Counted from the stretch's first letter, positions 1 through 64,000 are shown. The stretch: DNA of 64,000 nucleotides from an uncultured Thermoanaerobaculia bacterium (GCA_951812325.1 OX638294.1:2210859-2274858), one strand, 5' to 3'. Notes: a model not told the origin generated them from the sequence alone. Numbers and translations: made by a program.

Positions 1-552
1 CGGACTCTCCGCGGCTCGCTTCCCGAGCAACGCACTCTGAATCGACACCCGAACCAGGGCGTTGCCGGCGCCTGCGACCGCATTGCCGTCGCAGAGATCG
101 GCAGCCCGCTCGCACGCCACGATCGTCCTGCCTTCACGATCGAGAATCCACGAGCGATCCCCGGCCTCGAACACCGCCGCCGGCACGTGCTCCACGATCC
201 TCACGTCGAGCTGGTTCGGCAGCCTCCTCACCAGCTTCGCTTCACGCACCCAGTCGTGTTCGAGCTGCACCGCGGCGCTCTCCAGAGAGAGCAGCGGGAG
301 GTTGCGTCCCACCAGGCCGGCAAGCCGGCCGCGCACCCACTCCCCGGACACCCTCGGCCCCGTCTCGACCCCGATGTCGGGCTTCACATCGAACGCCGGC
401 GCCGTCACCAGCCACACGCCGACCGCCGCCACCGGCGCCACGCCCAGAAGCACCTTGCCGACTCCCATCGCAAGCCAGACGACGGGCCCCGCGCGACGAC
501 GGCGCACGGTCCGGCGCCCAACGAGAGGCAGCCCGGTCCTGCCGCGCCTCAT
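1..552 (-). CDS. ftsQ: Cell division protein FtsQ/DivIB (C-terminus off window)
   Basis: Partial gene: the ATG at 552 overlaps the murC stop (ATGA) and the frame runs off the left edge, leaving about 184 residues. An Arg-rich cytoplasmic N-terminus (MRRGRTGLPL) is followed by one transmembrane segment (about residues 27-52) and then a periplasmic POTRA-like domain. The domain contains the family-typical 'W(V)REAKLVRRLPNQLDVRIVE' pattern near residues 105-125. FtsQ is a bitopic scaffold of the divisome that binds FtsB/FtsL in the periplasm and recruits FtsW/FtsI. It is the last visible gene of the minus-strand cell-wall cluster, directly after murC with no ddl between. Assignment rests on position plus the TM/POTRA layout. 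Confidence 0.88.
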   Translation of the reverse strand, partial: MRRGRTGLPLVGRRTVRRRRAGPVVWLAMGVGKVLLGVAPVAAVGVWLVTAPAFDVKPDIGVETGPRVSGEWVRGRLAGLVGRNLPLLSLESAAVQLEHDWVREAKLVRRLPNQLDVRIVEHVPAAVFEAGDRSWILDREGRTIVACERAADLCDGNAVAGAGNALVRVSIQSALLGKRAAESP

Positions 553-1970
553 CTTCCGTTCTCCCCATCAGCCACCAGGAGTCGGGCCAGACGGTAGATA
601 TCCCCGGCCCCGAGCGTCAGGATCATGTCGCCCTCGCGGACGGCCGCGCCGAGGCGCTCCGGGGCCATGCGCCAGGGGCCGCAACCCTGGACGCTGGTGT
701 GGCCGCCGCCGACCGCCGCCGCGACCACCAGACTCCCATCCACCCCGGGAAGCGGTTGCTCGCGAGACGGATAGATGTCGGTGACCAGGGCGTTGTCGGC
801 GAGCAGCAGGGCACGGCCGAAGTGGTCCGCAAGGTCCCGCGTCCGACTGAACAGGTGGGGCTGAAACACGGCGTGAAGGCGGCGCGGCCGCCCACCCTCC
901 CGCTTGAGATCCAACACTTCGCGAGCCGCCCGCAGGGTGGCCTCGACCTCGGTCGGATGGTGCGCGTAGTCATCGACCACGGTCGCTCCCTGCCAACTGC
1001 CGACGCGCTCGAAGCGCCGGTGAACGCCGGTGAACCCGGCCAGCGCATGAGCGGCCGTCTCGAAGTCGAGCCCGACCGCCCGCGCCGCGGCCACCGCCGC
1101 CAACGCGTTCAGGACGTTGTGTCGACCGGGCATCGGCAGTTCGAGCTGGCCGAGACGACCCGCGGCCGAATCGACGACCTCGAAGCGCACCCCCGCGGCA
1201 ACGGGCTCGACATGGAACGCCCGCAGATCCGCCCGGGCGCCGAACCCGTAGGTCACGATGCGCCGGTCCCCGAGGCGCAACAGGATGTCCCGCACGTTCC
1301 GGTCGTCCATGCAGGCGATGACCTGACCGAAGAAGGGAACCCGGCTGGCAAAGCGCACGAAGGCATCCTTGATGTCGGCCAGGTCGCGGTAGGTGTCCAG
1401 ATGATCGACATCGATGTTCGTGATCACGGCGACCACCGGCGCCAGATCGAGAAAGCTGCGGTCGAACTCGTCCGCCTCGGCAACCAGGTAGTCGCCCCTG
1501 CCGTGGCGCGCCCCCGTGCCGGACACACGGAGCCGGCCGCCGACGACGACGGTCGGGTCGAGACCCGCCCCGGTCAGTACGCTGCCCACCAGCGAGGTCG
1601 TCGTCGTCTTGCCGTGCGTCCCCGCCACGGCGATGCCGTACTTGAGCCGCATCAGCTCCGCCAGCATCTGCGCTCTGCGCACGATCGGAACGCCGCGACG
1701 ACGGGCCGCGACGACCTCTTCGTTGTCGGCGGGGACGGCCGAGGAAACGACGACCAGGTCGGCTTGCGCCACGTTCTCCGCGGAGTGGCCGAGAGAGACG
1801 GACGCACCGAGTTCAACCAGCCGCCGTGTCGTCCCGCCGGCCTGCAGATCGGAGCCGCTGATCGCCAGATCGTAGTTCAGCAGGACTTCGGCGATGCCGC
1901 TCATTCCGGCGCCGCCGATGCCCACGAAGTGGATCCGTTCGAGACCCGCGGTGCGCAGGAACAGCGGCAT
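549..1970 (-). CDS. murC: UDP-N-acetylmuramate--L-alanine ligase
   Basis: 473 aa, the usual MurC size. It adds L-Ala to UDP-MurNAc in the cytoplasm, the first amino-acid step of peptidoglycan precursor synthesis. Visible: the N-terminal Rossmann motif HFVGIGGAGMSGIAEVL, the Mur-ligase P-loop AGTHGKTTTT (about residue 110), the central-domain NIDVDHLD segment, and the MurC-typical DDYAHHPTE motif near residue 345. The ATG at 1970 shares one base with the murG stop (TGATG) and the stop overlaps the ftsQ start, so translation is probably coupled. A longer in-frame extension toward 3086 is only the shadow of murG and lacks family similarity. Very secure. Confidence 0.97.
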   Translation of the reverse strand: MPLFLRTAGLERIHFVGIGGAGMSGIAEVLLNYDLAISGSDLQAGGTTRRLVELGASVSLGHSAENVAQADLVVVSSAVPADNEEVVAARRRGVPIVRRAQMLAELMRLKYGIAVAGTHGKTTTTSLVGSVLTGAGLDPTVVVGGRLRVSGTGARHGRGDYLVAEADEFDRSFLDLAPVVAVITNIDVDHLDTYRDLADIKDAFVRFASRVPFFGQVIACMDDRNVRDILLRLGDRRIVTYGFGARADLRAFHVEPVAAGVRFEVVDSAAGRLGQLELPMPGRHNVLNALAAVAAARAVGLDFETAAHALAGFTGVHRRFERVGSWQGATVVDDYAHHPTEVEATLRAAREVLDLKREGGRPRRLHAVFQPHLFSRTRDLADHFGRALLLADNALVTDIYPSREQPLPGVDGSLVVAAAVGGGHTSVQGCGPWRMAPERLGAAVREGDMILTLGAGDIYRLARLLVADGENGR

Positions 1971-3082
1971 CAGCGCCTGCTCCCGCCGGCGAAGGCATCC
2001 GCCATCGCGCAGACCCGCTCCGCGATGGTGCGCGCCGCGTTGCCCCGGCTGTGGGCCCGCGCCGCCCGGGCCATGGACAACAGCCGCGCACGGTCCGCGA
2101 TCAGCCCCGCGCATCGCTCCGCGGCCGCCTCGCCCTGCAGATCGTCCTGCTCGACCAGGACCGCCGCTCCCGCATCGACCATCGCCTGCGCGTTGCCACG
2201 CTGGTGCCCGGCGGCCAGCGGCAGCGGCACGTAGACCGCCGGCCGGCCGGCCGCGGCCACCTCCGCCACCGTCACCGCACCCGCCCGCGAGACGATCAGG
2301 TCGTGAGCCGCCATCGCGCCGGCCGTGTCCTCGATGAAGCCCTCGACCGTTGCCTGAAACGCCGGCGCCGCCTGATCCCGGTAGCGGTCCCGGGTGTCGT
2401 CGACCCCGGAAGGTCCCGATTGGTGCGTCACCTCGATCGCCGCGCGTCGGGCGACCCGAGCGAACAGACCCGGCAGTTGGCGGTTCAGGGCAGCCGAGCC
2501 CTGGCTGCCGCCGAGCACCAGCACTCTCGTCCGGTCGCTCGGCAGCCTCGGTTCGTCGACGAGGCGGAACGCGCTGCGCACCGGAACACCGACCAGCCGC
2601 GCCTCGCACGCCAACCGTCCTGCGGCGGACTCGAAGGCAGTCCCCGCCTCGGTGGCGAACCGGGAGAGCAGCCGGTTCGCCAGGCCGCTCTGCGCGTTCG
2701 GTTCGAGCAGATAGAGGCCGGATCCGTTCAGTCGCGCCGCCAACGCGGCCGGAGCGCATGCAAAGCCGCCGGTGGCAAGGACCACTGCCGCACCGAGACG
2801 GCGCAGGAGCACGGCGGCGCGCAGCGTGGAGCCCGCCAGAACGCCCAGGGCGATGGCTCGCGCCAGGACGCCGCGATCCATGAACGGCCGCGCCGGCAGA
2901 GCTCTGAACTCGAGTCCGGCCGCGGCAACCAACCGTTCCTCGAGACTCCCCGCGCGCCCGATCCACGCCGTGCGCATGCCCAGGCTCCGCAGTTCCTCCG
3001 CCACCGCCAGACCGGGGAACACATGGCCGCCGGTTCCACCACCCGAGAAGACCACCGGGGGGCAGTGCCTGGGACCGCTCAT
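1970..3082 (-). CDS. murG: UDP-GlcNAc--undecaprenyl-PP-MurNAc-pentapeptide GlcNAc transferase
   Basis: 370 aa. MurG transfers GlcNAc to lipid I, forming lipid II on the inner face of the cytoplasmic membrane. It has the glycine-rich acceptor loop GGTGGHVFPG near residue 13, a second G loop (LVLGGSQGSAALN, about residue 180), and the C-terminal SRAGAVTVAE donor-binding segment (about residue 265). The ATG at 3082 overlaps the ftsW stop by four bases (ATGA). An in-frame start 11 codons upstream would lie inside ftsW and add residues unlike the family, so 3082 is preferred. The gene overlaps murC by one base at its 3' end. Confidence 0.96.
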   Translation of the reverse strand: MSGPRHCPPVVFSGGGTGGHVFPGLAVAEELRSLGMRTAWIGRAGSLEERLVAAAGLEFRALPARPFMDRGVLARAIALGVLAGSTLRAAVLLRRLGAAVVLATGGFACAPAALAARLNGSGLYLLEPNAQSGLANRLLSRFATEAGTAFESAAGRLACEARLVGVPVRSAFRLVDEPRLPSDRTRVLVLGGSQGSAALNRQLPGLFARVARRAAIEVTHQSGPSGVDDTRDRYRDQAAPAFQATVEGFIEDTAGAMAAHDLIVSRAGAVTVAEVAAAGRPAVYVPLPLAAGHQRGNAQAMVDAGAAVLVEQDDLQGEAAAERCAGLIADRARLLSMARAARAHSRGNAARTIAERVCAMADAFAGGSRR

Positions 3083-4155
3083 GCATGCTCCGAAACGCTC
3101 AGGAGGAGGCCGCACGCGACCAGGGTCATGACGAGGGAGGATCCGCCGTGGGACAGGAAGGGCAGCGGCGTACCGGTGACCGGCACCAGCCCGACCGTGA
3201 CGCTGATGTTGATCAGCGCCTGGATGAGCACGGCCGAAGTGAGTCCCCAGGCGAGAAACCGGCCGAAGGTGTCCGGGGCATGGTGCCCGGCCGCGAAGCC
3301 CCGCCAGGCGAGAACGACGAAACCGGCCAGAACCGCCGTGCCGCCGATCAACCCCAGCTCCTCACTGACGATCGAGAAGATGAAGTCGGAACTCGCGAGC
3401 GGCAGGAAGTAGAGCTTCTGGGCGCTCTCGCCCAGGCCTTGACCCATCACGCCGCCGGAGCCGATCGCGATCAGCGACTGGAGCACCTGGAAGCCATTGC
3501 CCGACGGGTCGGTCTCCGGTGAAAGGAAACCCATCACCCGTTCCACGCGGTAGGCCTTCGACCAGATGAAGAAGCCCAGAAGCGCCGGAAACAGGAGCGC
3601 CCCGGGCACGATCCAGCGCCAGGAGAGACCCGCCAGAAACAGCATCATCGCCGAGATCACGAGGATCAATGCGGCACTGCCGAAGTCCGGGGCCTGCAGC
3701 ACGAGCAGCGTGACCAACCCGACGCCAACGCCGCACGGCACCAGCACCCGGGGCTGACTCACGCCCTCGGGGCAGCGGTGAATCTGGTACGCGAGAAACA
3801 GGATCACGGCGACCTTGGCCAGCTCCGACGGCTGGAAGTTCAGCGGTCCAAGGGACATCCACCGGCTGCTGCCGTTGATCGGCGGCGAAGCCAACGCGAT
3901 GCCGACCAGCACGAGCGAAACGCCGAGGCCCGCGTAGACGAACCACGGCCTGGCCCAGCTCCGGTAGTCGATGTTCATCACGACCAGCATCGCGCCCAGG
4001 CCGACGATCGCGGCCACCAACTGGGAGACGAACTGCCGCTTGAAGCCGTCGTCGGGATCGGGGGGGGCGGCCGAATAGACCATGACCAGCCCCACGAGAA
4101 CCAGCAGGACGACGACGGTGAAGAGCACCTTGTCCATCGCGAGTTTCTTAGGCAT
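3079..4155 (-). CDS. ftsW: Peptidoglycan glycosyltransferase FtsW (SEDS family)
   Basis: 358 aa polytopic membrane protein with about ten hydrophobic segments starting at residue 8. FtsW polymerises septal glycan strands from lipid II together with FtsI. The SEDS signatures are present: NGSSRWMSLGPLNFQPSELAK (about residue 90) and the C-terminal TGTPLPFLSHGGSSL (about residue 325). Start chosen at the ATG at 4155 (MPKKLAMDK), which overlaps the end of murD by eight bases; the ATG six codons further in (4137) is an alternative. Upstream in-frame sequence is the shadow of murD. RodA is the other SEDS possibility, but the dcw context makes FtsW far more likely. Confidence 0.95.
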   Translation of the reverse strand: MPKKLAMDKVLFTVVVLLVLVGLVMVYSAAPPDPDDGFKRQFVSQLVAAIVGLGAMLVVMNIDYRSWARPWFVYAGLGVSLVLVGIALASPPINGSSRWMSLGPLNFQPSELAKVAVILFLAYQIHRCPEGVSQPRVLVPCGVGVGLVTLLVLQAPDFGSAALILVISAMMLFLAGLSWRWIVPGALLFPALLGFFIWSKAYRVERVMGFLSPETDPSGNGFQVLQSLIAIGSGGVMGQGLGESAQKLYFLPLASSDFIFSIVSEELGLIGGTAVLAGFVVLAWRGFAAGHHAPDTFGRFLAWGLTSAVLIQALINISVTVGLVPVTGTPLPFLSHGGSSLVMTLVACGLLLSVSEHA

Positions 4156-5578
4156 CGCCGCCCCTGCCGCCGGCTGCGGCCAGCGCTCTGACCTGACGCT
4201 CGAACTGGCGTCCACGATCGGCAAAGTCCTCGAACTGGTCGAAGCTCGCGCAGGCCGGCGAGAGCAGCACGCTCTGACCACTGCTCGACGCGCGCGCCGC
4301 TGTCTCGACTGCCCGTTCGAGCGAGCCGCAGCAGTGACGCGCGGCGCCCTCGGGCCACACGGATGCGATCGCATCGGCGGCCTCGCCGATCAGGTAGACC
4401 GCCGCCGCCTTGTCCGCTGCCATCACCGCCAGTTCGGCGAAGTCGGCGCCCACCCCCTTGGCCCGGCCACCCAGAATCAGGTGAACGGAACGCTCGGCGA
4501 AACCGGCAAGCGCCTGCCTGGACGCGGCGGGGTTGGTTGCCTTGGAATCGTTGACATAGCGGACACCGTCCACGATGTCGACCACGCGCATCCGGTGCGG
4601 CAGGCCGCCAAAGCCGCGAAGACCGGGCACGAAACGGTGCGGATCGGCGCCGACAGCCGACGCGAGCAACGCGGCCGCCATCGCGTTCTCCAGGTTGTGC
4701 AGTCCGTCCAGCGCCAGATCGTCGAGCCGGAACAGCTCGCGTCGAACGTCGGGGCCTACCTCGATCACCCGGTCGCGCTCCAGGTAGCAACCGTCCTCGA
4801 CCTGACGGAGACGCGAGAAGAAGCGTCGCCTGGCCCCGGCCGATGCCGCCTCTCCGGCGGTCCCCGGCCGGCTCGCGCCGGAGTCGTCGCCGTTCAGGAC
4901 AGCGACGTCTCCGCGCGCCTGGTTGCAGAAGATGCGCGCCTTCGCGGCCGCGTACCCGGCCACGTTGCGGTAGCGGTCGAGATGGTCGGGGCTGAGATTC
5001 AGAAGCGCCGCCGCCCGGGGACGGAAGCGGTCGACGGCCTCGAGCTGGAAGCTCGAGAGCTCGACCACGAACACCCGCCCGGGCGGTCCGTCGACGCGGG
5101 CCGAAAGCGGCGTGCCGATGTTGCCGCAGACCTCGACCGGGTAGCCGGCCGCTTCGAGCAGCGCGCCGGTCAGCGCGGTCGTCGTGCTCTTGCCGTTGCT
5201 GCCCGTGATCGCGACCACCGTCGGCGCCGACGCCGCCTCCAGCAGGCGGTACGCGAGTTCCACTTCGGCCAGAACCGGCGTCTTCGCTGCCCGGGCGCTC
5301 CGCAGCAGAGGCCGGTCCGGCGCCACGCCCGGGCTCAGAACCACCGCGTCGACGTCGGGCGGGAGTTCGGCCTGTTCGTCCAGCAGCGTCTCGACCAATC
5401 CCGTCCGCAGGAGCTCCCGCGCCGCGGACCCCAGATCGGAGGCGGGACGACCGTCCACGGCCGCCACGCGGATTCCGCGCCCGCTCAGCACCCGCGCCGC
5501 CGCCACGCCGGAAAGCCCCAGCCCGTAGACCAGCGCTCTCCGCCATGCGGACACCGGCGGCGCCGGGCTCGGGGACAT
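4148..5578 (-). CDS. murD: UDP-N-acetylmuramoyl-L-alanine--D-glutamate ligase
   Basis: 476 aa. MurD adds D-Glu to UDP-MurNAc-L-Ala. Visible: the N-terminal Rossmann-like VYGLGLSGVAAARVL (about residue 15), the ATP loop ITGSNGKSTTT (about residue 128), NLSPDHLDRY (about residue 195) and NDSKATNP (about residue 330), all characteristic of MurD. The ATG at 5578 lies 26 bases after the mraY stop; the in-frame region further upstream is inside mraY and is not MurD-like. Cytoplasmic. Stop overlaps the ftsW start region by eight bases. Confidence 0.96.
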   Translation of the reverse strand: MSPSPAPPVSAWRRALVYGLGLSGVAAARVLSGRGIRVAAVDGRPASDLGSAARELLRTGLVETLLDEQAELPPDVDAVVLSPGVAPDRPLLRSARAAKTPVLAEVELAYRLLEAASAPTVVAITGSNGKSTTTALTGALLEAAGYPVEVCGNIGTPLSARVDGPPGRVFVVELSSFQLEAVDRFRPRAAALLNLSPDHLDRYRNVAGYAAAKARIFCNQARGDVAVLNGDDSGASRPGTAGEAASAGARRRFFSRLRQVEDGCYLERDRVIEVGPDVRRELFRLDDLALDGLHNLENAMAAALLASAVGADPHRFVPGLRGFGGLPHRMRVVDIVDGVRYVNDSKATNPAASRQALAGFAERSVHLILGGRAKGVGADFAELAVMAADKAAAVYLIGEAADAIASVWPEGAARHCCGSLERAVETAARASSSGQSVLLSPACASFDQFEDFADRGRQFERQVRALAAAGGRGGDA

Positions 5579-5604
5579 GCTGCTGCCGGGCTCGACCAAC
5601 GCCG

Positions 5605-6681
5605 CTACCTCAACTTCAGGGTCGAGAGCCCGAGAAACGCGAACAGCACGGCGAGAATCCAGAATCGCACGACGACCTGGTTCTCGCTCCAGCCCCGGAG
5701 CTCGAAGTGATGGTGAAGCGGCGCCATGAGGAGCACCCGGCGCCCGGTCGTCTTGTAGGACGCCACCTGGACGATCACGGACAGCGCTTCCAGCACGAAG
5801 AGACCGCCGACCAGCACCAGCAGCAGCTCCTGCTTGGAGAGCACCGCAACCGCGCCGATCGTGCCCCCGATGGCGAGCGAGCCGACATCGCCCATGAACA
5901 CCTGCGCCGGATGGGCGTTGAACCACAGAAAGCCGAGGCTGGCGCCGACCAGCGCCGAGCAGATGACCGCGACCTCGCCGGCCCCCGGGACGTAGGACAC
6001 CTGCAGGTAGCGGGCGGCGATCGAGTTGCCCGCGATGTAGGCGAAGACCGCGTAGGTCGCCGCCGCCACCAGGGTGGCGCCGATCGCCAGGCCGTCGAGC
6101 CCGTCGGTCAGGTTCACCGCATTCGAGGAGCCGGCGATGAGCAGGGCGACGAAGGGGATGTAGAACGGCCCAAGCTCGATCAGCAGGGCCTTGAAGAAGG
6201 GGAAGCTCAGGTTCGCGTCGAGATCCGTCAACCCCACCAGGCCGGCGCCGAGCGCCGCGCCGACCGCCAGCTGCAGGCCCAGCTTCGTCTTCATGCCCAG
6301 GCCCCGATTGTGGCGCCGCCTGACCTTGAGCAGGTCGTCGACGAAGCCGACGGCGCCGAGGGCGATCGTCGTGCCAACCGCGAGCCACACGTAGACATTC
6401 GACAGATCGGACCACAGCAGGGTGGGCACGATCACGGCGGTGAGAATGAGCAACCCGCCCATCGTGGGCGTGCCGGCCTTGCTCTTGTGCCGCTCCGGGC
6501 CCTCTTCGCGGATCGCCTGTCCGATCGAGAGGCGCCGGGCGGAACGGATCAGACCCGGACCCAGCGCCAGGCTCAGCAGGACACCGGTCACCGCGGCGCA
6601 GGCGCAGCGGAAGGTGATGTACTGGACGACGTTGAAGGGCGCCATCCTCTCGCCCAGCGGCAACAGCAGGTCGAGCAGCAT
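5605..6681 (-). CDS. mraY: Phospho-N-acetylmuramoyl-pentapeptide transferase
   Basis: 358 aa, the standard MraY length, with about ten transmembrane helices. It transfers phospho-MurNAc-pentapeptide to undecaprenyl phosphate, making lipid I at the cytoplasmic face. Diagnostic motifs: HKSKAGTPTMGG (about residue 65), the Mg-binding NAVNLTDGLDGLA (about residue 188) and the cytoplasmic loop motif PLHHHFELRGWSE near residue 325. The ATG at 6681 shares a base with the murF stop (TGATG). Very secure. Confidence 0.97.
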   Translation of the reverse strand: MLLDLLLPLGERMAPFNVVQYITFRCACAAVTGVLLSLALGPGLIRSARRLSIGQAIREEGPERHKSKAGTPTMGGLLILTAVIVPTLLWSDLSNVYVWLAVGTTIALGAVGFVDDLLKVRRRHNRGLGMKTKLGLQLAVGAALGAGLVGLTDLDANLSFPFFKALLIELGPFYIPFVALLIAGSSNAVNLTDGLDGLAIGATLVAAATYAVFAYIAGNSIAARYLQVSYVPGAGEVAVICSALVGASLGFLWFNAHPAQVFMGDVGSLAIGGTIGAVAVLSKQELLLVLVGGLFVLEALSVIVQVASYKTTGRRVLLMAPLHHHFELRGWSENQVVVRFWILAVLFAFLGLSTLKLR

Positions 6682-8129
6682 CAGTTCGCTCCCTCCTGCC
6701 TCAGCGCCGCGACGACATGTTCGAGCGCCGAGCCGCGCGAACCCTTGACGAGCACGACATCGCCGTCCCCGATCAGGGCCGGCGCGCCCGCCCGCGCCGC
6801 GCGCGGGTTCTCGAACCAGACGGTCTGCGCGCCGCCCGCGGCCGCGGCCGCAACCAGATCGGCGGTCAACGGGCCGACGCCGACGACCAGGTCGAATCCC
6901 AGCTCGGCGGCCGCCCCGCCCACCTCACGGTGGTAGCGACCCTCGGCGCTCCCGAGTTCGAGCATCTCGCCGAGGATCGCCACGTGACGCCGGCCGTCGA
7001 GCTGGCGCGCGGCCTGAAGCGCAAGCTGCGCAGCTTCCGGGTTCGAGTTGTACGAATCGTCCACCAGGGTCGCGCCCGACGCCAGGGAGACCACCTCGCC
7101 GCGCCCGGGGGCGGACGTTGGCCGCCCGCCGGCGGCGGCCACGCGCCCGATCGGCACGCCCAGGCGGAGGGCGCAGGCCGCGGCGGCGAGAAAGTTCTCG
7201 ACGTTGACCCGGCCGTGCAGAGGCAACTCGACGATCGCGGACTCGGCGCCCCATCCGAGCACGAAGCGTGTTCCCGGCTTTCCGGCCAGCGGCTCGAGGT
7301 CATGCGCCGTCACCTCGGCGACGGGAGTCCTGCCGGCTGCCGGCTCCACCTCGTACCAGACCACACGCCCGGCCGCCGCTCCACCGTCCTCCGGGCGCGC
7401 GGCCAGGTAGCGCTCGACGAGGCCCACGACGTGGGGGTTGCCGGCGTTCGCCACGATGAGGCCGTCGGGGGCGAGCCCCTCGAGCAACTCCGCCTTGGCC
7501 CGGGCAATCGCCTCCACGCCCGCGGCTGCGCCGCCCTCCCGCTCGAAGCCGGCCAGGTGCGCCGGGCGGACGTTGGTGAACACCGCCGCATCCGGCCGGC
7601 CGAGCCGGCTGACCGCCGCCAGTTCGCCAGGCACGGACATCCCCATCTCGGCCACCAGCCACTCGCAGTCCTCGTCCACGGCAAGCAACGTCAACGGAAA
7701 GCCGAGCAGGTTGTTCAGATTGCCCGGACTCTTGTGAACCCGCCAGCATTCGCCGAGCAGCAGAGCCAGCAGGTCCTTGGTCGTCGTCTTGCCGGCGGAG
7801 CCGGTGACCGACGCGACCCGGGCCCCGAGGCGGCGCCGATGGTCCCGCGTCAGATCGTGGAGCGCGGCGGTCACGTCATCGACCCGGATCTGGCAGCCGG
7901 CCGCCTCGTGGACCGGATCGGCGACCACCGCGGCCGCGGCGCCGGCCGCCAGAGCGCCGGGCACGAAGCGATGGCCGTCGGTGCGCTCGCCAGCCAGTGC
8001 GAAGAACAGTTCGCCCGCTTCCACGCGGCGCGAGTCGATCGCCGCGCCTTGGTACCAGGCGCCGGTTTCCAGCTCTCCGATCAGGCAGCCGTTCATGATC
8101 CTGACCGCATCAGCAAGGGGCCGTCTCAC
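6681..8129 (-). CDS. murF: UDP-MurNAc-tripeptide--D-alanyl-D-alanine ligase
   Basis: 482 aa. MurF adds D-Ala-D-Ala to the UDP-MurNAc tripeptide, completing the pentapeptide. P-loop TGSAGKTTTKDLL (about residue 110), DDSYNSNP (about residue 350) and the GEMLELG segment (about residue 378) are typical. A GTG start at 8129, inside the 3' end of murE, is preferred over the ATG at 8096: residues 1-12 (MRRPLADAVRIM) align with the first helix of known MurF proteins, and GGGAG-like purines lie about 8 bases upstream. That gives a 20-base overlap with murE. No ddl is found in this cluster, so D-Ala-D-Ala must come from a gene elsewhere. Confidence 0.95.
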   Translation of the reverse strand: MRRPLADAVRIMNGCLIGELETGAWYQGAAIDSRRVEAGELFFALAGERTDGHRFVPGALAAGAAAAVVADPVHEAAGCQIRVDDVTAALHDLTRDHRRRLGARVASVTGSAGKTTTKDLLALLLGECWRVHKSPGNLNNLLGFPLTLLAVDEDCEWLVAEMGMSVPGELAAVSRLGRPDAAVFTNVRPAHLAGFEREGGAAAGVEAIARAKAELLEGLAPDGLIVANAGNPHVVGLVERYLAARPEDGGAAAGRVVWYEVEPAAGRTPVAEVTAHDLEPLAGKPGTRFVLGWGAESAIVELPLHGRVNVENFLAAAACALRLGVPIGRVAAAGGRPTSAPGRGEVVSLASGATLVDDSYNSNPEAAQLALQAARQLDGRRHVAILGEMLELGSAEGRYHREVGGAAAELGFDLVVGVGPLTADLVAAAAAGGAQTVWFENPRAARAGAPALIGDGDVVLVKGSRGSALEHVVAALRQEGAN

Positions 8130-9657
8130 CCTCGAACTCCCGGTTCAGTGCGTCCAGGGCCGACTCCGCCTCATCCCGGTCACGAAAGGGCGCCACGAGG
8201 CCGCCTCTCGTCTGCGTCGCCTCGTGGCCCTTGCCGGCGATCAGGACCGTCCAGCCCCCCTCTGCGGCCGCCAACGACACGGCCCGCCGAATCGCCGCGC
8301 GGCGGTCGCCAACGACCTCCCAGCCACAACCCCGGGCCGCCTCCAGGCCAGCGACGATCGCGGCGTGAATCCGCTCCGGTTCCTCGCTCCGCGGGTTGTC
8401 GTCGGTGACGATCGCGAGATCCGCGAGTTCTCCCGCCGCGCGCCCCATCAGTTCCCGCTTGCCGCGATCACGGTCGCCGCCGCAGCCGAACACGACGGCG
8501 ATGCGCCGATCGGCGAGCTCCCTCACCGCCGCCAGGGCGGCGCGCAGCCCCCCGTCCGTGTGGGCGTAGTCGACCAGCACCGGAAACCCCCGGGCGCCGC
8601 CCACCGGTTCCAGCCGTCCCGCCAGCGGCGGCTGAGCGGCAACCGCGCGTCGAATCGCCTCGACCGAGACGCCGAGGGCATGGGACGCGGCCACCGCCGC
8701 GGTCAGATTCTCGAGATTGAAGCGCCCCAGAAGCGGGCTGCTCAACGCGATCGGACCCGCGGGCGTCTCGATCTCGGCGCGGATACCGGAAAGATCGAGT
8801 TCGGCCCGAACGACGCGGACCTCGGCGGCCGGGCGGCCGGAGGCGCTGAACCGCACAACCTCTTCGCCGCTTCCGAGTTCCAGGGCCAGACGGCTGCCGT
8901 ACTCGTCGTCGACATTGAGGATCGCCCTGCCGCCCGACCGCAGCAGCGAGAACAGGCGGCGCTTGGCCGCAAAGTAGGCCTCGAGTGACGGGTGGTAGTC
9001 CAGATGGTCCCGGGTCAGATTCGTGAACACGGCGGCATCGAACTGCATGCCGTTCATCCGCCCCTGGTCGAGGGCATGGGACGAGACCTCGATCGCCGCC
9101 GACCGGGCGCCCAGGTCGACGGCCCGGCGCAACATCCTGAACAGATCGCTGCTCTCCGGCGTGGTGCGGTCGTCCGCCGCCCGGCTCAGGGGCTCGAACG
9201 CCGGAGGGTCAAAGCCCGGCCGTTGAACCGCGCGACCGAGAGTGCCGACCACCGCGGCGGAGCGACCCGATCGCGTCAGGCAGCCGCCGATCAACGCGCA
9301 GGTCGTGCTCTTGCCGTTGGTGCCGGTGACGCCGACGGTCACCAGTTGCCGTTCCGGGTGACCGTAGAGCCTCGCGGCCATCTGACCCATGCGGGCGCGC
9401 GGATCGTCCACCTGGATCCACGGCACGGTGGACGGACTCGGCGGCGGGCCGAATGCCAGCACCGCCGCAGCGCCCCGTGCCACGGCGTCCTGAGCGAAGG
9501 TCCGGCCGTCGTGGAGTCCACCTCGCCAGGCGACGAAGACGTCGCCGTTCACGACGCACCGGGAGTCGTGCTGCACGCCCGTGACCCGTGTATCGGCGGC
9601 GGCGGCGCCCAGCGGTGACCGCAGCGGCAGGTCGGCGATCGCGTCGCCGAGTCTCAT
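8110..9657 (-). CDS. murE: UDP-MurNAc-L-Ala-D-Glu--meso-diaminopimelate ligase
   Basis: 515 aa. MurE adds the third stem-peptide residue. The ATP loop GVTGTNGKSTTCALIG is near residue 112, and DYAHTDGGL near residue 350. The substrate motif is DDNPRSEEP (about residue 415); a DNPR motif is the established marker of meso-diaminopimelate specificity, as opposed to L-lysine enzymes, and fits a diderm cell wall. The ATG at 9657 overlaps the ftsI stop by one base (TGATG). In-frame sequence upstream to 10209 is only the shadow of ftsI. Confidence 0.96.
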   Translation of the reverse strand: MRLGDAIADLPLRSPLGAAAADTRVTGVQHDSRCVVNGDVFVAWRGGLHDGRTFAQDAVARGAAAVLAFGPPPSPSTVPWIQVDDPRARMGQMAARLYGHPERQLVTVGVTGTNGKSTTCALIGGCLTRSGRSAAVVGTLGRAVQRPGFDPPAFEPLSRAADDRTTPESSDLFRMLRRAVDLGARSAAIEVSSHALDQGRMNGMQFDAAVFTNLTRDHLDYHPSLEAYFAAKRRLFSLLRSGGRAILNVDDEYGSRLALELGSGEEVVRFSASGRPAAEVRVVRAELDLSGIRAEIETPAGPIALSSPLLGRFNLENLTAAVAASHALGVSVEAIRRAVAAQPPLAGRLEPVGGARGFPVLVDYAHTDGGLRAALAAVRELADRRIAVVFGCGGDRDRGKRELMGRAAGELADLAIVTDDNPRSEEPERIHAAIVAGLEAARGCGWEVVGDRRAAIRRAVSLAAAEGGWTVLIAGKGHEATQTRGGLVAPFRDRDEAESALDALNREFEGETAPC

Positions 9658-11489
9658 CAACTCGATCCCGCCGTCGTCCACAACTCGCCTGCCGTCCCCG
9701 TTTCCTCCTCCTGCACGTCCTCTTCGCCGACCGCGTTCGCGACCTTGACCTCCGCCGACCCGGCGGGCAGCAGCCACACCGGCTGGCTCCAGCCCATCGG
9801 CTGGCGTGAGGGCGGGGCGCCGAGGTAGAACAACACTTCGCTGACGATGCGCTGGAAGGCCGGCGCCGCGACTTCGCCGCCGCCGGTGGCGACGGTCGGC
9901 TCGTCGATCATCACCAGGCAGACCAACCGGGGCGCCCGGGCCGGAGCGATACCCACGAAACCGGCGACCCGACCGGTCTTTGAGTAGCCACTCGAGTCCG
10001 ACTTCTCCGCCGTCCCCGTCTTGCCCGCCACCCGGTAGCCGGCGATGGCGGCCTTGCGACCGGTGCCGCTCACGACGACTTCCTCGATCAGGCGGATCAC
10101 CCGGTACGCGGTCGATTCGGAGATCACGCGCCGGCTCCGACCGGTGGGCCGCATGTCGACGGTCTCGCCCTCCCGCTCCATCGCGCTGACGATGTAGGGC
10201 TGGTTCCACGTCCCCCCGTTGGCTATCGCGGCGTAGGCATTCGCGAGTTGGAGGGGCGTGACGGCCAGACCGTGACCGAACGAGGCGTAGGCCGTCTTCT
10301 TCTCGTCCCAGGCCTGAGACTGCACGATGCCCGGATGCTCGCCGCCGATGTCGATGCCGGTCACGGCGCCGAACCCGAAGGTCGTGACGAGCGCCTTCAG
10401 AGCCTCTCCTCCGACCAACAGGCCCGCCTTGATCACGCAGACGTTGCTCGACTTGGCAATCGCGGTGCGGAAGGTGAGTTCCGCGAACGGCTTGTGGTCC
10501 TTGATCTTCAGCCCTTCGCCGCGAAACAGCCCATTGCCGCAGTCCATGATCTGGTCGGCGTGAACCACCTGCCGCTCGAAGGCGCCCGCCGCCGTGATCG
10601 TCTTGAACGTCGAGCCCGGCTCATAGGAGTCCTGGATCGCCCGGTTCCGCCGCTCCCGGGGGCCGAAGTCGCCGAACCGGTTCGGATCGAACGCCGGATA
10701 GGACGCCATCGCCAGCACGGCCGAATCCTCCGGCGCCAGAATCACCACGGTGCCCGCGCTCGCCTCCATCGACTCGATCGTCTCTCGCAGGGCCCGCTCC
10801 GCCAGGTGCTGGATCGTCGCGTCGATCGTCAGGTGAAGGTCCGCGCCCGGCTTCGGTTCGCTCAACGAACCGGCGACGACGACCAACCGCTGCTGGCCGT
10901 CCCGGAGCACGTGCCTCCTGACCGACTCGCCCGCGACCTCATCGTCGTAGCGGAGTTCGAGACCGGCGAGGCTGCGGTCCGTTCCGACAAAGCCGAGCAC
11001 ATGCGCCATCAGCGGCCCCATCGGATACTCCCGCTTGCTCTCGGACAGGAAGTAGAGGCCCGGAAACGCGGACAGATCGATCCTGTCGGCCAGGTCGCGG
11101 TCGAGCCTCCGCGCCAGCGGCATGTGCCCCGGCTTCTGCAGCAGCTCCGCGATCCGCTCCTCGTCGCTTCCCACCAACGGAGCGATGTAGGCAGCGAGGG
11201 CCGCCGGATCGTTCACCTTGGCCGTTTCGGCATAGAGCGTCCGGGCCTCGACCGACACGGCCATCGTTCTGCCCCGCGCGTCGTGGATCGTCCCACGCAT
11301 CGGGTTCAGAACGACTTCGCTGCGCTGCTGCCGCGCGGCGCGCTCCCGGTACCTGTCGGCGTCGCGAATCTGCAGATCGAGAAGCCGCCAACCGATCGCG
11401 CCCATCCAGATGCCGGCAAGCACGACCAGGATGATCAACCTTCCGAAGTAGCGCCGCCGGGCGCGTCTGGCGCGAGGTCCGGTGGGCAT
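9657..11489 (-). CDS. ftsI: Division-specific penicillin-binding protein FtsI (PBP3-like transpeptidase)
   Basis: 610 aa, anchored by one TM helix (about residues 17-38), with a PBP dimerisation domain and a C-terminal transpeptidase domain. It cross-links septal peptidoglycan with FtsW. Active-site motifs: S-T-F-K within YEPGSTFKTI (about residue 300), S-S-N in AKSSNVC (about residue 355) and K-T-G in VAGKTGTAEK (about residue 495). The ATG at 11489 overlaps the ftsL stop (TGATG) and is preferred over the GTG one codon upstream. No PASTA repeats are visible at the C-terminus, unlike Gram-positive or Chlamydia-type homologues. Confidence 0.95.
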   Translation of the reverse strand: MPTGPRARRARRRYFGRLIILVVLAGIWMGAIGWRLLDLQIRDADRYRERAARQQRSEVVLNPMRGTIHDARGRTMAVSVEARTLYAETAKVNDPAALAAYIAPLVGSDEERIAELLQKPGHMPLARRLDRDLADRIDLSAFPGLYFLSESKREYPMGPLMAHVLGFVGTDRSLAGLELRYDDEVAGESVRRHVLRDGQQRLVVVAGSLSEPKPGADLHLTIDATIQHLAERALRETIESMEASAGTVVILAPEDSAVLAMASYPAFDPNRFGDFGPRERRNRAIQDSYEPGSTFKTITAAGAFERQVVHADQIMDCGNGLFRGEGLKIKDHKPFAELTFRTAIAKSSNVCVIKAGLLVGGEALKALVTTFGFGAVTGIDIGGEHPGIVQSQAWDEKKTAYASFGHGLAVTPLQLANAYAAIANGGTWNQPYIVSAMEREGETVDMRPTGRSRRVISESTAYRVIRLIEEVVVSGTGRKAAIAGYRVAGKTGTAEKSDSSGYSKTGRVAGFVGIAPARAPRLVCLVMIDEPTVATGGGEVAAPAFQRIVSEVLFYLGAPPSRQPMGWSQPVWLLPAGSAEVKVANAVGEEDVQEEETGTAGELWTTAGSS

Positions 11490-11875
11490 CACCGCGCGGC
11501 CTCCGCGGCGGTTCCGGCCGCGACCAGGGAGGCGCTCTCCGAACTCAGGAACATCATCTGGTCCAGGGTCGGGGGCGCCATGCCGAGTTGTTCCAGAGCC
11601 AGCGCCGACAGCCGCTCAGGGCGCGTGAGCCGGGTGGCTTCCAGCTCGAGCAGACGCTCCTCCTGCAGGAGATCCTCCAGGCGCTGTTCGAGTTTCTCGA
11701 TCCGATAGCCGGCCTCCAAGCCCTGTTCGTGCACCCAAGTGTACGCGAACACCGCCCCGGCAAACGGCAGCACGATCAACACCAGCCGCCACAGGCCGCG
11801 GAGCCGGCCCGGATCGCGCTGGCGCACGAGGAAGGGGTTCGCGACTTCCTTGCTGACGCTGTAACCGGTCTTCAC
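11489..11875 (-). CDS. ftsL: Cell division protein FtsL-like
   Basis: 128 aa bitopic protein: short cytoplasmic part, TM helix at about residues 28-47, then a Glu/Leu-rich coiled coil (about 52-95). This is the FtsL layout, and it sits in the FtsL position between rsmH and ftsI. FtsL forms a periplasmic trimer with FtsB and FtsQ that activates FtsWI. GTG start at 11875. Sequence conservation in FtsL is poor, so the call depends on topology, size and gene order. The C-terminal GMAPPTLDQ fits the membrane-proximal end of such proteins. Confidence 0.85.
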   Translation of the reverse strand: MKTGYSVSKEVANPFLVRQRDPGRLRGLWRLVLIVLPFAGAVFAYTWVHEQGLEAGYRIEKLEQRLEDLLQEERLLELEATRLTRPERLSALALEQLGMAPPTLDQMMFLSSESASLVAAGTAAEAAR

Positions 11876-11899
11876 GACTGAGGAGTCCCGTCCGTGCCG

Positions 11900-12904
11900 C
11901 TACAGCCTCCGGGCCGCGCGCAACCGGGCTGACCGCGACCGCGGGTTGTACTGCACCTCGCTTGCCTGCGGCCGGACCGGCTTCCTGGTCATCAGTTCGA
12001 TCAGCCGCGTTTCGGCGTGCGGGCGCCCGGTGATCGGATCGACCTCGCCCAGAGCGCTGGCCCGGAGCCGGTGCTTGACGATTCGGTCTTCCAGGCTGTG
12101 GTACGAGATGACCACCAGCCGGCCGTCCCGCGCAAGCAGCTTCACTGCCCGCTCGAGGGACGGTCCCAATCCGGACAGCTCCTCGTTGACCGCGATCCGA
12201 AGCGCCTGGAACGTCCTGGTCGCGGCATCGATCGACCGACCTCCCGGCACCCTGCGTCCTCGTCTCACCCTGGGGCCGCCCACCGTCTCGTGGACCAGGT
12301 CCCGCAGGTCGTCCGTGGTCTCGATAGGACTGCGGCGACGACGATCCACGATCGCCCGGGCGATCCTGCGAGCCTGACGCTCTTCGCCGTAGTCGCGGAG
12401 CACGGTCTCCAGCACGGTCCGGGATTCAAGGTTCACGATGCTCCTCGCAGTCGTCGTTGCCGATCGGGTCGATTGATCCATCCGCATGTCGAGCGGGCCC
12501 GAGCGCCTGAAGCTGAAACCCCGCTCCGGCTGGTCCAGTTGCAGGGACGAAACGCCGAGATCGGCGAGGATCCCCGCCGGTCTCCCGCTGCCCGCTCCAG
12601 CCACGATCCGGTCGATCGAATGGAAGTTGCCGTGGACCAGGAGGGCCCGCGAACCGAACTCCCGCAGCCTGCGCCGGGCGTGCTCCAGGGCTTCTCCGTC
12701 GCGGTCGATGCCGAGCAGGCGCGCGTCGGGAAAGCGTCCGAGGAGTTCCGCGGCATGGCCGCCCAGGCCGACCGTGCAGTCGACGAACCAGCCGCCGCGT
12801 TCGGGAGCGAGAAAGCGCAGAGCCTCGCCGACCAGAACGGGCTGGTGCCGGAGCTTCTGACCGTCGCCGTCCACATCACTGGCCATCCCGGTTGCGGGGC
12901 GCAT
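11900..12904 (-). CDS. rsmH: 16S rRNA (cytosine(1402)-N4)-methyltransferase
   Basis: 334 aa. RsmH (MraW) methylates N4 of C1402 in the decoding centre of 16S rRNA using SAM. Motifs: HQPVLVGEAL (about residue 20), the SAM loop VDCTVGLGGHA (about residue 41), DLGVSSLQLD (about residue 115), NEELSGLG (about residue 242) and SYHSLEDR (about residue 272). The ATG at 12904 has a GAGG Shine-Dalgarno about 7 bases upstream and overlaps the 3' end of mraZ; an ATG six codons later (12886) is a possible alternative. Second gene of the cluster, as in most bacteria. Confidence 0.96.
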   Translation of the reverse strand: MRPATGMASDVDGDGQKLRHQPVLVGEALRFLAPERGGWFVDCTVGLGGHAAELLGRFPDARLLGIDRDGEALEHARRRLREFGSRALLVHGNFHSIDRIVAGAGSGRPAGILADLGVSSLQLDQPERGFSFRRSGPLDMRMDQSTRSATTTARSIVNLESRTVLETVLRDYGEERQARRIARAIVDRRRRSPIETTDDLRDLVHETVGGPRVRRGRRVPGGRSIDAATRTFQALRIAVNEELSGLGPSLERAVKLLARDGRLVVISYHSLEDRIVKHRLRASALGEVDPITGRPHAETRLIELMTRKPVRPQASEVQYNPRSRSARLRAARRL

Positions 12905-13349
12905 CCAGCGCCTCGAGATCGTCGGTCAGCTCGTCCAGGTCGTCGTCCGTGAACGGATCCGCGCTCAGATCGCTCTCCATCCGCTCGAGGTTCCAGACCT
13001 CCAGCCGGTCCGGGCGACCGAAGATGACGACTTCGCCCTCGATCCCCGCCCTCGCGCGCAACTTCGCCGGCACCATCAGGCGCCCCTGCGAATCGAGGCG
13101 GCTCTGCTGGCCGAAGTAGCTGACCCGGGCCTCCCACTTCCGGCGCAACCTGTGGGTCGCCGGCAGGCCGGCCAGTCGCTGTTCCTCCAGTTCCCAGAGC
13201 CGCAGGGGGTAGACCCAGGCGCACTCGCCGTTCAGCGACGTGGTGAAGATGTCGGGACCGTAGCGCTCCTGCAGCGGGCGCAGGAACACGCTCGGGACCT
13301 TCAGGCGGCCCTTCACGTCGATCTTGGCTAGTGCATGGCCTCGAAACAT
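12876..13349 (-). CDS. mraZ: Transcriptional regulator MraZ
   Basis: 157 aa with two SpoVT-AbrB-type repeats. The first is MFRGHALAKIDVKGRLKVP at the N-terminus; the second, near residues 80-95, contains RLDSQGRLMVPAKLR. MraZ is the conserved DNA-binding repressor of the dcw cluster. The ATG at 13349 is chosen because the family begins MFRG and AGGA lies about 8 bases upstream. The C-terminus has an acidic tail (about residues 125-150). It heads the cluster, and its own promoter carries a ladder of MraZ-type boxes (13416-13460). Confidence 0.95.
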   Translation of the reverse strand: MFRGHALAKIDVKGRLKVPSVFLRPLQERYGPDIFTTSLNGECAWVYPLRLWELEEQRLAGLPATHRLRRKWEARVSYFGQQSRLDSQGRLMVPAKLRARAGIEGEVVIFGRPDRLEVWNLERMESDLSADPFTDDDLDELTDDLEALDAPRNRDGQ

Positions 13350-13409
13350 CGCCAACGTCCTGCAAGTGGAAGTGGGCGCAAGACCCACGAACTGACTTTC
13401 AGACCGGCG

Positions 13410-13460
13410 ATACTACCACGGCTGGACCACTCTTGGCTACTTCAGACCACTTTGTTCCAC
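13410..13460 (-). promoter_or_regulatory. mraZ promoter with MraZ-box array
   Basis: Reading the minus strand, GTGG-type boxes occur at 13456-13460, 13446-13450, 13436-13440 (GTAGC, degenerate) and 13426-13430, exactly 10 bp apart, with a further GTGGT at 13415-13419. Next to the last is TAGTAT (13410-13415), a good -10 hexamer, giving a 5' leader of roughly 50 bases before mraZ. Repeated GTGG/TGGG boxes with about 10-bp pitch are the known MraZ operator form, so self-repression of the whole cluster is likely. No strong -35 hexamer is seen at the expected spot (AGCCAA). Confidence 0.75.
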
Positions 13461-13638
13461 CAATCAACCGAAGACGTCACGGGCCACACGAAGACGAAGA
13501 ACGAACGATCCGTGGGCGTTTCCGGCGCTGACGGGGTTGGGAGGGGGCACGGGCCGGACCTGCCCAGGCGCCCGGCCCGGCGGTCGCTACGACGGCGGAT
13601 TCCCGGACGCGCCCCGGCGGAGAGCGACCGGCCGATCG

Positions 13639-14877
13639 TCACTCCAGCCCGTCTGCCTCCTCGGCCGTTTCCTCGGCCGCTTCGTCGGCCGTTTCGTCGG
13701 AGGATTCGTCGGCGTCCGACGCCCGGGCGCCGGGAGCGAAGGGAGCGAGCAGGCCCAGTGCATCGGCGTCCAGCGAAGGCGCCTCGACCGGCCGGTAGCC
13801 CCTGGCTTCTTCGGGAAGCCGCTCCACGACGTACGCGGCGTCCGCGAGTTCCGTGAGGTAGGCCTCCCGCTCCTGGTTGAACAGGCGGCCCCGCTCCTGC
13901 CGCTCGATCACGTCTCTCACCTCCTCGAACGGCTGGACCGCCGCCGGCTTTCGCTCGAGCATCTTGAGGACGTGCAGGCCACCGCGGGCGGCAGTCGCTT
14001 CGGTCACGCCGCCCACCTCGAGATCCCAGACAACGGCATCGAGAGCAGGCGCCAGGTCACCTGGCTTGACCCATCCGACATCGACGGCGGTCACGCCCTC
14101 TCCCAGGCCTTCCGCGACGTCCGGGGCCGCACCGCCGGCCGCCAGCCGCGTGTGAGCCAGCGCGGCGAGCGGCGCCAGCCGATCGCCCGGAACCTCCGTC
14201 TCCAGAACCACGACCTCCTCCAACCTCCCCTGTTCAGGAATCCGGAACCGGTCCTCGTTGTCGCGGTAGAACCGCCGCAGGTCCTCGTCTTCGAGTTCGA
14301 CCCGGGGCGCCACCTCCCGCCCGAAGACGATGTTCGACCGCAGCTGGATGCGCATGCGTTCCCGGAAGTCCTGCTCGCGCATGCCCTGCTGCGCGAGGAT
14401 CTGGCGAAACTGCTCTTCGGATTCGATCCCGGACCGCTCCCTGGTCGCGGCGATCTGTTCCTCCACGTCGCTCTCCTCGATCACGATCGCGAGCTGATCC
14501 GCGCGCGACATGAGGAGCAGTTCTTCGAACAGCGCCTTCATGACGAAGCGGCCGGCGTCGGCGGTGCGTTCCTGCCGCTCCTGTTCCGTGAGCCCGGTTT
14601 CGTGACGCAGAAGACCGATCTGGTCGTTGACCGCCCTCTGGTAGTCGTAGAGCGTCGCGATACGGTCGTTGACCCGCAGCACGACGCGGTTCTCCGCGCC
14701 CGCCAGGGACTGCCCCGCAACCGGCAGGGCGGCCACCACGAGCCACGCCGCCAAGGAGCCGGCGAGCGGGCCGGCGAGCGGGCCGGCGAGCGGCGTGGCG
14801 CGAGGCCGCCGCGAGGCGGGCGCCGGGGTCATGCGGAGCGCGGCAGGTCGAGAGCTGCCGGGGTTTCGTCGAGTCAT
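13639..14877 (-). CDS. SurA-like periplasmic peptidyl-prolyl isomerase / chaperone
   Basis: 412 aa. An N-terminal signal region (hydrophobic stretch about residues 38-55 ending VAGQ) is followed by a SurA N-domain-like part (RVNDRIATLYDYQRAVNDQ..., about 65-200) and one parvulin/PpiC-like region (about 215-340, with RGGLHVLKMLERKPA). SurA proteins assist outer-membrane protein folding in the periplasm, so this implies a diderm cell. The C-terminus is acidic, Ala/Glu/Asp-rich and probably disordered (about 380-410). Six bases separate it from the upstream PpiC lipoprotein gene, so both are likely one transcript downstream of mfd. The exact orthology to surA is uncertain. Confidence 0.8.
   Translation of the reverse strand: MTRRNPGSSRPAALRMTPAPASRRPRATPLAGPLAGPLAGSLAAWLVVAALPVAGQSLAGAENRVVLRVNDRIATLYDYQRAVNDQIGLLRHETGLTEQERQERTADAGRFVMKALFEELLLMSRADQLAIVIEESDVEEQIAATRERSGIESEEQFRQILAQQGMREQDFRERMRIQLRSNIVFGREVAPRVELEDEDLRRFYRDNEDRFRIPEQGRLEEVVVLETEVPGDRLAPLAALAHTRLAAGGAAPDVAEGLGEGVTAVDVGWVKPGDLAPALDAVVWDLEVGGVTEATAARGGLHVLKMLERKPAAVQPFEEVRDVIERQERGRLFNQEREAYLTELADAAYVVERLPEEARGYRPVEAPSLDADALGLLAPFAPGARASDADESSDETADEAAEETAEEADGLE
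14761..14793. repeat. 12-bp tandem repeat in the SurA-like signal peptide
   Basis: The unit GGCGAGCGGGCC is repeated almost three times, encoding LAGPLAGPLAG on the minus strand within the hydrophobic part of the leader. Copy-number change would lengthen or shorten the signal peptide without a frameshift. Confidence 0.8.
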
Positions 14878-14883
14878 GTTCTC

Positions 14884-15744
14884 CTACCTCATTTCTCCGG
14901 TGGCCGGATCCGCGAGCACGCCGTGGTATTCGAAGGGCAGCCGCCCCACCGCGACGCGCAGATCGTACTCCTGCCGGGCTTCCGCCGCGGCCGCTTGAAC
15001 CAGTTCTTCGCCCCGGGCCTCCTCCAGCAGGGCCTTCACGATGGGCGACGCTTCAGCCAGGGTCAGGGTCTCTTCCGGCAGCAGGCGCTCGACCTCGAAG
15101 ATGCGGAAGCCGTAGTCCGCCTCGAGCAGCGCGCTCCATTCTCCTTCGCCGAGCGCGAAGACGACTTCGGCGAGCGCCGCGGGAAGATCCTCGCGGGACA
15201 GTTGCCCCTGAAGACCGCCGGACGACGCGCTGGGGCCGATCGACCGGAGACGCGCCACCTCGCCGAAGTCCACGCCCGCCTCCAGCTCCGTCAGCGCCAG
15301 TTCGGCGGCGGCTCGATCCTGGACCAGGATCTGACGCAGACGCACCCGCGGCGGCCGCGCGAAGTCACTCCGGTGTTCGGCGTAGTAGCGCTCGATCTCC
15401 GCCATCGGCGCCACCGGCGGCGACGCCTCGAGCAAGCGGCTCGCAGCCTCCCCGACCGTGGCTTCGCCATCGACGAGTCCACGATCCCGGGCCAGCTGAA
15501 GCAGCAGCTGGTCGTCGACGAAGCGCTCGAACAGTCGAGACAGCACGGGACTTCCCAGGCGCGAAGCCTCGTAGCCAAGAGAGTCCTCCCAGTAGCGGTG
15601 GAAGTCCTCGTAGTCAAAGTCCCGGTTGCCGATTCGCACCACCACTCCCTCCGGCAGCGGGCCGCCGCCACAGCCCAGGACCAGTCCGACCAGGAGACAG
15701 GCGCCGGCCCGCCGCGCAGCCCGCGGGTCCAACCGCCCACTCAA
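14884..15744 (-). CDS. Parvulin-type PPIase lipoprotein
   Basis: 286 aa. The N-terminus has Arg residues, a hydrophobic core and the lipobox VLGC (Cys about residue 25), so it is a predicted lipoprotein. After an N-terminal helical SurA-like segment (about 45-110), the parvulin domain spans about 130-230, with SDFARPPRVRLRQILVQ and SSGGLQGQLSREDLP features of PpiC/PrsA enzymes. Likely role: cis-trans proline isomerisation and chaperoning of exported proteins at the periplasmic membrane surface. The ATG at 15744 overlaps the mfd stop by four bases, and the gene is followed by the SurA-like gene, so the two probably work as a pair. Confidence 0.85.
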   Translation of the reverse strand: MSGRLDPRAARRAGACLLVGLVLGCGGGPLPEGVVVRIGNRDFDYEDFHRYWEDSLGYEASRLGSPVLSRLFERFVDDQLLLQLARDRGLVDGEATVGEAASRLLEASPPVAPMAEIERYYAEHRSDFARPPRVRLRQILVQDRAAAELALTELEAGVDFGEVARLRSIGPSASSGGLQGQLSREDLPAALAEVVFALGEGEWSALLEADYGFRIFEVERLLPEETLTLAEASPIVKALLEEARGEELVQAAAAEARQEYDLRVAVGRLPFEYHGVLADPATGEMR

Positions 15745-18700
15745 TGGACGGTCTCCGAACCGGCACGCCGGGACAACGGTTCACCTGACAGCAACTGCAG
15801 GAGCTGGAGCGATATTTCGAGAGCCTGTGGAGCCGGTATCCCGGAGAGCGTCAGCGCGCCATCCGGAGTGAAGCTGGCGCCCTCCCGCTCGGAAACGAAA
15901 CGGATCAGGCGGTCCACATCGATCTTCGCATCGCGCCGAAGCCGGACCGTCAGCCGGCTGCTCCGGTGCGCGACCGACTGAACGCCCAGGGACTCCGCGA
16001 TCCGCTTCAATTCCGCACCGCGAACCAGCGCGTGCACAACTTCCGGCGGCGGTCCGAAGCGGTCCCGCAGCTCCGCCAGCAAGGTCTCCGGATCCTCGTC
16101 GGCGTCCGCCAGACGCCGGTAGATCTCGAGCCGCAGGGAGATTTCGCCAATGTAGTCCTCCGGAATCGACATGGCCGCGGGCAGGCTGATCGTCGCCGAC
16201 GGTCTGTCCGCCGGCGCCTCGCCCCGGAGTTCGGCGATCGTCCTCTCCAGCATCTTCATGTAGGTCTCGATTCCCACCTCCGCGATGTGGCCGCTCTGTT
16301 CCGCCCCGAGCAGGTTGCCGGCGCCCCGAATCTCCAGGTCACGAGCCGCAATCCGGAACCCGGCGCCCAGTTCCGTGAACTCCCGGATGGCGACGAGTCG
16401 CTTGCGCGCCTCCTCGGAAAGCACCGTGTCCGAGGGCGCCAGAAGGTAGCAGTAGCCCAGTTGGTCGCTGCGGCCTACCCGGCCCCGCAATTGGTAGAGC
16501 TGGGCCAGACCGAAACGATCCGCGCGGTGAACGAGCATCGTGTTCACGTTGGGGATGTCGATTCCGTTCTCGATGATCGTGGTCGCCAGCAACAGGTCGT
16601 ACTCACCGGACGTGAACGCCCGCATGCGCTTGCCGAGCTCCGCCTCCTCCATCTGGCCGTGACCGACGGTGATCCGGAGCCCCGGCACGAGTTCGCGCAG
16701 ATAGCGGAGCATGCCCTCGATGTCCTCGACCCGGTTGTAGACGTAGAACACCTGGCCGCCCCGCTCGACCTCGAACTCGATCGCCTCGCGGACGAGGTCG
16801 CCGGAAAACGGCAGCACCCGCGTCTCGACCGCCATCCTGTCCCTCGGCGGCGATTCGATCATCGACAGGTCCCTCACCCCCGCCAGCGACAACTGCAGCG
16901 TTCGCGGCACCGGCGTGGCCGACATCGCCAGCACGTGGACGTTGCGCTTCAGCTCACGCAGTCGTTCCTTCTGGGCGACGCCGAACCGCTGCTCCTCATC
17001 GATGATGACCAGACCCAGGCAGGGCAGCTCGATGTCGCGGCTCAGCAGGCGGTGGGTACCGATGAGAACGTGAATCTCGCCAGCCGCGAGACGCTCCCGG
17101 ATCTTCCTGACCTGGGCCGCCGAACGGAACCGGGACACCATCTCGATCCGGAAGTCGAAGCCCTGGAAGCGCCTCCGGAAGACCCGCAGGTGCTGATCGG
17201 CGAGAATCGTGGTCGGCGCCAGAACGGCGACCTGCAGTCCGTTGTCCACGGCCTTGAACGCCGCCCGCATCGCCACCTCGGTCTTGCCGAAGCCGACGTC
17301 GCCGCACAGCAGCCGGTCCATCGGCTGTTCGCGGCCCAGGTCCTCCTTGATCGTTCGCACCGCCTCCAGTTGATCCGGCGTCTCCTCGTGGCTGAAGGCG
17401 CTCTCGAACTGGACCTGGCGGTCGCTGTCCTCGTTCATCGGCACGGCCTGGGCAAGCCGGCGCTCCGCGTAGAGCTTCAACAGGTCGGTGGCGATCGCCT
17501 TCAGGCTGCGGCTGATCCGGCTCTTCTTCTTCGCCCAACTGCTGCCGCCCAGCTGGTCGAGACGGGGCGCGAGCCCATCGACGCCGCTGTAGCGCTCGAT
17601 CTCGTTCAGGCGCGTCAGTGGCAGGAGCAGCGTGCGGCCCGATGAGTAGAGGAGCTCCATGACCTCCACCGCCCGCGACTTCCGGCGAGGTGCGGCGCCC
17701 GCCACTTCGGGGCCGTCGTCGGGCGGACCCTCCAGCGTCCTGAGGCCCAGGAACTGGCCGATGCCGTGATCCTCGTGAACCACGAACTCGCCGACCCGCA
17801 GGTCGCCGAGACCCGACACGAAGGGTCCCATCCGCCGCCGGCGGGGCGCCGCAGCCCGACGCCTGAAGAGCTGCCCCTCGCCGAAGAGCACGAGACCGGC
17901 AGCGGGTAGCCGGAACCCCCGGTCCAGCTCGCCGTCGATCAGGCGCACTCCGCCGCCATCCCAGTCGATCTCGCGGCTGCCGAGTATCTGGCGGAGCGAC
18001 TCGTGACGCCCGGCCCGCGCCACCAGCCACAGGTCGTCGCCGCGCGCCGCGGCCGTCTCCACCTCGCGCGGAAAGCGCGGCAGCTGATCGATCAGCACAT
18101 CCGTCTCGACGGCCCCGAAATCGACCCGGATCCGCCGGCCGGCCCGCTCGTCCAGCGCGCCGCCGACCCGGACGGGCGCGGCCTCGACGAGGTCGCTCAC
18201 CCGGGCGCCGGGCACCGTCAACCGTTCGGGCTCGGCAACGATGTCGCCGTCGTCGGACCGTCGCGCGTACTCGTCCCGGAGCATCTCGGTGTGTTGCTCG
18301 ATCTCCCGCCGCACCCGCTCGAGCTCGACCACGACCACCGTGGCGTCCGCCATCACCTCACCCAGACTCGTGCTCGGATGCAGCAGCGGGAGATACTTCT
18401 CCCATCCCGGGAAGGGCTCCCCCTCCACCATTTCCTGCAACCGCGCGCGGGACGATTCAGCCAGATCGCCCTCCCGCTCCTCGAGCAGAAGCAGGGCCAG
18501 CTCGGCGGCCTGCTCCGGCGCGGCCGCGAAGGGCGTCAGGGGCCGGAGGCGCAACGACTCGACCTCCTCCCGGGAGCGTTGCGTCGAGGCATCGAAGCGG
18601 TGGATGCTCTCGATCGTGTCCCCGAACAGATCGAGTCGTGCCGGCCGCGGTTCGCCGGGGGCGAAGAGATCGAAGACGCCGCCCCGCTGCGCCACCGCGC

Positions 18701-19214
18701 CCACCGCCGCCACCAGATCGGCGCGCCGGTAGCCGTGGGCAGCCAGGTGGGTCAGAAGTTCCTCGAGAACGACGTCCTCGCCGACCCGGAGGTCGACGAC
18801 CGACTGCAGGAACGACCGTGGTTCGGCGAGGCGATGAAACAGGGTTCGGGGCGTACAGACCACCGTGACCCGCGAAGCGCCCAGCAGGGCATCGTAGGCG
18901 ACGCTCTCTTGGGCGCGCACCTGCAACGAGGCCTCGGCCTGCTGGTAGGGGGTCAGCGCCGGTGACGGGAAGGGGACGATCCGCGCGCCATCCCGAGGCC
19001 CGAGCAGCCGGGTCCCCCTGGTCCAGGCCAGCACCTCGCTCTCGCTCGGCACGACGACGAGCTGGGCCGCGTCACGTTCCTCGGCCAGCAGCTCGAACAC
19101 CAGCGACGCCGCCCGCACCGGCAAGCCGACGACCGCCGCCCGCTCGGCCGCCGCCAGCTCGCGGTAGTCGCGGCCGCGACGAACGCGGCGGCGGAGTTCA
19201 CGCCACGCGGACAC
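15741..19214 (-). CDS. mfd: Transcription-repair coupling factor Mfd
   Basis: 1157 aa, the normal Mfd size. Mfd is a cytoplasmic translocase that removes stalled RNA polymerase at DNA lesions and recruits UvrA. Visible order: UvrB-like N-terminal domains (about 1-350), the RNAP-interacting region near residue 470 (VHEDHGIGQFLGL), and SF2 helicase motifs: Walker A GDVGFGKTEVAMRA (about 640), DEEQ box IIDEEQRFGV (about 735), MSATPVPRTL (about 762), then the TRG/motif VI QLRGRVGRSDQ (about 910). It ends with the D7 domain. GTG start at 19214, 15 bases after the ftsB-like stop. Confidence 0.97.
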   Translation of the reverse strand: MSAWRELRRRVRRGRDYRELAAAERAAVVGLPVRAASLVFELLAEERDAAQLVVVPSESEVLAWTRGTRLLGPRDGARIVPFPSPALTPYQQAEASLQVRAQESVAYDALLGASRVTVVCTPRTLFHRLAEPRSFLQSVVDLRVGEDVVLEELLTHLAAHGYRRADLVAAVGAVAQRGGVFDLFAPGEPRPARLDLFGDTIESIHRFDASTQRSREEVESLRLRPLTPFAAAPEQAAELALLLLEEREGDLAESSRARLQEMVEGEPFPGWEKYLPLLHPSTSLGEVMADATVVVVELERVRREIEQHTEMLRDEYARRSDDGDIVAEPERLTVPGARVSDLVEAAPVRVGGALDERAGRRIRVDFGAVETDVLIDQLPRFPREVETAAARGDDLWLVARAGRHESLRQILGSREIDWDGGGVRLIDGELDRGFRLPAAGLVLFGEGQLFRRRAAAPRRRRMGPFVSGLGDLRVGEFVVHEDHGIGQFLGLRTLEGPPDDGPEVAGAAPRRKSRAVEVMELLYSSGRTLLLPLTRLNEIERYSGVDGLAPRLDQLGGSSWAKKKSRISRSLKAIATDLLKLYAERRLAQAVPMNEDSDRQVQFESAFSHEETPDQLEAVRTIKEDLGREQPMDRLLCGDVGFGKTEVAMRAAFKAVDNGLQVAVLAPTTILADQHLRVFRRRFQGFDFRIEMVSRFRSAAQVRKIRERLAAGEIHVLIGTHRLLSRDIELPCLGLVIIDEEQRFGVAQKERLRELKRNVHVLAMSATPVPRTLQLSLAGVRDLSMIESPPRDRMAVETRVLPFSGDLVREAIEFEVERGGQVFYVYNRVEDIEGMLRYLRELVPGLRITVGHGQMEEAELGKRMRAFTSGEYDLLLATTIIENGIDIPNVNTMLVHRADRFGLAQLYQLRGRVGRSDQLGYCYLLAPSDTVLSEEARKRLVAIREFTELGAGFRIAARDLEIRGAGNLLGAEQSGHIAEVGIETYMKMLERTIAELRGEAPADRPSATISLPAAMSIPEDYIGEISLRLEIYRRLADADEDPETLLAELRDRFGPPPEVVHALVRGAELKRIAESLGVQSVAHRSSRLTVRLRRDAKIDVDRLIRFVSEREGASFTPDGALTLSGIPAPQALEISLQLLQLLSGEPLSRRAGSETVH

Positions 19215-19229
19215 CGGGTCAAGGCCGGA

Positions 19230-19580
19230 TCAGTCGGCCGTCCGCGGCAGGACGACGACCGTGTCGCCCGGTCTCACCAGGCCCAGCTCTTCACGAGCCA
19301 GGCGCTCCAGCACCACGGGATCATCCTGCAGCAGAACGACCGTGCGCCGCAGGCTGTCGACCCGCCGCGCCGCCTCCTCAAGCTCGAACTCGAGCTCCGT
19401 CTGTCGCTGCGCGAGTTCGGCAAGGCCCGCGTAATCCTCGGCGCCGGCGTTTGCCAGCAACAGGAGAATCAGGATCAAGCCCAAGCCGATCAACGTCGAC
19501 AGCGACCGCTGAGTCCATTCCCGCAATCGATCAAAGCGCCCACGCAACCGCCCCAGCCGGTCTGGAGGCTTCACTGACAC
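19230..19580 (-). CDS. FtsB/DivIC-like septum formation initiator
   Basis: 116 aa: basic cytoplasmic N-terminus, one TM helix (about residues 28-44), a coiled coil (about 52-85), then the family-typical tail RLAREELGLVRPGDTVVVLP. FtsB/DivIC proteins complex with FtsL and FtsQ in the divisome, and both partners are encoded in this window. GTG start at 19580 (codons for MSVKPPDRL). It is the first gene of a minus-strand run toward mfd, 15 bases apart. The family call is good; the exact symbol (ftsB versus divIC) depends on lineage. Confidence 0.85.
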   Translation of the reverse strand: MSVKPPDRLGRLRGRFDRLREWTQRSLSTLIGLGLILILLLLANAGAEDYAGLAELAQRQTELEFELEEAARRVDSLRRTVVLLQDDPVVLERLAREELGLVRPGDTVVVLPRTAD

Positions 19581-19705
19581 GGATGGAGCCTATACGAGCA
19601 GCGGCCTCCGAGACCGATCCATCCGCCCTGGCCGGATGCCATCCCACCCGCAAGCGGTCGAGGGCGGACCGAATCGGCGCTTGACGTGGCGGCGAGGGCG
19701 GCTGC

Positions 19706-19729
19706 AAGTTCCGCGGAAAGTTCCGCGGA
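19706..19729. repeat. Tandem palindrome upstream of initiator tRNA promoter
   Basis: AAGTTCCGCGG occurs at 19706-19716 and again at 19718-19728, a 12-bp period. Each copy contains the palindromic core TTCCGCGGA(A). They lie 10-32 bases upstream of the -35 hexamer of the tRNA promoter. A protein-binding site is possible but unproven. Confidence 0.6.
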
Positions 19730-19737
19730 TCTGCTGG

Positions 19738-19766
19738 TTGACATCTCGATCGCGCTGTGCCATGAT
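19738..19766 (+). promoter_or_regulatory. Sigma70-type promoter of initiator tRNA
   Basis: A perfect -35 TTGACA (19738-19743), a 17-bp spacer and -10 CATGAT (19761-19766, four of six consensus bases). The predicted start lies about 6 bases before the mature tRNA 5' end, as is common for tRNA promoters. Confidence 0.75.
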
Positions 19767-19778
19767 CCTCCGTCCTGA

Positions 19779-19855
<77 letters not shown>

Positions 19856-19860
19856 AGTCT

Positions 19861-21090
19861 TCAAAGGGCGCGGCCATTGGTCGCGCCCTTTTCGGTTTCC
19901 GCCTGGCCGGCAGGCGCGGCCGGCAACCGCGCGGACAACGCCGCCGCCGCGATGAGTATCGCCCCGATGGCGAGGAACGGCGCCTCCGGCGACACGGTCT
20001 GGAACATGTAGCCGGCGACCAGCGGCGCCGCGATCTTGCTGGCGTTGCCGTACGCCTGCTGCACGCCGAGCACCTGTCCCACGACGCCGCTGCCGGGGGC
20101 GCGCTTCGAAACCTGGGACGTCGTGCAGGGAAAGAGCAGCGAGGTTCCCAGCGGTACGAAGAACACCGCCGCCGCCAGCGTCCAGAGGCCGGTGGCAAAC
20201 GGAATCGCCATCAGGCCGACGCCGAAGCTCACGGCGCCGGCGCGCAGCACGTCGAGCTCGCCGTAGCGCCGGATCGCCCATCCCAGGACCAGCACGCGAA
20301 ACGCGATGGACAGACCGCCCAGGTAGAAGAAGAACAGCCCGATGGTCGACTCGTCCACCGCGAACCGGCGCCCCAGGTACAGGCCGATGATCGCCGTCAT
20401 CCCCGCCATGCCGACCTGCCCGGCGGCATAGATCCAGATCAGCAGGTTCAGCGGACGCAGCGGCTGGCCCGCCACCCGACCGACCGCGCCGAGGATCGAG
20501 TAGCGCGCCTCCTCGGCATCCGACGCGTCCCTTCGCGGCCGTGACTCCGGCAGCCGGAAACGCGCGAACGCCGCGGCCGCCAGACTGAACGCCGCAGCCA
20601 GGGCGCCCGCCCCGGCCGGATGCAGCTGGTTCGCGAGACTGCCCACCGCAGGGCCGATCATCGCCGCGGAACTCGTGACCGCCGTCACCCAGCCGATTCC
20701 CTCGGCCCGTCGCTCGCTGGCCACCGAATCGGCGATGTAGGCGAACACGACCGGCACCGTGCCGCCGCCGACACCATGCACCAACCTGGCAACCAGCAGC
20801 AGCTCGAGCGAATCGGCCACGCCGAAGAGCAGGTAGCCCGCCGCCGACACGACAAGGCCCAGGAGCAGCGCCGGCCGGCGGCCGGAACGGTCGGCAAGCC
20901 AGCCCCACAGGGGTGCGCTGGCCATCGCCGCCAGGGCGAAGGCGGACACCAGAGCGCCAACCTCGAGAGGCGTCGCGCCATGCCGTTCGGCGTAGAACGG
21001 GAGCAGGGCGACGACCAGGAACTCGCCCAGCGTGCTGACGAAGGCGACCACCATGAGCGCCGCCAGGCGATGGTCGATCAGGCGCGACAC
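19861..21090 (-). CDS. MFS transporter (DHA1/TetA-like)
   Basis: 409 aa with about 12 hydrophobic segments. The MFS signature loop between TM2 and TM3 is present (GWLADRSGRRPALLLG, about residues 63-78), and TM5 has a motif-C-like GIGWVTAVTSSAAMIGPAVGS (about 133-153). Most likely a proton-coupled inner-membrane exporter of a small molecule; substrate unknown. It is the last gene of a minus-strand run after the ABC importer permease (28-base gap) and may be co-transcribed with it. Its final nine codons double as the terminator hairpin for the opposite-strand tRNA. Confidence 0.85.
   Translation of the reverse strand: MSRLIDHRLAALMVVAFVSTLGEFLVVALLPFYAERHGATPLEVGALVSAFALAAMASAPLWGWLADRSGRRPALLLGLVVSAAGYLLFGVADSLELLLVARLVHGVGGGTVPVVFAYIADSVASERRAEGIGWVTAVTSSAAMIGPAVGSLANQLHPAGAGALAAAFSLAAAAFARFRLPESRPRRDASDAEEARYSILGAVGRVAGQPLRPLNLLIWIYAAGQVGMAGMTAIIGLYLGRRFAVDESTIGLFFFYLGGLSIAFRVLVLGWAIRRYGELDVLRAGAVSFGVGLMAIPFATGLWTLAAAVFFVPLGTSLLFPCTTSQVSKRAPGSGVVGQVLGVQQAYGNASKIAAPLVAGYMFQTVSPEAPFLAIGAILIAAAALSARLPAAPAGQAETEKGATNGRAL
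19863..19892 (+). terminator. Rho-independent terminator of the initiator tRNA
   Basis: Perfect 10-bp stem AAAGGGCGCG / CGCGCCCTTT (19863-19872 with 19882-19891), 9-base loop, ending in TTTT on the plus strand. It starts 8 bases after the tRNA CCA end. The hairpin lies inside the last codons of the convergent MFS gene, whose stop is at 19861. Confidence 0.8.
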
Positions 21091-21118
21091 CGGGCTCTCC
21101 GGCTGGACGTCAGGGCGC

Positions 21119-22807
21119 TCAGAGCCGGCCGCCGGAGCGGTCGTCCCAGGCGATGAAAGCGGCCGCGCTCAGTACCATGAGCAGCACGCCGTAAGCGGCG
21201 GCGATGCCCGTCTCCTGGATCCTCAGGCTGGACTGGATCTCGATCGAAATGGGACGCGTGTCGTAGGTGTAGAGCACAATCGACGTCACGAAGTCGCCCA
21301 GCATCGTGATGAAGGCGAGGCCGGCGCCCGCGATCACCGCCGGCCGCAACAGCGGCAACACGATCTGCACGACCGTCCTCAACGCGCCCGCGCCGAGACT
21401 CGCCGCCGCCTCTTCCAGGCGCGGGTCGAGCTGACGCATCCCGGCGAAGATCGAACGGCCGGTCAGGGGCAGCGAGCGGACCAGGTACGCCAGGGGCAGG
21501 ATCCAGAGCGTCCCCACCAGGACGAACCGGCCGACCCAGGGGGCGTTGACGCTCATCGCCGCCGCCAGGGCAAGAGCGAACACGGTGCCGGGAATCGCCC
21601 AGGGCAGGGTCATCATCGCCTCCAGCGCCCGACCGGGCAGACCGCCGCGCCGCAGCGACAATCGCGCCGCGGCGACGCCCACGACGATCGCCGCCAAGGT
21701 CGCCGCGGCGGCCATCCACAGTGAGTTGAGAGCAGGCCGCAGCCGTTCAGCCGAAGACAGCAGATCGCCGTAGTTCACGAGGCCGAGCACCGGCGGGAAC
21801 GCCTCGACGGTCCACGTGTTCGGTGGCACGAGCGACATCAGGATCAGCGTCGCGTGGGGCAGCAGCAACACGCCCGCGAGGACCCAGCCACCCGTCGCCG
21901 CTGCGACCCGGGCACGCTGAGTCTGCAGCCGCCTGCGCGCCGGCGGCGTGCCCCGCGCGCCCGACGCCAGGTCCAGGCCCGGATCGATCCGGCGCAGCAG
22001 CAACAGCGAGCCGAAGGCCAAAAGCGCCAGCATCGTTGTTTCGACGTAGGCCATCCGCAGTTCCCCGTTCAGCTTCGAGGCGACGATCTGCGTCGTCATC
22101 ACGCGAAAGCCGCCGCCGAAGATGTAGGGCGCCGAGAAGGAGCCGAGCGACGTCATGAACGTGAGCAGCGTCGCCCCGGCCATCGCCGGCCGCAGCCGCG
22201 GCAGGGTCACGCGGAAAAGAATCTGCGACCGGCTCGCACCGAGGCTTTGCGCGGCCTCGATGGCCGCTCCGTCCTGCCCGGAGAGTCCAGCCCGCGTGAA
22301 CAGGTAGAAGTAGACGTACATCGAGTACGCGTGGACCAGGAGGATCGCCCACGCCCCGGTGAGCCGCCACGACACGTCGAGACCCACGGTCTGCAGCCCC
22401 CGCGCCGCGAGACCGCTCTCGCCGTAGAGAAACAGGAAGGCGATGACGCCGACCAGCGGAGGCAGCGCAACCGGTAGCGCAACCAGGGCGCCGAGCAGGC
22501 GCCGGCCCGGGATCTCGTTGCGTTCGAACAGGAACCCGAGCGGCACGCCGACCGCGGCCGCGGCCAGCGTCGAAAGCACGGAGATCCACAGCGTCCGCCA
22601 CATCGCGTTCCACTCGTCGGCGCGGGTGAAAAAGGACCGGAACGCCTCCGTCGTCGGGCCATCGGCGTCCGGACCGCCGATGCCGAAGGCCTCCGCCGCG
22701 ACGACGAGCAGCGGGTAGCCGACGAGCCAGACGAGGAACGCCAGGACCAGCCACGGCATGAGCGACCGGAGTTGCACCGAGCCGCGGCCGCGACTCGCGG
22801 GGTTCAA
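21119..22807 (-). CDS. ABC transporter permease, fused two-domain (FbpB/ThiP-like)
   Basis: 562 aa with two BPD_transp_1 permease domains in tandem, as in FbpB and ThiP. The first EAA-type loop (EAAQSLGASRSQILFRVTLP, about residues 183-202) and the second (EEAAASLGAGALRTVVQIVLP, about 463-483) mark the two ATPase-contact sites. About 12 TM helices. Its start overlaps the stop of the ATPase gene by four bases. Together with the adjacent ATPase and lipoprotein it forms a complete importer of the iron(III)/thiamine/phosphonate type; substrate cannot be settled from sequence alone. Confidence 0.9.
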   Translation of the reverse strand: MNPASRGRGSVQLRSLMPWLVLAFLVWLVGYPLLVVAAEAFGIGGPDADGPTTEAFRSFFTRADEWNAMWRTLWISVLSTLAAAAVGVPLGFLFERNEIPGRRLLGALVALPVALPPLVGVIAFLFLYGESGLAARGLQTVGLDVSWRLTGAWAILLVHAYSMYVYFYLFTRAGLSGQDGAAIEAAQSLGASRSQILFRVTLPRLRPAMAGATLLTFMTSLGSFSAPYIFGGGFRVMTTQIVASKLNGELRMAYVETTMLALLAFGSLLLLRRIDPGLDLASGARGTPPARRRLQTQRARVAAATGGWVLAGVLLLPHATLILMSLVPPNTWTVEAFPPVLGLVNYGDLLSSAERLRPALNSLWMAAAATLAAIVVGVAAARLSLRRGGLPGRALEAMMTLPWAIPGTVFALALAAAMSVNAPWVGRFVLVGTLWILPLAYLVRSLPLTGRSIFAGMRQLDPRLEEAAASLGAGALRTVVQIVLPLLRPAVIAGAGLAFITMLGDFVTSIVLYTYDTRPISIEIQSSLRIQETGIAAAYGVLLMVLSAAAFIAWDDRSGGRL

Positions 22808-23955
22808 GACCCGGCCCCGGTCGACCCGGCCGGGAAGACGCGCGGCGGCGGCTCCTGCGCAGCCGGTCGCACGACGCAGGCCCCGCTCAGGCCGGCCGCG
22901 GCGCCGGGCATCGCGACTTCGACGGAGACGGAATCCGCCGCTGCCCCGAAGCCGTCGGACGGGGCGGTCAACCGGACGGTGTAGAAGCTGCTGCTGCCGG
23001 TGTAGCGCTCAACCTCGATCTCGCCTCTCAAGCCGGTTTTCGCGCCCGGCGCCAGCTCGAGCGCTTCGATCTCCAGGGCCTCCGGGCGGACGCACACGTC
23101 GACCCGGTCGCCGGCCTCGATCCCGCCGCCGCCCTGGCAGGACCAGACCTGCGGAGCCCGCTGCGACCCGATTCGGACCTCGAGCGCGCCGCCGGCGCCT
23201 CTCGCCTCGACCACTCCCGGCAGCACGGAGCAGCGGCCGACGAACGTCGCGACGAACCGCGACGCGGGATCCTGGTAGAGCTCCGCGGGCGCCGCGACCT
23301 GCTCCAGCCGGCCGTCATTCAGCAACCCGATCCGCTCCCCGAGTTCGAACGCCTCCTCCTGCTCGTGAGTGACCAGCACCGTCGTAATGCCGGTCTGCTT
23401 GACCGTGTGGCGCAGATCGATGCGCGTCTCCTCGCGCAGCGCCGGATCGAGGTTCGAGAGCGGCTCGTCGAGCAGCAGGACCCGCGGCCGCGGCGCCAGT
23501 GCCCGGGCCAGGGCGACCCGCTGCTGTTGGCCGCCCGAGAGTTCGGCGATCCGCCTCGCCTCGAATCCGCCCAGGCGCACGAGTTCCAGCATCTCGGCGA
23601 CGCGCGCCGGCACGTCGCCCTTCCCGCCGCCGCGGACCTTGAGCCCGAAGGCCACGTTCTCCGCCACGCTCAGATGCGGGAAGAGCGCGTAGCTCTGGAA
23701 CAGCATGCCGACGCCGCGACGGGCCGGCGGCAGGTGCTCCACCGCCTCGTCCGCGATCAGCAGGCGCCCCCGGTCGAGCTGTTCGAAGCCCGCCAGCAAC
23801 CGCAGCATCGTCGTCTTGCCGCTGCCGCTCGGGCCCAGCAGAGCGAAGATCTCGCCCGGCTCGACATCAAGAGAAACGCCGGCGAGAACGACCGTGTCGT
23901 CGAACGACTTGTAGACGTCGTCGAACCGGACGGAGGCGCCGGCCGCCAGGCTCAT
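22804..23955 (-). CDS. ABC transporter ATP-binding protein (FbpC/PotA-like)
   Basis: 383 aa. Walker A GPSGSGKTTMLRL (about residue 38), Q-loop FQSYALFPHLSV (about 83), signature LSGGQQQRVALARAL (about 135), Walker B RVLLLDEPLSNLD (about 155), and the H-loop VTHEQEEA. A C-terminal TOBE-like regulatory domain follows (about 285-370). It powers the adjacent fused permease. The ATG at 23955 (MSLAAG) overlaps the stop of the binding-protein gene by four bases; the longer in-frame start at 24000 would sit inside that gene. Confidence 0.93.
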   Translation of the reverse strand: MSLAAGASVRFDDVYKSFDDTVVLAGVSLDVEPGEIFALLGPSGSGKTTMLRLLAGFEQLDRGRLLIADEAVEHLPPARRGVGMLFQSYALFPHLSVAENVAFGLKVRGGGKGDVPARVAEMLELVRLGGFEARRIAELSGGQQQRVALARALAPRPRVLLLDEPLSNLDPALREETRIDLRHTVKQTGITTVLVTHEQEEAFELGERIGLLNDGRLEQVAAPAELYQDPASRFVATFVGRCSVLPGVVEARGAGGALEVRIGSQRAPQVWSCQGGGGIEAGDRVDVCVRPEALEIEALELAPGAKTGLRGEIEVERYTGSSSFYTVRLTAPSDGFGAAADSVSVEVAMPGAAAGLSGACVVRPAAQEPPPRVFPAGSTGAGS

Positions 23956-25013
23956 CCCCCGCCCTGACCGCGAACGGCCCGGTCCCACTCCGCCATCCAC
24001 TCGGACCCGTTCTCCTCGATCATCTGCCAGTCGACCTCAGCCCGACGAAGGCGCGACTGCACGTCCGCCACCCACGGCGCGAGCTCCTCGGCGTCCAGAT
24101 CGCCCCGCGCCGGCAGGCGGAAAGCCTCGCGCACCGCCAGGGCCAGCGCCTCGGGCGAGCCCAGCCAGTCGAGGAAGGCCTCGGCCTCCCCCGGGTGCTC
24201 CGAGCCCGCGACGACGCCGACCGAGTCCTGGATCACCGCCGTGCCGCTTGCCGGGAACCGGTAGGCAACGGGGGCGCCCCGGTCGATCAGGGAGAGCGTG
24301 TCCGTCATCTCCCAGAGCGTCAGCACGCCCTCCTGCCGGGTCAGCTTCTCGTGCAGAACCGCGGGGCTGTGCACGTACTCGCGGGTCTGGCCGTCGAGCC
24401 GGCGCAGCCAGGCGAAGCCGGCCTCGGTGCTCCCGGTCTCCACGACCGAGTCGGCCAGGATCTTGCCGAAGATCGTCCGCATCGTGCCGCTCGCGAGCGG
24501 GTCGCGGATCACGACCTCGTCGTGCCAGCGCTCGTCGAGCAGATCGTCCCAGTCGGCCGGCGCCTCGTCGGCGCTGATCGCGTCGCGGTTGTACACGATG
24601 ATCGTCGGCGTCTGGTAGAGCGTGTAGTAGAGACCCTCCGGGTGCCGGTCCGCGGCGTCCAGGACGCCGGCCCACGAGGGCTCGGACGGCGCCAGCAGAC
24701 CCTCGGCAGCGCCCCGCGCCAGGATCGTCGCCGGGCCTCCGAACCAGACGTCCGCCTGCGGATTCGCGCGCTCGGAGCGAATGCGGTCGTAGACCTCCTG
24801 CGACCCCATGTCGAGCCAGCGGACATCGACATCGGGGCGAGCCGCTTCGTACGCCTGCTCGACGACCGTCAGCAGATCCCGCCCATGCGGCGAGTAGACG
24901 ACCAACGGCGTCCGCCCGTCACCGCCGCAGCCCGCCACGGCCGCGGCCGCGGCCGCGGCCGCCGCGAGCGCAAGCAGGATCGATCGACGGCCCAGGGCCA
25001 AGGCGTTCCGCAT
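23952..25013 (-). CDS. ABC transporter substrate-binding lipoprotein (FbpA-like)
   Basis: 353 aa. Signal peptide with a run of Ala and the lipobox AVAGC (Cys about residue 29), so it is membrane-anchored in the periplasm. The mature part follows the extracellular solute-binding fold of the Fe(III)/2-aminoethylphosphonate/thiamine group: LVVYSPHGRDL (about 37), WFGGPATILARG (about 90), YTLYQTPTIIVYNRD (about 132) and a late AVIQDSVGVVAGSEHPGEAEAFLDWL (about 258) typical of this family. It is the first gene of the importer operon. A TACACT box 9 bases before the ATG suggests leaderless transcription. The Ala run is encoded by a GGCCGC hexamer repeat at about 24939-24962. Confidence 0.88.
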   Translation of the reverse strand: MRNALALGRRSILLALAAAAAAAAAVAGCGGDGRTPLVVYSPHGRDLLTVVEQAYEAARPDVDVRWLDMGSQEVYDRIRSERANPQADVWFGGPATILARGAAEGLLAPSEPSWAGVLDAADRHPEGLYYTLYQTPTIIVYNRDAISADEAPADWDDLLDERWHDEVVIRDPLASGTMRTIFGKILADSVVETGSTEAGFAWLRRLDGQTREYVHSPAVLHEKLTRQEGVLTLWEMTDTLSLIDRGAPVAYRFPASGTAVIQDSVGVVAGSEHPGEAEAFLDWLGSPEALALAVREAFRLPARGDLDAEELAPWVADVQSRLRRAEVDWQMIEENGSEWMAEWDRAVRGQGGG

Positions 25014-25022
25014 CGGCCGCCA

Positions 25023-25028
25023 AGTGTA
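25023..25028 (-). promoter_or_regulatory. -10 box of the ABC importer operon (leaderless type)
   Basis: TACACT on the minus strand, 9 bases upstream of the ATG at 25013. No clear -35. It matches the TANNNT pattern seen before several other genes in this window. Confidence 0.5.
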
Positions 25029-25189
25029 CGCGGCCGGCCGCGCTGCCGGGGAGGCGGCGGCGGGGAGGCGTCACCCGCCGCCCCGGAGACTGGAGGAGAG
25101 GGTCCCAGGGGCCACTCGCGCTTGGGAGAAAGCCGGAGGGACGGCGCCGCTACGACGCAGCCAGACATCGGGCCACGTTCGAGGCGTAC
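25026..25189 (+). ncRNA. Possible degenerate cobalamin-riboswitch-like RNA
   Basis: A GC-rich 164-nt stretch on the plus strand closed by GTACGC/GCGTAC (25026-25031 with 25184-25189). Inside, in the right order, are pieces resembling the cobalamin riboswitch core: GGGGAGGCGG, GCCCCGGAGACTGGAGGAG (like CCCGCAACTGTGAGCGGAG), GCCACT then TTGGGAGAAAG (like CCACTG...TGGGAAGG), and AGCCAGACATCGGGCC (like AGCCAGGAGACCGGCC). Several core bases differ, and no B12-related gene lies downstream on the plus strand; the next gene is DUF433. A covariance-model search is decisive. It may be a relic or a chance GC-rich hairpin. Confidence 0.28.
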
Positions 25190-25328
25190 CAGAGAGCGTT
25201 GACCACGGATCCGAAACCGCCTCGGTCGAACCAACAGGTACGCCGCGACTGTAGGTCTGCTGCCAGCGGTGACCGTCCCGGTTGAGGGGCCAGCGGACTA
25301 GACTCGGAACCTGAGGACCCAGGAGACG

Positions 25329-25580
25329 ATGTCCAGGACGAACACGGAACTACTCGCTCGGATCACCGCCCGTCCGGATGTCTTCGGCGGCAAGCCGATC
25401 ATCCGTGACATGCGGATCTCCGTGGAGCTGATCCTCAGTCTCCTGGCGCAGGGGGCAACTGCCGACGCCATCCTGGAGGACTATCCGGATCTCGAAGCGG
25501 ACGACATCCGGGCCTGCACGGCCTATGCGCATGCAGTCATCGCGCGAGACACGCTGTCCGCAGTGTCCGTCGCCAGGTAG
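25329..25580 (+). CDS. DUF433 domain protein (putative antitoxin)
   Basis: 83 aa. The core of the DUF433 family is recognisable: GGKPIIRDMRISVELILSLL, then GATADAILEDYPDLEADDIRACTAYA. These small winged-helix proteins are usually found beside DUF5615 or PIN-like proteins and are thought to be the antitoxin partner, probably DNA-binding. The ATG at 25329 has AGGAG just upstream. The stop TAG overlaps the GTG of the next gene (TAGTG), so translation is coupled. Confidence 0.88.
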   Translation: MSRTNTELLARITARPDVFGGKPIIRDMRISVELILSLLAQGATADAILEDYPDLEADDIRACTAYAHAVIARDTLSAVSVAR

Positions 25581-25933
25581 TGCGCTTCCTTGTGGACCGA
25601 TGTGCCGGCCGGCGGCTGGCCGAGTGGCTGCGTGAACAAGGACACGATGTTGTTGAATCGCTCGAACTCGGGCCCGATCCGGGCGACAGAGCGCTACTCC
25701 ATCAAGCGGCCGAGAACGACCGAATCCTGGTCACGATAGACACGGATTTCGGCGAACTGATCTTCGGGCAAGCGGCAGCCCATGCGGGCCTGGTGCGGCT
25801 ACCCGATGTTCCCGCGGAGCGGCGAACCGCGTTGATGAACGAGCTGTTGGAGCGCCATCGGCGCGAGCTGGAGGCGCGAGCGGTGATCACGATACGAGGT
25901 GAACGAGTCCGGGTCTCGCGCCAACCTTCCTGA
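25580..25933 (+). CDS. DUF5615 PIN-like protein (putative toxin)
   Basis: 117 aa, GTG start at 25580 overlapping the stop of the DUF433 gene. N-terminal MRFLVDRCAGRRLAEWLREQGHDV and the acidic NDRILVTIDTDFGEL match the DUF5615 PIN-like fold, in which scattered Asp residues (Asp6, and Asp residues near 56-58) form a putative metal site. With the DUF433 gene it forms the classic two-gene unit thought to be a toxin-antitoxin system. The usual first metal ligand context, 'LxDxxl', is present as LVDRC. Toxicity or RNase activity has not been shown for this copy. Confidence 0.85.
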   Translation: MRFLVDRCAGRRLAEWLREQGHDVVESLELGPDPGDRALLHQAAENDRILVTIDTDFGELIFGQAAAHAGLVRLPDVPAERRTALMNELLERHRRELEARAVITIRGERVRVSRQPS

Positions 25934-25955
25934 CTCCACACGGACCAGGCTGCAG

Positions 25956-26057
25956 TCACCCGAGGCTTCCGCCGCGCAGGCCTCTCAGGTAGAGGCGGGC
26001 ATCTTCCCGAGTACCGATGTGTTCGGCGGCATCCCGTTTCGTCAGTGTCTCGATCAG
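25956..26057 (-). pseudogene. Truncated HigA-type antitoxin relic
   Basis: Translation on the minus strand gives LIETLTKRDAAEHIGTRED and then ARLYL before diverging and stopping at 25956. This matches the first about 24 residues of the intact HigA-type protein at 28688-29011 (MNETFTKWDAAEHLGTRED, ARLYL). Even the upstream Shine-Dalgarno region is alike (GGAAGGACTGGAGGAAGACC versus GCGAAGGAGTGGAGGGAGAC). The start codon position is CTG instead of ATG, and the helix-turn-helix part is missing, so it is a broken paralogue. Confidence 0.7.
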
Positions 26058-26089
26058 GTCTTCCTCCAGTCCTTCCCAACCCGTTGGCC

Positions 26090-26374
26090 TCAACCAGCCG
26101 ACCGTTTCACCAGACTTGGATGAAACCGGCGCAAGTTGCGGAAGTAGGTGCGGTTGGCGGAGGCGAGCCAGTCGAGGTCGACGGCGCTGGGATCATCCAC
26201 TTCGGCGAACTGACCCTCGAGCAGCCGCTTGGGAAACAGCAGCATCTCGCCGACGACCAGCACCTGTTCGCCGTTCTCCAGAGCCTCCCTGACTTCGAGA
26301 CCCTCGGCCTCAAGCTCACTCCGGAGCAGGCGGGTCAGCCGCCGGACCTGATCATCGACGTCGTTGCTAGCCAC
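26090..26374 (-). CDS. Small protein of unknown function
   Basis: 94 aa if read from the GTG at 26374 (MASNDVDDQV...), or 102 aa from a GTG at 26398. It is Leu/Glu-rich: an N-terminal amphipathic helix (DDQVRRLTRLLRSELEAEG), then a VLVVGEMLLFPKRLLEG segment and a basic tail. No TM helix or known motif. It stands directly upstream of the broken antitoxin relic on the same strand, so it could be a remnant or partner of that module; classic HigB/RelE toxin features are not visible. Codon usage looks coding, but function is unknown. Confidence 0.5.
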   Translation of the reverse strand: MASNDVDDQVRRLTRLLRSELEAEGLEVREALENGEQVLVVGEMLLFPKRLLEGQFAEVDDPSAVDLDWLASANRTYFRNLRRFHPSLVKRSAG

Positions 26375-26454
26375 CGTCCAACCCTGCCACCAGATCACGC
26401 TCCGACGGAACCCGCTTCAACTCGTCGTGCCGCGGCCGATGTCTCGCGCTGTCG

Positions 26455-26460
26455 TAGGCT
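26455..26460 (+). promoter_or_regulatory. TANNNT -10 box before the hydroxyproline-family gene
   Basis: TAGGCT, separated by 9 bases from the ATG at 26470. No Shine-Dalgarno in between, so a leaderless transcript is likely. Confidence 0.45.
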
Positions 26461-26469
26461 GGGTTCCGC

Positions 26470-27540
26470 ATGCATGTCTCCCAAGTGATCCACGCCGTCG
26501 ACACGCACGTCTGCGGCGAACCGGCGCGGGTAATCGTCGGCGGCGTCCTCGACGTCCCCGGGGCGACGATGTTCGAGAAGATGCGCTACCTCGAAACCGA
26601 GGCGGACGAACTCCGGCTGCGGATGCTGCGCGAGCCGCGCGGCTATCCCGCGGCGAACTGCAACCTGATCCTGCCGCCGACCCATCCCGACGCGGTGGCC
26701 GGTTACGTGATCATGGAGCAGGTCGAGTACCCCGGCATGTCCGGCACGAACACGATCGCCGTGGTCACCGTGCTGATCGAGACCGGGATGGCGCCGCATA
26801 CCGAGCCCGTCACCGAACTCACCCTGGAGTCGCCGGCCGGCCTGATCCGGGTGCGCGCCGACGTCGAGCGGGGCAAGGTGAAGCGGGTCGAGTTCGAGAA
26901 CGTGCCCGCCTTCGCCGTTCACCTCGACGCCGTGCTCGACGTCCCGGAACTCGGCAAGGTCACGGTCGACGTCGCCTACGGCGGCATGTTCTTCGTCATT
27001 GCCGACGCGGACCAGGTCGGCCTGACCCTGGCGCCGGAGGAGGCCGCCGAAGCGACCCGCGTCGGCGAGATGATCAAGGCGGCCTGCCAGGAGCAGTTGG
27101 CTCCGCCCGTTCACCCGCTGAACCCGGAGATCCGGGGCGTCACGATCGGTCAGCTCTCCGCCCCGCCGCTTGCGGCCGGCGCCCACCGGCGCAATACGGT
27201 GATCGTCTCGACCGGCAAGCTCGACTGGGACAAGCCGCTGACGTGGACCGGCGCCCTTGACCGCTCCCCCTGCGGCACGGGCACCTGCGCGAAGATGGCG
27301 GCAATGTGGGCCAAGGGCGAACTGCCGCTCGGCCAGGAGTTCGTCCACGAGGGCGTCCTCGGCACGACGTTCACCGGGCGCATGGTGCGCGAGACGAAGG
27401 TCGGCGACGTCGACGCCGCGGCGCCCACGCTGGCGGGCGCCGCGTGGATTACCGGCTTCGCCCAGTACGTCGTCGATCCGGAGGATCCCTTCCCCAACGG
27501 GTTCACCGTCGGCGACATCTGGGGCGGCCAGGAGGGCTGA
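26470..27540 (+). CDS. Proline racemase superfamily enzyme (hydroxyproline epimerase / trans-3-hydroxyproline dehydratase type)
   Basis: 356 aa, family-typical size. Both catalytic loops are visible: the first is PGMSGTNTIAV (about residue 92), with Ser in the place of the first catalytic Cys of proline racemase; the second is DRSPCGTGTCA (about residue 263), with the Cys kept. Family members with this Ser/Cys pair are known to act on trans-4-hydroxyproline (epimerisation) and/or trans-3-hydroxyproline (dehydration), not as true proline racemases. The N-terminal VIHAVDTHVCGEPARVIVGG is also typical. The aldo/keto reductase gene starts one base after its stop, so they are likely co-expressed. 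Confidence 0.88.
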   Translation: MHVSQVIHAVDTHVCGEPARVIVGGVLDVPGATMFEKMRYLETEADELRLRMLREPRGYPAANCNLILPPTHPDAVAGYVIMEQVEYPGMSGTNTIAVVTVLIETGMAPHTEPVTELTLESPAGLIRVRADVERGKVKRVEFENVPAFAVHLDAVLDVPELGKVTVDVAYGGMFFVIADADQVGLTLAPEEAAEATRVGEMIKAACQEQLAPPVHPLNPEIRGVTIGQLSAPPLAAGAHRRNTVIVSTGKLDWDKPLTWTGALDRSPCGTGTCAKMAAMWAKGELPLGQEFVHEGVLGTTFTGRMVRETKVGDVDAAAPTLAGAAWITGFAQYVVDPEDPFPNGFTVGDIWGGQEG

Positions 27541-27541
27541 C

Positions 27542-28588
27542 ATGGAGTACCGCACCCTCGGCCGCACCGGCCTGAAGGTCTCAGCCGTAGGCCTCGGCAC
27601 GAGCAACTTCGGCGACGTCACGCCGGAGGACGAGTCCCGCCGGATCATCGAGCGCACCCTCGACGCCGGCGTGAACCTGATCGATCTCGGCCACATCTAC
27701 GGCGACGGCAAGGCCGAACGGATCGTCGGCAGCCTGCTGAAGGAGACCGGCCGGCGGCACGAGGTCCTGATCTCGACGAAGATCTACCCCGGCGAGTTCG
27801 ACGATCAGACCGGTCTGGCACGCACGGAGCACGTGCCGGGCCGCAGCCCGAACGAGCAGGGGTTGTCCCGCGCGGGGATCCTGAACGCCTGCGACGCCGC
27901 TTTGCGCCGGCTCCGGACGGACCACATCGACCTCTACCAGACGCACCGGCCGGACTTCAGCATCCCGGTCGACGAGACGCTGCGCGCGTTCGACGATCTG
28001 GTCCGCGCCGGCAAGGTGCGCTACATCGGCTGCTCTACCTACCCCGCCTGGGGCGTGATGGAAGCGCTCATGGTGAGCGAACTGAAGGGCTACGTCCGCT
28101 TCGCGTCGGAGCAGGCCCCCTACAACCTGCTCGACCGCCGAATCGAGAACGAGCTGATTCCCCTGTGCCGCAGGCACGGCCTCGGCATCCTCGCCTGGGC
28201 GCCACTCGGCATGGGCGTGCTGGCCGGTCGTTACTCCGATGCGCAAAGCTACCCGGAAGGCTCCCGCGCCGACGTGCTCGGCAAGTACTACGCGCGCCGC
28301 GTCACGAAACGCGCCGTACGCGTCGGCGTCGAGTTCGCCAGGCTCGCGGCCGAGACCGGGATCACGCCGGCACAGCTCGCGATCCTCTGGTGCAAGGACC
28401 AGCCGGGCATCACGGCGCCGCTGATCGGCCCGCGGCGATTCGAGCACACGGACGAACTCGTCGCCGTCCAGGAGATGACGCTCGCCCCCGAGATCGCCGC
28501 CGCCTGCGACGCGCTGGTACCGCCGGGCAGCGCCGTGTCCGACTTCCACAACACGTCCGGCTGGATGAAGACGCAACTCACCTGGTAG
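27542..28588 (+). CDS. Aldo/keto reductase
   Basis: 348 aa (beta/alpha)8 NADPH-dependent oxidoreductase. Starts MEYRTLGRTGLKVSAVGLGTS. The catalytic tetrad is visible as Asp in NLIDLGHIYGDG (about residue 47), Tyr in the same motif (about 52), Lys in LISTKIY (about 80) and His in LYQTHRPD (about 126). The C-terminal coenzyme loop with PLIGPRRFEHTDEL lies near residue 300. The ATG at 27542 follows the previous stop by one base; the in-frame region before it is a shadow. Substrate unknown; pairing with the hydroxyproline enzyme is suggestive only. Confidence 0.9.
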   Translation: MEYRTLGRTGLKVSAVGLGTSNFGDVTPEDESRRIIERTLDAGVNLIDLGHIYGDGKAERIVGSLLKETGRRHEVLISTKIYPGEFDDQTGLARTEHVPGRSPNEQGLSRAGILNACDAALRRLRTDHIDLYQTHRPDFSIPVDETLRAFDDLVRAGKVRYIGCSTYPAWGVMEALMVSELKGYVRFASEQAPYNLLDRRIENELIPLCRRHGLGILAWAPLGMGVLAGRYSDAQSYPEGSRADVLGKYYARRVTKRAVRVGVEFARLAAETGITPAQLAILWCKDQPGITAPLIGPRRFEHTDELVAVQEMTLAPEIAAACDALVPPGSAVSDFHNTSGWMKTQLTW

Positions 28589-28594
28589 CCGCGC

Positions 28595-28620
28595 CGCAGG
28601 CACCGGGACTCCGGCCTGCG
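28595..28620. terminator. Intergenic GC hairpin after the aldo/keto reductase
   Basis: CGCAGG..CCGG-GACT-CCGG..CCTGCG folds into a strong hairpin 7 bases after the stop codon. No T-run follows, so it is at best a weak or Rho-assisted terminator or an mRNA 3'-end stabiliser. Confidence 0.35.
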
Positions 28621-28687
28621 CCCGCCCGGAGCGATCAGCAAGTGCCGGAGCGTAACGTCTTCCCGTGATCGTGAGGGTTAGGTTAGG

Positions 28688-29011
28688 TTAGGCGGTCACC
28701 CGAAGTTGCAGACCCAACGCCCGGGTGATCCGAATCACAGTCGCGAACGTAGGGTTGCCGTCCTTGGAAAGGGCCTTGTAGAGACCCTCCCGGCTCAGCC
28801 CCGCCTCGCGGGCGAGCCCGCTCATGTTCCTTGCCCGCGCGATGTCGTTCAGCGCCGCTCGGATCAGGCTGCCGTCGCCCGGATCCTCCTCGGCGCATGC
28901 CTCGAGGTAGAGGCGGGCGTCTTCCCGAGTACCGAGGTGCTCGGCGGCGTCCCACTTGGTGAACGTCTCGTTCATGTCTCCCTCCACTCCTTCGCCAATC
29001 GGCCGGAGCAA
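28688..29011 (-). CDS. HigA-type addiction module antidote protein (orphan)
   Basis: 107 aa. The N-terminal TKWDAAEHLGTREDARLYLE followed by EEDPGDGSLIRAALNDIARARNMSGLAREAGLSREGLYKAL matches the 'putative addiction module antidote' family, which has a C-terminal XRE-like helix-turn-helix (about residues 62-100). Such antitoxins bind DNA and neutralise an adjacent RelE/HigB-like toxin normally encoded upstream. No such toxin is seen here: upstream is the HD hydrolase gene. GGAGGGAG lies about 4 bases before the ATG at 29011. The stop codon falls in a GTTAG repeat (28677-28691). Confidence 0.85.
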   Translation of the reverse strand: MLRPIGEGVEGDMNETFTKWDAAEHLGTREDARLYLEACAEEDPGDGSLIRAALNDIARARNMSGLAREAGLSREGLYKALSKDGNPTFATVIRITRALGLQLRVTA

Positions 29012-29048
29012 GCGGCCGCGTCAAGAGGCGCCCACGGCGCCGTTGGCT

Positions 29049-29648
29049 TCAAGGCGCCAGGAGCTCGCGCTTGACGGCGTCTTCGATCAGTTCCTCGGCG
29101 TAGCGCCAGAGTTCGGGCGCGCCGTCTTCGATGCAACCGTTGATCTCGCGCACCTGGTCGGCCCGGATGCCGTGCTCCTGCCACGGCCCGCCGCCGTTCA
29201 TGTAGTTGAGCACCATGGGCTGCAGGCGGTCCAACGCCCTCGCAAACTTCGCCTCGGGACTCCGGCGTGCCTCGAACTCGTCCCAGACGGCGCGTAGTTC
29301 GGCCCCGCTCTCGGCCGGCAGCAGTCCGAAGATCCGCTCCGCCGCCCGCTCTTCGCGCTCCTCCTGGTCCTCGAGGCCCACCTTGTCGTAGACAAAGGTG
29401 TCGCCCGCGTCGATCTCGACCAGATCGTGCACGATCAGCATCTTCAGCACCTTGAGCTGATCGAGCCCCGAAACGGCCGCATGCTCCGACAGGACCAGCG
29501 CCATCACCGTCACATGCCACGAGTGCTCCGCGGAGTTCTCTCGCCGCTCGTTGCCGACGATCGAGGTGCGCCGCAGTACCTGCTTGAGCTGGTCGACTTC
29601 GACCAGAAAGTGCATCTGCTGCGCGAGACGTCCGTTTCGTTCCTGCAT
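29049..29648 (-). CDS. HD-domain hydrolase (YfbR/HDDC2-like)
   Basis: 199 aa. Metal-binding HD pattern: His in NSAEHSWHVT (about residue 37), His-Asp in LIVHDLVEIDAGDT (about residue 70), and a later Asp in FARALDRLQPM (about residue 130). This matches the HD family that includes 5'-deoxynucleotidases such as YfbR; probable role is nucleotide pool cleaning in the cytoplasm. Start chosen at the ATG at 29648 (MQERNGRLAQQM), with a TACCGT box 6 bases upstream. The in-frame extension to 29825 is not family-like and overlaps the relic described next. Confidence 0.83.
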   Translation of the reverse strand: MQERNGRLAQQMHFLVEVDQLKQVLRRTSIVGNERRENSAEHSWHVTVMALVLSEHAAVSGLDQLKVLKMLIVHDLVEIDAGDTFVYDKVGLEDQEEREERAAERIFGLLPAESGAELRAVWDEFEARRSPEAKFARALDRLQPMVLNYMNGGGPWQEHGIRADQVREINGCIEDGAPELWRYAEELIEDAVKRELLAP

Positions 29649-29654
29649 GCCGCA

Positions 29655-29660
29655 ACGGTA
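29655..29660 (-). promoter_or_regulatory. TANNNT -10 box before the HD hydrolase
   Basis: TACCGT, 6 bases before the ATG at 29648; consistent with a leaderless mRNA. Confidence 0.45.
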
Positions 29661-29679
29661 TCCAACACCTCCTCGGCAC

Positions 29680-29850
29680 CTACTGTTCCGCCTGGCCCAG
29701 TTGCACGAAGCCGCCGCTGAACTGCAGCGACTCGATCGCGCGTCCCCGCAACGGGCCGTCGATCCGCGCGCGGTAGACGTGCGGCTCGCCCGGTTCTCGC
29801 CGATGTCGATGCCGAGGAAGCGCACATGCGTCGCGCGGCGCCAGAGAAAC
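29680..29850 (-). pseudogene. Frameshifted gene fragment of unknown family
   Basis: One minus-strand frame reads ...THVRFLGIDIGEN and the next continues GEPHVYRARIDGPLRGR then AIESLQFSGGFVQLGQAEQ before a stop at 29680. Each piece looks like real protein sequence but a single-base shift separates them around 29785-29795, and there is no start codon or N-terminal part. I do not recognise the family. It lies immediately downstream of the secreted protein gene, suggesting the tail of a deleted gene. Confidence 0.4.
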
Positions 29851-29851
29851 C

Positions 29852-30829
29852 TCAGTCGACGCCGAAGGCGAAGACCCTCCCCGAGCCGCCGCTGATGCCA
29901 GGCCCGAAGAAGCCGAAGACCGCTGTTGCCTGACCACCGTGGAAGGCGTACTCGCCGGGCTCCAGCCTTTGCGACTTCACCTCGTACACACCCGGAACGA
30001 CCTCCGTGTACTCCACCTGCCGCAACTGCTTCGGCGGCGAGCCTCCCGAAGCTCCGGTCCAGGCGTTCATCTTGCCGGTGACGAAGGCGCGCTGATCCTT
30101 CTTCTTGCGTACATCGAGGGCGATCAGAGGGAACTCGGACGGGTTCACGGCGCCAGTCGTCTGGTAGGAGAGGCCTGCCTGAGTCTCCTCGAAGCAGAAG
30201 TAGAAGGTCGGCTGCCGCTGGCTCGTACGGACCGGTGAACGGGTGCCGGGGATCATCGCCTTCGCCTTCATCGACCTGATCCCGTAGGTCAGGCTCGAGA
30301 GCACTGGGCTGCCGGTCTTCGTCGCGGACGGCTGAGTCAGTTCCAAGTCAACCAGAGAACCCTCCTCGAAGAGGAAGATCCCAGGGCTCCTGCAGGGCGT
30401 TCCCTCGAAGTTCGAGGCGACATTGGCTACCTGCGACGCGCGCGTCGAGGTCACAACGTCGAGCGTACCCGCCCCCGCGGCTTCGCCGGCGGCCGGGGCC
30501 GGCTCAGCACCGGCGCTCGCCATGGCCTCCAGCACCTCCGCATCAACCTCGGCCTCGGAAAGCGCGACCAGGGCGTCGACCGACGTGTCGAAGTCCGCCC
30601 GGGAAGTCCTGATCTTGGCGACGATGACCGCCGCCGGAAGCCCGCTCTCCGTCAGTCGAACGACATCGTCGTTCGTCAGGACCTCGACCTCTTCCTGGCC
30701 GAGCAACGGCAGCGTGGACGCGACCAGAAGGACCAGCAAGCCAGACAGAATGAGAGCGAACCTCTTTCGCATGGCAGGCACGGCAACAGGAAGAACGAAG
30801 GAACGACGATTCGGCATTCGGCGAAGCAC
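29852..30829 (-). CDS. Secreted protein of unknown function
   Basis: 325 aa from a GTG at 30829, chosen because AAGGAG lies 8 bases upstream; a later ATG at 30772 (MRKRFALIL) lacks one. The signal peptide's hydrophobic core is at about residues 24-43, ending LLGQ. Residues 48-100 form a module, LTNDDVVRLTESGLPAAVIVAKI...DALVALSEAEVDAEVLEAM, that is common at the start of exported proteins in Acidobacteria-like genomes. The C-terminal half is beta-rich (PGVYEVKSQRLEPGEYAFHGG) and resembles a surface or periplasmic domain. No catalytic motif is evident. Confidence 0.75.
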   Translation of the reverse strand: MLRRMPNRRSFVLPVAVPAMRKRFALILSGLLVLLVASTLPLLGQEEVEVLTNDDVVRLTESGLPAAVIVAKIRTSRADFDTSVDALVALSEAEVDAEVLEAMASAGAEPAPAAGEAAGAGTLDVVTSTRASQVANVASNFEGTPCRSPGIFLFEEGSLVDLELTQPSATKTGSPVLSSLTYGIRSMKAKAMIPGTRSPVRTSQRQPTFYFCFEETQAGLSYQTTGAVNPSEFPLIALDVRKKKDQRAFVTGKMNAWTGASGGSPPKQLRQVEYTEVVPGVYEVKSQRLEPGEYAFHGGQATAVFGFFGPGISGGSGRVFAFGVD

Positions 30830-31030
30830 GGTAGATTCTCCTTACTGTTTGACAAGCGTCCGTAAGCTATCCTGACCGTAGCACACAAGTGCGAGCCAGA
30901 AATGTCCAAGTCCGACCGGTCCTGGTGGACACGTTGTTCCCGGAGCAGGTGGCCGCGAGTTCACGGAGAAGGAGCCGTCACCTGAGCTGCATTGGCGCCG
31001 CTTCGGCCTCGCCTGCGTGATCGCAGATGT

Positions 31031-33049
31031 CTACTCGATGGGCGCCACTCCTCCGTCAGCAGACGCGTAGTCCACCTCGATCACCCGATCGAGACCGGCG
31101 ACTTCGACCGCCTGCCGGGCGCCGTCTGGCCAGATCACCTCCACGCGGTCCAGATCCGCGGCGGACGACACGCCGCCCAGGCCGATGGTCACGACGGGCT
31201 CGACCTGGCTCTGGTAGCTGCGGGTCGGCATGACGCGGCGGCGCTGGAGCACGGGGCCGACCGCGGTCCGATGTTCGACCTCCACCCACGCGCCGATCGC
31301 GTCGCGGTTCACATGCTCTCCATCGCCGCGAAGCCGGAAGCGCAGCCAGCGGTGCCCGGTCTCCTGGTCGTTGCGGAGCAGAAGCGGCCGGTCGCCGGTC
31401 TGCAGCAGCAGCACGTCGAGGTCGCCGTCGCCGTCGATGTCGGCATAGGTCGATCCTCGGCCCACCAGCTCGCGCGCCAAGCCGTCGCCTGCCTCCGGCT
31501 GCACGGGCACGAACGTCGACCCGGCATCGGGCCCGGCGTTCCAGAACAACTGCGGCGCCTGCCGGTAGCGCTGGCTGGGTTCCACGACCTCGATGTCGTC
31601 CTCCAGGTGCCCGTTGACCTGGAGCAGGTCGAGTCGGCCGTCCAGATCGTAGTCAAAGAAGAAGAGCCCGAAGCTAAGGACGCGGCGGCTCGGCGCACCG
31701 ACGCCGGCGGTGATCGCCTCGTCGCTCCACAGCGTCGGGTCGCCCTGGGACACATAGAGCGAGGTCATTTCGTTGGCGAAGTTGCCGATCGCGAAGCCGA
31801 GTTCGCCGTCGTTGCGGAAGTCGGCGGCATCGACGCCCATCGCCCCGGTGGCCGCGCCCTCGCGGCTGTAGGCGAGGCCGTAGCTTCCCCCCTGCTCGGC
31901 GAAGACGCCGCCGCCGTCGTTCACCAGCAGGAAGTTGCGCACCGTGTCGTTGGCGACCAGCACGTCGATGTCGCCGTCGCCCTCGATGTCCACCGGCGCC
32001 AGCCCCAGCGTCTTCGCCACCGGCGTTTCCGTGGCCGGGTTCAGGATGTGCATGCCGGCTTGCTCGGAGACGTCGGTGAACCTGCCGGCGCCGTCATTCC
32101 GGTAGAGGTCCATCGTCGTTCCGCCGTAGTTCAGCGGCGGTCCGTAGGCTCGGCCAACCCCGGTCAACTGGTAGCCGACCTCGATGTCGATCTCGCGCGA
32201 CCAGCGGACGTAGTTGCCGACCAGAAGGTCGAGGTCGCCGTCCCCGTCGGCGTCGAAGAAGGCGCTGCTGCTGCTCCACTCGGTCTCGGGTCCGGCGACG
32301 CCCGCCGTCGCCGTCACGTCCTCGAAGCCGACGCCCTCCCGGTTCCGGAACAGCCGGTTCGGGCCCACCGCGGAGATGAACAGGTCGACCCAGCCGTCGT
32401 TGTCCACGTCGCCGACCGCGACCCCGGCGCCGTAGAAACTCGTCGCGAGACCCATCCCCGCCGTCCGGTCGGCGAACCGGCCCGCGCCGTCGTTCTCGTA
32501 CAGCGCCATCGTGGGGCCGCTGCCTTCCGCGGCGCTCCACTCGGTCGAGTTGACGAGCAGCAGGTCCTGGTCGCCGTCCCGGTCGAAGTCGAAGAAGCTC
32601 GCGCCCGAGCCCATCGTCTCCGGCAGCAGAGCCTCGCCCTCGGCGCCGTTGACGTGAACGAAGTCGATACCGGCCTCCATCGTGATGTCCGTGAAGGGGA
32701 CGACCGGCACTTCGACGGCCGGGGCCGCCGGCCGCGGCGCCGCGACCGCGATCTCCTGTGCTTCCTCCGGCCCGGCCCGAAAGACGTAGCGCAGCGCGAC
32801 CACGAGCAGCGCGGCGACAGCGAGCGCCGCCAGCACCTGCAGCGAGCGGACGAAGACCCGCCCGATGACCGCGTCATCCTCGGCTACGAGTTCCTCCTCC
32901 GGCGACCCGGTCGGCACGTCGGTCGAGGGGCCGCCGGGAGAGTCCGCGTCGTTCCCGGCTGCGAGCTCCTCCTCCGGCGCCGGCGCCCCGGCGGCGTCCA
33001 CGGTCTCCGGTTCCTCCAGCGGCCCGCCGCCCGGCGATCCGGGGCTCAA
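31031..33049 (-). CDS. FG-GAP/VCBS repeat protein with ASPIC/UnbV domain (CRTAC1 family)
   Basis: 672 aa. An acidic N-terminus (about 1-65) precedes one TM helix (about 68-88), so it is membrane-anchored with the rest outside. Six or more Ca-binding loops of DxDxDGxxD type follow, for example FDFDRDGDQDLLL, GDVDNDGWVDLF, FDADGDGDLDLL and ADIDGDGDLDVL, forming an integrin-like beta propeller. The last about 70 residues (IGLGGVSSAADLDRVEVIWPDG...) are an ASPIC/UnbV domain. TTG start at 33049 overlapping the cytochrome gene's stop (TTGA), so the two are translationally coupled. Function of this family is unknown; interaction with the cytochrome partner is inferred from coupling. Confidence 0.88.
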   Translation of the reverse strand: MSPGSPGGGPLEEPETVDAAGAPAPEEELAAGNDADSPGGPSTDVPTGSPEEELVAEDDAVIGRVFVRSLQVLAALAVAALLVVALRYVFRAGPEEAQEIAVAAPRPAAPAVEVPVVPFTDITMEAGIDFVHVNGAEGEALLPETMGSGASFFDFDRDGDQDLLLVNSTEWSAAEGSGPTMALYENDGAGRFADRTAGMGLATSFYGAGVAVGDVDNDGWVDLFISAVGPNRLFRNREGVGFEDVTATAGVAGPETEWSSSSAFFDADGDGDLDLLVGNYVRWSREIDIEVGYQLTGVGRAYGPPLNYGGTTMDLYRNDGAGRFTDVSEQAGMHILNPATETPVAKTLGLAPVDIEGDGDIDVLVANDTVRNFLLVNDGGGVFAEQGGSYGLAYSREGAATGAMGVDAADFRNDGELGFAIGNFANEMTSLYVSQGDPTLWSDEAITAGVGAPSRRVLSFGLFFFDYDLDGRLDLLQVNGHLEDDIEVVEPSQRYRQAPQLFWNAGPDAGSTFVPVQPEAGDGLARELVGRGSTYADIDGDGDLDVLLLQTGDRPLLLRNDQETGHRWLRFRLRGDGEHVNRDAIGAWVEVEHRTAVGPVLQRRRVMPTRSYQSQVEPVVTIGLGGVSSAADLDRVEVIWPDGARQAVEVAGLDRVIEVDYASADGGVAPIE

Positions 33050-35874
33050 CCGCCGCCTCCGGCAACCCCCGCCCGGTCGCCTTCGAAGCGTTCGGGGCGG
33101 TGCAGGTCGTAGATCACGATCGCTTCCGCCGCATGATCGGCGGCCGGATCCGCCCGGCGCGCGACCGCGATCGCGCGGTCGCGGGCATTGTCGTCCGGCT
33201 TGTACTTCGCATGGAGGGCCTGGTGCCGGCCGGCCGCCTCGCGGTCACCGAGTTGGGAGTAGATCAGACCCAGGTTGTAGTGCGCGGTCACGTTCTCGGG
33301 GTCGATCCCGAGTCCGCGCTCGAACGACTCCCGCGCTTCATTGAGCCGTGCCGCCCGCGCATCGGCCCGGGCCGGCCCCCGCTCCCGCTTGGCGCGCTCG
33401 AACAGGGCCAGGCCGAGCTGGTTCCGGAGCCGTACGTCGCGGCTGAAGTCGAAGCCGCGGCGCCGCATCTCCTCGCTGTCGGCCTCGAGGATCGAGCGGA
33501 AGTTCGCGATCGCCTCGTCCACGGCGCCGTTCTGGAAGTTGACCAGCCCGGAGAACCAGGCCACCGACCACGGCGGCGCCGGCGGGTCGAAGGCGGCGGC
33601 CCGCTCGAGCGCCGCGATCGCGTCGTCGCTGACCGTGCCCTGGGCCAGGTAGACGCGGGCGAGGTTGAGCGGGCCGTCGGGACGGCCCAGTTCCTCGACG
33701 CGGGTGAAGGCCTCGATCGCCTGCCGCAACTCGCCGCGCCCCGTGCCGCCCTTGCGCAGCAGGCCGATGCCGTAGTCGTTCCAGCGCTGCCAGAGCGGCT
33801 TGGCGGGCTGGCGGATCCCGCCGTCCGGGCTGCCAGCGCCGACCGGGAAGGTCACCGTGTCCCGGGCCAGATCGAGGATCGGCAGCTCGTTGACCGTCTC
33901 ATCGCCGTAGATGTAGCGCAGGTACGTCGTGTCGAACTTGCGGTAGCGCAGCGCCGCCTCGACGGTCAGGCTGCCGGTGGCCGCTCCCGGCGGCACTTCG
34001 AGCCGGTAGTGAACCACGTCCCCCGCCCCCGGCGGGATCTGGTGGTTGTAGAGGGGCACGAAGATGTCCTCGGCATTGCGGCGGTCGATTCGCGCGCCGT
34101 CGCGGTCGAGCATGTAGACGTTGATGAAGTGCGACCAGGGATCGACCCGGTTGCCCTCGCCCAATCCCCCGCTGCGCCCCACCAGCGCGCCGCTGCCGTC
34201 GCGCACCACGACGTCGAGCCAGAGCTGGTTGGAGTCCGCCGTGCCCTGGGTCAGGTGATGTCCGAGCTCCAGGGTGCGTACCACGACCTCCAGCAGATAG
34301 GCCCCGCCCGCTTCGAGGGCCGGTATCTCCGGGCGCAGCGGCGCGATCAGCTCGTCCTCGATCGAGCCGCCGGGCTTGACGCCGAAGATGTCGACGTCGA
34401 CCACGCCCTCGTTGAACTCGCGGTGCGCCTCGATCACCCAGTCCGGGAAGTCGAGCAGATGGGGAATGGCGGTGTTCGCGGAGGGGAACAGGTGGTCGTG
34501 CACCTGGGTCAAGGTCGGCTCGTCGCTCTCCGGAAAACGGCGGGCGCCGAAGTCCTCCGACGGCAACAGCTCCATGTGGCAGCCGTTGCAGTCCGGCTCC
34601 GCCTTCGGCGGGTAATAGAAGCTCGCCACGCCGTGCCCCGACACGCCCGAAAGCAGGTGCGAGTCGTAGTGGTTCTGCCCGCGGAGGAACTTGTAGTGGT
34701 TCAGTTCCTCGGGCAGGTGGACCTTGTGGCACGTACCGCAGAACTCCGACGTCGCGTGGAGCGGCTTGAGGAAGGTGCGCTTGTGCAGCTCGGGCTTCGC
34801 CTTGACCAGCTGGTGGTTGACGAACTCGAGGAACGGCGAATCCGTGAAGGCGAACGGGTAGTGCTCCGGCTCCTCGATCGTGTAGTCCGCGTTGCCGCGC
34901 GGACTGTTCACGTGGGTGATCGAGTGACAGGACGTGCAGGTGAGCCCTGCCTGGGCCGCCGGCGACTCGACGTCGAAGTCCGGGTCGTCGAAGGCGCCCG
35001 AAAAGAAAATCACCGGATCGTGGCAGCCGGCGCAGAAGCGCGACGCCTGCACGTCGCCCGAACGCTCGTACGCCTTCTCGCGCGTCTGCTGGACCGAGAA
35101 GCTGTAGATCGGGTTGTTGAAGGAGCTCAACCGGTGCGCGCTGTAGGCCCAGCGGCCGTGGATGTCGGCGTGGCAGTCCGCGCAGTAGGCGTCGTTGTTC
35201 AGCGCCCGCTCCGGAATGAAGCCGCCGCTCGCCGTTCGGGCCAGCGAGGGGAAGAAGTACTCCTCGCCCGAGTCCGGCCCTTCCACGTTCCAGGCCCTCG
35301 GATCCTGGAACTGCAGCACCAGGGCGACTCCGACGAGGACCACGGCGGCGACCGCGACGCGCGCTCCGATCCGCCAGTTGATTCGCCTGCCGGCCAGCCG
35401 GTGCAGCACGAACAGCCAGGCCGCCACCAGCGGCGCCAGAACGTGGAGCCAGTAGGCCACGCCCCGGACCGCCGGGTCGTTCACCGTGATGACCCCTTCG
35501 ATCCGCGTCAGCACGATACCGCTGAACAGCAGCACGACCGCTGTTGCGAACAGTGCGTAGCCGACCCTCACCGCGCGCCGGTTCGGTCGATTCCGCGTGT
35601 TGCGCATGTGCGCCAGACCGAACCAGATCACCGGCACGACGAACAATCCCCCCACCGCCAGGTGGAGCAGGAACATCGAGATGTAGAACCAGTTCTGGTA
35701 CGTCTGACCGGTCGCCGCTTCCGCGACGCGGACGCCCGACAGGTAGAACGAGTTCACCGCCAGCAAGGCGAACAGACCGAAGACCACCCAAAGGAGCGGC
35801 TTCAGCCTCGGCCCGATCGCCGGTCGGTAACGCCGGCGAGCGGGCCGCCTGCCGCCGCCCGCGCCCGTCGTCAC
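33046..35874 (-). CDS. Five-heme cytochrome c with TM anchor and TPR tail
   Basis: 942 aa. Four TM helices (about 25-190) are followed by a periplasmic domain with five CxxCH heme sites: CADCH (about 230), CAGCH (about 280), CTSCH (about 312), CGTCH (about 372) and CNGCH (about 412). This resembles cytochrome c554-type multiheme proteins. A beta-rich middle (about 480-680) follows, then TPR-like repeats (about 740-910: RVYLAQGTVSDDAIAALERAA, AHYNLGLIYSQLGDREAA). Likely an inner-membrane-bound electron carrier with a protein-binding tail. GTG start at 35874 overlaps the stop of the PBP-like gene; its own stop overlaps the FG-GAP gene start. Confidence 0.9.
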   Translation of the reverse strand: MTTGAGGGRRPARRRYRPAIGPRLKPLLWVVFGLFALLAVNSFYLSGVRVAEAATGQTYQNWFYISMFLLHLAVGGLFVVPVIWFGLAHMRNTRNRPNRRAVRVGYALFATAVVLLFSGIVLTRIEGVITVNDPAVRGVAYWLHVLAPLVAAWLFVLHRLAGRRINWRIGARVAVAAVVLVGVALVLQFQDPRAWNVEGPDSGEEYFFPSLARTASGGFIPERALNNDAYCADCHADIHGRWAYSAHRLSSFNNPIYSFSVQQTREKAYERSGDVQASRFCAGCHDPVIFFSGAFDDPDFDVESPAAQAGLTCTSCHSITHVNSPRGNADYTIEEPEHYPFAFTDSPFLEFVNHQLVKAKPELHKRTFLKPLHATSEFCGTCHKVHLPEELNHYKFLRGQNHYDSHLLSGVSGHGVASFYYPPKAEPDCNGCHMELLPSEDFGARRFPESDEPTLTQVHDHLFPSANTAIPHLLDFPDWVIEAHREFNEGVVDVDIFGVKPGGSIEDELIAPLRPEIPALEAGGAYLLEVVVRTLELGHHLTQGTADSNQLWLDVVVRDGSGALVGRSGGLGEGNRVDPWSHFINVYMLDRDGARIDRRNAEDIFVPLYNHQIPPGAGDVVHYRLEVPPGAATGSLTVEAALRYRKFDTTYLRYIYGDETVNELPILDLARDTVTFPVGAGSPDGGIRQPAKPLWQRWNDYGIGLLRKGGTGRGELRQAIEAFTRVEELGRPDGPLNLARVYLAQGTVSDDAIAALERAAAFDPPAPPWSVAWFSGLVNFQNGAVDEAIANFRSILEADSEEMRRRGFDFSRDVRLRNQLGLALFERAKRERGPARADARAARLNEARESFERGLGIDPENVTAHYNLGLIYSQLGDREAAGRHQALHAKYKPDDNARDRAIAVARRADPAADHAAEAIVIYDLHRPERFEGDRAGVAGGGG

Positions 35875-37784
35875 GTGCTCGCCCCGGTCGCTCCGGCCAG
35901 CCGTGGCGGAACCCGGGACGCCGCGTCGATCTCCTCGCCGACGAGCCCGTCGAGCGCCCGCAAGAGCCGGGACGTCACGGCGTAGCCCGCGCGGCGCACC
36001 CGCCTCGAGGTCGGCTGGCCGGTAACCCGGACGGCGAAGGCGTACCGGGGCGGTTGCCCCTCGTCCGAAGGGAAGAAGCCGACATAGTTCACGTGGAACG
36101 GCTTGTCCGGGTCGCGCGCCGTACCCGTCTTCATCGCCACGCGGAGCCGCTCCGGCGCCACCCGGTTCGCCGTGCCGCCCGGCGACACGACGGCGCGCAT
36201 CGACTCGTGAAGCAGCGGCAGCCAGGACGGATCCAGCACCCGAACCCCCTGTCGCCGTCCGTCCCCGACCAGCGTCCGCGGCGAGATCCCCAGAAGTCCA
36301 TCCGCCTGCAGGACGAAGTTCGCCTCGCGGCGGCGGCCGTCGGAGAGGGTCGCCGCGAACAGAGCCGCCCCCAACGGCGTGATCGAAGCCTCGTCCAGAC
36401 CGATCGAAAGATTGCCGAGCTGCTTGCCAGGCTGCCGGTACTCATGCACCACGCCGACGGCGTTCCTCGGCACCGGTTCGCCGGCTCGCCCTCCGATGAC
36501 GAAGCCGTAGCGTTCATACTCCGCGACCAGTGCGCGCTCGCCGACGTCGATCGCCAGCCTGGCAAAGGCGACGTTGCAGCTGCTGGCCATCGCATGGGAA
36601 AGGCCCCGGAGCCGGCCGTTGATCGCGCTGCAGTAGAGCCGCTCACCGTCCATCAGCACCGAGCCGCGGCAGGTCATGTCGGCGATCTCCTGGTCGGGAT
36701 CGAATCCGGCCCGTATCGCCGCGGTCGTCGTGATCAGCTTGGCGATCGAGGCTGGTTCCCGCGGATCGAGGACGCTGTCGCCGCTCGACCGCCACCGGCG
36801 GCTACCGCTGCGGTTGCTCACCGCGGCCAGGACCGCGCCCGAGGGGACCTCCACGATCGCGATCGCACCCTCTTCCCGGCCCAGAGCCGTGTCCGCCGCC
36901 TCGCTCCAGGCCCGGTCGATCGTCAGGCGCAACGCTCGCGCACCGGCGGCGTCGCCGATCGCCCCCGGTCCCGCGGCGGCAAGGCCGGGAGGCTGGAGGG
37001 CGGGCGGCAGCAGGTGGGTCGCCAGCTCGACCGGCACGAGACCCGCGGGCAGATCCTCCTCCAGCGTCAATGACCGGTCGTCATTGATCGATCCCAGCGG
37101 CCGGCCCCGCCGATCGAAGAGCAGTTGCTGCACCCCCGAGGCGTCGACCTGTTGCGCCCGGCGCAGACGCCGCTCGAACGCCGACGCGGGAGGCGGTTCG
37201 ACCGCGGCCGCCTCAAGCCCTGATTCCCCGCCGGCTGCCTCGCGGGTCTGCTTCGCCGGCCCCGCCTGCGAGTCGCCGTGGGCCGCGTCCGGTTCCGATT
37301 CTCCGGCGGCAGCTTCCGCCGGCGCCTGGGCGTCGACTGCGCGGTTCAGGCCGAGCTCCACCCGGGCCGCGGCCAGCAGGGCGGGAGCAAGATGCGCCGC
37401 GTGGTCCTCGTAGAGCGTCGCCACTTCCCGCCACCGGCCCTCGCCGGCCGCCTGCCGGGCGGCCAGGCTGAGAAGTCCGGGGGCCCGACGGGCGAGTCGC
37501 TCGAAGCCCTGGCCGGCCGTTGCCGCGTCCGCCAGCGTCAGTTCGAGCCGCGCCTGGCCGAGCTGTAGCTGAACCCGCCACGCCGAGAAAGCAGCAACGA
37601 CGAGAACTGCCAGCAGCGCCGCCTGAACCCGGCGGCGCGGCGGCCACAGCGCACGCAAGACCTCGCGGAGAGGGATCCCTGAACGCGGACCCGCGGTGAC
37701 GACCCGGTCGACCCGGCCGCGCGGCGCACGTCTGCCGGCGCCTTCGCCCGCGCCGTGTTCAACGCTGTTGGGTGTACCGCTCAT
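35871..37784 (-). CDS. PBP-like transpeptidase, non-canonical
   Basis: 637 aa. A cytoplasmic basic N-terminus and one TM helix (about 52-72) precede an Ala/Glu-rich linker (about 135-200) and a transpeptidase domain. Active-site triad: S-I-A-K in EPASIAKLITT (about residue 340), S-C-N in MASSCNVAFA (about 398) and K-T-G in VAMKTGTARD (about 550). The usual PBP dimerisation domain is not obvious; instead there is a TPR-like N-terminal region. It sits between a sulfatase and a multiheme cytochrome, with an overlap (GTGA) to the latter, which is unusual company for a class B PBP. The Ser, Asn and Lys needed for activity are all there. Confidence 0.83.
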   Translation of the reverse strand: MSGTPNSVEHGAGEGAGRRAPRGRVDRVVTAGPRSGIPLREVLRALWPPRRRVQAALLAVLVVAAFSAWRVQLQLGQARLELTLADAATAGQGFERLARRAPGLLSLAARQAAGEGRWREVATLYEDHAAHLAPALLAAARVELGLNRAVDAQAPAEAAAGESEPDAAHGDSQAGPAKQTREAAGGESGLEAAAVEPPPASAFERRLRRAQQVDASGVQQLLFDRRGRPLGSINDDRSLTLEEDLPAGLVPVELATHLLPPALQPPGLAAAGPGAIGDAAGARALRLTIDRAWSEAADTALGREEGAIAIVEVPSGAVLAAVSNRSGSRRWRSSGDSVLDPREPASIAKLITTTAAIRAGFDPDQEIADMTCRGSVLMDGERLYCSAINGRLRGLSHAMASSCNVAFARLAIDVGERALVAEYERYGFVIGGRAGEPVPRNAVGVVHEYRQPGKQLGNLSIGLDEASITPLGAALFAATLSDGRRREANFVLQADGLLGISPRTLVGDGRRQGVRVLDPSWLPLLHESMRAVVSPGGTANRVAPERLRVAMKTGTARDPDKPFHVNYVGFFPSDEGQPPRYAFAVRVTGQPTSRRVRRAGYAVTSRLLRALDGLVGEEIDAASRVPPRLAGATGAST

Positions 37785-37807
37785 GTTCCAGCAGCGCAGC
37801 CGCCGAC

Positions 37808-39421
37808 TCAGAATATCAACTGCACCCACTCGCCATCGATTTCGGTGATCGTGGATCGCGTGCCGGGCAGGATCTGCTCGCTCGCCAGCGTGGCTCGCCA
37901 ACCGTCGAGCTCCGCTTCCAGGCGAGCGACGATCTCCGGTTGCTCCCCGGCCAGGTTGTCGAGCTCGCCGACATCCGCCTGCAGGTCGTAAAGGAAGGTG
38001 ACCTGGCCATGGGGCGAGTCGGTCGCCCAGCCACCCTCCGGCGGCTGGAGGCGGCCGTCCCGGCGCAGGTTCTCGGGGCGGAAGTCCGTGCGATTCAACT
38101 TGATCAGCTTGTACCGGGCGTCGCGGATCGCCAGGTTCGGGCCGGCCCGCCAGTAGAGGTACTCGTGCGGCGCGCCATCGGCCTCCCCGGTCATGTAAGG
38201 CAGCAGGTTCACGCTGTCTTCGGTCTCCGTCTCGTCCCCCGCCGCGGCGGTGAAGGTCGCCATGTAGTCGAGGGTGATCACAGGATCGTCGAACGTCTGC
38301 CCGCCCTGGATCACTTCCGGCCAACTGATGATGAAGGGGACGCGCACGCCGCCTTCGTGGTGATAGCGCTTGAAGCCGAACAGCGGTCCGTTCGAGCAGG
38401 CGTGGCCGATGTAGCCGGCGCAGCCGTTGTCGCTGGCGAAGGCAATCAGCGTGTTCTCGTACACGCCCTGCGCCTTCAGCGTCTCCACGACGCGGCGCAC
38501 GCTCTCGTCGAGCGACGCGACCATCGCCGCGTAGACCCGGGTGCGCGGATCCTCGATGTGGCGGTAGCCGTCGAGGTACTCGGCCGTGGCCTGGAGCGGC
38601 GTGTGCGGCGTCGTGTGGCTCAGGTAGAGGAAGAAGGGCTCTTCCCCGCCCGCGCTGCGCTCGATGAAACCGGTCGCCTCGTCGGTGAACACGTCCGTCA
38701 GGTAGCGCTCGACCTTCTCCTCCGCGAAGCCGCGCAGGACCTTGTTCCGCCGCTCCGTCGGCCCCTCTTCGCCACGAATCGAGCCGTACTCGACGCCGGG
38801 CAGCCTGGAGTCGATGAAGATGCTGCCGCCTTCGAGCACGCCGAAGTACTCGTCGAACCCGCGGCTCATCGGATGGTGGGGATCCGGGTGGCCCAGGTGC
38901 CACTTGCCGATCATCCCGGTGCGGTAGCCCAGCGCCTTCAGCCGGTCGGCCAGGGTCGCCTCCTCGAGGCTCAACCCGGCGCCCACGTCCCGGCCGGCCG
39001 GGTTGAACTCCCAGCCGTGACGCTGCTGGTGGCGCCCGGTAATCAGCCCCGCGCGCGACGGGCTGCACACCGGATGGCTGACGTAGCCCGCCGTGAACAG
39101 AACGCCGCTCGCCGCCAGCGCGTCGATGTGCGGGGTCGAGATGATCTCGCTGCCGTAGATGCCGATGTCGCCGTAGCCGAGATCGTCCGCGAGGATGAGA
39201 ACGATGTTCGGCGGACCGGCGCCGGCATCCTCCGCGGGGGCATCGGCGTCGGGCGCGGCGCACGCGGCCAGGATGGCTGCCGCAGCGAGCACCGTGGTGA
39301 GGCGAATCGTCGTCAGTGGCAGGGAACGACTCTGTCCCTCGACGACGCTGCCCTCAGCCTGCGGCCCGGCGTCACCTTCCCGTGCATCGGCGCGGCGCGG
39401 ACGCCGCGACTCGTGTTGCAT
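37808..39421 (-). CDS. Sulfatase lipoprotein (arylsulfatase family)
   Basis: 537 aa. Start at the ATG at 39421, which has GGAGGGAGG 6 bases upstream. A predicted lipoprotein: hydrophobic stretch about 38-53 with the lipobox ILAAC. The sulfatase fold begins PPNIVLILADDLGYGDIGIYG (metal Asp-Asp, about 70-90). The formylglycine site is C-S-P-S-R in VCSPSRAGLITGR (about 118-130), followed by GKWHLGH (about 173) and ASDNGCAGY (about 325). It hydrolyses sulfate esters, probably in the periplasm, after maturation by a formylglycine-generating enzyme not found in this window. It is the first gene of the four-gene unit, 23 bases before the PBP-like gene. Confidence 0.9.
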   Translation of the reverse strand: MQHESRRPRRADAREGDAGPQAEGSVVEGQSRSLPLTTIRLTTVLAAAAILAACAAPDADAPAEDAGAGPPNIVLILADDLGYGDIGIYGSEIISTPHIDALAASGVLFTAGYVSHPVCSPSRAGLITGRHQQRHGWEFNPAGRDVGAGLSLEEATLADRLKALGYRTGMIGKWHLGHPDPHHPMSRGFDEYFGVLEGGSIFIDSRLPGVEYGSIRGEEGPTERRNKVLRGFAEEKVERYLTDVFTDEATGFIERSAGGEEPFFLYLSHTTPHTPLQATAEYLDGYRHIEDPRTRVYAAMVASLDESVRRVVETLKAQGVYENTLIAFASDNGCAGYIGHACSNGPLFGFKRYHHEGGVRVPFIISWPEVIQGGQTFDDPVITLDYMATFTAAAGDETETEDSVNLLPYMTGEADGAPHEYLYWRAGPNLAIRDARYKLIKLNRTDFRPENLRRDGRLQPPEGGWATDSPHGQVTFLYDLQADVGELDNLAGEQPEIVARLEAELDGWRATLASEQILPGTRSTITEIDGEWVQLIF

Positions 39422-39485
39422 CTCGAACCTCCCTCCTGGAACCACCGACCTGGAATCGTATGCCACCCGAAGGACACGCTTGGGC

Positions 39486-39491
39486 TACGCT
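39486..39491 (+). promoter_or_regulatory. TANNNT -10 box before the TraB-like gene
   Basis: TACGCT, 10 bases before the ATG at 39502, with no Shine-Dalgarno between. The divergent sulfatase gene has its own TACGAT at 39455-39460 on the minus strand. Confidence 0.45.
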
Positions 39492-39501
39492 CCGCGCTGC
39501 C

Positions 39502-40698
39502 ATGACGTCCGAAGCCGCAGGCCAACCGGCGCCTCCCGATCTGCCGGCCTCGGTGCACCGACTCGAACTCGACGAACGCGAGGTCTTCCTGGTCGGCACC
39601 GCGCACGTGTCGCCGCAGAGCGTCCGCGACACGAAGGAAGCGATCGAGACACTCGAACCCGACACCGTCTGCGTCGAACTCTGCGAGGCCCGCTACCAGA
39701 ATCTGGAGAACCAGGATTCCTGGCGCAAGCTGGACATCTTCCAGGTCCTGCGCGAGGGCAAGGCGGCGCTCCTGCTCAGCTCCTTCCTGATGCACTCCTT
39801 CCAGCGGCGCATCGCCCAGCGTTTCGGCATCGAGCCCGGCGCCGAGATGCGCGAGGCGATCGCCCGGGCCCGCGCACGCGGCGCCCGCCTCGAGCTGATC
39901 GATCGCGACATCCAGATCTCGCTGAAGCGCACCTGGTCCTCGCTCGGCTTCTGGCAGCGGACGAAGGTGATGACCCAGCTCGTCGGCAGCGCCTTCGTCG
40001 GCGACGACCTGAAGGAGGAGGACATCGAAAAACTCAAGGACACCGGCAACCTGACCGACCTGATGTCCGCCCTCGCGGAGGCCTTGCCCAGCGTCAAGGA
40101 CACCCTGATCGACGAACGGGACGCCTACATGGCCGAGAAGCTGCGCCAGTCGGCCGGCCCGCGCACGGTCGCCGTCGTCGGCGCCGGGCACCTGCCCGGC
40201 ATCACCGGCCTCGCCGACTCCAAGTGCGACCTCGAGAAACTTGAGACGGTGCCCGACCCTCCAGTGTGGCCGCGTGTCGTCGCGTGGCTCGTGCCGATCC
40301 TGATCATCGGGCTGTTCGCCTACGGCCTCGTCTGGGGCGACCGGGAGCGCACCGTCGAATCGGTCTACATCTGGGTCGGGCTCAACGGCGGTCTGGCCGC
40401 CCTCGGCGCCGCCATCGCCATCGCCCACCCGCTGACGATCCTGTCCGCCTTCGCCGCCGCGCCCCTGACCAGCCTGAATCCCCTGATGGCGGCCGGCTGG
40501 GTCGCGGGACTGGTCCAGGCCCTGCTCCGCAAGCCCCTGGTCGCCGACCTGGAGAACCTCGCCGACAGCCTGAGTTCCGTCCGCGGCTTCTGGAGCAACC
40601 GCCTCACTCGCATCCTCCTCGTCGTCGTCCTGTGCAACCTGGGCAGCGTGCTGGCGACTTTCATCGCCGGCTCATGGATCGTCGCCCGCACGATCTGA
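39502..40698 (+). CDS. TraB/PrgY-like membrane protein
   Basis: 398 aa. The N-terminal domain has the TraB/GumN/PrgY signatures VFLVGTAHVSPQSV (about residue 28) and DTVCVELCEARYQNL (about residue 55), with GAGHLPGI near residue 230. The C-terminal third has about four TM helices. The family includes PrgY, which limits pheromone activity in enterococci, and eukaryotic TRABD proteins; a metal-dependent protease role has been proposed. Here a housekeeping membrane function is likely but unproven. The ATG at 39502 follows a -10-like box closely. It is alone on the plus strand, divergent from the sulfatase. Confidence 0.85.
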   Translation: MTSEAAGQPAPPDLPASVHRLELDEREVFLVGTAHVSPQSVRDTKEAIETLEPDTVCVELCEARYQNLENQDSWRKLDIFQVLREGKAALLLSSFLMHSFQRRIAQRFGIEPGAEMREAIARARARGARLELIDRDIQISLKRTWSSLGFWQRTKVMTQLVGSAFVGDDLKEEDIEKLKDTGNLTDLMSALAEALPSVKDTLIDERDAYMAEKLRQSAGPRTVAVVGAGHLPGITGLADSKCDLEKLETVPDPPVWPRVVAWLVPILIIGLFAYGLVWGDRERTVESVYIWVGLNGGLAALGAAIAIAHPLTILSAFAAAPLTSLNPLMAAGWVAGLVQALLRKPLVADLENLADSLSSVRGFWSNRLTRILLVVVLCNLGSVLATFIAGSWIVARTI

Positions 40699-40916
40699 GC
40701 TCCTTTCCCGCCGCTACGACGTCTCCCCGACGGACCCGTGCGTGTTGGAGTCGACTTCGGCATCGAGACTGGCGAAACGGAGGTCGGGCCGGTGCGCCGC
40801 CGGCGCGCTGTCGGTGCGCCGGCCCTCTGGCCGGCATCAAGAGCACCTGAAGTTGGCGTAAAGCTCACGACTGGAGGTGGATACACGACGATCTCCGGTC
40901 GCTCCGCCCTCTGGGA

Positions 40917-40960
40917 GCAAGTTTCTCTTGCATCCGCTCCTGCGCAAGATACACTCTTGC
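40917..40960 (+). promoter_or_regulatory. Promoter with two GCAAG..CTTGC palindromes
   Basis: -35 TTGCAT (40928-40933), 16-bp spacer, -10 TACACT (40950-40955). Palindrome 1 is GCAAG-N5-CTTGC at 40917-40931 and overlaps the -35; palindrome 2 is GCAAG-N7-CTTGC at 40944-40960 and encloses the -10. Flanking bases also mirror (GGAGCAAG at 40914-40921 versus CTTGCTCC at 40956-40963). This is an excellent operator arrangement for self-repression by the XRE-family protein that starts at 40994. The rest of the gap 40699-40993 holds nothing else recognisable. Confidence 0.75.
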
Positions 40961-40993
40961 TCCATCCGACTCCGGCACGGAGCACTGACACCC

Positions 40994-42130
40994 ATGCCCA
41001 CATCACCGATCGGTACCCGCATCAAGGCGCTGCGCGAGCAGCACGGCCTCACGCAGGAAGACCTTGCCCGCGTCTTCGGCTTCAAGGACCGCCAGACCGT
41101 CTCGGCCATCGAGAGCGGCACGCGCCGCCTGACGGCTGATGAACTGCTCCTGGTCGTGGAGACGTTTCCCGTCTCGCTGGACTACTTCACGGACCCCTTC
41201 CTCCTCGTCGGCGAAGGGAAGTTCTCCTGGCGTCACTCGGGACTGACCGACGAGGCACTCCGCGACTACGAGCAGCGCGCCGGCCGCTGGATCGCCGCCT
41301 GGCGCCATCTGGCGCCTCAAGTTGGTGTGGCGCCTCCGCTTCTTCGCCGCTCGCTGCCGTTGCGACGGAGTTCGAGCTACGAAGCCGCCATGGACGCTGG
41401 AGAGCGCTTCGCGGCCGAGTTCGAGATCGGTCCGACACCAGCGCAGGGCCTCGCTCGGGTCATGGAAGAGGAACTCGGGATCCTGGTCCTGATCGTGGAC
41501 GCCGAGCCGGGAATCTCCGGCGCGGCTTGCCGTCTCCCGGAAGTCGACGTCGCGCTCATCGCTCGCGGAGAAGTCGCCGGTCGGCGCCACTTCGACCTCG
41601 CCCACGAGTTGTTCCATCTCCTCACATGGCGCGCCATGCCACCAGCCCGCTCGGAGCAGGCGACGACTACCGGTGGCAGTCGGGCAGAGCAGCTCGCGAA
41701 CAACTTTGCCGGCGCCCTGCTGATGCCGGCGGCCGTCATCAAGCGGTACGGCCCGTGGTCCGGACTCGACGAGTCGGCCCTCGTCGCGCGCCTGAACCAC
41801 GTGGCGGATGAACTCCACGTGACCTCGTCCGCCCTGCGCTGGCGCCTGGTTGCACTGAAGGAACTCAGCAAGAGCGCCGCAACGTCCCTGCCCGAGGCGG
41901 CGCTCAGAAACAACGGCCGCCCGAGCGTCGAGATGAAGGACGGGACCATTCAAGCGGAGAAGCTGCCGCCCAGGTTCTCGAAACGCTTCGCGGAAGTCAT
42001 GGCCCGCGCCGTTGACAAGGGCCTCATCTCGCTTCGCCGCACCGCTTCTCTGCTCGAGTGTCCCGTCAAAGGTGTCGGCGACCTGTTCGCCCAACATGGC
42101 CTCAAGCTGGAGGCATCTCTCGGAAGCTGA
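40994..42130 (+). CDS. XRE-family regulator with ImmA/IrrE (M78) metalloprotease domain
   Basis: 378 aa. The N-terminal helix-turn-helix (about residues 6-62: IKALREQHGLTQEDLARVFGFKDRQTVSAIESG) is followed by a Zn peptidase with HELFH in FDLAHELFHLLTW (about residue 203) and a later Glu-containing ANNFAGALLMP (about 237). Such fusions resemble phage/ICE ImmA-ImmR and IrrE-type stress regulators, in which proteolysis relieves repression. The ATG at 40994 is chosen because the family starts near here; the longer frame from 40877 would include the promoter. It stands alone. Self-regulation is strongly suggested by the palindromes over its promoter. Confidence 0.88.
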   Translation: MPTSPIGTRIKALREQHGLTQEDLARVFGFKDRQTVSAIESGTRRLTADELLLVVETFPVSLDYFTDPFLLVGEGKFSWRHSGLTDEALRDYEQRAGRWIAAWRHLAPQVGVAPPLLRRSLPLRRSSSYEAAMDAGERFAAEFEIGPTPAQGLARVMEEELGILVLIVDAEPGISGAACRLPEVDVALIARGEVAGRRHFDLAHELFHLLTWRAMPPARSEQATTTGGSRAEQLANNFAGALLMPAAVIKRYGPWSGLDESALVARLNHVADELHVTSSALRWRLVALKELSKSAATSLPEAALRNNGRPSVEMKDGTIQAEKLPPRFSKRFAEVMARAVDKGLISLRRTASLLECPVKGVGDLFAQHGLKLEASLGS

Positions 42131-42259
42131 GCCACCCACCCCTTGGGGTCTGCGGTTTCCGCGGCGCCGGCCCTGCGACTCGGATCTCCCGGTCATCTCT
42201 CATCAGGTACCCCCGGACCGAGCCCACGCGGCGTCGAAGGCAGCGCACAGTCTCCCCGT

Positions 42260-42275
42260 TCACGCTCACTTCTCG
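42260..42275 (-). repeat. Short IS-end-like motif
   Basis: CGAGAAGTGAGCGTGA on the minus strand matches the motif at 46668-46683 (CGAGAAATGAGCGTGA) in 15 of 16 bases, and resembles 61653-61668 (CGAGAGATGAGCCTGA). The other two copies precede transposase-like starts; here no transposase is visible, so this may be a relic end. Confidence 0.35.
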
Positions 42276-42292
42276 CTGGACAGCGCTTGGGG

Positions 42293-42322
42293 TTGACGAC
42301 TTCTGCCACGGGTTCCTATACT
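42293..42322 (+). promoter_or_regulatory. Sigma70-like promoter of the secreted protein / protease operon
   Basis: -35 TTGACG (42293-42298), 18-bp spacer, -10 TATACT (42317-42322). This is the best vegetative promoter in the window besides the tRNA one. It is followed by GAGGAGG at 42331-42337 and GGGGGAGG at 42366-42373. Confidence 0.75.
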
Positions 42323-42383
42323 CACCGACCGAGGAGGCACCCAATTGGCTAAAGAAGCAAGACTTGGGGGAGGTTGTAGAAGT

Positions 42384-43412
42384 ATGAGGCATGGTCTTCC
42401 ACTTGTGACCAGCCTGCTGGCCGTGGTCCTGTTGGCGCCGCCAATGGAAGGACAGGGACCACCGGACGAGATCCTGGAACTGCTCTGGATCTCGGCGGCA
42501 AGGGCTCTTGACGAGGAGATTCCGGACAGTGTGCATCCGAGCAAGCGGAAACTGATCAACGAGCAATCGGAGAAGTTCCGGGCGACGTTCGGTTCAGCCG
42601 CCAGCCACGATCTCCGCGAGGGGCATCTTGCACCCGAGGAGTTCTGCACCGTCAAGGGCATCGGTGCGGAATTCCTCCTCCTCGGTCCCGACACGGATGG
42701 TGAGTTCGGAAGCGGGCTGCTTCTCGCCGAAGTGGCGGTCGTCGCGACCGTGGCGGACATCATCCCCGGTTTCGGCAGCGGCGCCCGGATTGAGTCCCTC
42801 CTGGAGCTCAGCGACGCGGTTCCGCTCCACGGTCGGTCCCCCATCCCCGACTATGTCCTTCTGCCGGTACAGAGGGTAGTCGCCGAAGACCGCGTGTTCT
42901 GTGGCGGTATTGGTGACGAGTTCGACCCGGTCATCGGAACCCGCGTTGTCGTGATCGGCCCTTGGGTCGAGGGCGTGGTTCCTGTCGGTACGGGACCGGG
43001 AAACTCGACCCTGTTCGCCATCGTGCGGAAAGACGGCGAGTCGCTGCGCTGGTCGCACGGCAGCACCGGCCCCGACAACCTCGTTGATCTGCAATGGCGT
43101 GTGGAAGAGGCTGTCCGCGGCAACCTCTTCAAGCTGACATCGCATCTGGCCCGGCTCAGAGAAGGCGCGGAGGAACGCGAGCAGTTTGGGGTTGAATGGT
43201 CGCGACGAACGAGGCGGGGCTGCCGCCTTGTCGCCGTCGACGAGGAAAGCGGAGAACAAACCGAGATATGCATCGGCTCCAACGCAACCGCAGCGGCGAA
43301 GGTGCGATTCCGGAAAGCTTGGCAGCAGCAATGCGCGGACGGTGGAGAAGACCCGTTCGTTGAAGTGTTGTCGGGCGACGAGCGGACCAAGGCGAGCATC
43401 TGCAACCGATGA
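42384..43412 (+). CDS. Secreted protein of unknown function
   Basis: 342 aa from the ATG at 42384, which has GGGGGAGG 10 bases upstream and gives a clean signal peptide (MRHGLPLVTSLLAVVLLAPP, cleavage near MEGQG). A TTG at 42345 with GAGGAGG 7 bases upstream is an alternative and would add 13 residues. The mature part has few recognisable features: several beta-rich stretches (RVVVIGPWVEGVVPVGTG), and four Cys that may form disulfides. No family recognised. It is separated by only 4 bases from the metzincin gene, so the two are co-expressed and may act together, for example as inhibitor, chaperone or substrate. Confidence 0.7.
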   Translation: MRHGLPLVTSLLAVVLLAPPMEGQGPPDEILELLWISAARALDEEIPDSVHPSKRKLINEQSEKFRATFGSAASHDLREGHLAPEEFCTVKGIGAEFLLLGPDTDGEFGSGLLLAEVAVVATVADIIPGFGSGARIESLLELSDAVPLHGRSPIPDYVLLPVQRVVAEDRVFCGGIGDEFDPVIGTRVVVIGPWVEGVVPVGTGPGNSTLFAIVRKDGESLRWSHGSTGPDNLVDLQWRVEEAVRGNLFKLTSHLARLREGAEEREQFGVEWSRRTRRGCRLVAVDEESGEQTEICIGSNATAAAKVRFRKAWQQQCADGGEDPFVEVLSGDERTKASICNR

Positions 43413-43416
43413 GACG

Positions 43417-45726
43417 ATGAGAAGAGCAGTTGTCTTTCTCGCTCTCGTCACCGGTATTGCCCCTACAGCAGAAGCCCAGGAAGCCCCTGTCGATTGTACG
43501 CCGGGATCCATGTCCGCCCAGTACGGTGGCGCTCTCTCCCGCAATGGCATCTCTCTGATCAGCCCGTCAGGCGATCACTTCGTCAGTGACTCCGTGCGCA
43601 ACGGCGCGATCGGCAAGTGGACGGGGGAGAACGGCTGTGCAGAGAATCAACGGCCTCCGCTGTTCACCAGAGCCGTCAGTAACACGGAAACGTGGACGGT
43701 CAGGCAAGGGCGATACACGGATTTTCCAGACGTAGTCACGAATGTCGAGCGCTACAGAAACGACGGCGTCTGCGGCGTAGCGCCACTGGGTACCAGCCGG
43801 ACCATCTACATTTTCGACGAGACGCGCTGCAAGAAAAAGTGGCGCAAGATCGAGATCCTGGCCCATGAACTGGGTCACGCAATGAGACTCGGTCATGCAA
43901 ATCGGGATCGGCAGTGCAGTGACCGGCTGATGTATCCCAAACGGAGTCTGAAGGATTCAACCAAGGACAAGAGGAACCCCCACGTGGACGACTGCGAGGC
44001 GCTCAAGCGGGAGAAGGACCGTGACTCGGGTGACGACGACGACGACGGTGGCGGTGGCGATGGCGGTGGCGATGGCGGTGGCGATGGCGATGGCGGCGGT
44101 GGCCCCGACCGTGGCGAAGGGGTCGATTGCGCTGCAGAGCCCTGGCGCCCGGAGTGCCACCAGAGATTGGAGGTTTGCCGCACGGAATGTACTGAGGTAG
44201 AAGGTGGCTCGGTTTGCAATGTCGTATGTACCGAATACGCGTTCTCTCCGGGCACCAGCGGCGGTGGATCGACGACGCAAACCGGCGTAGGCAGGCGGAA
44301 CTACACAATCAAGCTGTCTGCCGAAGCTTCGGTCAGTGTGTCGTTGACGAGCATGGACCGGGACGTCGACTGTCGGGTTGGGAGTTCACGCTGCACGAAC
44401 CGGTGGGGCACGATGGACGATTCGTGGAGCGGCACCCTGGCAGCGGGCGAGCACACGGTGACGGTCTACCCTTACCAGGGCGGGACCGGCAGCTACACGC
44501 TGACAGTGACCGCGACCAGTACGGCGACGCCACCACCGCCACCGCTGGCAGTGCCGGCCGTTCCTGATTCCCGGTCTCCGTCAGGCGGCTCCTTCGACAC
44601 GGTGCTCCCTGCTGCAACCGGAGGCGCCGCACCTTACGCATACAGCGTGTCGGGGCTGCCGGCGGGGATCACGTTCGTTGCGTCGACGCGGCGTGCTAGC
44701 GGGACGCTTCCGACCGTCACGACCGATACGGACTACACGATCACGTACACCGCTACGGACAGTGCAAGCGCCTCTTCGTCCGTGACCTTCGTTGCTACCG
44801 TCGTTGCGCCGTCGGCGCCGGCGGTGCCGTCGGCGCCGGCGTTGAACGGCTCGGTGTCGGGGCGGACGCAGACCCTGACCTGGACGGCGCCTGCCGGCGG
44901 CGGGATCACGCGCTACCAGTTGCAGACCAGAGCATCGGCGGCCCACCCATGGCATTTTACGGGCGCAGGAACGCCGTCGCCGTCGTCCAACATCGGTTCG
45001 AGCGTGAGGTCATGGAGCGTGGTCACCCCCTGGACCCTGGTTCGTCACTATCAGGTGCGGGCGACGAATGCGGTCGGAGACGGCGCCTGGTCCAATGTCG
45101 TCGAACTGACAACTCCGCCGGCGCCGCCGCCGCCGTTGTCAGTGCCGGGAATCCCCAACTTCCGGTTGCCGTCAGGCGGCTCCGTGAGCACGGTGTTCCC
45201 GGCGGCAACCGGAGGGACGGTGCCTTACGCGTACAGCATGTCGGGACTGCCGCCGGGGATCACGTTCGTCGCGTCGACGCGGCGTGCTAGCGGGACGCTT
45301 CCGACCGTCACGACCGATACGGACTACACAATCACGTACACCGCCACGGACAGCGCGAGCGCGTCTGCCAGCGTGACGTTCGTCGCAACGGTGAGAGCGC
45401 CTCCGCCCCCTCCGCCCCTTCCGCCACCGCCGTCAGCACCGCAGCTCAGCGGGTCGGTTCTGCGGCAGACTCAGTCCCTGTCCTGGACCGCTCCAGCTTC
45501 AACGAGCGCGATCACGCGCTATCAGATGCAGACGAGGAATTCGGCTGCTCACTCCTGGCGGTACACGACGGCGGGTTCGCCCTCGCCGTCGTCGAACTTC
45601 AGTTCGAGCGCCAGGTCATGGAGCGTGACCACGCCTTCGGGTCTTGTCCGCCATTATCGGGTCCGGGCGGCGAGTGCGAACGGGGACGGCGCCTGGTCCA
45701 ACGTGGTCGAGTTGACCTCGAACTGA
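43417..45726 (+). CDS. Secreted metzincin (matrixin-like) metalloprotease with PPC, Ig-like and FN3 modules
   Basis: 769 aa. Signal peptide MRRAVVFLALVTGIAPTAEA. The zinc site HELGHAMRLGH is at residues 150-160, the full HExxHxxGxxH metzincin motif, and a Met-turn (RLMYP) lies at about residue 172, 12 residues further, as in matrixins. Next come a Lys/Asp-rich part, a low-complexity Asp/Gly linker (about 206-232), a Cys-rich patch, and a beta domain like a bacterial pre-peptidase C-terminal domain (about 287-370). Two copies of an Ig-like (putative He_PIG/cadherin-like) plus fibronectin-III module pair follow (about 380-560 and 577-769), split by Pro-rich linkers. Likely an extracellular protease with adhesive tail. 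Confidence 0.85.
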   Translation: MRRAVVFLALVTGIAPTAEAQEAPVDCTPGSMSAQYGGALSRNGISLISPSGDHFVSDSVRNGAIGKWTGENGCAENQRPPLFTRAVSNTETWTVRQGRYTDFPDVVTNVERYRNDGVCGVAPLGTSRTIYIFDETRCKKKWRKIEILAHELGHAMRLGHANRDRQCSDRLMYPKRSLKDSTKDKRNPHVDDCEALKREKDRDSGDDDDDGGGGDGGGDGGGDGDGGGGPDRGEGVDCAAEPWRPECHQRLEVCRTECTEVEGGSVCNVVCTEYAFSPGTSGGGSTTQTGVGRRNYTIKLSAEASVSVSLTSMDRDVDCRVGSSRCTNRWGTMDDSWSGTLAAGEHTVTVYPYQGGTGSYTLTVTATSTATPPPPPLAVPAVPDSRSPSGGSFDTVLPAATGGAAPYAYSVSGLPAGITFVASTRRASGTLPTVTTDTDYTITYTATDSASASSSVTFVATVVAPSAPAVPSAPALNGSVSGRTQTLTWTAPAGGGITRYQLQTRASAAHPWHFTGAGTPSPSSNIGSSVRSWSVVTPWTLVRHYQVRATNAVGDGAWSNVVELTTPPAPPPPLSVPGIPNFRLPSGGSVSTVFPAATGGTVPYAYSMSGLPPGITFVASTRRASGTLPTVTTDTDYTITYTATDSASASASVTFVATVRAPPPPPPLPPPPSAPQLSGSVLRQTQSLSWTAPASTSAITRYQMQTRNSAAHSWRYTTAGSPSPSSNFSSSARSWSVTTPSGLVRHYRVRAASANGDGAWSNVVELTSN
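44638..44775 (+). repeat. Ig-like module, copy 1 of a 591-bp spaced DNA repeat
   Basis: Repeated at 45229-45366. Offset is exactly 591 bp (197 codons), keeping frame. Over the central 98 bases starting at GGGGATCACG (44664) only three mismatches are seen. Confidence 0.85.
45229..45366 (+). repeat. Ig-like module, copy 2 of the 591-bp spaced DNA repeat
   Basis: Second copy of 44638-44775. The flanking FN3 modules are also related but more diverged, so the whole Ig-like/FN3 block was duplicated and the core is more conserved than its surroundings. Confidence 0.85.
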
Positions 45727-45868
45727 TGGACGGGGTTCGCCGGCCGTTCACTCCGTATCGGCTGGAGTCCGGGCGGCCTGTAGCGTGGGTGAGGCGGCGC
45801 GCACAGGTCTGACGGCGCGCACGGCCGAGCGGCCGGCGGCCCGCAACAATCGGGCGCGGGAGACGTAG

Positions 45869-46141
45869 GTGAAGGCTGTGGAGGCAACTCGGGCGACCGA
45901 CGAGGAGTTGGTGGCTGCGATTCTGGACGGCGAGCCAGCCCTGTACACCGACCTCGTGCAGAGGTACCAGGGACGCATCGTCAACTACCTGAATCGCTTT
46001 CTCCGCAATGTCGACGAGTCGCAGGAGTTGTCTCAGGAAGTGTTCCTGAAGGTCTACAGGGCGCTCGACCGTTACAACCCCAGGTACCGATTCTCGACAC
46101 CCTCTCTGCCAACGTACGTGACACAGGGGCCGTCCCGTTGA
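45869..46141 (+). pseudogene. Truncated ECF RNA polymerase sigma factor
   Basis: GTG at 45869. The first about 78 residues match sigma70 region 2 of ECF factors: TDEELVAAILDGEPALYTDLV, then IVNYLNRFLRNVDESQELSQEVFLKVYRAL and DRYNPRYRFST. Region 2.4 ends at FST, exactly where the helix WLYRIA... should follow, and the frame continues with unrelated residues to a stop at 46141. Region 4 is missing, so it cannot bind -35 DNA. The break is near 46102. It is the first of several broken genes in a row. Confidence 0.82.
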
Positions 46142-46174
46142 ATAGTGGAGGGCACACGTTTGCGAGGAGGATCG

Positions 46175-46500
46175 ATGGCAAGACGAGAGCAGAGACTTGG
46201 CGGCGGCCTGTTCTCTTCATTCGGCTCCCTTGCCGATTACGCGGCGCGGCGCGAGATTCCGGTGGTGCCGGTTGTCTTCAACGGCACCTTCCGCACCGAG
46301 GACGAACTGCAGAGTTTCATAGGTGAAGCCCACGCCCAGGCCTCGGCCTTGGGCGGCGAACGGGAAGGCGTCGTCATTCGGCTGGCACGCTCATTCCCGG
46401 CCTCCGAGTTCAGCCGCTCGATCTGCAAGAGCGTTCGCGCGGGTCATGTACAGACGGTACCAGCACTGGACGCGGAACTGGAGGCCCTGCCGTACAACAC
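46175..46500 (+). pseudogene. RNA ligase family fragment (C-terminal part)
   Basis: Reading from an ATG at 46175 with GAGGAGG upstream, residues such as REIPVVPVVFNGTFRTEDELQ, GGEREGVVIRLARSFPASEF and ICKSVRAGHVQT match the C-terminal half of ATP-dependent RNA ligases, including motif IV (EGVVIR) and motif V (K.VR). The catalytic Lys (motif I, KxDG) and everything before it are absent. After HVQT the frame is lost; the neighbouring frame continues with HWTRNWRPC, as expected after 'HVQTDEHW', so a frameshift lies near 46455. Non-functional. Confidence 0.65.
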
Positions 46501-46519
46501 GCGAGCCGGCACGCGCCGG

Positions 46520-46683
46520 CTAGCCGCGCGCGGCGTTTCCGGCCAGGGCCCCGAAACCACTCGCAGGCTCGGCGTTTTCGGCCCAACGGCGAACCTCCTC
46601 AAGTGTCCGATGTCCGTGGGTCTGGAGAGTCAAGATCATACTCCGATGATCCCCGATCCCACCCGGCTCACGCTCATTTCTCG
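46520..46683 (-). mobile_element. 5' end of an integrase-type IS element with truncated transposase
   Basis: Minus strand: the end-like motif CGAGAAATGAGCGTGA (46668-46683), then about 28 bases later GATCATCGGAG and ATGATCTTG (start at 46639). The 39-residue frame reads MILTLQTHGHRTLEEVRRWAE..., like the start of IS481-type/rve integrase transposases (the family has RTLxEVRxFL at this place), and stops at 46520. A very similar leader is at 61653-61700. The rest of the element is missing. Confidence 0.5.
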
Positions 46684-46744
46684 ATGGTCGGCTCTGCGGG
46701 TGTGACCCGCAACACCGATCCGCTACATTCCGACCGCTGCCGCC

Positions 46745-47116
46745 ATGGACCACAGCCAGATCGTCAGCTTCCTCTGGAGCGTCGCGGACCTGATCCGCGA
46801 CACGTTCAAGCGCGGCAAGTACCAGGACGTGATCCTGCCGCTGACCGTGTTGCGCCGGCTCGACTACGTGCTGGCGCCCACGAAGGCGAAGGTGCTGGCG
46901 ACCCAGGCCAGGTACAACGGCGAACTCGGGAATCCGGACGGGCTGCTACGCCGTGCCTCCGGTTTCGCGTTCTACAACACCTCCCCGTACGACTTCGGGA
47001 AGCTCCTCGCCGATGCGCCCGATCTCGCGAAGAACCTGCGCGCCTGGATCGCCGGCTTCAGCCCCAACCACACCGAGCTGCGACAAGCTGCGACAAGCTG
47101 CGACACCGAGCTGTGA
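46745..47116 (+). pseudogene. Type I restriction-modification HsdM, N-terminal fragment
   Basis: ATG at 46745. 123 residues matching the HsdM N-terminal helical domain: HSQIVSFLWSVADLIRDTFKR, YQDVILPLTVLRRLDYVLAPTK, RASGFAFYNTSPYDFGKLL and NLRAWIAGFSPN. Intact proteins continue with the methyltransferase domain (NPPF/Y motif); here the match ends at FSPN, and a 10-bp tandem repeat followed by TGA closes the frame. It keeps no catalytic part. Right next to it is an HsdR N-terminal fragment. Confidence 0.85.
47075..47106 (+). repeat. Decamer tandem repeat at the hsdM break
   Basis: CGACAAGCTG at 47081-47090 and 47091-47100, with partial copies on both sides (GAGCTG before, CGACACCGAGCTG after). 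It lies exactly at the breakpoint of the hsdM fragment and may mark slippage or a deletion joint. Confidence 0.7.
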
Positions 47117-47161
47117 CACGGCACCGCGCCCAGACCGCCTCCTTCAAGCCCACCGCCCAAC

Positions 47162-47227
47162 ATGACACCCGACATCTCCGAACGCGCCTTGGAAGACGCC
47201 ATCGAGCGGACGCTCCTGCGGCACGGC
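47162..47227 (+). pseudogene. HsdR-like N-terminal fragment
   Basis: ATG at 47162, 22 residues MTPDISERALEDAIERTLL... similar to the start of type I restriction HsdR subunits (TDTSERGLExLI pattern). After RHG the similarity ends. The usual hsdS is absent. This supports deletion of a whole type I system between the hsdM and hsdR ends. Confidence 0.45.
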
Positions 47228-47312
47228 CACGGAAGTCGCGACTCTGCCCGTCGAGGCTGGACAAGCCCCGCAAACCTGTTTATTGTCGGAAATCTCACCT
47301 TTGAGGGTGAAT

Positions 47313-47996
47313 ATGCGACAATCCACCGCCCGACAGCAGCTGCTCGACGCAACGCTCTGGCGACTCTCCCAGTCACCGGTCACCGCCCTTCTGGGCGCCC
47401 GGCAGGTGGGCAAGACGACGCTCGCCCGGCGGATCGTGGCGGAGTGGGAAGGGCCCGCCACGGTCTACGACCTGGAGGCGCCGGCCGTTCGCGAGGCGTT
47501 CCGCGCGACTCCGGAGCGGCTGCTTCGAGGCGGCGAGGGGCTGGTCGTGATCGACGAGGTGCAACGCGTACCGGAACTGTTCGAGATTCTGCGTCCGATC
47601 TGCGACGACCCTGAGCGGAAAGCCGTCTTCCTGCTTCTGGGCAGCGCCTCCTGGGACCTGATCCGGGGAGTCTCCGAGACCCTCGCGGGGCGAATCTCGT
47701 TCGTCGACGTGAGTGGCTTCTCGCTCGCCGAGGCGGGAGCGGAGAACCAGGACCGCCTGTGGGTGCGCGGCGGGTTCCCGCTGGCCTACCTGGCCGAGTC
47801 GGATGCGGCCTTCACGCTGTGGATGGAGTCCTTCGCCCGCACGTTCCTGGACCGCGACGTGTTCGCGCCGAATGCCGGCCAGAACCCGGATGGCGCGATC
47901 CGCGCCACCCGTGAAACAGTCCGTGCGCCCGTCATCGGGAGGACGGATGGAAGGCCGGCGCACCTGTACCCGGTTTCCGCCACGCTGACAAACTAA
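47313..47996 (+). pseudogene. Truncated AAA ATPase (AAA_14/DUF4143 family)
   Basis: ATG at 47313 (MRQSTARQQLL) with GAGGGTGA upstream. Walker A GARQVGKTTLARRI (about residue 28), Walker B GLVVIDEVQRVPELFEIL (about 72), and a sensor-like FLLLGSAS (about 105) match the AAA_14 N-terminal ATPase. Alignment continues to WMESFARTFLDRDV (about 180). After that the family would have the C-terminal DUF4143 domain; instead there are about 40 unrelated residues and a stop. Full-length relatives are about 380-420 aa and this is 227 aa, so it is probably non-functional, though the ATPase domain is complete. Confidence 0.8.
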
Positions 47997-48052
47997 CCTA
48001 ACGAACGACGACAAACGAGGCCGCGAGAGACGGCGCCAAAGGGAGCTGATTC

Positions 48053-48745
48053 ATGACGGAACGCACCACCTACGAGCAGGTTGGCGACGTGGCCCTGGTC
48101 ACCCTGGACGACGGCAAGGCCAACGTCTTCGGACCACCGATGATCGCCGCGGTCAACGCCGCGCTCGACCGTGCCGCGGACGAAGCGAGGGCCGTCGTTC
48201 TGACCGGCCGGCCCGGCGTGTTCTCCGGCGGGTTCGACCTCAACGTGTTTCGCGATGGTGGCCCGGAGGAGGCCCGGGCCATGGGAGTCGCCGGCGCGCG
48301 GCTGATGATGCGCCTGTACGGATGGCCGCAGCCCCTGGTCGTTGCGGCGAGCGGACACGCCATCGCGCTCGGCGCGCTCTGCCTGCTCACCGGCGACCAC
48401 CGCCTCGCGGCGGACGGCGACTTCCGGTTCGGGCTGAACGAGGTCGCGATTGGCAGAACGCTGCCGCCGTTCGCCTGGCTGCTGGCCAGGGAGCGGCTCT
48501 CCAAACGCGCCCTGACGCAGGCCGCCCTGACCGCAAGGATGTACGACGCCGAGGGCGCGCGCGATGCCGGTTTCGTCGACGCGGTGGCGCCGGCCGGCGA
48601 GCTGCGCGAGGCGGCCCTGGACCGCGCCGCTCAGTTGGCCGAACTCGACGCGAATGCGTTCGCCGGAATGAAGCAGGGCCTGAGAGGCGAAGGCATCGAC
48701 GCCGTGCTCGTCGGTCTCGCGGAGGCGGCGCCAGATGGCTCTTGA
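48053..48745 (+). CDS. Enoyl-CoA hydratase/isomerase (crotonase) family protein
   Basis: 230 aa. ATG at 48053 with GGGAG 6 bases upstream. The crotonase fold pieces are clear: VALVTLDDGKANVF (about residue 12), the oxyanion-hole region GVFSGGFDLNVF (about 57) and ASGHAIALGALCLLTGDHRLAADGDFRFGLNEV (about 100-132). The residue at the usual Glu catalytic position is not clearly kept, so hydratase activity is not certain; it could be an isomerase or hydrolase of the same fold. The 3' end overlaps the GST gene by 11 bases, so they are expressed together. Confidence 0.88.
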   Translation: MTERTTYEQVGDVALVTLDDGKANVFGPPMIAAVNAALDRAADEARAVVLTGRPGVFSGGFDLNVFRDGGPEEARAMGVAGARLMMRLYGWPQPLVVAASGHAIALGALCLLTGDHRLAADGDFRFGLNEVAIGRTLPPFAWLLARERLSKRALTQAALTARMYDAEGARDAGFVDAVAPAGELREAALDRAAQLAELDANAFAGMKQGLRGEGIDAVLVGLAEAAPDGS

Positions 48746-49466
48746 CGTCTACTTCAGCGCGACCCCCAACGGGTGGAAGATCTCGATCATGCTCGAGGAG
48801 CTGCGCGAGGCGGGGGTCGAACTGCCCGAGACGCGCATCCACATGGTCGATCTGATGGCCGGCGACCAGTTCACGCCCGAGTTCACCGCGATCAACCCGA
48901 ACCAGAAGATGCCGGCCCTGGTGGACGACGGTCGCGCCGTGATGGAGAGCTGCGCCATCCTGCAGTACCTCGGGGAGAAGTACCCGACCCCGCTCTACCC
49001 GACCGACGAGCGACGCTGGGACGTGCTTCCCTGGCTCTACTGGCAGGCCGCCAATCTCGGACCGGCGTTCGGCAACAAGCTGAGCTACACGCGCTACATC
49101 AACGTGCCCGATGAGGAGAAGGCGCATCCGCTGGAACGATTCGGCAAGGAGTCGCTTCGGCTGGTGGCGATTCTCGGCCGCCGGTTCGAGAAGCATCCCT
49201 ACATCTGTGGGGACACCTTCACGGTCGCCGACATCGCGGCGTTCCCGTGGATCCGGGCGTACAAGTGGGCCAAGGTCGACATCACGACCCAGCCCTCAGT
49301 CGTGGACTGGCTCAAGCGCGTTCGCGCGCGGCCGGGCGTGGACCGCGGAGTCGCCTACGGCGTGCCGGAGGACGAGGTCGACAGCTTCAGCAAGGAGCGC
49401 CGGGAACGCTACAAGGCACGCGGCGCGCAGATTGCCGCCAACGAGAATCTCAAGACGTCGATCTGA
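48735..49466 (+). CDS. Glutathione S-transferase (YfcG/Nu-class-like)
   Basis: 243 aa. N-terminal thioredoxin-like domain with the YfcG-type start LDVYFSATPNGWKISIMLEE and the glutathione contact motif NQKMPALVDDGRAVMESCAIL (cis-Pro at about residue 57, ES at about 68). The C-terminal all-helical domain spans about 95-225 with FTVADIAAFPWI, the GST N-capping box. Relatives such as YfcG and YghU are disulfide-bond reductases. Its start overlaps the crotonase gene by 11 bases. Cytoplasmic. Confidence 0.92.
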   Translation: MALDVYFSATPNGWKISIMLEELREAGVELPETRIHMVDLMAGDQFTPEFTAINPNQKMPALVDDGRAVMESCAILQYLGEKYPTPLYPTDERRWDVLPWLYWQAANLGPAFGNKLSYTRYINVPDEEKAHPLERFGKESLRLVAILGRRFEKHPYICGDTFTVADIAAFPWIRAYKWAKVDITTQPSVVDWLKRVRARPGVDRGVAYGVPEDEVDSFSKERRERYKARGAQIAANENLKTSI

Positions 49467-49639
49467 TTCCGGCTTAGGCAGCCTGAACCACCAGCACCGC
49501 TACCGCCCCGAAACCCCTCTGGCAGGCTCAGGTGTTTCGGCCCATCCCGTCCGCTTCCAGGAGCTTTCGCCGCGAACTCACCCGTAGCGTTCTGCGGCGC
49601 AAGCTCCTAGAATTGTCGGACTTTCCAACGGCGCAGGCG

Positions 49640-49894
49640 ATGAACAAGGAAGCCACCGTGCAGCAGGTTCAGCTCATGGGCCACCGGATCCGGCGGCTGC
49701 GCCGCAAGAACAAGCTGACGCAGCCGGCGCTGGCAGAGCGGGTCGGCATTCCGCCGTCCGACCTGTCACGGATCGAACGGGACGAACTCCGGGTGAGCCT
49801 GGACATCCTGATCCGCATCGTCGCCGAGTTCAACGTCGGCCTGGAGGAGTTGATGGGCAAGCCGTCGGACGGGCCGCGCGGCAGGCGCCGTTAG
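49640..49894 (+). CDS. Small XRE-family DNA-binding protein
   Basis: 84 aa from the ATG at 49640 (MNKEATVQQVQ). The helix-turn-helix spans about residues 17-70: IRRLRRKNKLTQPALAERVGIPPSDLSRIERDE, then LDILIRIVAEFNVGLEELMG. No other domain, so a Cro/C-protein-like regulator. It stands alone 173 bases after the GST gene and may be a leftover of a mobile unit or an independent regulator. The in-frame extension to 49532 is not family-like. The gap 49895-50078 beyond it shows nothing recognisable. Confidence 0.8.
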   Translation: MNKEATVQQVQLMGHRIRRLRRKNKLTQPALAERVGIPPSDLSRIERDELRVSLDILIRIVAEFNVGLEELMGKPSDGPRGRRR

Positions 49895-50078
49895 CGTTAG
49901 CCATCCATGATGACGACAGGGGACGGCATTCGTCGTCGCTACCGTGAACCGGAGGGCGTAACGCTCCCAGCGTGGCTGACTGCAGACCGGTGCCCGGGCC
50001 CAAAGCCACGGGTGCGCCGCTTCGTGGCGACACCTTGGACGTGAAGTGGGCCTGCGGCCTGAACTCGCTGCGTGCGTC

Positions 50079-51818
50079 CTACGGCGCGAGCTCCTGGCCG
50101 GCGGCCTCGACGAGCCGCCGCAGGCCCTGTTCCACGTCGCCGTCGATGTGGACGGCAAGCACGCGGCGATCGCGCTCCACGAGCACTTCCCGGTCGCCCC
50201 AGGCCTGCGCGAGCTGGACCTGGCCGAAGGTGAGGCCTTCGCCGGGCGCCGGGATGTCCGCAGCCGGCGGCTCGGCCGTGATCTGCAGGAACAGGCCGCG
50301 GTTGGGCGCTCCCTTGTGAGCCTGTCCCGTCGAGTGCAGGAAGCTCGGCCCGAAACCGAGCACCGAGGCGCCGCCCGTGACGTCGGCGACGCGCCGTAGC
50401 AGCGCCTGGAGCAGGTCCCGGTTGCGGCTGCTGCGCTCGAGGTAGGCCGAGATCACCGCGTAGCCCCGCTCCGGGAGCGTGGCCAGGTGGGTGCCCAGGA
50501 GCTGGGCCAGACCGAGTGCACTGACCTCGCTCAGCCGGACCACGCCGCCCGGTTCCGGCGCCGAGCCGACCTTCATCCGCTCGACGTAACGCCGGGTGAC
50601 GACCTTCGACGACTCCACGTCCGGCTGGTCGAAGGGGTTGACGCCGAGCAATGCGCCCGCCACGGCGGCGCCGAACTGCCAGCGGAAGAACTCGCCGCCG
50701 ATGTCTTCCGGAAGCCGCGCCGCGATCCGCACGACCGGGCCGCCCTGCGGGGGAGTGGCCGGCCCGCCATCGCCGCCGAGGGCTTCCGCAAGCTCGGCGG
50801 CGATTCGGGCAACCGGGCCGTCAGGCCGCGGCGGAGCCGACTCGCCGTTGCCGGCCTCGCTTCCAAGCACGATGTCGAGTCGGTCGGGGCGCGGCTCCGC
50901 CGGCAGGCCGCCCGTATCGACCGGCAACAACAGGACGTCGCCCTTGCCGAGCGACTCGGCAATCAGTTGCTCGACCCACGCAGCCATCGCCGCCGCCGCC
51001 CCGGGCGCATGGAGGTGGAGCTTGTCGCGGCCCGCGTCGTGCGCCGCGGCAAGCAGCAGACCCAACTCGACCCCGGGATTCGTCTCCATATCCGTTCCGC
51101 CGCGCCGACACGCCGCGGCCATCGAGCGCGCGCTCGCCAGAAGCGGCCCCGGGTCGATGCCGGCCACGGCCGCCGGAACCACCCCGAACGCCGAGAGCGC
51201 AGAGAAGCGCCCGCCGATGTCCGCGTGGCCGAAGGCGATCGTGGCGCCGGCGGCGCGGGCGCGTTCTTCGAGCGCAGAACCGGGGTCGGTGATCGCCAGG
51301 GTCCTCGCCGCCGCCGCATCACCAAGCCGGTCGAGGAGCAACTCGAAGGCGAGCCGCGTCTCGATCGTGCCGCCCGACTTGGAAGCGGCGACGACCCGCA
51401 GCGCCGCCGGCTCGACTCCATCCAGCGCCGACCCGATCTCCCGCGGATCCGTCGTGTCGAGAACGATGAACGCGCCACCGGCGTGCCGCCCCAACGCCCG
51501 CCAGAGCAGGTCCGCGCCGAGGGCCGAACCGCCCATCCCAAGCAGCAGGCAGCGCTCGAAAGGCGGGCCGGCGAGGCGCTTCGCGAGGTCTGCCGCCGCG
51601 GTTTCGACCCGCTCGCCGCCGTCATTCAGGAGAGTCACGCTGCCCAGCCGATCGACATCGAGCCAGCCGAGCCGGTTCTCCTCGCCCGACCCCGTCCACA
51701 GCGAACCGTCGCGGGACCACAGGCGAGCGGTGCCGTCCGCCTCCCGCCACTGCCGGCGCCGGCGGTGGAGGGCGGCTCCGAGCTCGGGATCGGCGTGGAG
51801 CAGTTCGATGGCGGTCAC
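50079..51818 (-). CDS. Glucose-6-phosphate isomerase
   Basis: 579 aa. Reversible conversion of glucose-6-P and fructose-6-P in glycolysis/gluconeogenesis. SIS-fold motifs: LLGMGGSALGADL (about residue 93), VVAASKSGGTIETRLAFEL (about 141), GGRFSALSAFGVVPA (about 203), and near the C-terminus the segment HSTGQAHKGAPNRGLFLQIT (about 480). Length and divergence resemble the PGI half of bifunctional transaldolase-PGI enzymes, but no transaldolase part is present. GTG start at 51818, 8 bases after a TACCAT box. Monocistronic; cytoplasmic. Confidence 0.88.
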   Translation of the reverse strand: MTAIELLHADPELGAALHRRRRQWREADGTARLWSRDGSLWTGSGEENRLGWLDVDRLGSVTLLNDGGERVETAAADLAKRLAGPPFERCLLLGMGGSALGADLLWRALGRHAGGAFIVLDTTDPREIGSALDGVEPAALRVVAASKSGGTIETRLAFELLLDRLGDAAAARTLAITDPGSALEERARAAGATIAFGHADIGGRFSALSAFGVVPAAVAGIDPGPLLASARSMAAACRRGGTDMETNPGVELGLLLAAAHDAGRDKLHLHAPGAAAAMAAWVEQLIAESLGKGDVLLLPVDTGGLPAEPRPDRLDIVLGSEAGNGESAPPRPDGPVARIAAELAEALGGDGGPATPPQGGPVVRIAARLPEDIGGEFFRWQFGAAVAGALLGVNPFDQPDVESSKVVTRRYVERMKVGSAPEPGGVVRLSEVSALGLAQLLGTHLATLPERGYAVISAYLERSSRNRDLLQALLRRVADVTGGASVLGFGPSFLHSTGQAHKGAPNRGLFLQITAEPPAADIPAPGEGLTFGQVQLAQAWGDREVLVERDRRVLAVHIDGDVEQGLRRLVEAAGQELAP

Positions 51819-51826
51819 GGGCGCGT

Positions 51827-51832
51827 ATGGTA
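51827..51832 (-). promoter_or_regulatory. TANNNT -10 box before glucose-6-phosphate isomerase
   Basis: TACCAT, 8 bases before the GTG start at 51818; suggests a leaderless mRNA. Confidence 0.45.
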
Positions 51833-51971
51833 CCGGTGGGCTTCACGCCGAGTGGGGCAGGAGGCCTGCTTCCCCGGGCGCCGAACCCTGTTCTCGGGTG
51901 AGCGCGGCCAGCGGTTCGAGGTTGCGGCGGTCGGCCCGTGGCGAAGGGAAGAAACCCGGACCAGGGCCTGT

Positions 51972-51977
51972 TAGCGT
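51972..51977 (+). promoter_or_regulatory. TANNNT -10 box before the HtrA-like gene
   Basis: TAGCGT, 6 bases before the ATG at 51984, with no Shine-Dalgarno. Confidence 0.45.
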
Positions 51978-51983
51978 TGGTCC

Positions 51984-53120
51984 ATGCCCCTAGGAACTTC
52001 ACCCGGACTCAACGGACCGCGGCGGCCGCGCTTCGCAGCCGCGTCGGCACTTCTGGTCCTCGCCGTTCTCGCCTTCGCCTTCGGCTCCCGGTGGCAGGGC
52101 AGCGTCCTGCAGGCGGACAGCCGCGGAGAGCCTCGGCAAGTCGCGCCGGCCGGCAACCTCCTGCCGGAAGAACGGACCACGGTCAACCTCTTCCGGCAGG
52201 CCTCGCCCTCGGTGGTGAACATCACGACCGTGACCAATCGCCGCAACGTCTTCGCCCGTCGAATCGACCGCGTCCCGGAGGGCACCGGCACCGGGTTCAT
52301 CTGGGACACGAAGGGACATGTGGTGACGAACTTCCACGTCCTGCTCCGCGCCCACGAAAGTCTGGTCACCCTGAGCGACCAGACCACCTGGCCCGCCGAA
52401 CTGGTGGGCGGCGACCCGCATGTGGACCTGGCCGTGCTGAAGATCGACGCGCCAGCCGACAAGCTGCGGCCGATCGCGGTGGGCGCCTCGGGCGATCTTC
52501 AGGTCGGTCAGTCCGTCCTGGCCATCGGCAACCCGTTCGGTCTCGACCACACCCTGACCACGGGGGTCATCAGCGCCCTGGGCCGCGAAGTGTCCTCGCT
52601 GACCAACCGCCTGATCCGCGGCGTGATTCAGACCGACGCCGCGATCAACCCGGGCAACTCCGGCGGCCCCCTGCTCGACTCGAGCGGCCGCCTGATCGGG
52701 GTGAACACGCAGATCGTCTCGTCCAGCGGCAGTTGGGGCGGCATCGGATTCGCCATCCCGGTGGACACGGTGAACTGGGTCGTCCCGGAACTGATCGCCC
52801 ACGGCGAGGTCGAGCGGCCGCTCATCGGCGTCGAGCTGGATGATTCCCTGCTGCGGGGGCGCGGCGTGAAGGGCGCGCTGGTGACCCACGTGGTACCCGG
52901 CTCCGGCGCGGACAAGGCGGGCATGCGGGCCAGTCGGCGGACACGCCGCGGCATCGTCCTGGGCGATCTGATCACCGCAATCGAAGGTCGCGAAGTCGCG
53001 TCGGTCAATGACGTCCACACGATCCTGGAGGACTTCCGCGTGGGCGACGTGGTCACGCTGACCGTCGTGAGACCAGACGGCGAAGCGGACCTCGAAGTCC
53101 GGCTCTCCTCGTCGCGCTGA
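51984..53120 (+). CDS. HtrA/DegS-like serine protease with one PDZ domain
   Basis: 378 aa. An uncleaved signal/anchor (about residues 18-37) puts the protease in the periplasm. Catalytic triad: His in VVTNFHVLL (about 116), Asp in DPHVDLAVLKI (about 150) and Ser in NPGNSGGPLLD (about 225). A single PDZ domain spans about 275-375. Proteases of this shape degrade misfolded envelope proteins or act as stress sensors (DegS). Fits the parvulin chaperones elsewhere in the window. ATG at 51984 preceded by a TANNNT box; monocistronic. Confidence 0.93.
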   Translation: MPLGTSPGLNGPRRPRFAAASALLVLAVLAFAFGSRWQGSVLQADSRGEPRQVAPAGNLLPEERTTVNLFRQASPSVVNITTVTNRRNVFARRIDRVPEGTGTGFIWDTKGHVVTNFHVLLRAHESLVTLSDQTTWPAELVGGDPHVDLAVLKIDAPADKLRPIAVGASGDLQVGQSVLAIGNPFGLDHTLTTGVISALGREVSSLTNRLIRGVIQTDAAINPGNSGGPLLDSSGRLIGVNTQIVSSSGSWGGIGFAIPVDTVNWVVPELIAHGEVERPLIGVELDDSLLRGRGVKGALVTHVVPGSGADKAGMRASRRTRRGIVLGDLITAIEGREVASVNDVHTILEDFRVGDVVTLTVVRPDGEADLEVRLSSSR

Positions 53121-53143
53121 CACCTGCTCGCGAACCCCGCTTG

Positions 53144-53149
53144 TACACT
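53144..53149 (+). promoter_or_regulatory. TANNNT -10 box before the PD-(D/E)XK-like gene
   Basis: TACACT, 6 bases before the ATG at 53156. Confidence 0.45.
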
Positions 53150-53155
53150 TGATTG

Positions 53156-54115
53156 ATGCCCTTGGACGTCGGATTCCTCCAGACCGTGGCGATCCGCGAG
53201 GTCTGGCCAACCGAGAACGCCGACTTCACGCCGTGGCTCCAGTTGAACATCGGCGAACTCGACAAGGTGCTCGGGCTTGGCCTGAGCGATCCCCAACGTG
53301 AGGTCGGCGCCGGCGCCTTCAGAATTGACCTGGTGGCTGAAACCGACTTCGGCGACGTGGTCATCGAGAACCAGTTCGGCAAGAGCGACCATCGCCATCT
53401 GGGGCAGCTCGCAACCTATCTCTCGTACCGTGATGTGCAGCGAGCGATCTGGATCGTCGAAGAGGCACGAGCGGAACACGTCAAGGCGGTGGAGGCCTTG
53501 AACGCTCGTGGCGTGGGGCAGATCTGGATGGTCACCGTGAGACCCGTCAGGATCGGCGATTCGCCGGCCGCCCCGCTGTTCACGGTCGTCGCCGAACCGC
53601 CCGAAGACCCGATCCCCCCGGGGACAACGGGGAAGACGGATCCGGACCTCACACCGACGCAGCGCCAGAGGCGCAACTTCATGGCCGCCCTGTTCAAGCA
53701 GGCACAGGATGAAGAGATCGACTCGCCGTTCAAGAGCCTCAAGCCGCACCACGCCGGGTTGCAGGACGCATCTGCAAGAGGTCCGGGGCTGGTGTACCGC
53801 GTCGCCGTCAACCGCCGCGGGTCCCGTGTCGTCCTGACCAACAAGAAGGACCGATGGACGGGAGCGCTGGCCGCGTTGCTGGAGAACCGGGAGAGCATCG
53901 ATGACGCCTTCCGCCGCAGCGGGCTGCCGCAAGCGCTCAGATGGCGGGAGTGGCTGGCCGATGGCCGCTGGGCGATCGGGTACAGGGTGGAGGCCGGCTG
54001 CGAGGGCGAACCCGACAGGACCAGGATGCTTGAACTCAACCGGGCCTCGGCCCTGATGAAGCGCGTGTTCGACCCGTACCTCAGGGCGCTTGATCCTCGA
54101 CTCGACGAAAGCTGA
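53156..54115 (+). CDS. PD-(D/E)XK-like nuclease domain protein (DUF4268-like)
   Basis: 319 aa. Near residues 48-75 is a PD-(D/E)XK-type core: AGAFRIDLVAETDFGDVVIENQFGKSDH, with Asp, Glu and Gln in place of the usual D..ExK, as in many uncharacterised 'DUF4268/predicted nuclease' proteins. GQLATYLSY follows, as in this fold. The C-terminal half (about 175-310) carries a DUF4268-like region with RQRRNFMAALFKQ and basic patches. Such genes are often near defence or mobile DNA. It is alone between htrA and a gyrB relic beside tRNA-Gln. No helicase partner is present. The TTG one codon earlier is a less likely start. Confidence 0.75.
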   Translation: MPLDVGFLQTVAIREVWPTENADFTPWLQLNIGELDKVLGLGLSDPQREVGAGAFRIDLVAETDFGDVVIENQFGKSDHRHLGQLATYLSYRDVQRAIWIVEEARAEHVKAVEALNARGVGQIWMVTVRPVRIGDSPAAPLFTVVAEPPEDPIPPGTTGKTDPDLTPTQRQRRNFMAALFKQAQDEEIDSPFKSLKPHHAGLQDASARGPGLVYRVAVNRRGSRVVLTNKKDRWTGALAALLENRESIDDAFRRSGLPQALRWREWLADGRWAIGYRVEAGCEGEPDRTRMLELNRASALMKRVFDPYLRALDPRLDES

Positions 54116-54333
54116 TCGGAGCCGTCCACGGAGGCCGTCGACGGCGACGAGCAGTGAGCCGACCGATGGCAGTCGGACCCGGCGACGACGTGGCACGGCC
54201 TGCGTCGTCCCGGCTCAACCTGGTTGAAGGCCCGGCGGGCGGTCTGGCCGCCCCCGGCATGGTGGTCCGCTGCGCGAAGGCTCAGCAGGCCGGTCGCGCC
54301 GGGCCGGGAGCGCCCACGTCGCCGTTGGCGAGC

Positions 54334-54402
54334 GCGTCGACGTCGGCGTCGCACATGATGATCAGCTTGTGGTAGCGGAGCCGGTCGACGTCGAAGTCCT
54401 CG
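54334..54402 (-). pseudogene. gyrB/parE TOPRIM fragment
   Basis: About 23 codons on the minus strand read EDFDVDRLRYHKLIIMCDADVD, the highly conserved TOPRIM metal-binding segment of DNA gyrase subunit B (family: EDFDxxKLRYHKIIIMTDADVDG). Neither side continues the gyrase sequence. It lies in a 451-base gap (54116-54566) with no real gene. It is probably a leftover from a recombination or insertion event next to tRNA-Gln. Confidence 0.65.
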
Positions 54403-54566
54403 GAAAACTGCGTACGGGGCGGTTCACAGACCGCCAAGCGACCAACACCGACCCCGTCTTCACCGGAGGGCGTCCGCCGGAAGAAACGGGTCGCGAGGTC
54501 CGCGTTGCCGTGACTCTCCGCGCGTAGCGTACAGCCCTCGCGGGGGAACGCTGTGCGTTCGGGAAA

Positions 54567-54640
54567 TGGCTGGGAGGCAGGGATTCGAACCCCGATTCTA
54601 CGGTCCAGAGCCGCATGTCCTACCGTTAGACGACCTCCCA
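54567..54640 (-). tRNA. tRNA-Gln (CUG)
   Basis: 74-nt cloverleaf with encoded CCA at the 3' end (54567-54569 on the minus strand). Acceptor TGGGAGG pairs with CCTCCCA; anticodon loop CTCTGGA gives CUG, decoding CAG. The T-arm GGTTCGAATCC is standard. Confidence 0.95.
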
Positions 54641-54660
54641 GCGGTCCCGGCAAGCTGGGC

Positions 54661-54666
54661 AGTGTA
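54661..54666 (-). promoter_or_regulatory. -10 box of tRNA-Gln
   Basis: TACACT on the minus strand, 20 bases before the tRNA 5' end, with no strong -35. The stretch 54667-54835 upstream shows nothing else recognisable. Confidence 0.45.
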
Positions 54667-54835
54667 ACGCGAACCGTGACGAAGCTGCAGGTCGTCGGGT
54701 CGCCAGCCATGCCGCCGAGACGGCCGGTCGCGATCTCCCTGAGGAGGACGGCGCCCCTGCCCATCGTCATCGTGACACCGGGGCCGGCGTTCGCGCCGCT
54801 TGCCTGGCCGCCTTCGGCGGCAGCGGACGAGGTGG

Positions 54836-55636
54836 CTACGCCTTGTGCCGCGAGCCAGGCGGCGGCGGCGTCTCGGGCGGACCGGCGAAACACTGCGCCA
54901 TGTCCATCCACTCGGCGGCGACGGGTCCCGTGACCTCCAGCGAGGTGTCGGCGATGTTGCGCACCTGGGTGACCACGCGGGCGAAGTCGACCGCCTCGCC
55001 GGTGATCCGGTTCGACTCCTCCTCCTCGTTCCAGGTCCAGACCTCGCCGGACGGGGCGGTCAGGCGCAGGCACGGCACGACGCCGGGGACCTCCAGCCCG
55101 CGCACGACGTAGGTCCAGCCGAAGGTGTTCAGCCCGAGGAAGACGATGTTCCGGATCCGGTCGGCCTCGTTGCGGTCGAGCCCGAGCACGTCGAAGACCT
55201 CCTGGCCGTGGGCCCAAGTCTCCATCTGGCGAGCGGTCACCGAACTCCGCACGCTCATCGGCGGCCCGAACCACTCCACACGCCTCCTCGGATCGACCCC
55301 CTCGAGCCGTTCGCACATCCGCGGGTAGTACCCACGCCAGACGTCGTAGACGGAGTGGTTGCGCCTGCCCTCGAACCACTCGTCCGTCAACTCGAGCAGG
55401 GTGAGCCGTCCTCGCCGCGCGGCCATGTACTCCTTGAAGCCGTCGAACGCGGACTGATCGTGGAAGGAGGCGTCGGCGGCGTAGTTGAAGATGTGGAGAT
55501 GGGCAACGACGTCGTGGAGCGTCCAGCCCTTGAACAGGGTGGGCCGCTCGAAATCGGCATCGGAGAGGGGGTCCAGGACCTCGGCGAGAGCGTCGCACTC
55601 GGCCCGGAAGTCGGCGATCTGCTGGAAACTGCTCAT
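54836..55636 (-). CDS. TIGR03084-like metal-binding protein (DinB/maleylpyruvate isomerase fold)
   Basis: 266 aa. The N-terminal four-helix DinB-like part has [21 protein letters not shown] (about residues 35-55), with His as likely metal ligands, and [16 protein letters not shown] (about 140), the third-His region of the mycothiol-dependent maleylpyruvate isomerase fold. The C-terminal part matches the TIGR03084 family, function unknown. A TAGCGT box lies 9 bases before the ATG at 55636. The gene is divergent from the Mo-enzyme operon. Function uncertain; a thiol-dependent transferase is possible. Confidence 0.75.
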
Positions 55637-55645
55637 GTCGTCGGG

Positions 55646-55651
55646 ACGCTA
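55646..55651 (-). promoter_or_regulatory. TANNNT -10 box before the DinB-like gene
   Basis: TAGCGT, 9 bases before the ATG at 55636. On the other strand TATGGT (55658-55663) may serve the Mo-enzyme operon. Confidence 0.4.
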
Positions 55652-55696
55652 TCGCGGTATGGTCGGCCAGCCGGTGAACCAGAGGAGAACGAACTC

Positions 55697-56200
55697 ATGG
55701 CGATCGCCTTCACGCTGAACGGCAAACCGACGACCGTCGACGTGCCGCCGGAGATGCCCCTGCTCTGGGTCCTCCGCGACGAACTCGACCTCAAGGGAAC
55801 CAAGTTCGGATGCGGCCGCTCCTTCTGCGGGGCCTGCACCGTGCATGTCGACGGCGAGCCGCAGCGCAGCTGCCGCATGGCGGTGTCGCGCGCCCGGGGC
55901 AGGGAGATCACGACGATCGAGGGGCTGTCCGAGGACGGCGCCCATCCCGTGCAGGCCGCCTGGCAGGAGATCGACGTACCGCAGTGCGGCTACTGCCAAG
56001 CCGGCCAGATCATGTCGGCCTCGGCGCTCCTCGCGAGCAACCCGCAGCCCACGGACAGCGACATCGACGAAGCGATGAGCGGGAACATCTGCCGCTGCGC
56101 GACCTACACCCGCATTCGGGCCGCGATCCACCGCGCTGCCGACCTCGCGCAGGCGCCGCCGACCAGCCACGAGACGGCCACGGGAGGAAGTGAGGCATGA
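55697..56200 (+). CDS. (2Fe-2S)-binding subunit, isoquinoline 1-oxidoreductase alpha-like
   Basis: 167 aa. The plant-type ferredoxin site is [17 protein letters not shown] (about residues 37-53) plus a Cys near residue 62. The second [2Fe-2S] cluster of the xanthine-oxidase family is CGYCQAGQI (about 97) and GNICRCATY (about 130). It passes electrons from the Mo subunit. ATG at 55697 with AGGAGA 9 bases upstream. Its stop overlaps the next start by four bases. Closest to IorA-type subunits because no FAD subunit is encoded nearby. Confidence 0.92.
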
Positions 56201-58416
56201 CCGGGGCCGACAAGGCAGGCAACCTCTCCCGGCGCGGCTTCCTCCACGTCACGGCCCTGGCGGGGGGCGGCATGCTCCTCGGCGCCCGCTTCCCGCTGAA
56301 CGGGGCGCGCGGCGCCGCCGCTGCCACCGCCGATGCCGAGGCGACCCTCAACGCGTTCATCCGGCTGACGCCGGACGGCACCGCGACGATCATGGCGCAG
56401 AACCCCGAGATCGGTCAGGGCGTCAAGACGATGCTGCCGATGCTCATCGCCGAGGAACTCGACATCCCCTGGCGCCAAGTGCGAGTCGAGCAGGCGGACT
56501 TCGACGCGACGAAGTACCGCGGCCAGATGGCCGGCGGCAGCATGGCTACGCCGATGCACTACGAGTCGATGCGCCGCGTGGGCGCCGCCGCCCGGGCCAT
56601 GCTCGTCGCGGCCGCGGCGAAGGAGTGGAAGACCAGGCCCGAGAAGTGCACCGCCGGGGCCGGCGTGGTCCGCTTCAGGAACAAGTCGCTGTCCTACGGC
56701 GAGCTGGCGAGCGCCGCGGCGGAAGTCGAGCCGCCGAATCCCCGGACCGTCCCCCTCAAGGACCCCAAGGACTTCCAGATCATCGGCCAGGCGATCCCGG
56801 GCGTCGACAACCCGAAGATCGTCACGGGCAAGCCGCTCTTCGGCATCGACGTGTCCGTGCCCGGCATGAAGTACGCCGTGTTCGAGAAGTGCCGGGTCCA
56901 CGGCGGCAAGGTCAGGAGCGCCAACCTCGACGCCGTCAAGGCGTCGCCCGGGGTCACCGACGCCTTCGTCGTCGAACCGACCGGAAGCGCCGCGCCCTCG
57001 CCCTCGATCTTCCAGGTCGGACTGCCAAATGGCATCGCGATCGTCGGCGATTCCTGGTGGCTGGTCAACGAGGCGCGGAGCAAACTCGAGGTCACCTGGG
57101 ACGAGGGCCCCACCGCGTCCCAGAGCACCGCAGCCTTCGACCGGCAGGCCGAGGAGCTGTCGAAGCAGGCGCCGGAACAGGATCTCGGGAACGACGGCGA
57201 CGCGGCCGGGGCCCTGGCATCCGCGGCGAAGACGCTCGAGGCCGCCTACCGGTACCCCTTCCTCGCCCACGCGCCGCTCGAACCGCAGAACACGACCGCG
57301 CACTTCCACGATGGCGAGCTCGAGATGTGGGCGCCGATCCAGACTCCACAGTTCGCGCGCGGTGACCTGGCGAAGGCGCTGGGCATTCCCGAGGACGGGA
57401 TCACGATCCACCTGACCCGGATGGGAGGGGGCTTCGGGAGGCGCTTGTACTGGGACTACATGCTCGAGGCGGCGCTGATCGCGCGGCAAGCGGAAGTTCC
57501 GGTCAAACTGGTCTGGACGCGCGAGGACGACACGCGTTTCGACTACTTCCGCCCCGGCGGCTACCACTTCCTGCAGGGCGGTCTCGACGACTCCGGAAAC
57601 CTCGTGGCCTGGCGCGACCACTTCGTGTCGTTCGGCGAAGGCCCGCGCTTTGCGCCGAGCGCGGAGATGGCCCGGAACGAGTTTCCGCAGGCGTTCGTAC
57701 CGAACTTCGCGCTCCAGGCGTCGAAGATGCCGCTCGGCATCCCCACCGGCGCGCTCCGCGCGCCGACCAGCAACGCGATCTCGTTCGTCGTCCAGTCGTT
57801 CATCGACGAACTCGCCGCCGAGGCCGGCAAGGACCCGCTCCAGTTCCGGCTCGACCTGCTCGACGCGGCGGCGCCCGGCACGAGGACCTCGTTCGACGCC
57901 GGGAGAATGAAGGCCGTGCTCGAACTGGTGCGCGACAAGTCGGGCTGGGGCAAGGTCGATCTACCCGAGGGCACCGGCCAGGGGGTCGCGTTCCACTTCA
58001 GCCACCGCGGCTATTTCGCCGAGGTCGTCCAGGCCGCGGTCAGTCGGGAAGGCGAACTCGGGGTCGAGAAGATCTGGATCGCCGGCGATGTCGGCAGGCA
58101 GCTCGTCAACCCGAGCAACGCGGTCAACCAGGTCCAGGGCGCGGCGCTCGACGGCCTCGGCCAGGCTCTGGACCAGGAGATCACCTTCGAAGGCGGCCGC
58201 ACGAACGAGAGCAACTTCCACAACTTCAAGCTGCTGCGCATCGACCAGGCGCCGCCGGTGGAAGTCCACTTCGTGATCAGCGACAACCAGCCCACCGGGC
58301 TGGGCGAGCCGGCGCTACCGCCGGTTCCGCCGGCGCTGTGCAACGCGATCTTCTCCGTGACCGGCAAGCGAATCCGCTCGCTGCCGATTTCCAGGCACGA
58401 CCTGAGCTGGGCCTGA
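56197..58416 (+). CDS. Molybdopterin-binding subunit, isoquinoline 1-oxidoreductase beta-like
   Basis: 739 aa. A Tat signal ([16 protein letters not shown]) indicates export of the folded Mo enzyme to the periplasm, as is common for IorB-type subunits. The Mo-cofactor-binding parts include [11 protein letters not shown] (about 108), the double-domain repeat starting at [11 protein letters not shown] (about 209), [14 protein letters not shown] (about 407), [13 protein letters not shown] (about 515), and the C-terminal catalytic Glu in [18 protein letters not shown] (about 700). It hydroxylates N-heterocycles or oxidises aldehydes; the true substrate is unknown. Paired with the [2Fe-2S] subunit and followed 6 bases later by a cytochrome. 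Confidence 0.9.
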
Positions 58417-58422
58417 GCCTCT

Positions 58423-58998
58423 GTGCGCAACATCACCATCGCAGCAACCCCCATCGCCCTGATCGTCGCGCTCGTCGCGGTCGCTCAGCAACCCGAAGCC
58501 ACCCCGTCCCTTGACGGCATGGCCCTCCCCACCTACACCGCCGACGGCGACCTCATCCGTCCCGACGGCTACCGCACCTGGGTCTTCGTCGGCGCGTCAC
58601 TCGGCCTGAGCTACAGCGAAGGCGCCGACGAGCGCGAAGGTCCTGGCGCCTTCACCAACGTCTACATCCAGCCGGAGGCGTACCGCTACTTCATGGAGAC
58701 CGGCGAGTTCCCGGAGGGAACCATGCTCCCCATGGAGATTTACCGCCCCGGCGCCCGCGAGTCGATCAACCAGGCCGGCTACTTCGAGAAGGACTTTCTG
58801 GGGATGGAAGTCGCGGTCAAGGACAGCGACCGGTACGAGGAAGGCTGGGCCTACCTCAGCTTCCGCGACCGGTCCGGAGGCTTGAGGGCATCGGCGTCAG
58901 CGTTCCCGAAGGACCGGTGCTACGACTGCCACGCGGAGCATGCTGCGACGGACAACGTCTTCACGCAGTTCTACCCGGTGCTGCAGCGGGGGGAGTAG
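58423..58998 (+). CDS. Cytochrome P460-like c-type heme protein
   Basis: 191 aa, GTG start at 58423. Signal peptide (MRNITIAATPIALIVALVAVA) followed by the P460 fold: PDGYRTWVFVGASLG (about 48), FTNVYIQPEAYRYFMETGEFPEG (about 77) and the heme site CYDCH (about 168). Cytochrome P460s have roles in hydroxylamine or NO oxidation, but many relatives are plain electron carriers. Its place right after the periplasmic Mo enzyme suggests that it accepts electrons from it. The cross-linking Lys cannot be judged without alignment. Confidence 0.86.
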   Translation: MRNITIAATPIALIVALVAVAQQPEATPSLDGMALPTYTADGDLIRPDGYRTWVFVGASLGLSYSEGADEREGPGAFTNVYIQPEAYRYFMETGEFPEGTMLPMEIYRPGARESINQAGYFEKDFLGMEVAVKDSDRYEEGWAYLSFRDRSGGLRASASAFPKDRCYDCHAEHAATDNVFTQFYPVLQRGE

Positions 58999-58999
58999 C

Positions 59000-60016
59000 T
59001 TGGCACCGGGCCAGAACAACAGCCCCATAATCTCCATTACGCCCCGAGAAGCATCGCTCCGGCGGAAGGTCCGCCGCCATTTGCACTCGCTCGGCTTTCA
59101 CAAGTCAGCCGACGGCACCCTCAACATCGGCGGCCACGACAAGGACCTCGTCCGGAGACTGCACGGCCCCCAGCGAACCGAGCGTCTCGCGGTCAACTCT
59201 GACTTCCTTTCACGCCGCGCGCGCCAACTCCTCCCCTACTTCGCGTCTGGTCGGGACCTGGATCCCCCCGCGATCCGGCCGAGGCTCGAGCGGGTGTACG
59301 CGGGAACCTGGCAGGCGGACCTATTTCGGCTAGCCACCCTCACGTGGTCTGTACCCGTTTCCAACGGGTTCGGCCGGCGGCTCCGATATGTCATCTGGGA
59401 TGCCCACAACAACAAGCTACTGGGCGTGCTAGCGATTGGCGACCCAGTCTTCAATCTCTCGGTCCGTGACGGCTTTATCGGATGGGGCGCCGACGAGCGC
59501 CGCGAGCGCTTGGTCAATGTAATGGACGCCTACGTGCTGGGTGCGCTACCCCCGTACAACTCGCTATTGGGCGGGAAGATGGTCGCCTGCCTCCTCCGTC
59601 GCAGTTTCAAGAACAAGTTCGAGCACAGTCTCCTCGACCGCCACATCGGCGCCCAGCTCCTCCGCTACCTCATCGACGGAGAGCTGGCCGAGTTCAGTCC
59701 AAGTCGATTGGCTTCATCGACCGCGTTGCTCTGCAGTGACCTCCAGCGCCAATCCGCGGGCGGGACGCGATTCGACATGGATGCCCCGCTGGAAACGGCC
59801 GGCGTGACCGTCACCGCACCAATCTTGGCTACTACCAACGACAGCCGACGGTTTGTCATCGCCCTCTCCGATCCTCTGACGCCCCGTCACGCCGCCGACG
59901 CGTCCATCGCTGCGCTTGATTCGAGCCAAGAACTCCCGGTCATCGTCGAGAACGAACTCATCGTACGCGGGAACCTGCCGGCCGCCACGCGACGCATCAT
60001 GGCCGCCCTTCGCTAA
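59000..60016 (+). CDS. DUF4338 (DruA-like) protein
   Basis: 338 aa from a TTG at 59000 with GGGGGAG a few bases before, one base after the P460 stop. The central part has the DUF4338 features: LRYVIWDAHNNKLLGVLAIGDP, FNLSVRDGFIGWG and AYVLGALPPYNSLLGGKMVACL (about residues 130-200). DUF4338 is the domain of DruA in the Druantia anti-phage system and of stand-alone proteins near transposons. The usual C-terminal 'tSalGrSS' region is not recognisable; instead about 100 residues are unfamiliar. No DruE-type helicase is nearby. Base use is less GC-rich than neighbours, suggesting transfer. Confidence 0.7.
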   Translation: MAPGQNNSPIISITPREASLRRKVRRHLHSLGFHKSADGTLNIGGHDKDLVRRLHGPQRTERLAVNSDFLSRRARQLLPYFASGRDLDPPAIRPRLERVYAGTWQADLFRLATLTWSVPVSNGFGRRLRYVIWDAHNNKLLGVLAIGDPVFNLSVRDGFIGWGADERRERLVNVMDAYVLGALPPYNSLLGGKMVACLLRRSFKNKFEHSLLDRHIGAQLLRYLIDGELAEFSPSRLASSTALLCSDLQRQSAGGTRFDMDAPLETAGVTVTAPILATTNDSRRFVIALSDPLTPRHAADASIAALDSSQELPVIVENELIVRGNLPAATRRIMAALR

Positions 60017-60045
60017 ACGCCTACCGACTAGCTCCGAGGTCGGTA

Positions 60046-60597
60046 CTAGTCGTTGCCTTCTTCCCGGGCTGAACCCGCGTCAAAGGACAGCCCTCTTTGC
60101 GCCGAGTCGGCCCGTGGCAGGTCGGATGTCCGTATGACATTGAGTTCAGTCCCTTCGGCAAGGGTCTTCATGTCGCCGTCGTCCGAGTAGATGGTCCTCT
60201 CGCCCTCGACGCGGGCGATCGCGATGATCTGTCGGTCGAACTTGAGCTTCGCGCGCGTCGCCGACGTCCCGGCGCGAAGATCGCCCTTCTCAAGAGCCGC
60301 GCGGGTCATGACGGCCAGTTCCACGGCGGCTCTCTCGCCGAAAGGAACGATGCGAAGGCGGGCAGTGCGGTGCAGTATCTGCAAGTAGCCTGGGCCGGCC
60401 TCGTCAGCATGCACGAGCACCTCGCTAAGGACCGGCGTCGGCACGAGGATGGTCTCCTTGGCCTTCTGCAACTCCGCGACTAGACCCTCGATGCGAGCCT
60501 TGGCGTCGGGAATCGGTTCGCCGCTGGCCGGGTGCATCGCTGCTCGCGCATCGGGTTCCAGGAAGTGCAGGAGCGTCGTGGCATCGAGTACCGCCAT
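60046..60597 (-). CDS. PIN-domain nuclease (VapC-like)
   Basis: 183 aa. PIN fold acidic residues: Asp in VLDATTLLHFLEPD (about residue 5), Glu in PVLSEVLVHAD (about 60), Asp in LKFDRQIIAIA (about 122) and Asp in IYSDDGDMKTLA (about 140). VapC-type RNases are metal-dependent toxins. Its ATG at 60597 directly follows the stop of the upstream gene with no gap (TGAATG), so the two are made together. The partner is much larger than a VapB antitoxin. Confidence 0.83.
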   Translation of the reverse strand: MAVLDATTLLHFLEPDARAAMHPASGEPIPDAKARIEGLVAELQKAKETILVPTPVLSEVLVHADEAGPGYLQILHRTARLRIVPFGERAAVELAVMTRAALEKGDLRAGTSATRAKLKFDRQIIAIARVEGERTIYSDDGDMKTLAEGTELNVIRTSDLPRADSAQRGLSFDAGSAREEGND

Positions 60598-61347
60598 TCA
60601 GTCGTTCTCGCCGTGCCCGCCGCGGAGCCGATGAAGCTCGCGGGCCGGCTCGGAGATTCGCTGCCAGCCGCTGCCCTTCACCGCCCGTAGGCGGCGGACG
60701 GCTTCTTCGAGCGGTACATCGTCTAGCGGCTCGAAGCCGCGAATGTCAAATCGCAACAGGCTCCATTTGCCCTCATGGTCGCGCTCCCAGCGTCCTTCGC
60801 CGTGTACCCGAAGGATCGCGCCGAAGAGATTCGGCGCGAGAAGCCGTGCCACTTCGCGGTTCGCGTTGCAGATGTGGACCTTGTCGCCATCCAGTAGATG
60901 GACCGGCACGGTGTCGTCCTTGCCACCAACCCGGATCAGAACGCCATCGAGCGTTCCTCGCTCCCTGAAGGGACCATAGGTGAGGCCAGGCTTCTGTTCG
61001 ACGCCGGGGAACGGTATGATCTCCGCGCCTCCCGGCTCCCGCAGACTCGCACGGGCCTGGTCTCTGGCAAGGCGCTCGTTCATGGTCCGAAACGCCTTCG
61101 CCACGTCCGCGGGAGCATCATCCCGACCAACGGAACCTAGCCGTTGCTCGACAGCTGGAACGGCAGCTTCGTCGACTTCGTGTACGAGGATCGCACTACC
61201 TTCACTGACCCGGTCGAAGTACACGTGCTCCGGCTGGCCGAGGAGATTCGCCAAGTCGGCGATGTACTCGGCAAGCCGGGCCATCGGCAGCGTCCGGGGG
61301 CTGAACGCGTCGATCGCGAAGTGATAGATGCGCCTGGGGTTGCTCAT
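60598..61347 (-). CDS. Conserved protein of unknown function, PIN partner
   Basis: 249 aa from the ATG at 61347 (MSNPRRIYHFAIDAFSP). Residues such as TLPMARLAEYIADLANLLG (about 22-40), LREPGGAEIIPFPG (about 105) and YGPFRERGTLDGVLIRVGGKDDTVPVHLLDG (about 125-155) look well conserved, but I cannot name a characterised family. No DNA-binding helix-turn-helix is evident. Directly fused in operon to the PIN nuclease (start follows stop), so an antitoxin or adaptor role is possible. Alternative ATG at 61371 adds eight residues. Confidence 0.72.
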   Translation of the reverse strand: MSNPRRIYHFAIDAFSPRTLPMARLAEYIADLANLLGQPEHVYFDRVSEGSAILVHEVDEAAVPAVEQRLGSVGRDDAPADVAKAFRTMNERLARDQARASLREPGGAEIIPFPGVEQKPGLTYGPFRERGTLDGVLIRVGGKDDTVPVHLLDGDKVHICNANREVARLLAPNLFGAILRVHGEGRWERDHEGKWSLLRFDIRGFEPLDDVPLEEAVRRLRAVKGSGWQRISEPARELHRLRGGHGEND

Positions 61348-61468
61348 TTCGAGTCGGCAGACGGGGGCCAAGTGGTCAGGAGCCGCGGCTAGTCAACTCT
61401 CTCATGGCAACCTCAGCCGGTGTGCGGCCGTCCGCTAGCACGACTCGCGCAGCGAGGCGCAGCGTCTT

Positions 61469-61561
<93 letters not shown>

Positions 61562-61611
61562 CGAACGCGGGAGTCTAGCAGCGGAGTTGAGCGGCGTGGA
61601 GCGAGAGCCTT

Positions 61612-61735
61612 GTCCCATGACAAATGAGCCTGAAGGGGCGATGTCAATCCCACGAGAGATGAGCCTGAGCGCGTGTTGGGGATCATTGGAGGATGATCTT
61701 GCAACTCAACATCGAACGCCGGCGCACCCAGCGGG
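61612..61735 (+). mobile_element. IS-end relic with truncated transposase start
   Basis: TGTCCCATGACAAATGAGCCTGA is followed by CGAGAGATGAGCCTGA (61653-61668); ATGAGCCTGA is repeated at 61624-61633 and 61659-61668. Then GGGGATCATTGGAGG and ATGATCTTGCAACTC (start about 61693: MILQLNIERRRTQ), after which the frame is lost. The layout and the bases GGGATCAT.GGAG.ATGATCTTG are shared with the opposite-strand relic at 46520-46683. Typical of IS481-like/rve elements. Only the left end remains. Confidence 0.5.
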
Positions 61736-61781
61736 CGGCTGCGGGGGAAGCCGCGGAGCGGCGCGGCCCGTAAGACACAGC

Positions 61782-61800
61782 CGCCGGCCCGAGGCCGGCG
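61782..61800 (-). terminator. GC hairpin after atpC
   Basis: CGCCGGCC-CGA-GGCCGGCG, an 8-bp perfect stem with 3-base loop, 24 bases past the atpC stop. No clear T-run on the minus strand, so termination may be partial or Rho-assisted. Confidence 0.5.
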
Positions 61801-61824
61801 ACTCTTGCTGACGCCGGGCTGGCT

Positions 61825-62229
61825 CTAGACGCGACCGGCGACATCGACTCGGGCCTGCGCCGTGTCCACGCGGTCCTTGAGGCCGGCCTGCTCCTCGAAG
61901 CTGGCGCGGTCGTACTCGGCAGCCAGCTCGTCGCGCTCCGCCCTGGCCGACGCGGCGTCGATGTTCTCGGCCGGCGCCGCGGTCTCGGTGAGCACGGTGA
62001 CCGTGTCGTCCGCGACTTCGCAGAAGCCCGGCGCCACGGCGACGAAGCGGCGGGCGCCGCCGGCGGCCGGCTGGTAGCTCAGCTCGCCCGGCCGCAGCGT
62101 GCTGATCAGCGCCGTGTGCCCGGGCAGGATGCCCATGTCGCCCTTGCGACCGGGCAGGCCGACATCCGAGCACTCGACCTCGAGCAGTTTTCGGGCGTGG
62201 GTTACCAGGATGAGGTTCAGGCCGGCCAC
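61825..62229 (-). CDS. atpC: F1F0 ATP synthase epsilon subunit
   Basis: 134 aa, GTG start at 62229. N-terminal beta-sandwich: LLEVECSDVGLPGRKGDMGILPGHTALIS (about residues 15-43), AVAPGFCEVADDTVTVLTETA (about 63-83), then a C-terminal helical hairpin (about 90-130). The epsilon subunit couples rotation and inhibits hydrolysis by F1. It follows atpD by 35 bases and closes the operon, with a GC hairpin after it. Secure by motif and context. Confidence 0.93.
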   Translation of the reverse strand: MAGLNLILVTHARKLLEVECSDVGLPGRKGDMGILPGHTALISTLRPGELSYQPAAGGARRFVAVAPGFCEVADDTVTVLTETAAPAENIDAASARAERDELAAEYDRASFEEQAGLKDRVDTAQARVDVAGRV

Positions 62230-62264
62230 GTTTCATTCACTCCGCTCGTTCCGTTCCAGGCCGC

Positions 62265-63902
<1,638 letters not shown>

Positions 63903-64000
63903 CTAGCCCTCCAGGGCGTTGGCGCCGGACACGACCTCGATCAGCTCGGTGGTGATCTCGGCCTGGCGCGAGCGGTTGTATTGCAGGGTCAGCGCGTCAA
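63903..64000 (-). CDS. atpG: F1F0 ATP synthase gamma subunit, C-terminal end
   Basis: Partial: only the last 31 codons are inside the window. They read [29 protein letters not shown], the conserved C-terminal helix of gamma (LxLxYNxxRQAxITxEIxEIVxGA), ending at the stop 63903-63905. The gamma helix is the rotor shaft inside the alpha3beta3 ring. It lies 129 bases upstream of atpD; the gap 63774-63902 shows no other gene. Confidence 0.9.

Follow-up and report, generated by a model that had tools for sequence, protein, structure and literature searches.

The window, a stretch of 64,000 nucleotides from an uncultured Thermoanaerobaculia bacterium with a genome of 4.63 Mb, contains four minus-strand genes arranged head to tail (Table 1). 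Their spacing as given in the preliminary description, a 23-base gap followed by GTGA and TTGA overlaps, was confirmed together with all four open reading frames, and each of the type labels assigned there (sulfatase, PBP-like protein, cytochrome–TPR and FG-GAP–ASPIC protein) was backed by a Pfam score above cut-off. Just 5′ of the sulfatase ATG lies AGGAGGGAGG; promoter and terminator scans yielded nothing informative. Among the matches listed, the nearest named relatives were uncultured Thermoanaerobaculia and Holophagales-labelled MAGs (Acidobacteriota). From record names and general knowledge, we take the genus of the window to be sponge-associated.

Table 1. Genes and junctions of the locus, with positions counted from the first nucleotide of the window
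Feature	Position	Strand	Description
S1-type sulfatase	37808..39421	-	537 aa; PF00884 200.6 bits; lipoprotein-like signal; CSPSR formylglycine motif; genus-specific neighbour
Gap, sulfatase / PBP-like gene	between 37808 and 37784	-	23 bases
PBP-like D,D-transpeptidase-fold protein	35871..37784	-	637 aa; PF00905 82.9 bits; one N-terminal membrane helix; SIAK, SCN, KTG; genus-specific neighbour
GTGA stop/start overlap, PBP / cytochrome genes	35871..35874	-	kept in 20/20 congeners
Cytochrome	33046..35874	-	942 aa; Pfam Cytochrome_C554 and TPR above cut-off
TTGA stop/start overlap, cytochrome / CRTAC1 genes	33046..33049	-	kept in 20/20 congeners
CRTAC1-family FG-GAP/ASPIC protein	31031..33049	-	672 aa; TTG start; FG-GAP_3 (PF13517) 116 bits; UnbV_ASPIC (PF07593) 59.7 bits
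CRTAC1 protein, domain order			cytoplasmic N-terminal motif (DDAVIGRVFVRS), one membrane helix, FG-GAP propeller, ASPIC/UnbV domain

All four products had been described as exported proteins. The sulfatase indeed looks ordinarily exported, with a lipobox, but the other three are membrane-anchored, with one predicted helix in the PBP-like protein, five in the cytochrome and one in the CRTAC1 protein, and their large domains are predicted to lie outside the cytoplasm. The sulfatase combines the fold and the C-x-P-S-R motif of S1 sulfatases, and its closest solved structures are carrageenan S1 sulfatases. The transpeptidase domain of the PBP-like protein carries the SxxK, SxN and KTG motifs of class B PBPs and scores far under the PBP2/FtsI equivalog cut-offs (79.3 versus 455 for pbp2_mrdA). 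It is the weakest of the four transpeptidases of the genome, two of the others being much stronger, and we treat it as a fourth, divergent transpeptidase and a lineage-specific neighbour. FG-GAP repeats and an ASPIC domain, both above cut-off, assign the last protein to the CRTAC1/UnbV_ASPIC family, which is represented by 13 ASPIC domains in this genome and is numerous in relatives too.

A joint system of all four proteins would, according to the preliminary description, be undermined if the genes were found together in one genome only, or if each were separately conserved in unrelated contexts. The former was not the case: both overlaps recurred in all 20 congeners examined, and the PBP-like and sulfatase genes lay 5′ of the cytochrome–CRTAC1 pair wherever the contig extended far enough. 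Because the overlaps are kept so consistently, the four-gene arrangement is not due to chance. The latter applied to two of the genes. Orthologues of the PBP-like protein (45–48% identity) occurred in seven genomes of two other families, away from the cytochrome and amid unrelated genes, with no cytochrome or sulfatase gene adjoining them, and a sulfatase orthologue was present in one of 25 order relatives searched outside the genus, there on another contig; the cytochrome and CRTAC1 genes, in contrast, stayed paired. The PBP-like protein and the sulfatase co-occur with the pair within the genus, but outside it neither orthologue stands beside the cytochrome, which is ∼65–70% identical through most of the order. 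As both are separate from the pair beyond the genus, we dropped the four-gene system. The sulfatase and PBP-like genes are best read as joined upstream in this genus only, as co-transcribed neighbours and not subunits. We take the functional unit to be the cytochrome with its CRTAC1 partner, a conserved pair across several phyla. The earlier idea that an electron-transfer system linked to the envelope and not yet described might be encoded here is supported for this pair, not for the four-gene set. No data favoured the other suggestion, a polymer-processing pathway uniting all four proteins.

To describe the pairing, we took 103 non-redundant cytochrome loci, selected by their similarity to the protein of the window, and clustered the open reading frames that surround the cytochrome gene. 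CRTAC1, directly downstream, was the sole family besides the cytochrome that was widely common to these loci, and the commonest spacing between the two genes, other phyla included, was a 4-base overlap. With adjacency called by an HMM search of translated frames within 900 bases, 82 of the 95 loci that could be tested had CRTAC1 immediately 3′ of the cytochrome gene; it lay within about 2.3 kb in two further loci, and the search did not find it in the contig at 11. Planctomycete loci, from genomes drawn evenly over the phylum, showed adjacency in 24 of 28 cases automatically and in 26 after by-hand addition of two loci (L186 and L216) whose CRTAC1 lies in a long open frame missed by the distance rule. 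The pair was also kept in all six testable loci of a divergent cytochrome lineage (∼40% identity), and no CRTAC1 adjoined the cytochrome in a distant class-level lineage (41–43% identity). Where linkage was lost within the window's order, several genomes still hold a CRTAC1 of 56–61% identity elsewhere. Counting strong forms in order genomes outside the genus, 25 held both proteins, one the cytochrome only and 13 neither (Fisher P = 1.7e-9, a value inflated by shared ancestry); some of these 13 hold the divergent 40% pair.

The partner proteins are also distinct in themselves. In a tree, the paired CRTAC1s formed one clade apart from their paralogues, save for a few label changes, the excess of which appears to come from same-locus neighbours where the gene was slightly displaced or duplicated (L064, L122 and L159). 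Of the 56 paired CRTAC1 proteins, 51 have an N-terminal cytoplasmic motif preceding the membrane helix (like DDAVIGRAFRWS), as against none of 17 unpaired ones. Cytochrome and CRTAC1 distances correlated (r 0.76), which shared descent alone could yield. Since a gene for a roughly 1,100-residue TPR-FG-GAP-ASPIC protein lies directly upstream at several loci, this protein may be a third subunit of the module in some lineages. The other genes on the upstream side are not constant (named by eye, they include ketoacyl synthase-like, GTP cyclohydrolase-like and nitrilase-like ones), and therefore no substrate can be read from the context.

Matches to the cytochrome (E ≤ 0.001) were present in 59 of 60 relatives, and tblastn confirmed it in at least 589 stretches of genome contigs. 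Among evenly drawn genomes, 23 of 297 from Acidobacteriota and 37 of 246 from Planctomycetota contained it at a strict threshold, and the ten genomes checked for copy number each had one strong copy. It is near-universal in the window's order and patchy beyond, at ∼50–70% identity over Acidobacteriota, Planctomycetota, Verrucomicrobiota and others; the matches listed include Verrucomicrobiota as well as MAGs labelled Pseudomonadota, Gemmatimonadota and Latescibacterota. A complete named genome that holds the cytochrome–CRTAC1 pair is that of Planctomycetes bacterium Poly30 (L120). Planctomycetota and Acidobacteriota were each split in the cytochrome tree, and horizontal transfer is possible, with MAG labels and paralogy standing against a firm reading.

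The cytochrome consists of membrane helices within residues 25–188, a pentaheme c domain (about 200–490), a beta-sandwich (about 492–679) and a TPR array (694–916). Its five CXXCH motifs, at residues 231, 281, 313, 379 and 429, were invariant in an alignment of 42 relatives, as were H71, H89, H144 and H158, so that all 42 show the pentaheme (PHC) motif. Further histidines in the heme domain are highly conserved (H247, H338, H364, H373, H402, H461 and H484), and the invariant histidines outside CXXCH include H364, H373, H461, H539 and H622. AlphaFold2 (mean pLDDT 81.6) placed helices at residues 25–55, 62–93, 99–123, 134–160 and 167–188, followed by a mainly helical heme region, the beta domain and, from residue 694, the TPR. 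Positive residues number 7, 0, 4, 1, 4 and 1 on successive loops, and because they fall on alternating loops, the N-terminus is predicted to be inside and the heme domain outside. On helices 2 and 4, H71 and H144 are each some ten residues away from the outer end, with H89 and H158 near the inner end, and the predicted topology agrees with H71/H144 and H89/H158 as pairs on two helices running in the same direction. This is the placing expected for two transmembrane b-hemes, which would lie between helices 2 and 4. The membrane part matched no Pfam family above its cut-off and contained no nameable quinone site.

Fold searches with the whole cytochrome against the PDB were dominated by TPR matches, and a viral fold search likewise returned mostly TPR-type proteins. 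With a TPR-free model (pLDDT 67), the top Foldseek match was pentaheme c552 of Thermochromatium tepidum (5ze8; E 1.8e-8, 517 columns, TM 0.56 by target), which also ranks first by sequence once TPR proteins are set aside. Together with the beta segment of the AlphaFold model, this match indicates a pentaheme fold with an Ig-like beta domain, the TPR-free model being of moderate confidence. According to a study of cable bacteria (PMC11976967), c552 has no clearly assigned function and is related by structure to an Ig-like-domain pentaheme family with ExtKL and Gsu2801. With this PHC family (ExtKL and Gsu2801 of Geobacter, sPHC and lPHC of cable bacteria, and c552) the cytochrome has in common the five CXXCH hemes and, after them, an immunoglobulin-like beta domain. 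Neither a membrane domain nor a TPR is described for those members (PMC11976967), whereas the present cytochrome begins with five membrane helices that hold four invariant histidines, ends in a TPR array and is partnered by CRTAC1. The membrane domain and the TPR array are thus additions to the c552/ExtKL pentaheme plan. Scoring 24.3 bits against a curated cut-off of 250, the protein is a fold relative of ExtKL and not itself an ExtKL.

By layout, the cytochrome also resembles the CbcL/MtrH/MtoC quinol oxidases, which join a multi-heme c domain and a possible b-heme membrane domain in one polypeptide (PMC6295460). In CbcL, however, the c-hemes come first and a HydC/FdnI-like part, usually of six helices and with three conserved histidines, comes last (PMC6295460); the present protein has the opposite order, five helices and four histidines, which places it outside that group. 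Like the cytochrome, ImcH and the NapC/NirT quinol dehydrogenases start with a membrane part and continue with c-hemes in the periplasm, the Geobacter ImcH having three helices, six CX2CH and one CX3CH (PMC6295460). The Pfam NapC/NirT model matched one of 42 members of the cytochrome family (E 0.001), and we do not assign the family to this group. As for the partner, human cartilage acidic protein 1 (CRTAC1, PDB 9etn) has the same FG-GAP propeller and ASPIC domain, to which the bacterial protein, in a clade of its own, adds the cytoplasmic motif and the membrane helix. CRTAC1 genes also adjoin hydrazine-synthase-like clusters described in an anammox paper (PMC12758564), a likeness of gene context in which CRTAC1/FG-GAP again stands beside heme-enzyme genes but the partner is a hydrazine synthase homologue.

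On balance, we consider it probable, with moderate confidence, that the cytochrome is a membrane electron conduit between the quinone pool and the periplasm, with two predicted b-hemes and five c-hemes and with CRTAC1 as its dedicated partner. Five helices would seat the protein in the inner membrane, where the four invariant histidines on helices 2 and 4, two near each face, are most likely the ligands of two b-type hemes; these would span the membrane and trade electrons with the quinone pool. On the periplasmic side, the protein would carry five covalent c-type hemes in a c552/ExtKL-like fold, continued by the beta domain and a TPR superhelix. The CRTAC1 propeller, which has a membrane anchor of its own, may dock on this side, probably at the TPR platform, and once docked it could position or gate a periplasmic electron partner. 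The computed basis of this proposal comprises gene architecture, invariant residues, predicted domain order, cross-phylum pairing, the partner-specific CRTAC1 clade and co-occurrence; from these we infer heme b binding, quinone reaction, a physical complex and TPR docking. Weighing against the conduit are the weakness of the TPR-free model behind the fold match, a membrane part with neither a Pfam family above its cut-off nor a nameable quinone site, the 11 loci whose contig yielded no CRTAC1, and the class-level lineage in which none adjoins the cytochrome. More tentatively, and at somewhat less than an even chance in our estimate, the pair may represent a respiratory module of several phyla, in which a quinone-linked cytochrome with seven hemes (two b, five c) binds, through its periplasmic TPR domain, a dedicated membrane-anchored CRTAC1, sometimes joined by the upstream TPR-FG-GAP-ASPIC subunit.

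The main rival to the conduit is a catalytic reductase, in which an open heme site of the pentaheme domain reduces a small periplasmic oxyanion (of nitrogen, sulfur or selenium) with electrons supplied from the membrane part, CRTAC1 having a structural role. ExtKL is among the fold relatives, 32 of 42 family members match its model weakly, and sPHC and lPHC are counted among potentially catalytic cytochromes with pentacoordinated hemes (PMC11976967); the invariant histidines outside CXXCH listed above could be catalytic. However, at least five extra conserved histidines in the heme domain are enough for bis-His ligation of five hemes, and no match to a known reductase attains its cut-off, so that we consider this reading unlikely. 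We regard it as distinctly improbable that the pair feeds an outer-membrane porin–cytochrome conduit for extracellular electron transfer. The layout does recall CbcL and ImcH, which have been proposed to act as quinol oxidases in metal-reducing bacteria (PMC6295460), and a search limited to the MtrB/PioB type found such a porin in 17 of 60 genomes of our set, but none was found in the window genome or in the 20 congeners, all of which have the cytochrome. Mtr-type transfer is therefore disfavoured.

The two remaining alternatives concern which genes belong together. A single envelope system of the four proteins, processing sulfated polymer or peptidoglycan, would agree with the constant order and tight junctions within the genus, and the resemblance to carrageenan sulfatases makes an activity on the sponge matrix plausible; yet the reading is very improbable given the PBP orthologues placed elsewhere, the single sulfatase orthologue outside the genus and the persistence of the pair without either gene in other families and phyla. 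Neutral neighbourhood of the cytochrome and CRTAC1 genes, with no physical or functional coupling, would account for the lineages that hold the cytochrome without an adjoining CRTAC1. It is scarcely credible in view of the tight spacing in several phyla and in the 40% divergent lineage, the frequent retention of the partner in unlinked genomes and the N-terminal motif specific to paired CRTAC1.

Our literature search for CRTAC1/ASPIC proteins with multiheme cytochromes, a weak negative with subscription papers mostly outside its scope, found no description of the pair, the nearest precedent being the CRTAC1 genes beside hydrazine-synthase-like clusters (PMC12758564). Within the multiheme quinone-linked cytochromes, the pair has the look of a unit for membrane electron transfer that has yet to be described. 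To our knowledge, CRTAC1/ASPIC proteins have no assigned function in bacteria, and a role as electron-transfer partner, if true, would be the first that we know of for a bacterial member. A one-to-one partner cytochrome across phyla thus offers a concrete handle on the function of these proteins. If the pair is a quinone-linked conduit, it would constitute an overlooked respiratory branch common to many uncultured marine and sponge-associated bacteria.

In the window genome (4.6 Mb), sulfatases are encoded at ∼30 loci and the ASPIC domain is matched 13 times. The operon sulfatase has paralogues at 50–54% in other genomes of the genus. PF00905 transpeptidases number only four in the window genome, the strongest of which also lies inside the window. 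At the operon borders, the TraB/PrgY/GumN family gene adjoins the sulfatase in many congeners too. The position of the 325-aa protein downstream of CRTAC1 is seen in part of the genus; Pfam gave no match for this protein.

Features in the window and at loci (L) around cytochrome homologues
Feature	Location	Strand
PF00905 transpeptidase, strongest of the genome (652-aa frame)	window 9843–10754	-
325-aa protein, signal-like N-terminus, 3′ of CRTAC1	window 29852–30829	-
Membrane protein of the TraB/PrgY/GumN family, encoded divergently to the sulfatase	window 39499–40695	+
TPR + FG-GAP + ASPIC protein, upstream of the cytochrome	L125:5015–8365	
Same	L121, L130, L131, L140, L154, L155	
Same	L091, L092, L096	

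The membrane, heme and beta parts of the cytochrome share ∼30% identity with a second, shorter family of ∼700–760 aa; the similarity does not extend to the TPR part (G025:C88, G033:C141, G059:C269 and G028:C430, among others, in genomes of relatives). This family is possibly a group paralogous to the cytochrome. At the loci of two draft congeners (L057 and L058; G017 and G020), the cytochrome gene is apparently split into two frames, which may reflect either an assembly error or a pseudogene.

At many planctomycete and some Thermoanaerobaculia-type loci, a TPR + FG-GAP + ASPIC protein of ∼1,000–1,300 aa is encoded immediately 5′ of the cytochrome, sometimes preceded by several CRTAC1 paralogues. 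This protein is a possible third subunit beside the cytochrome and CRTAC1.
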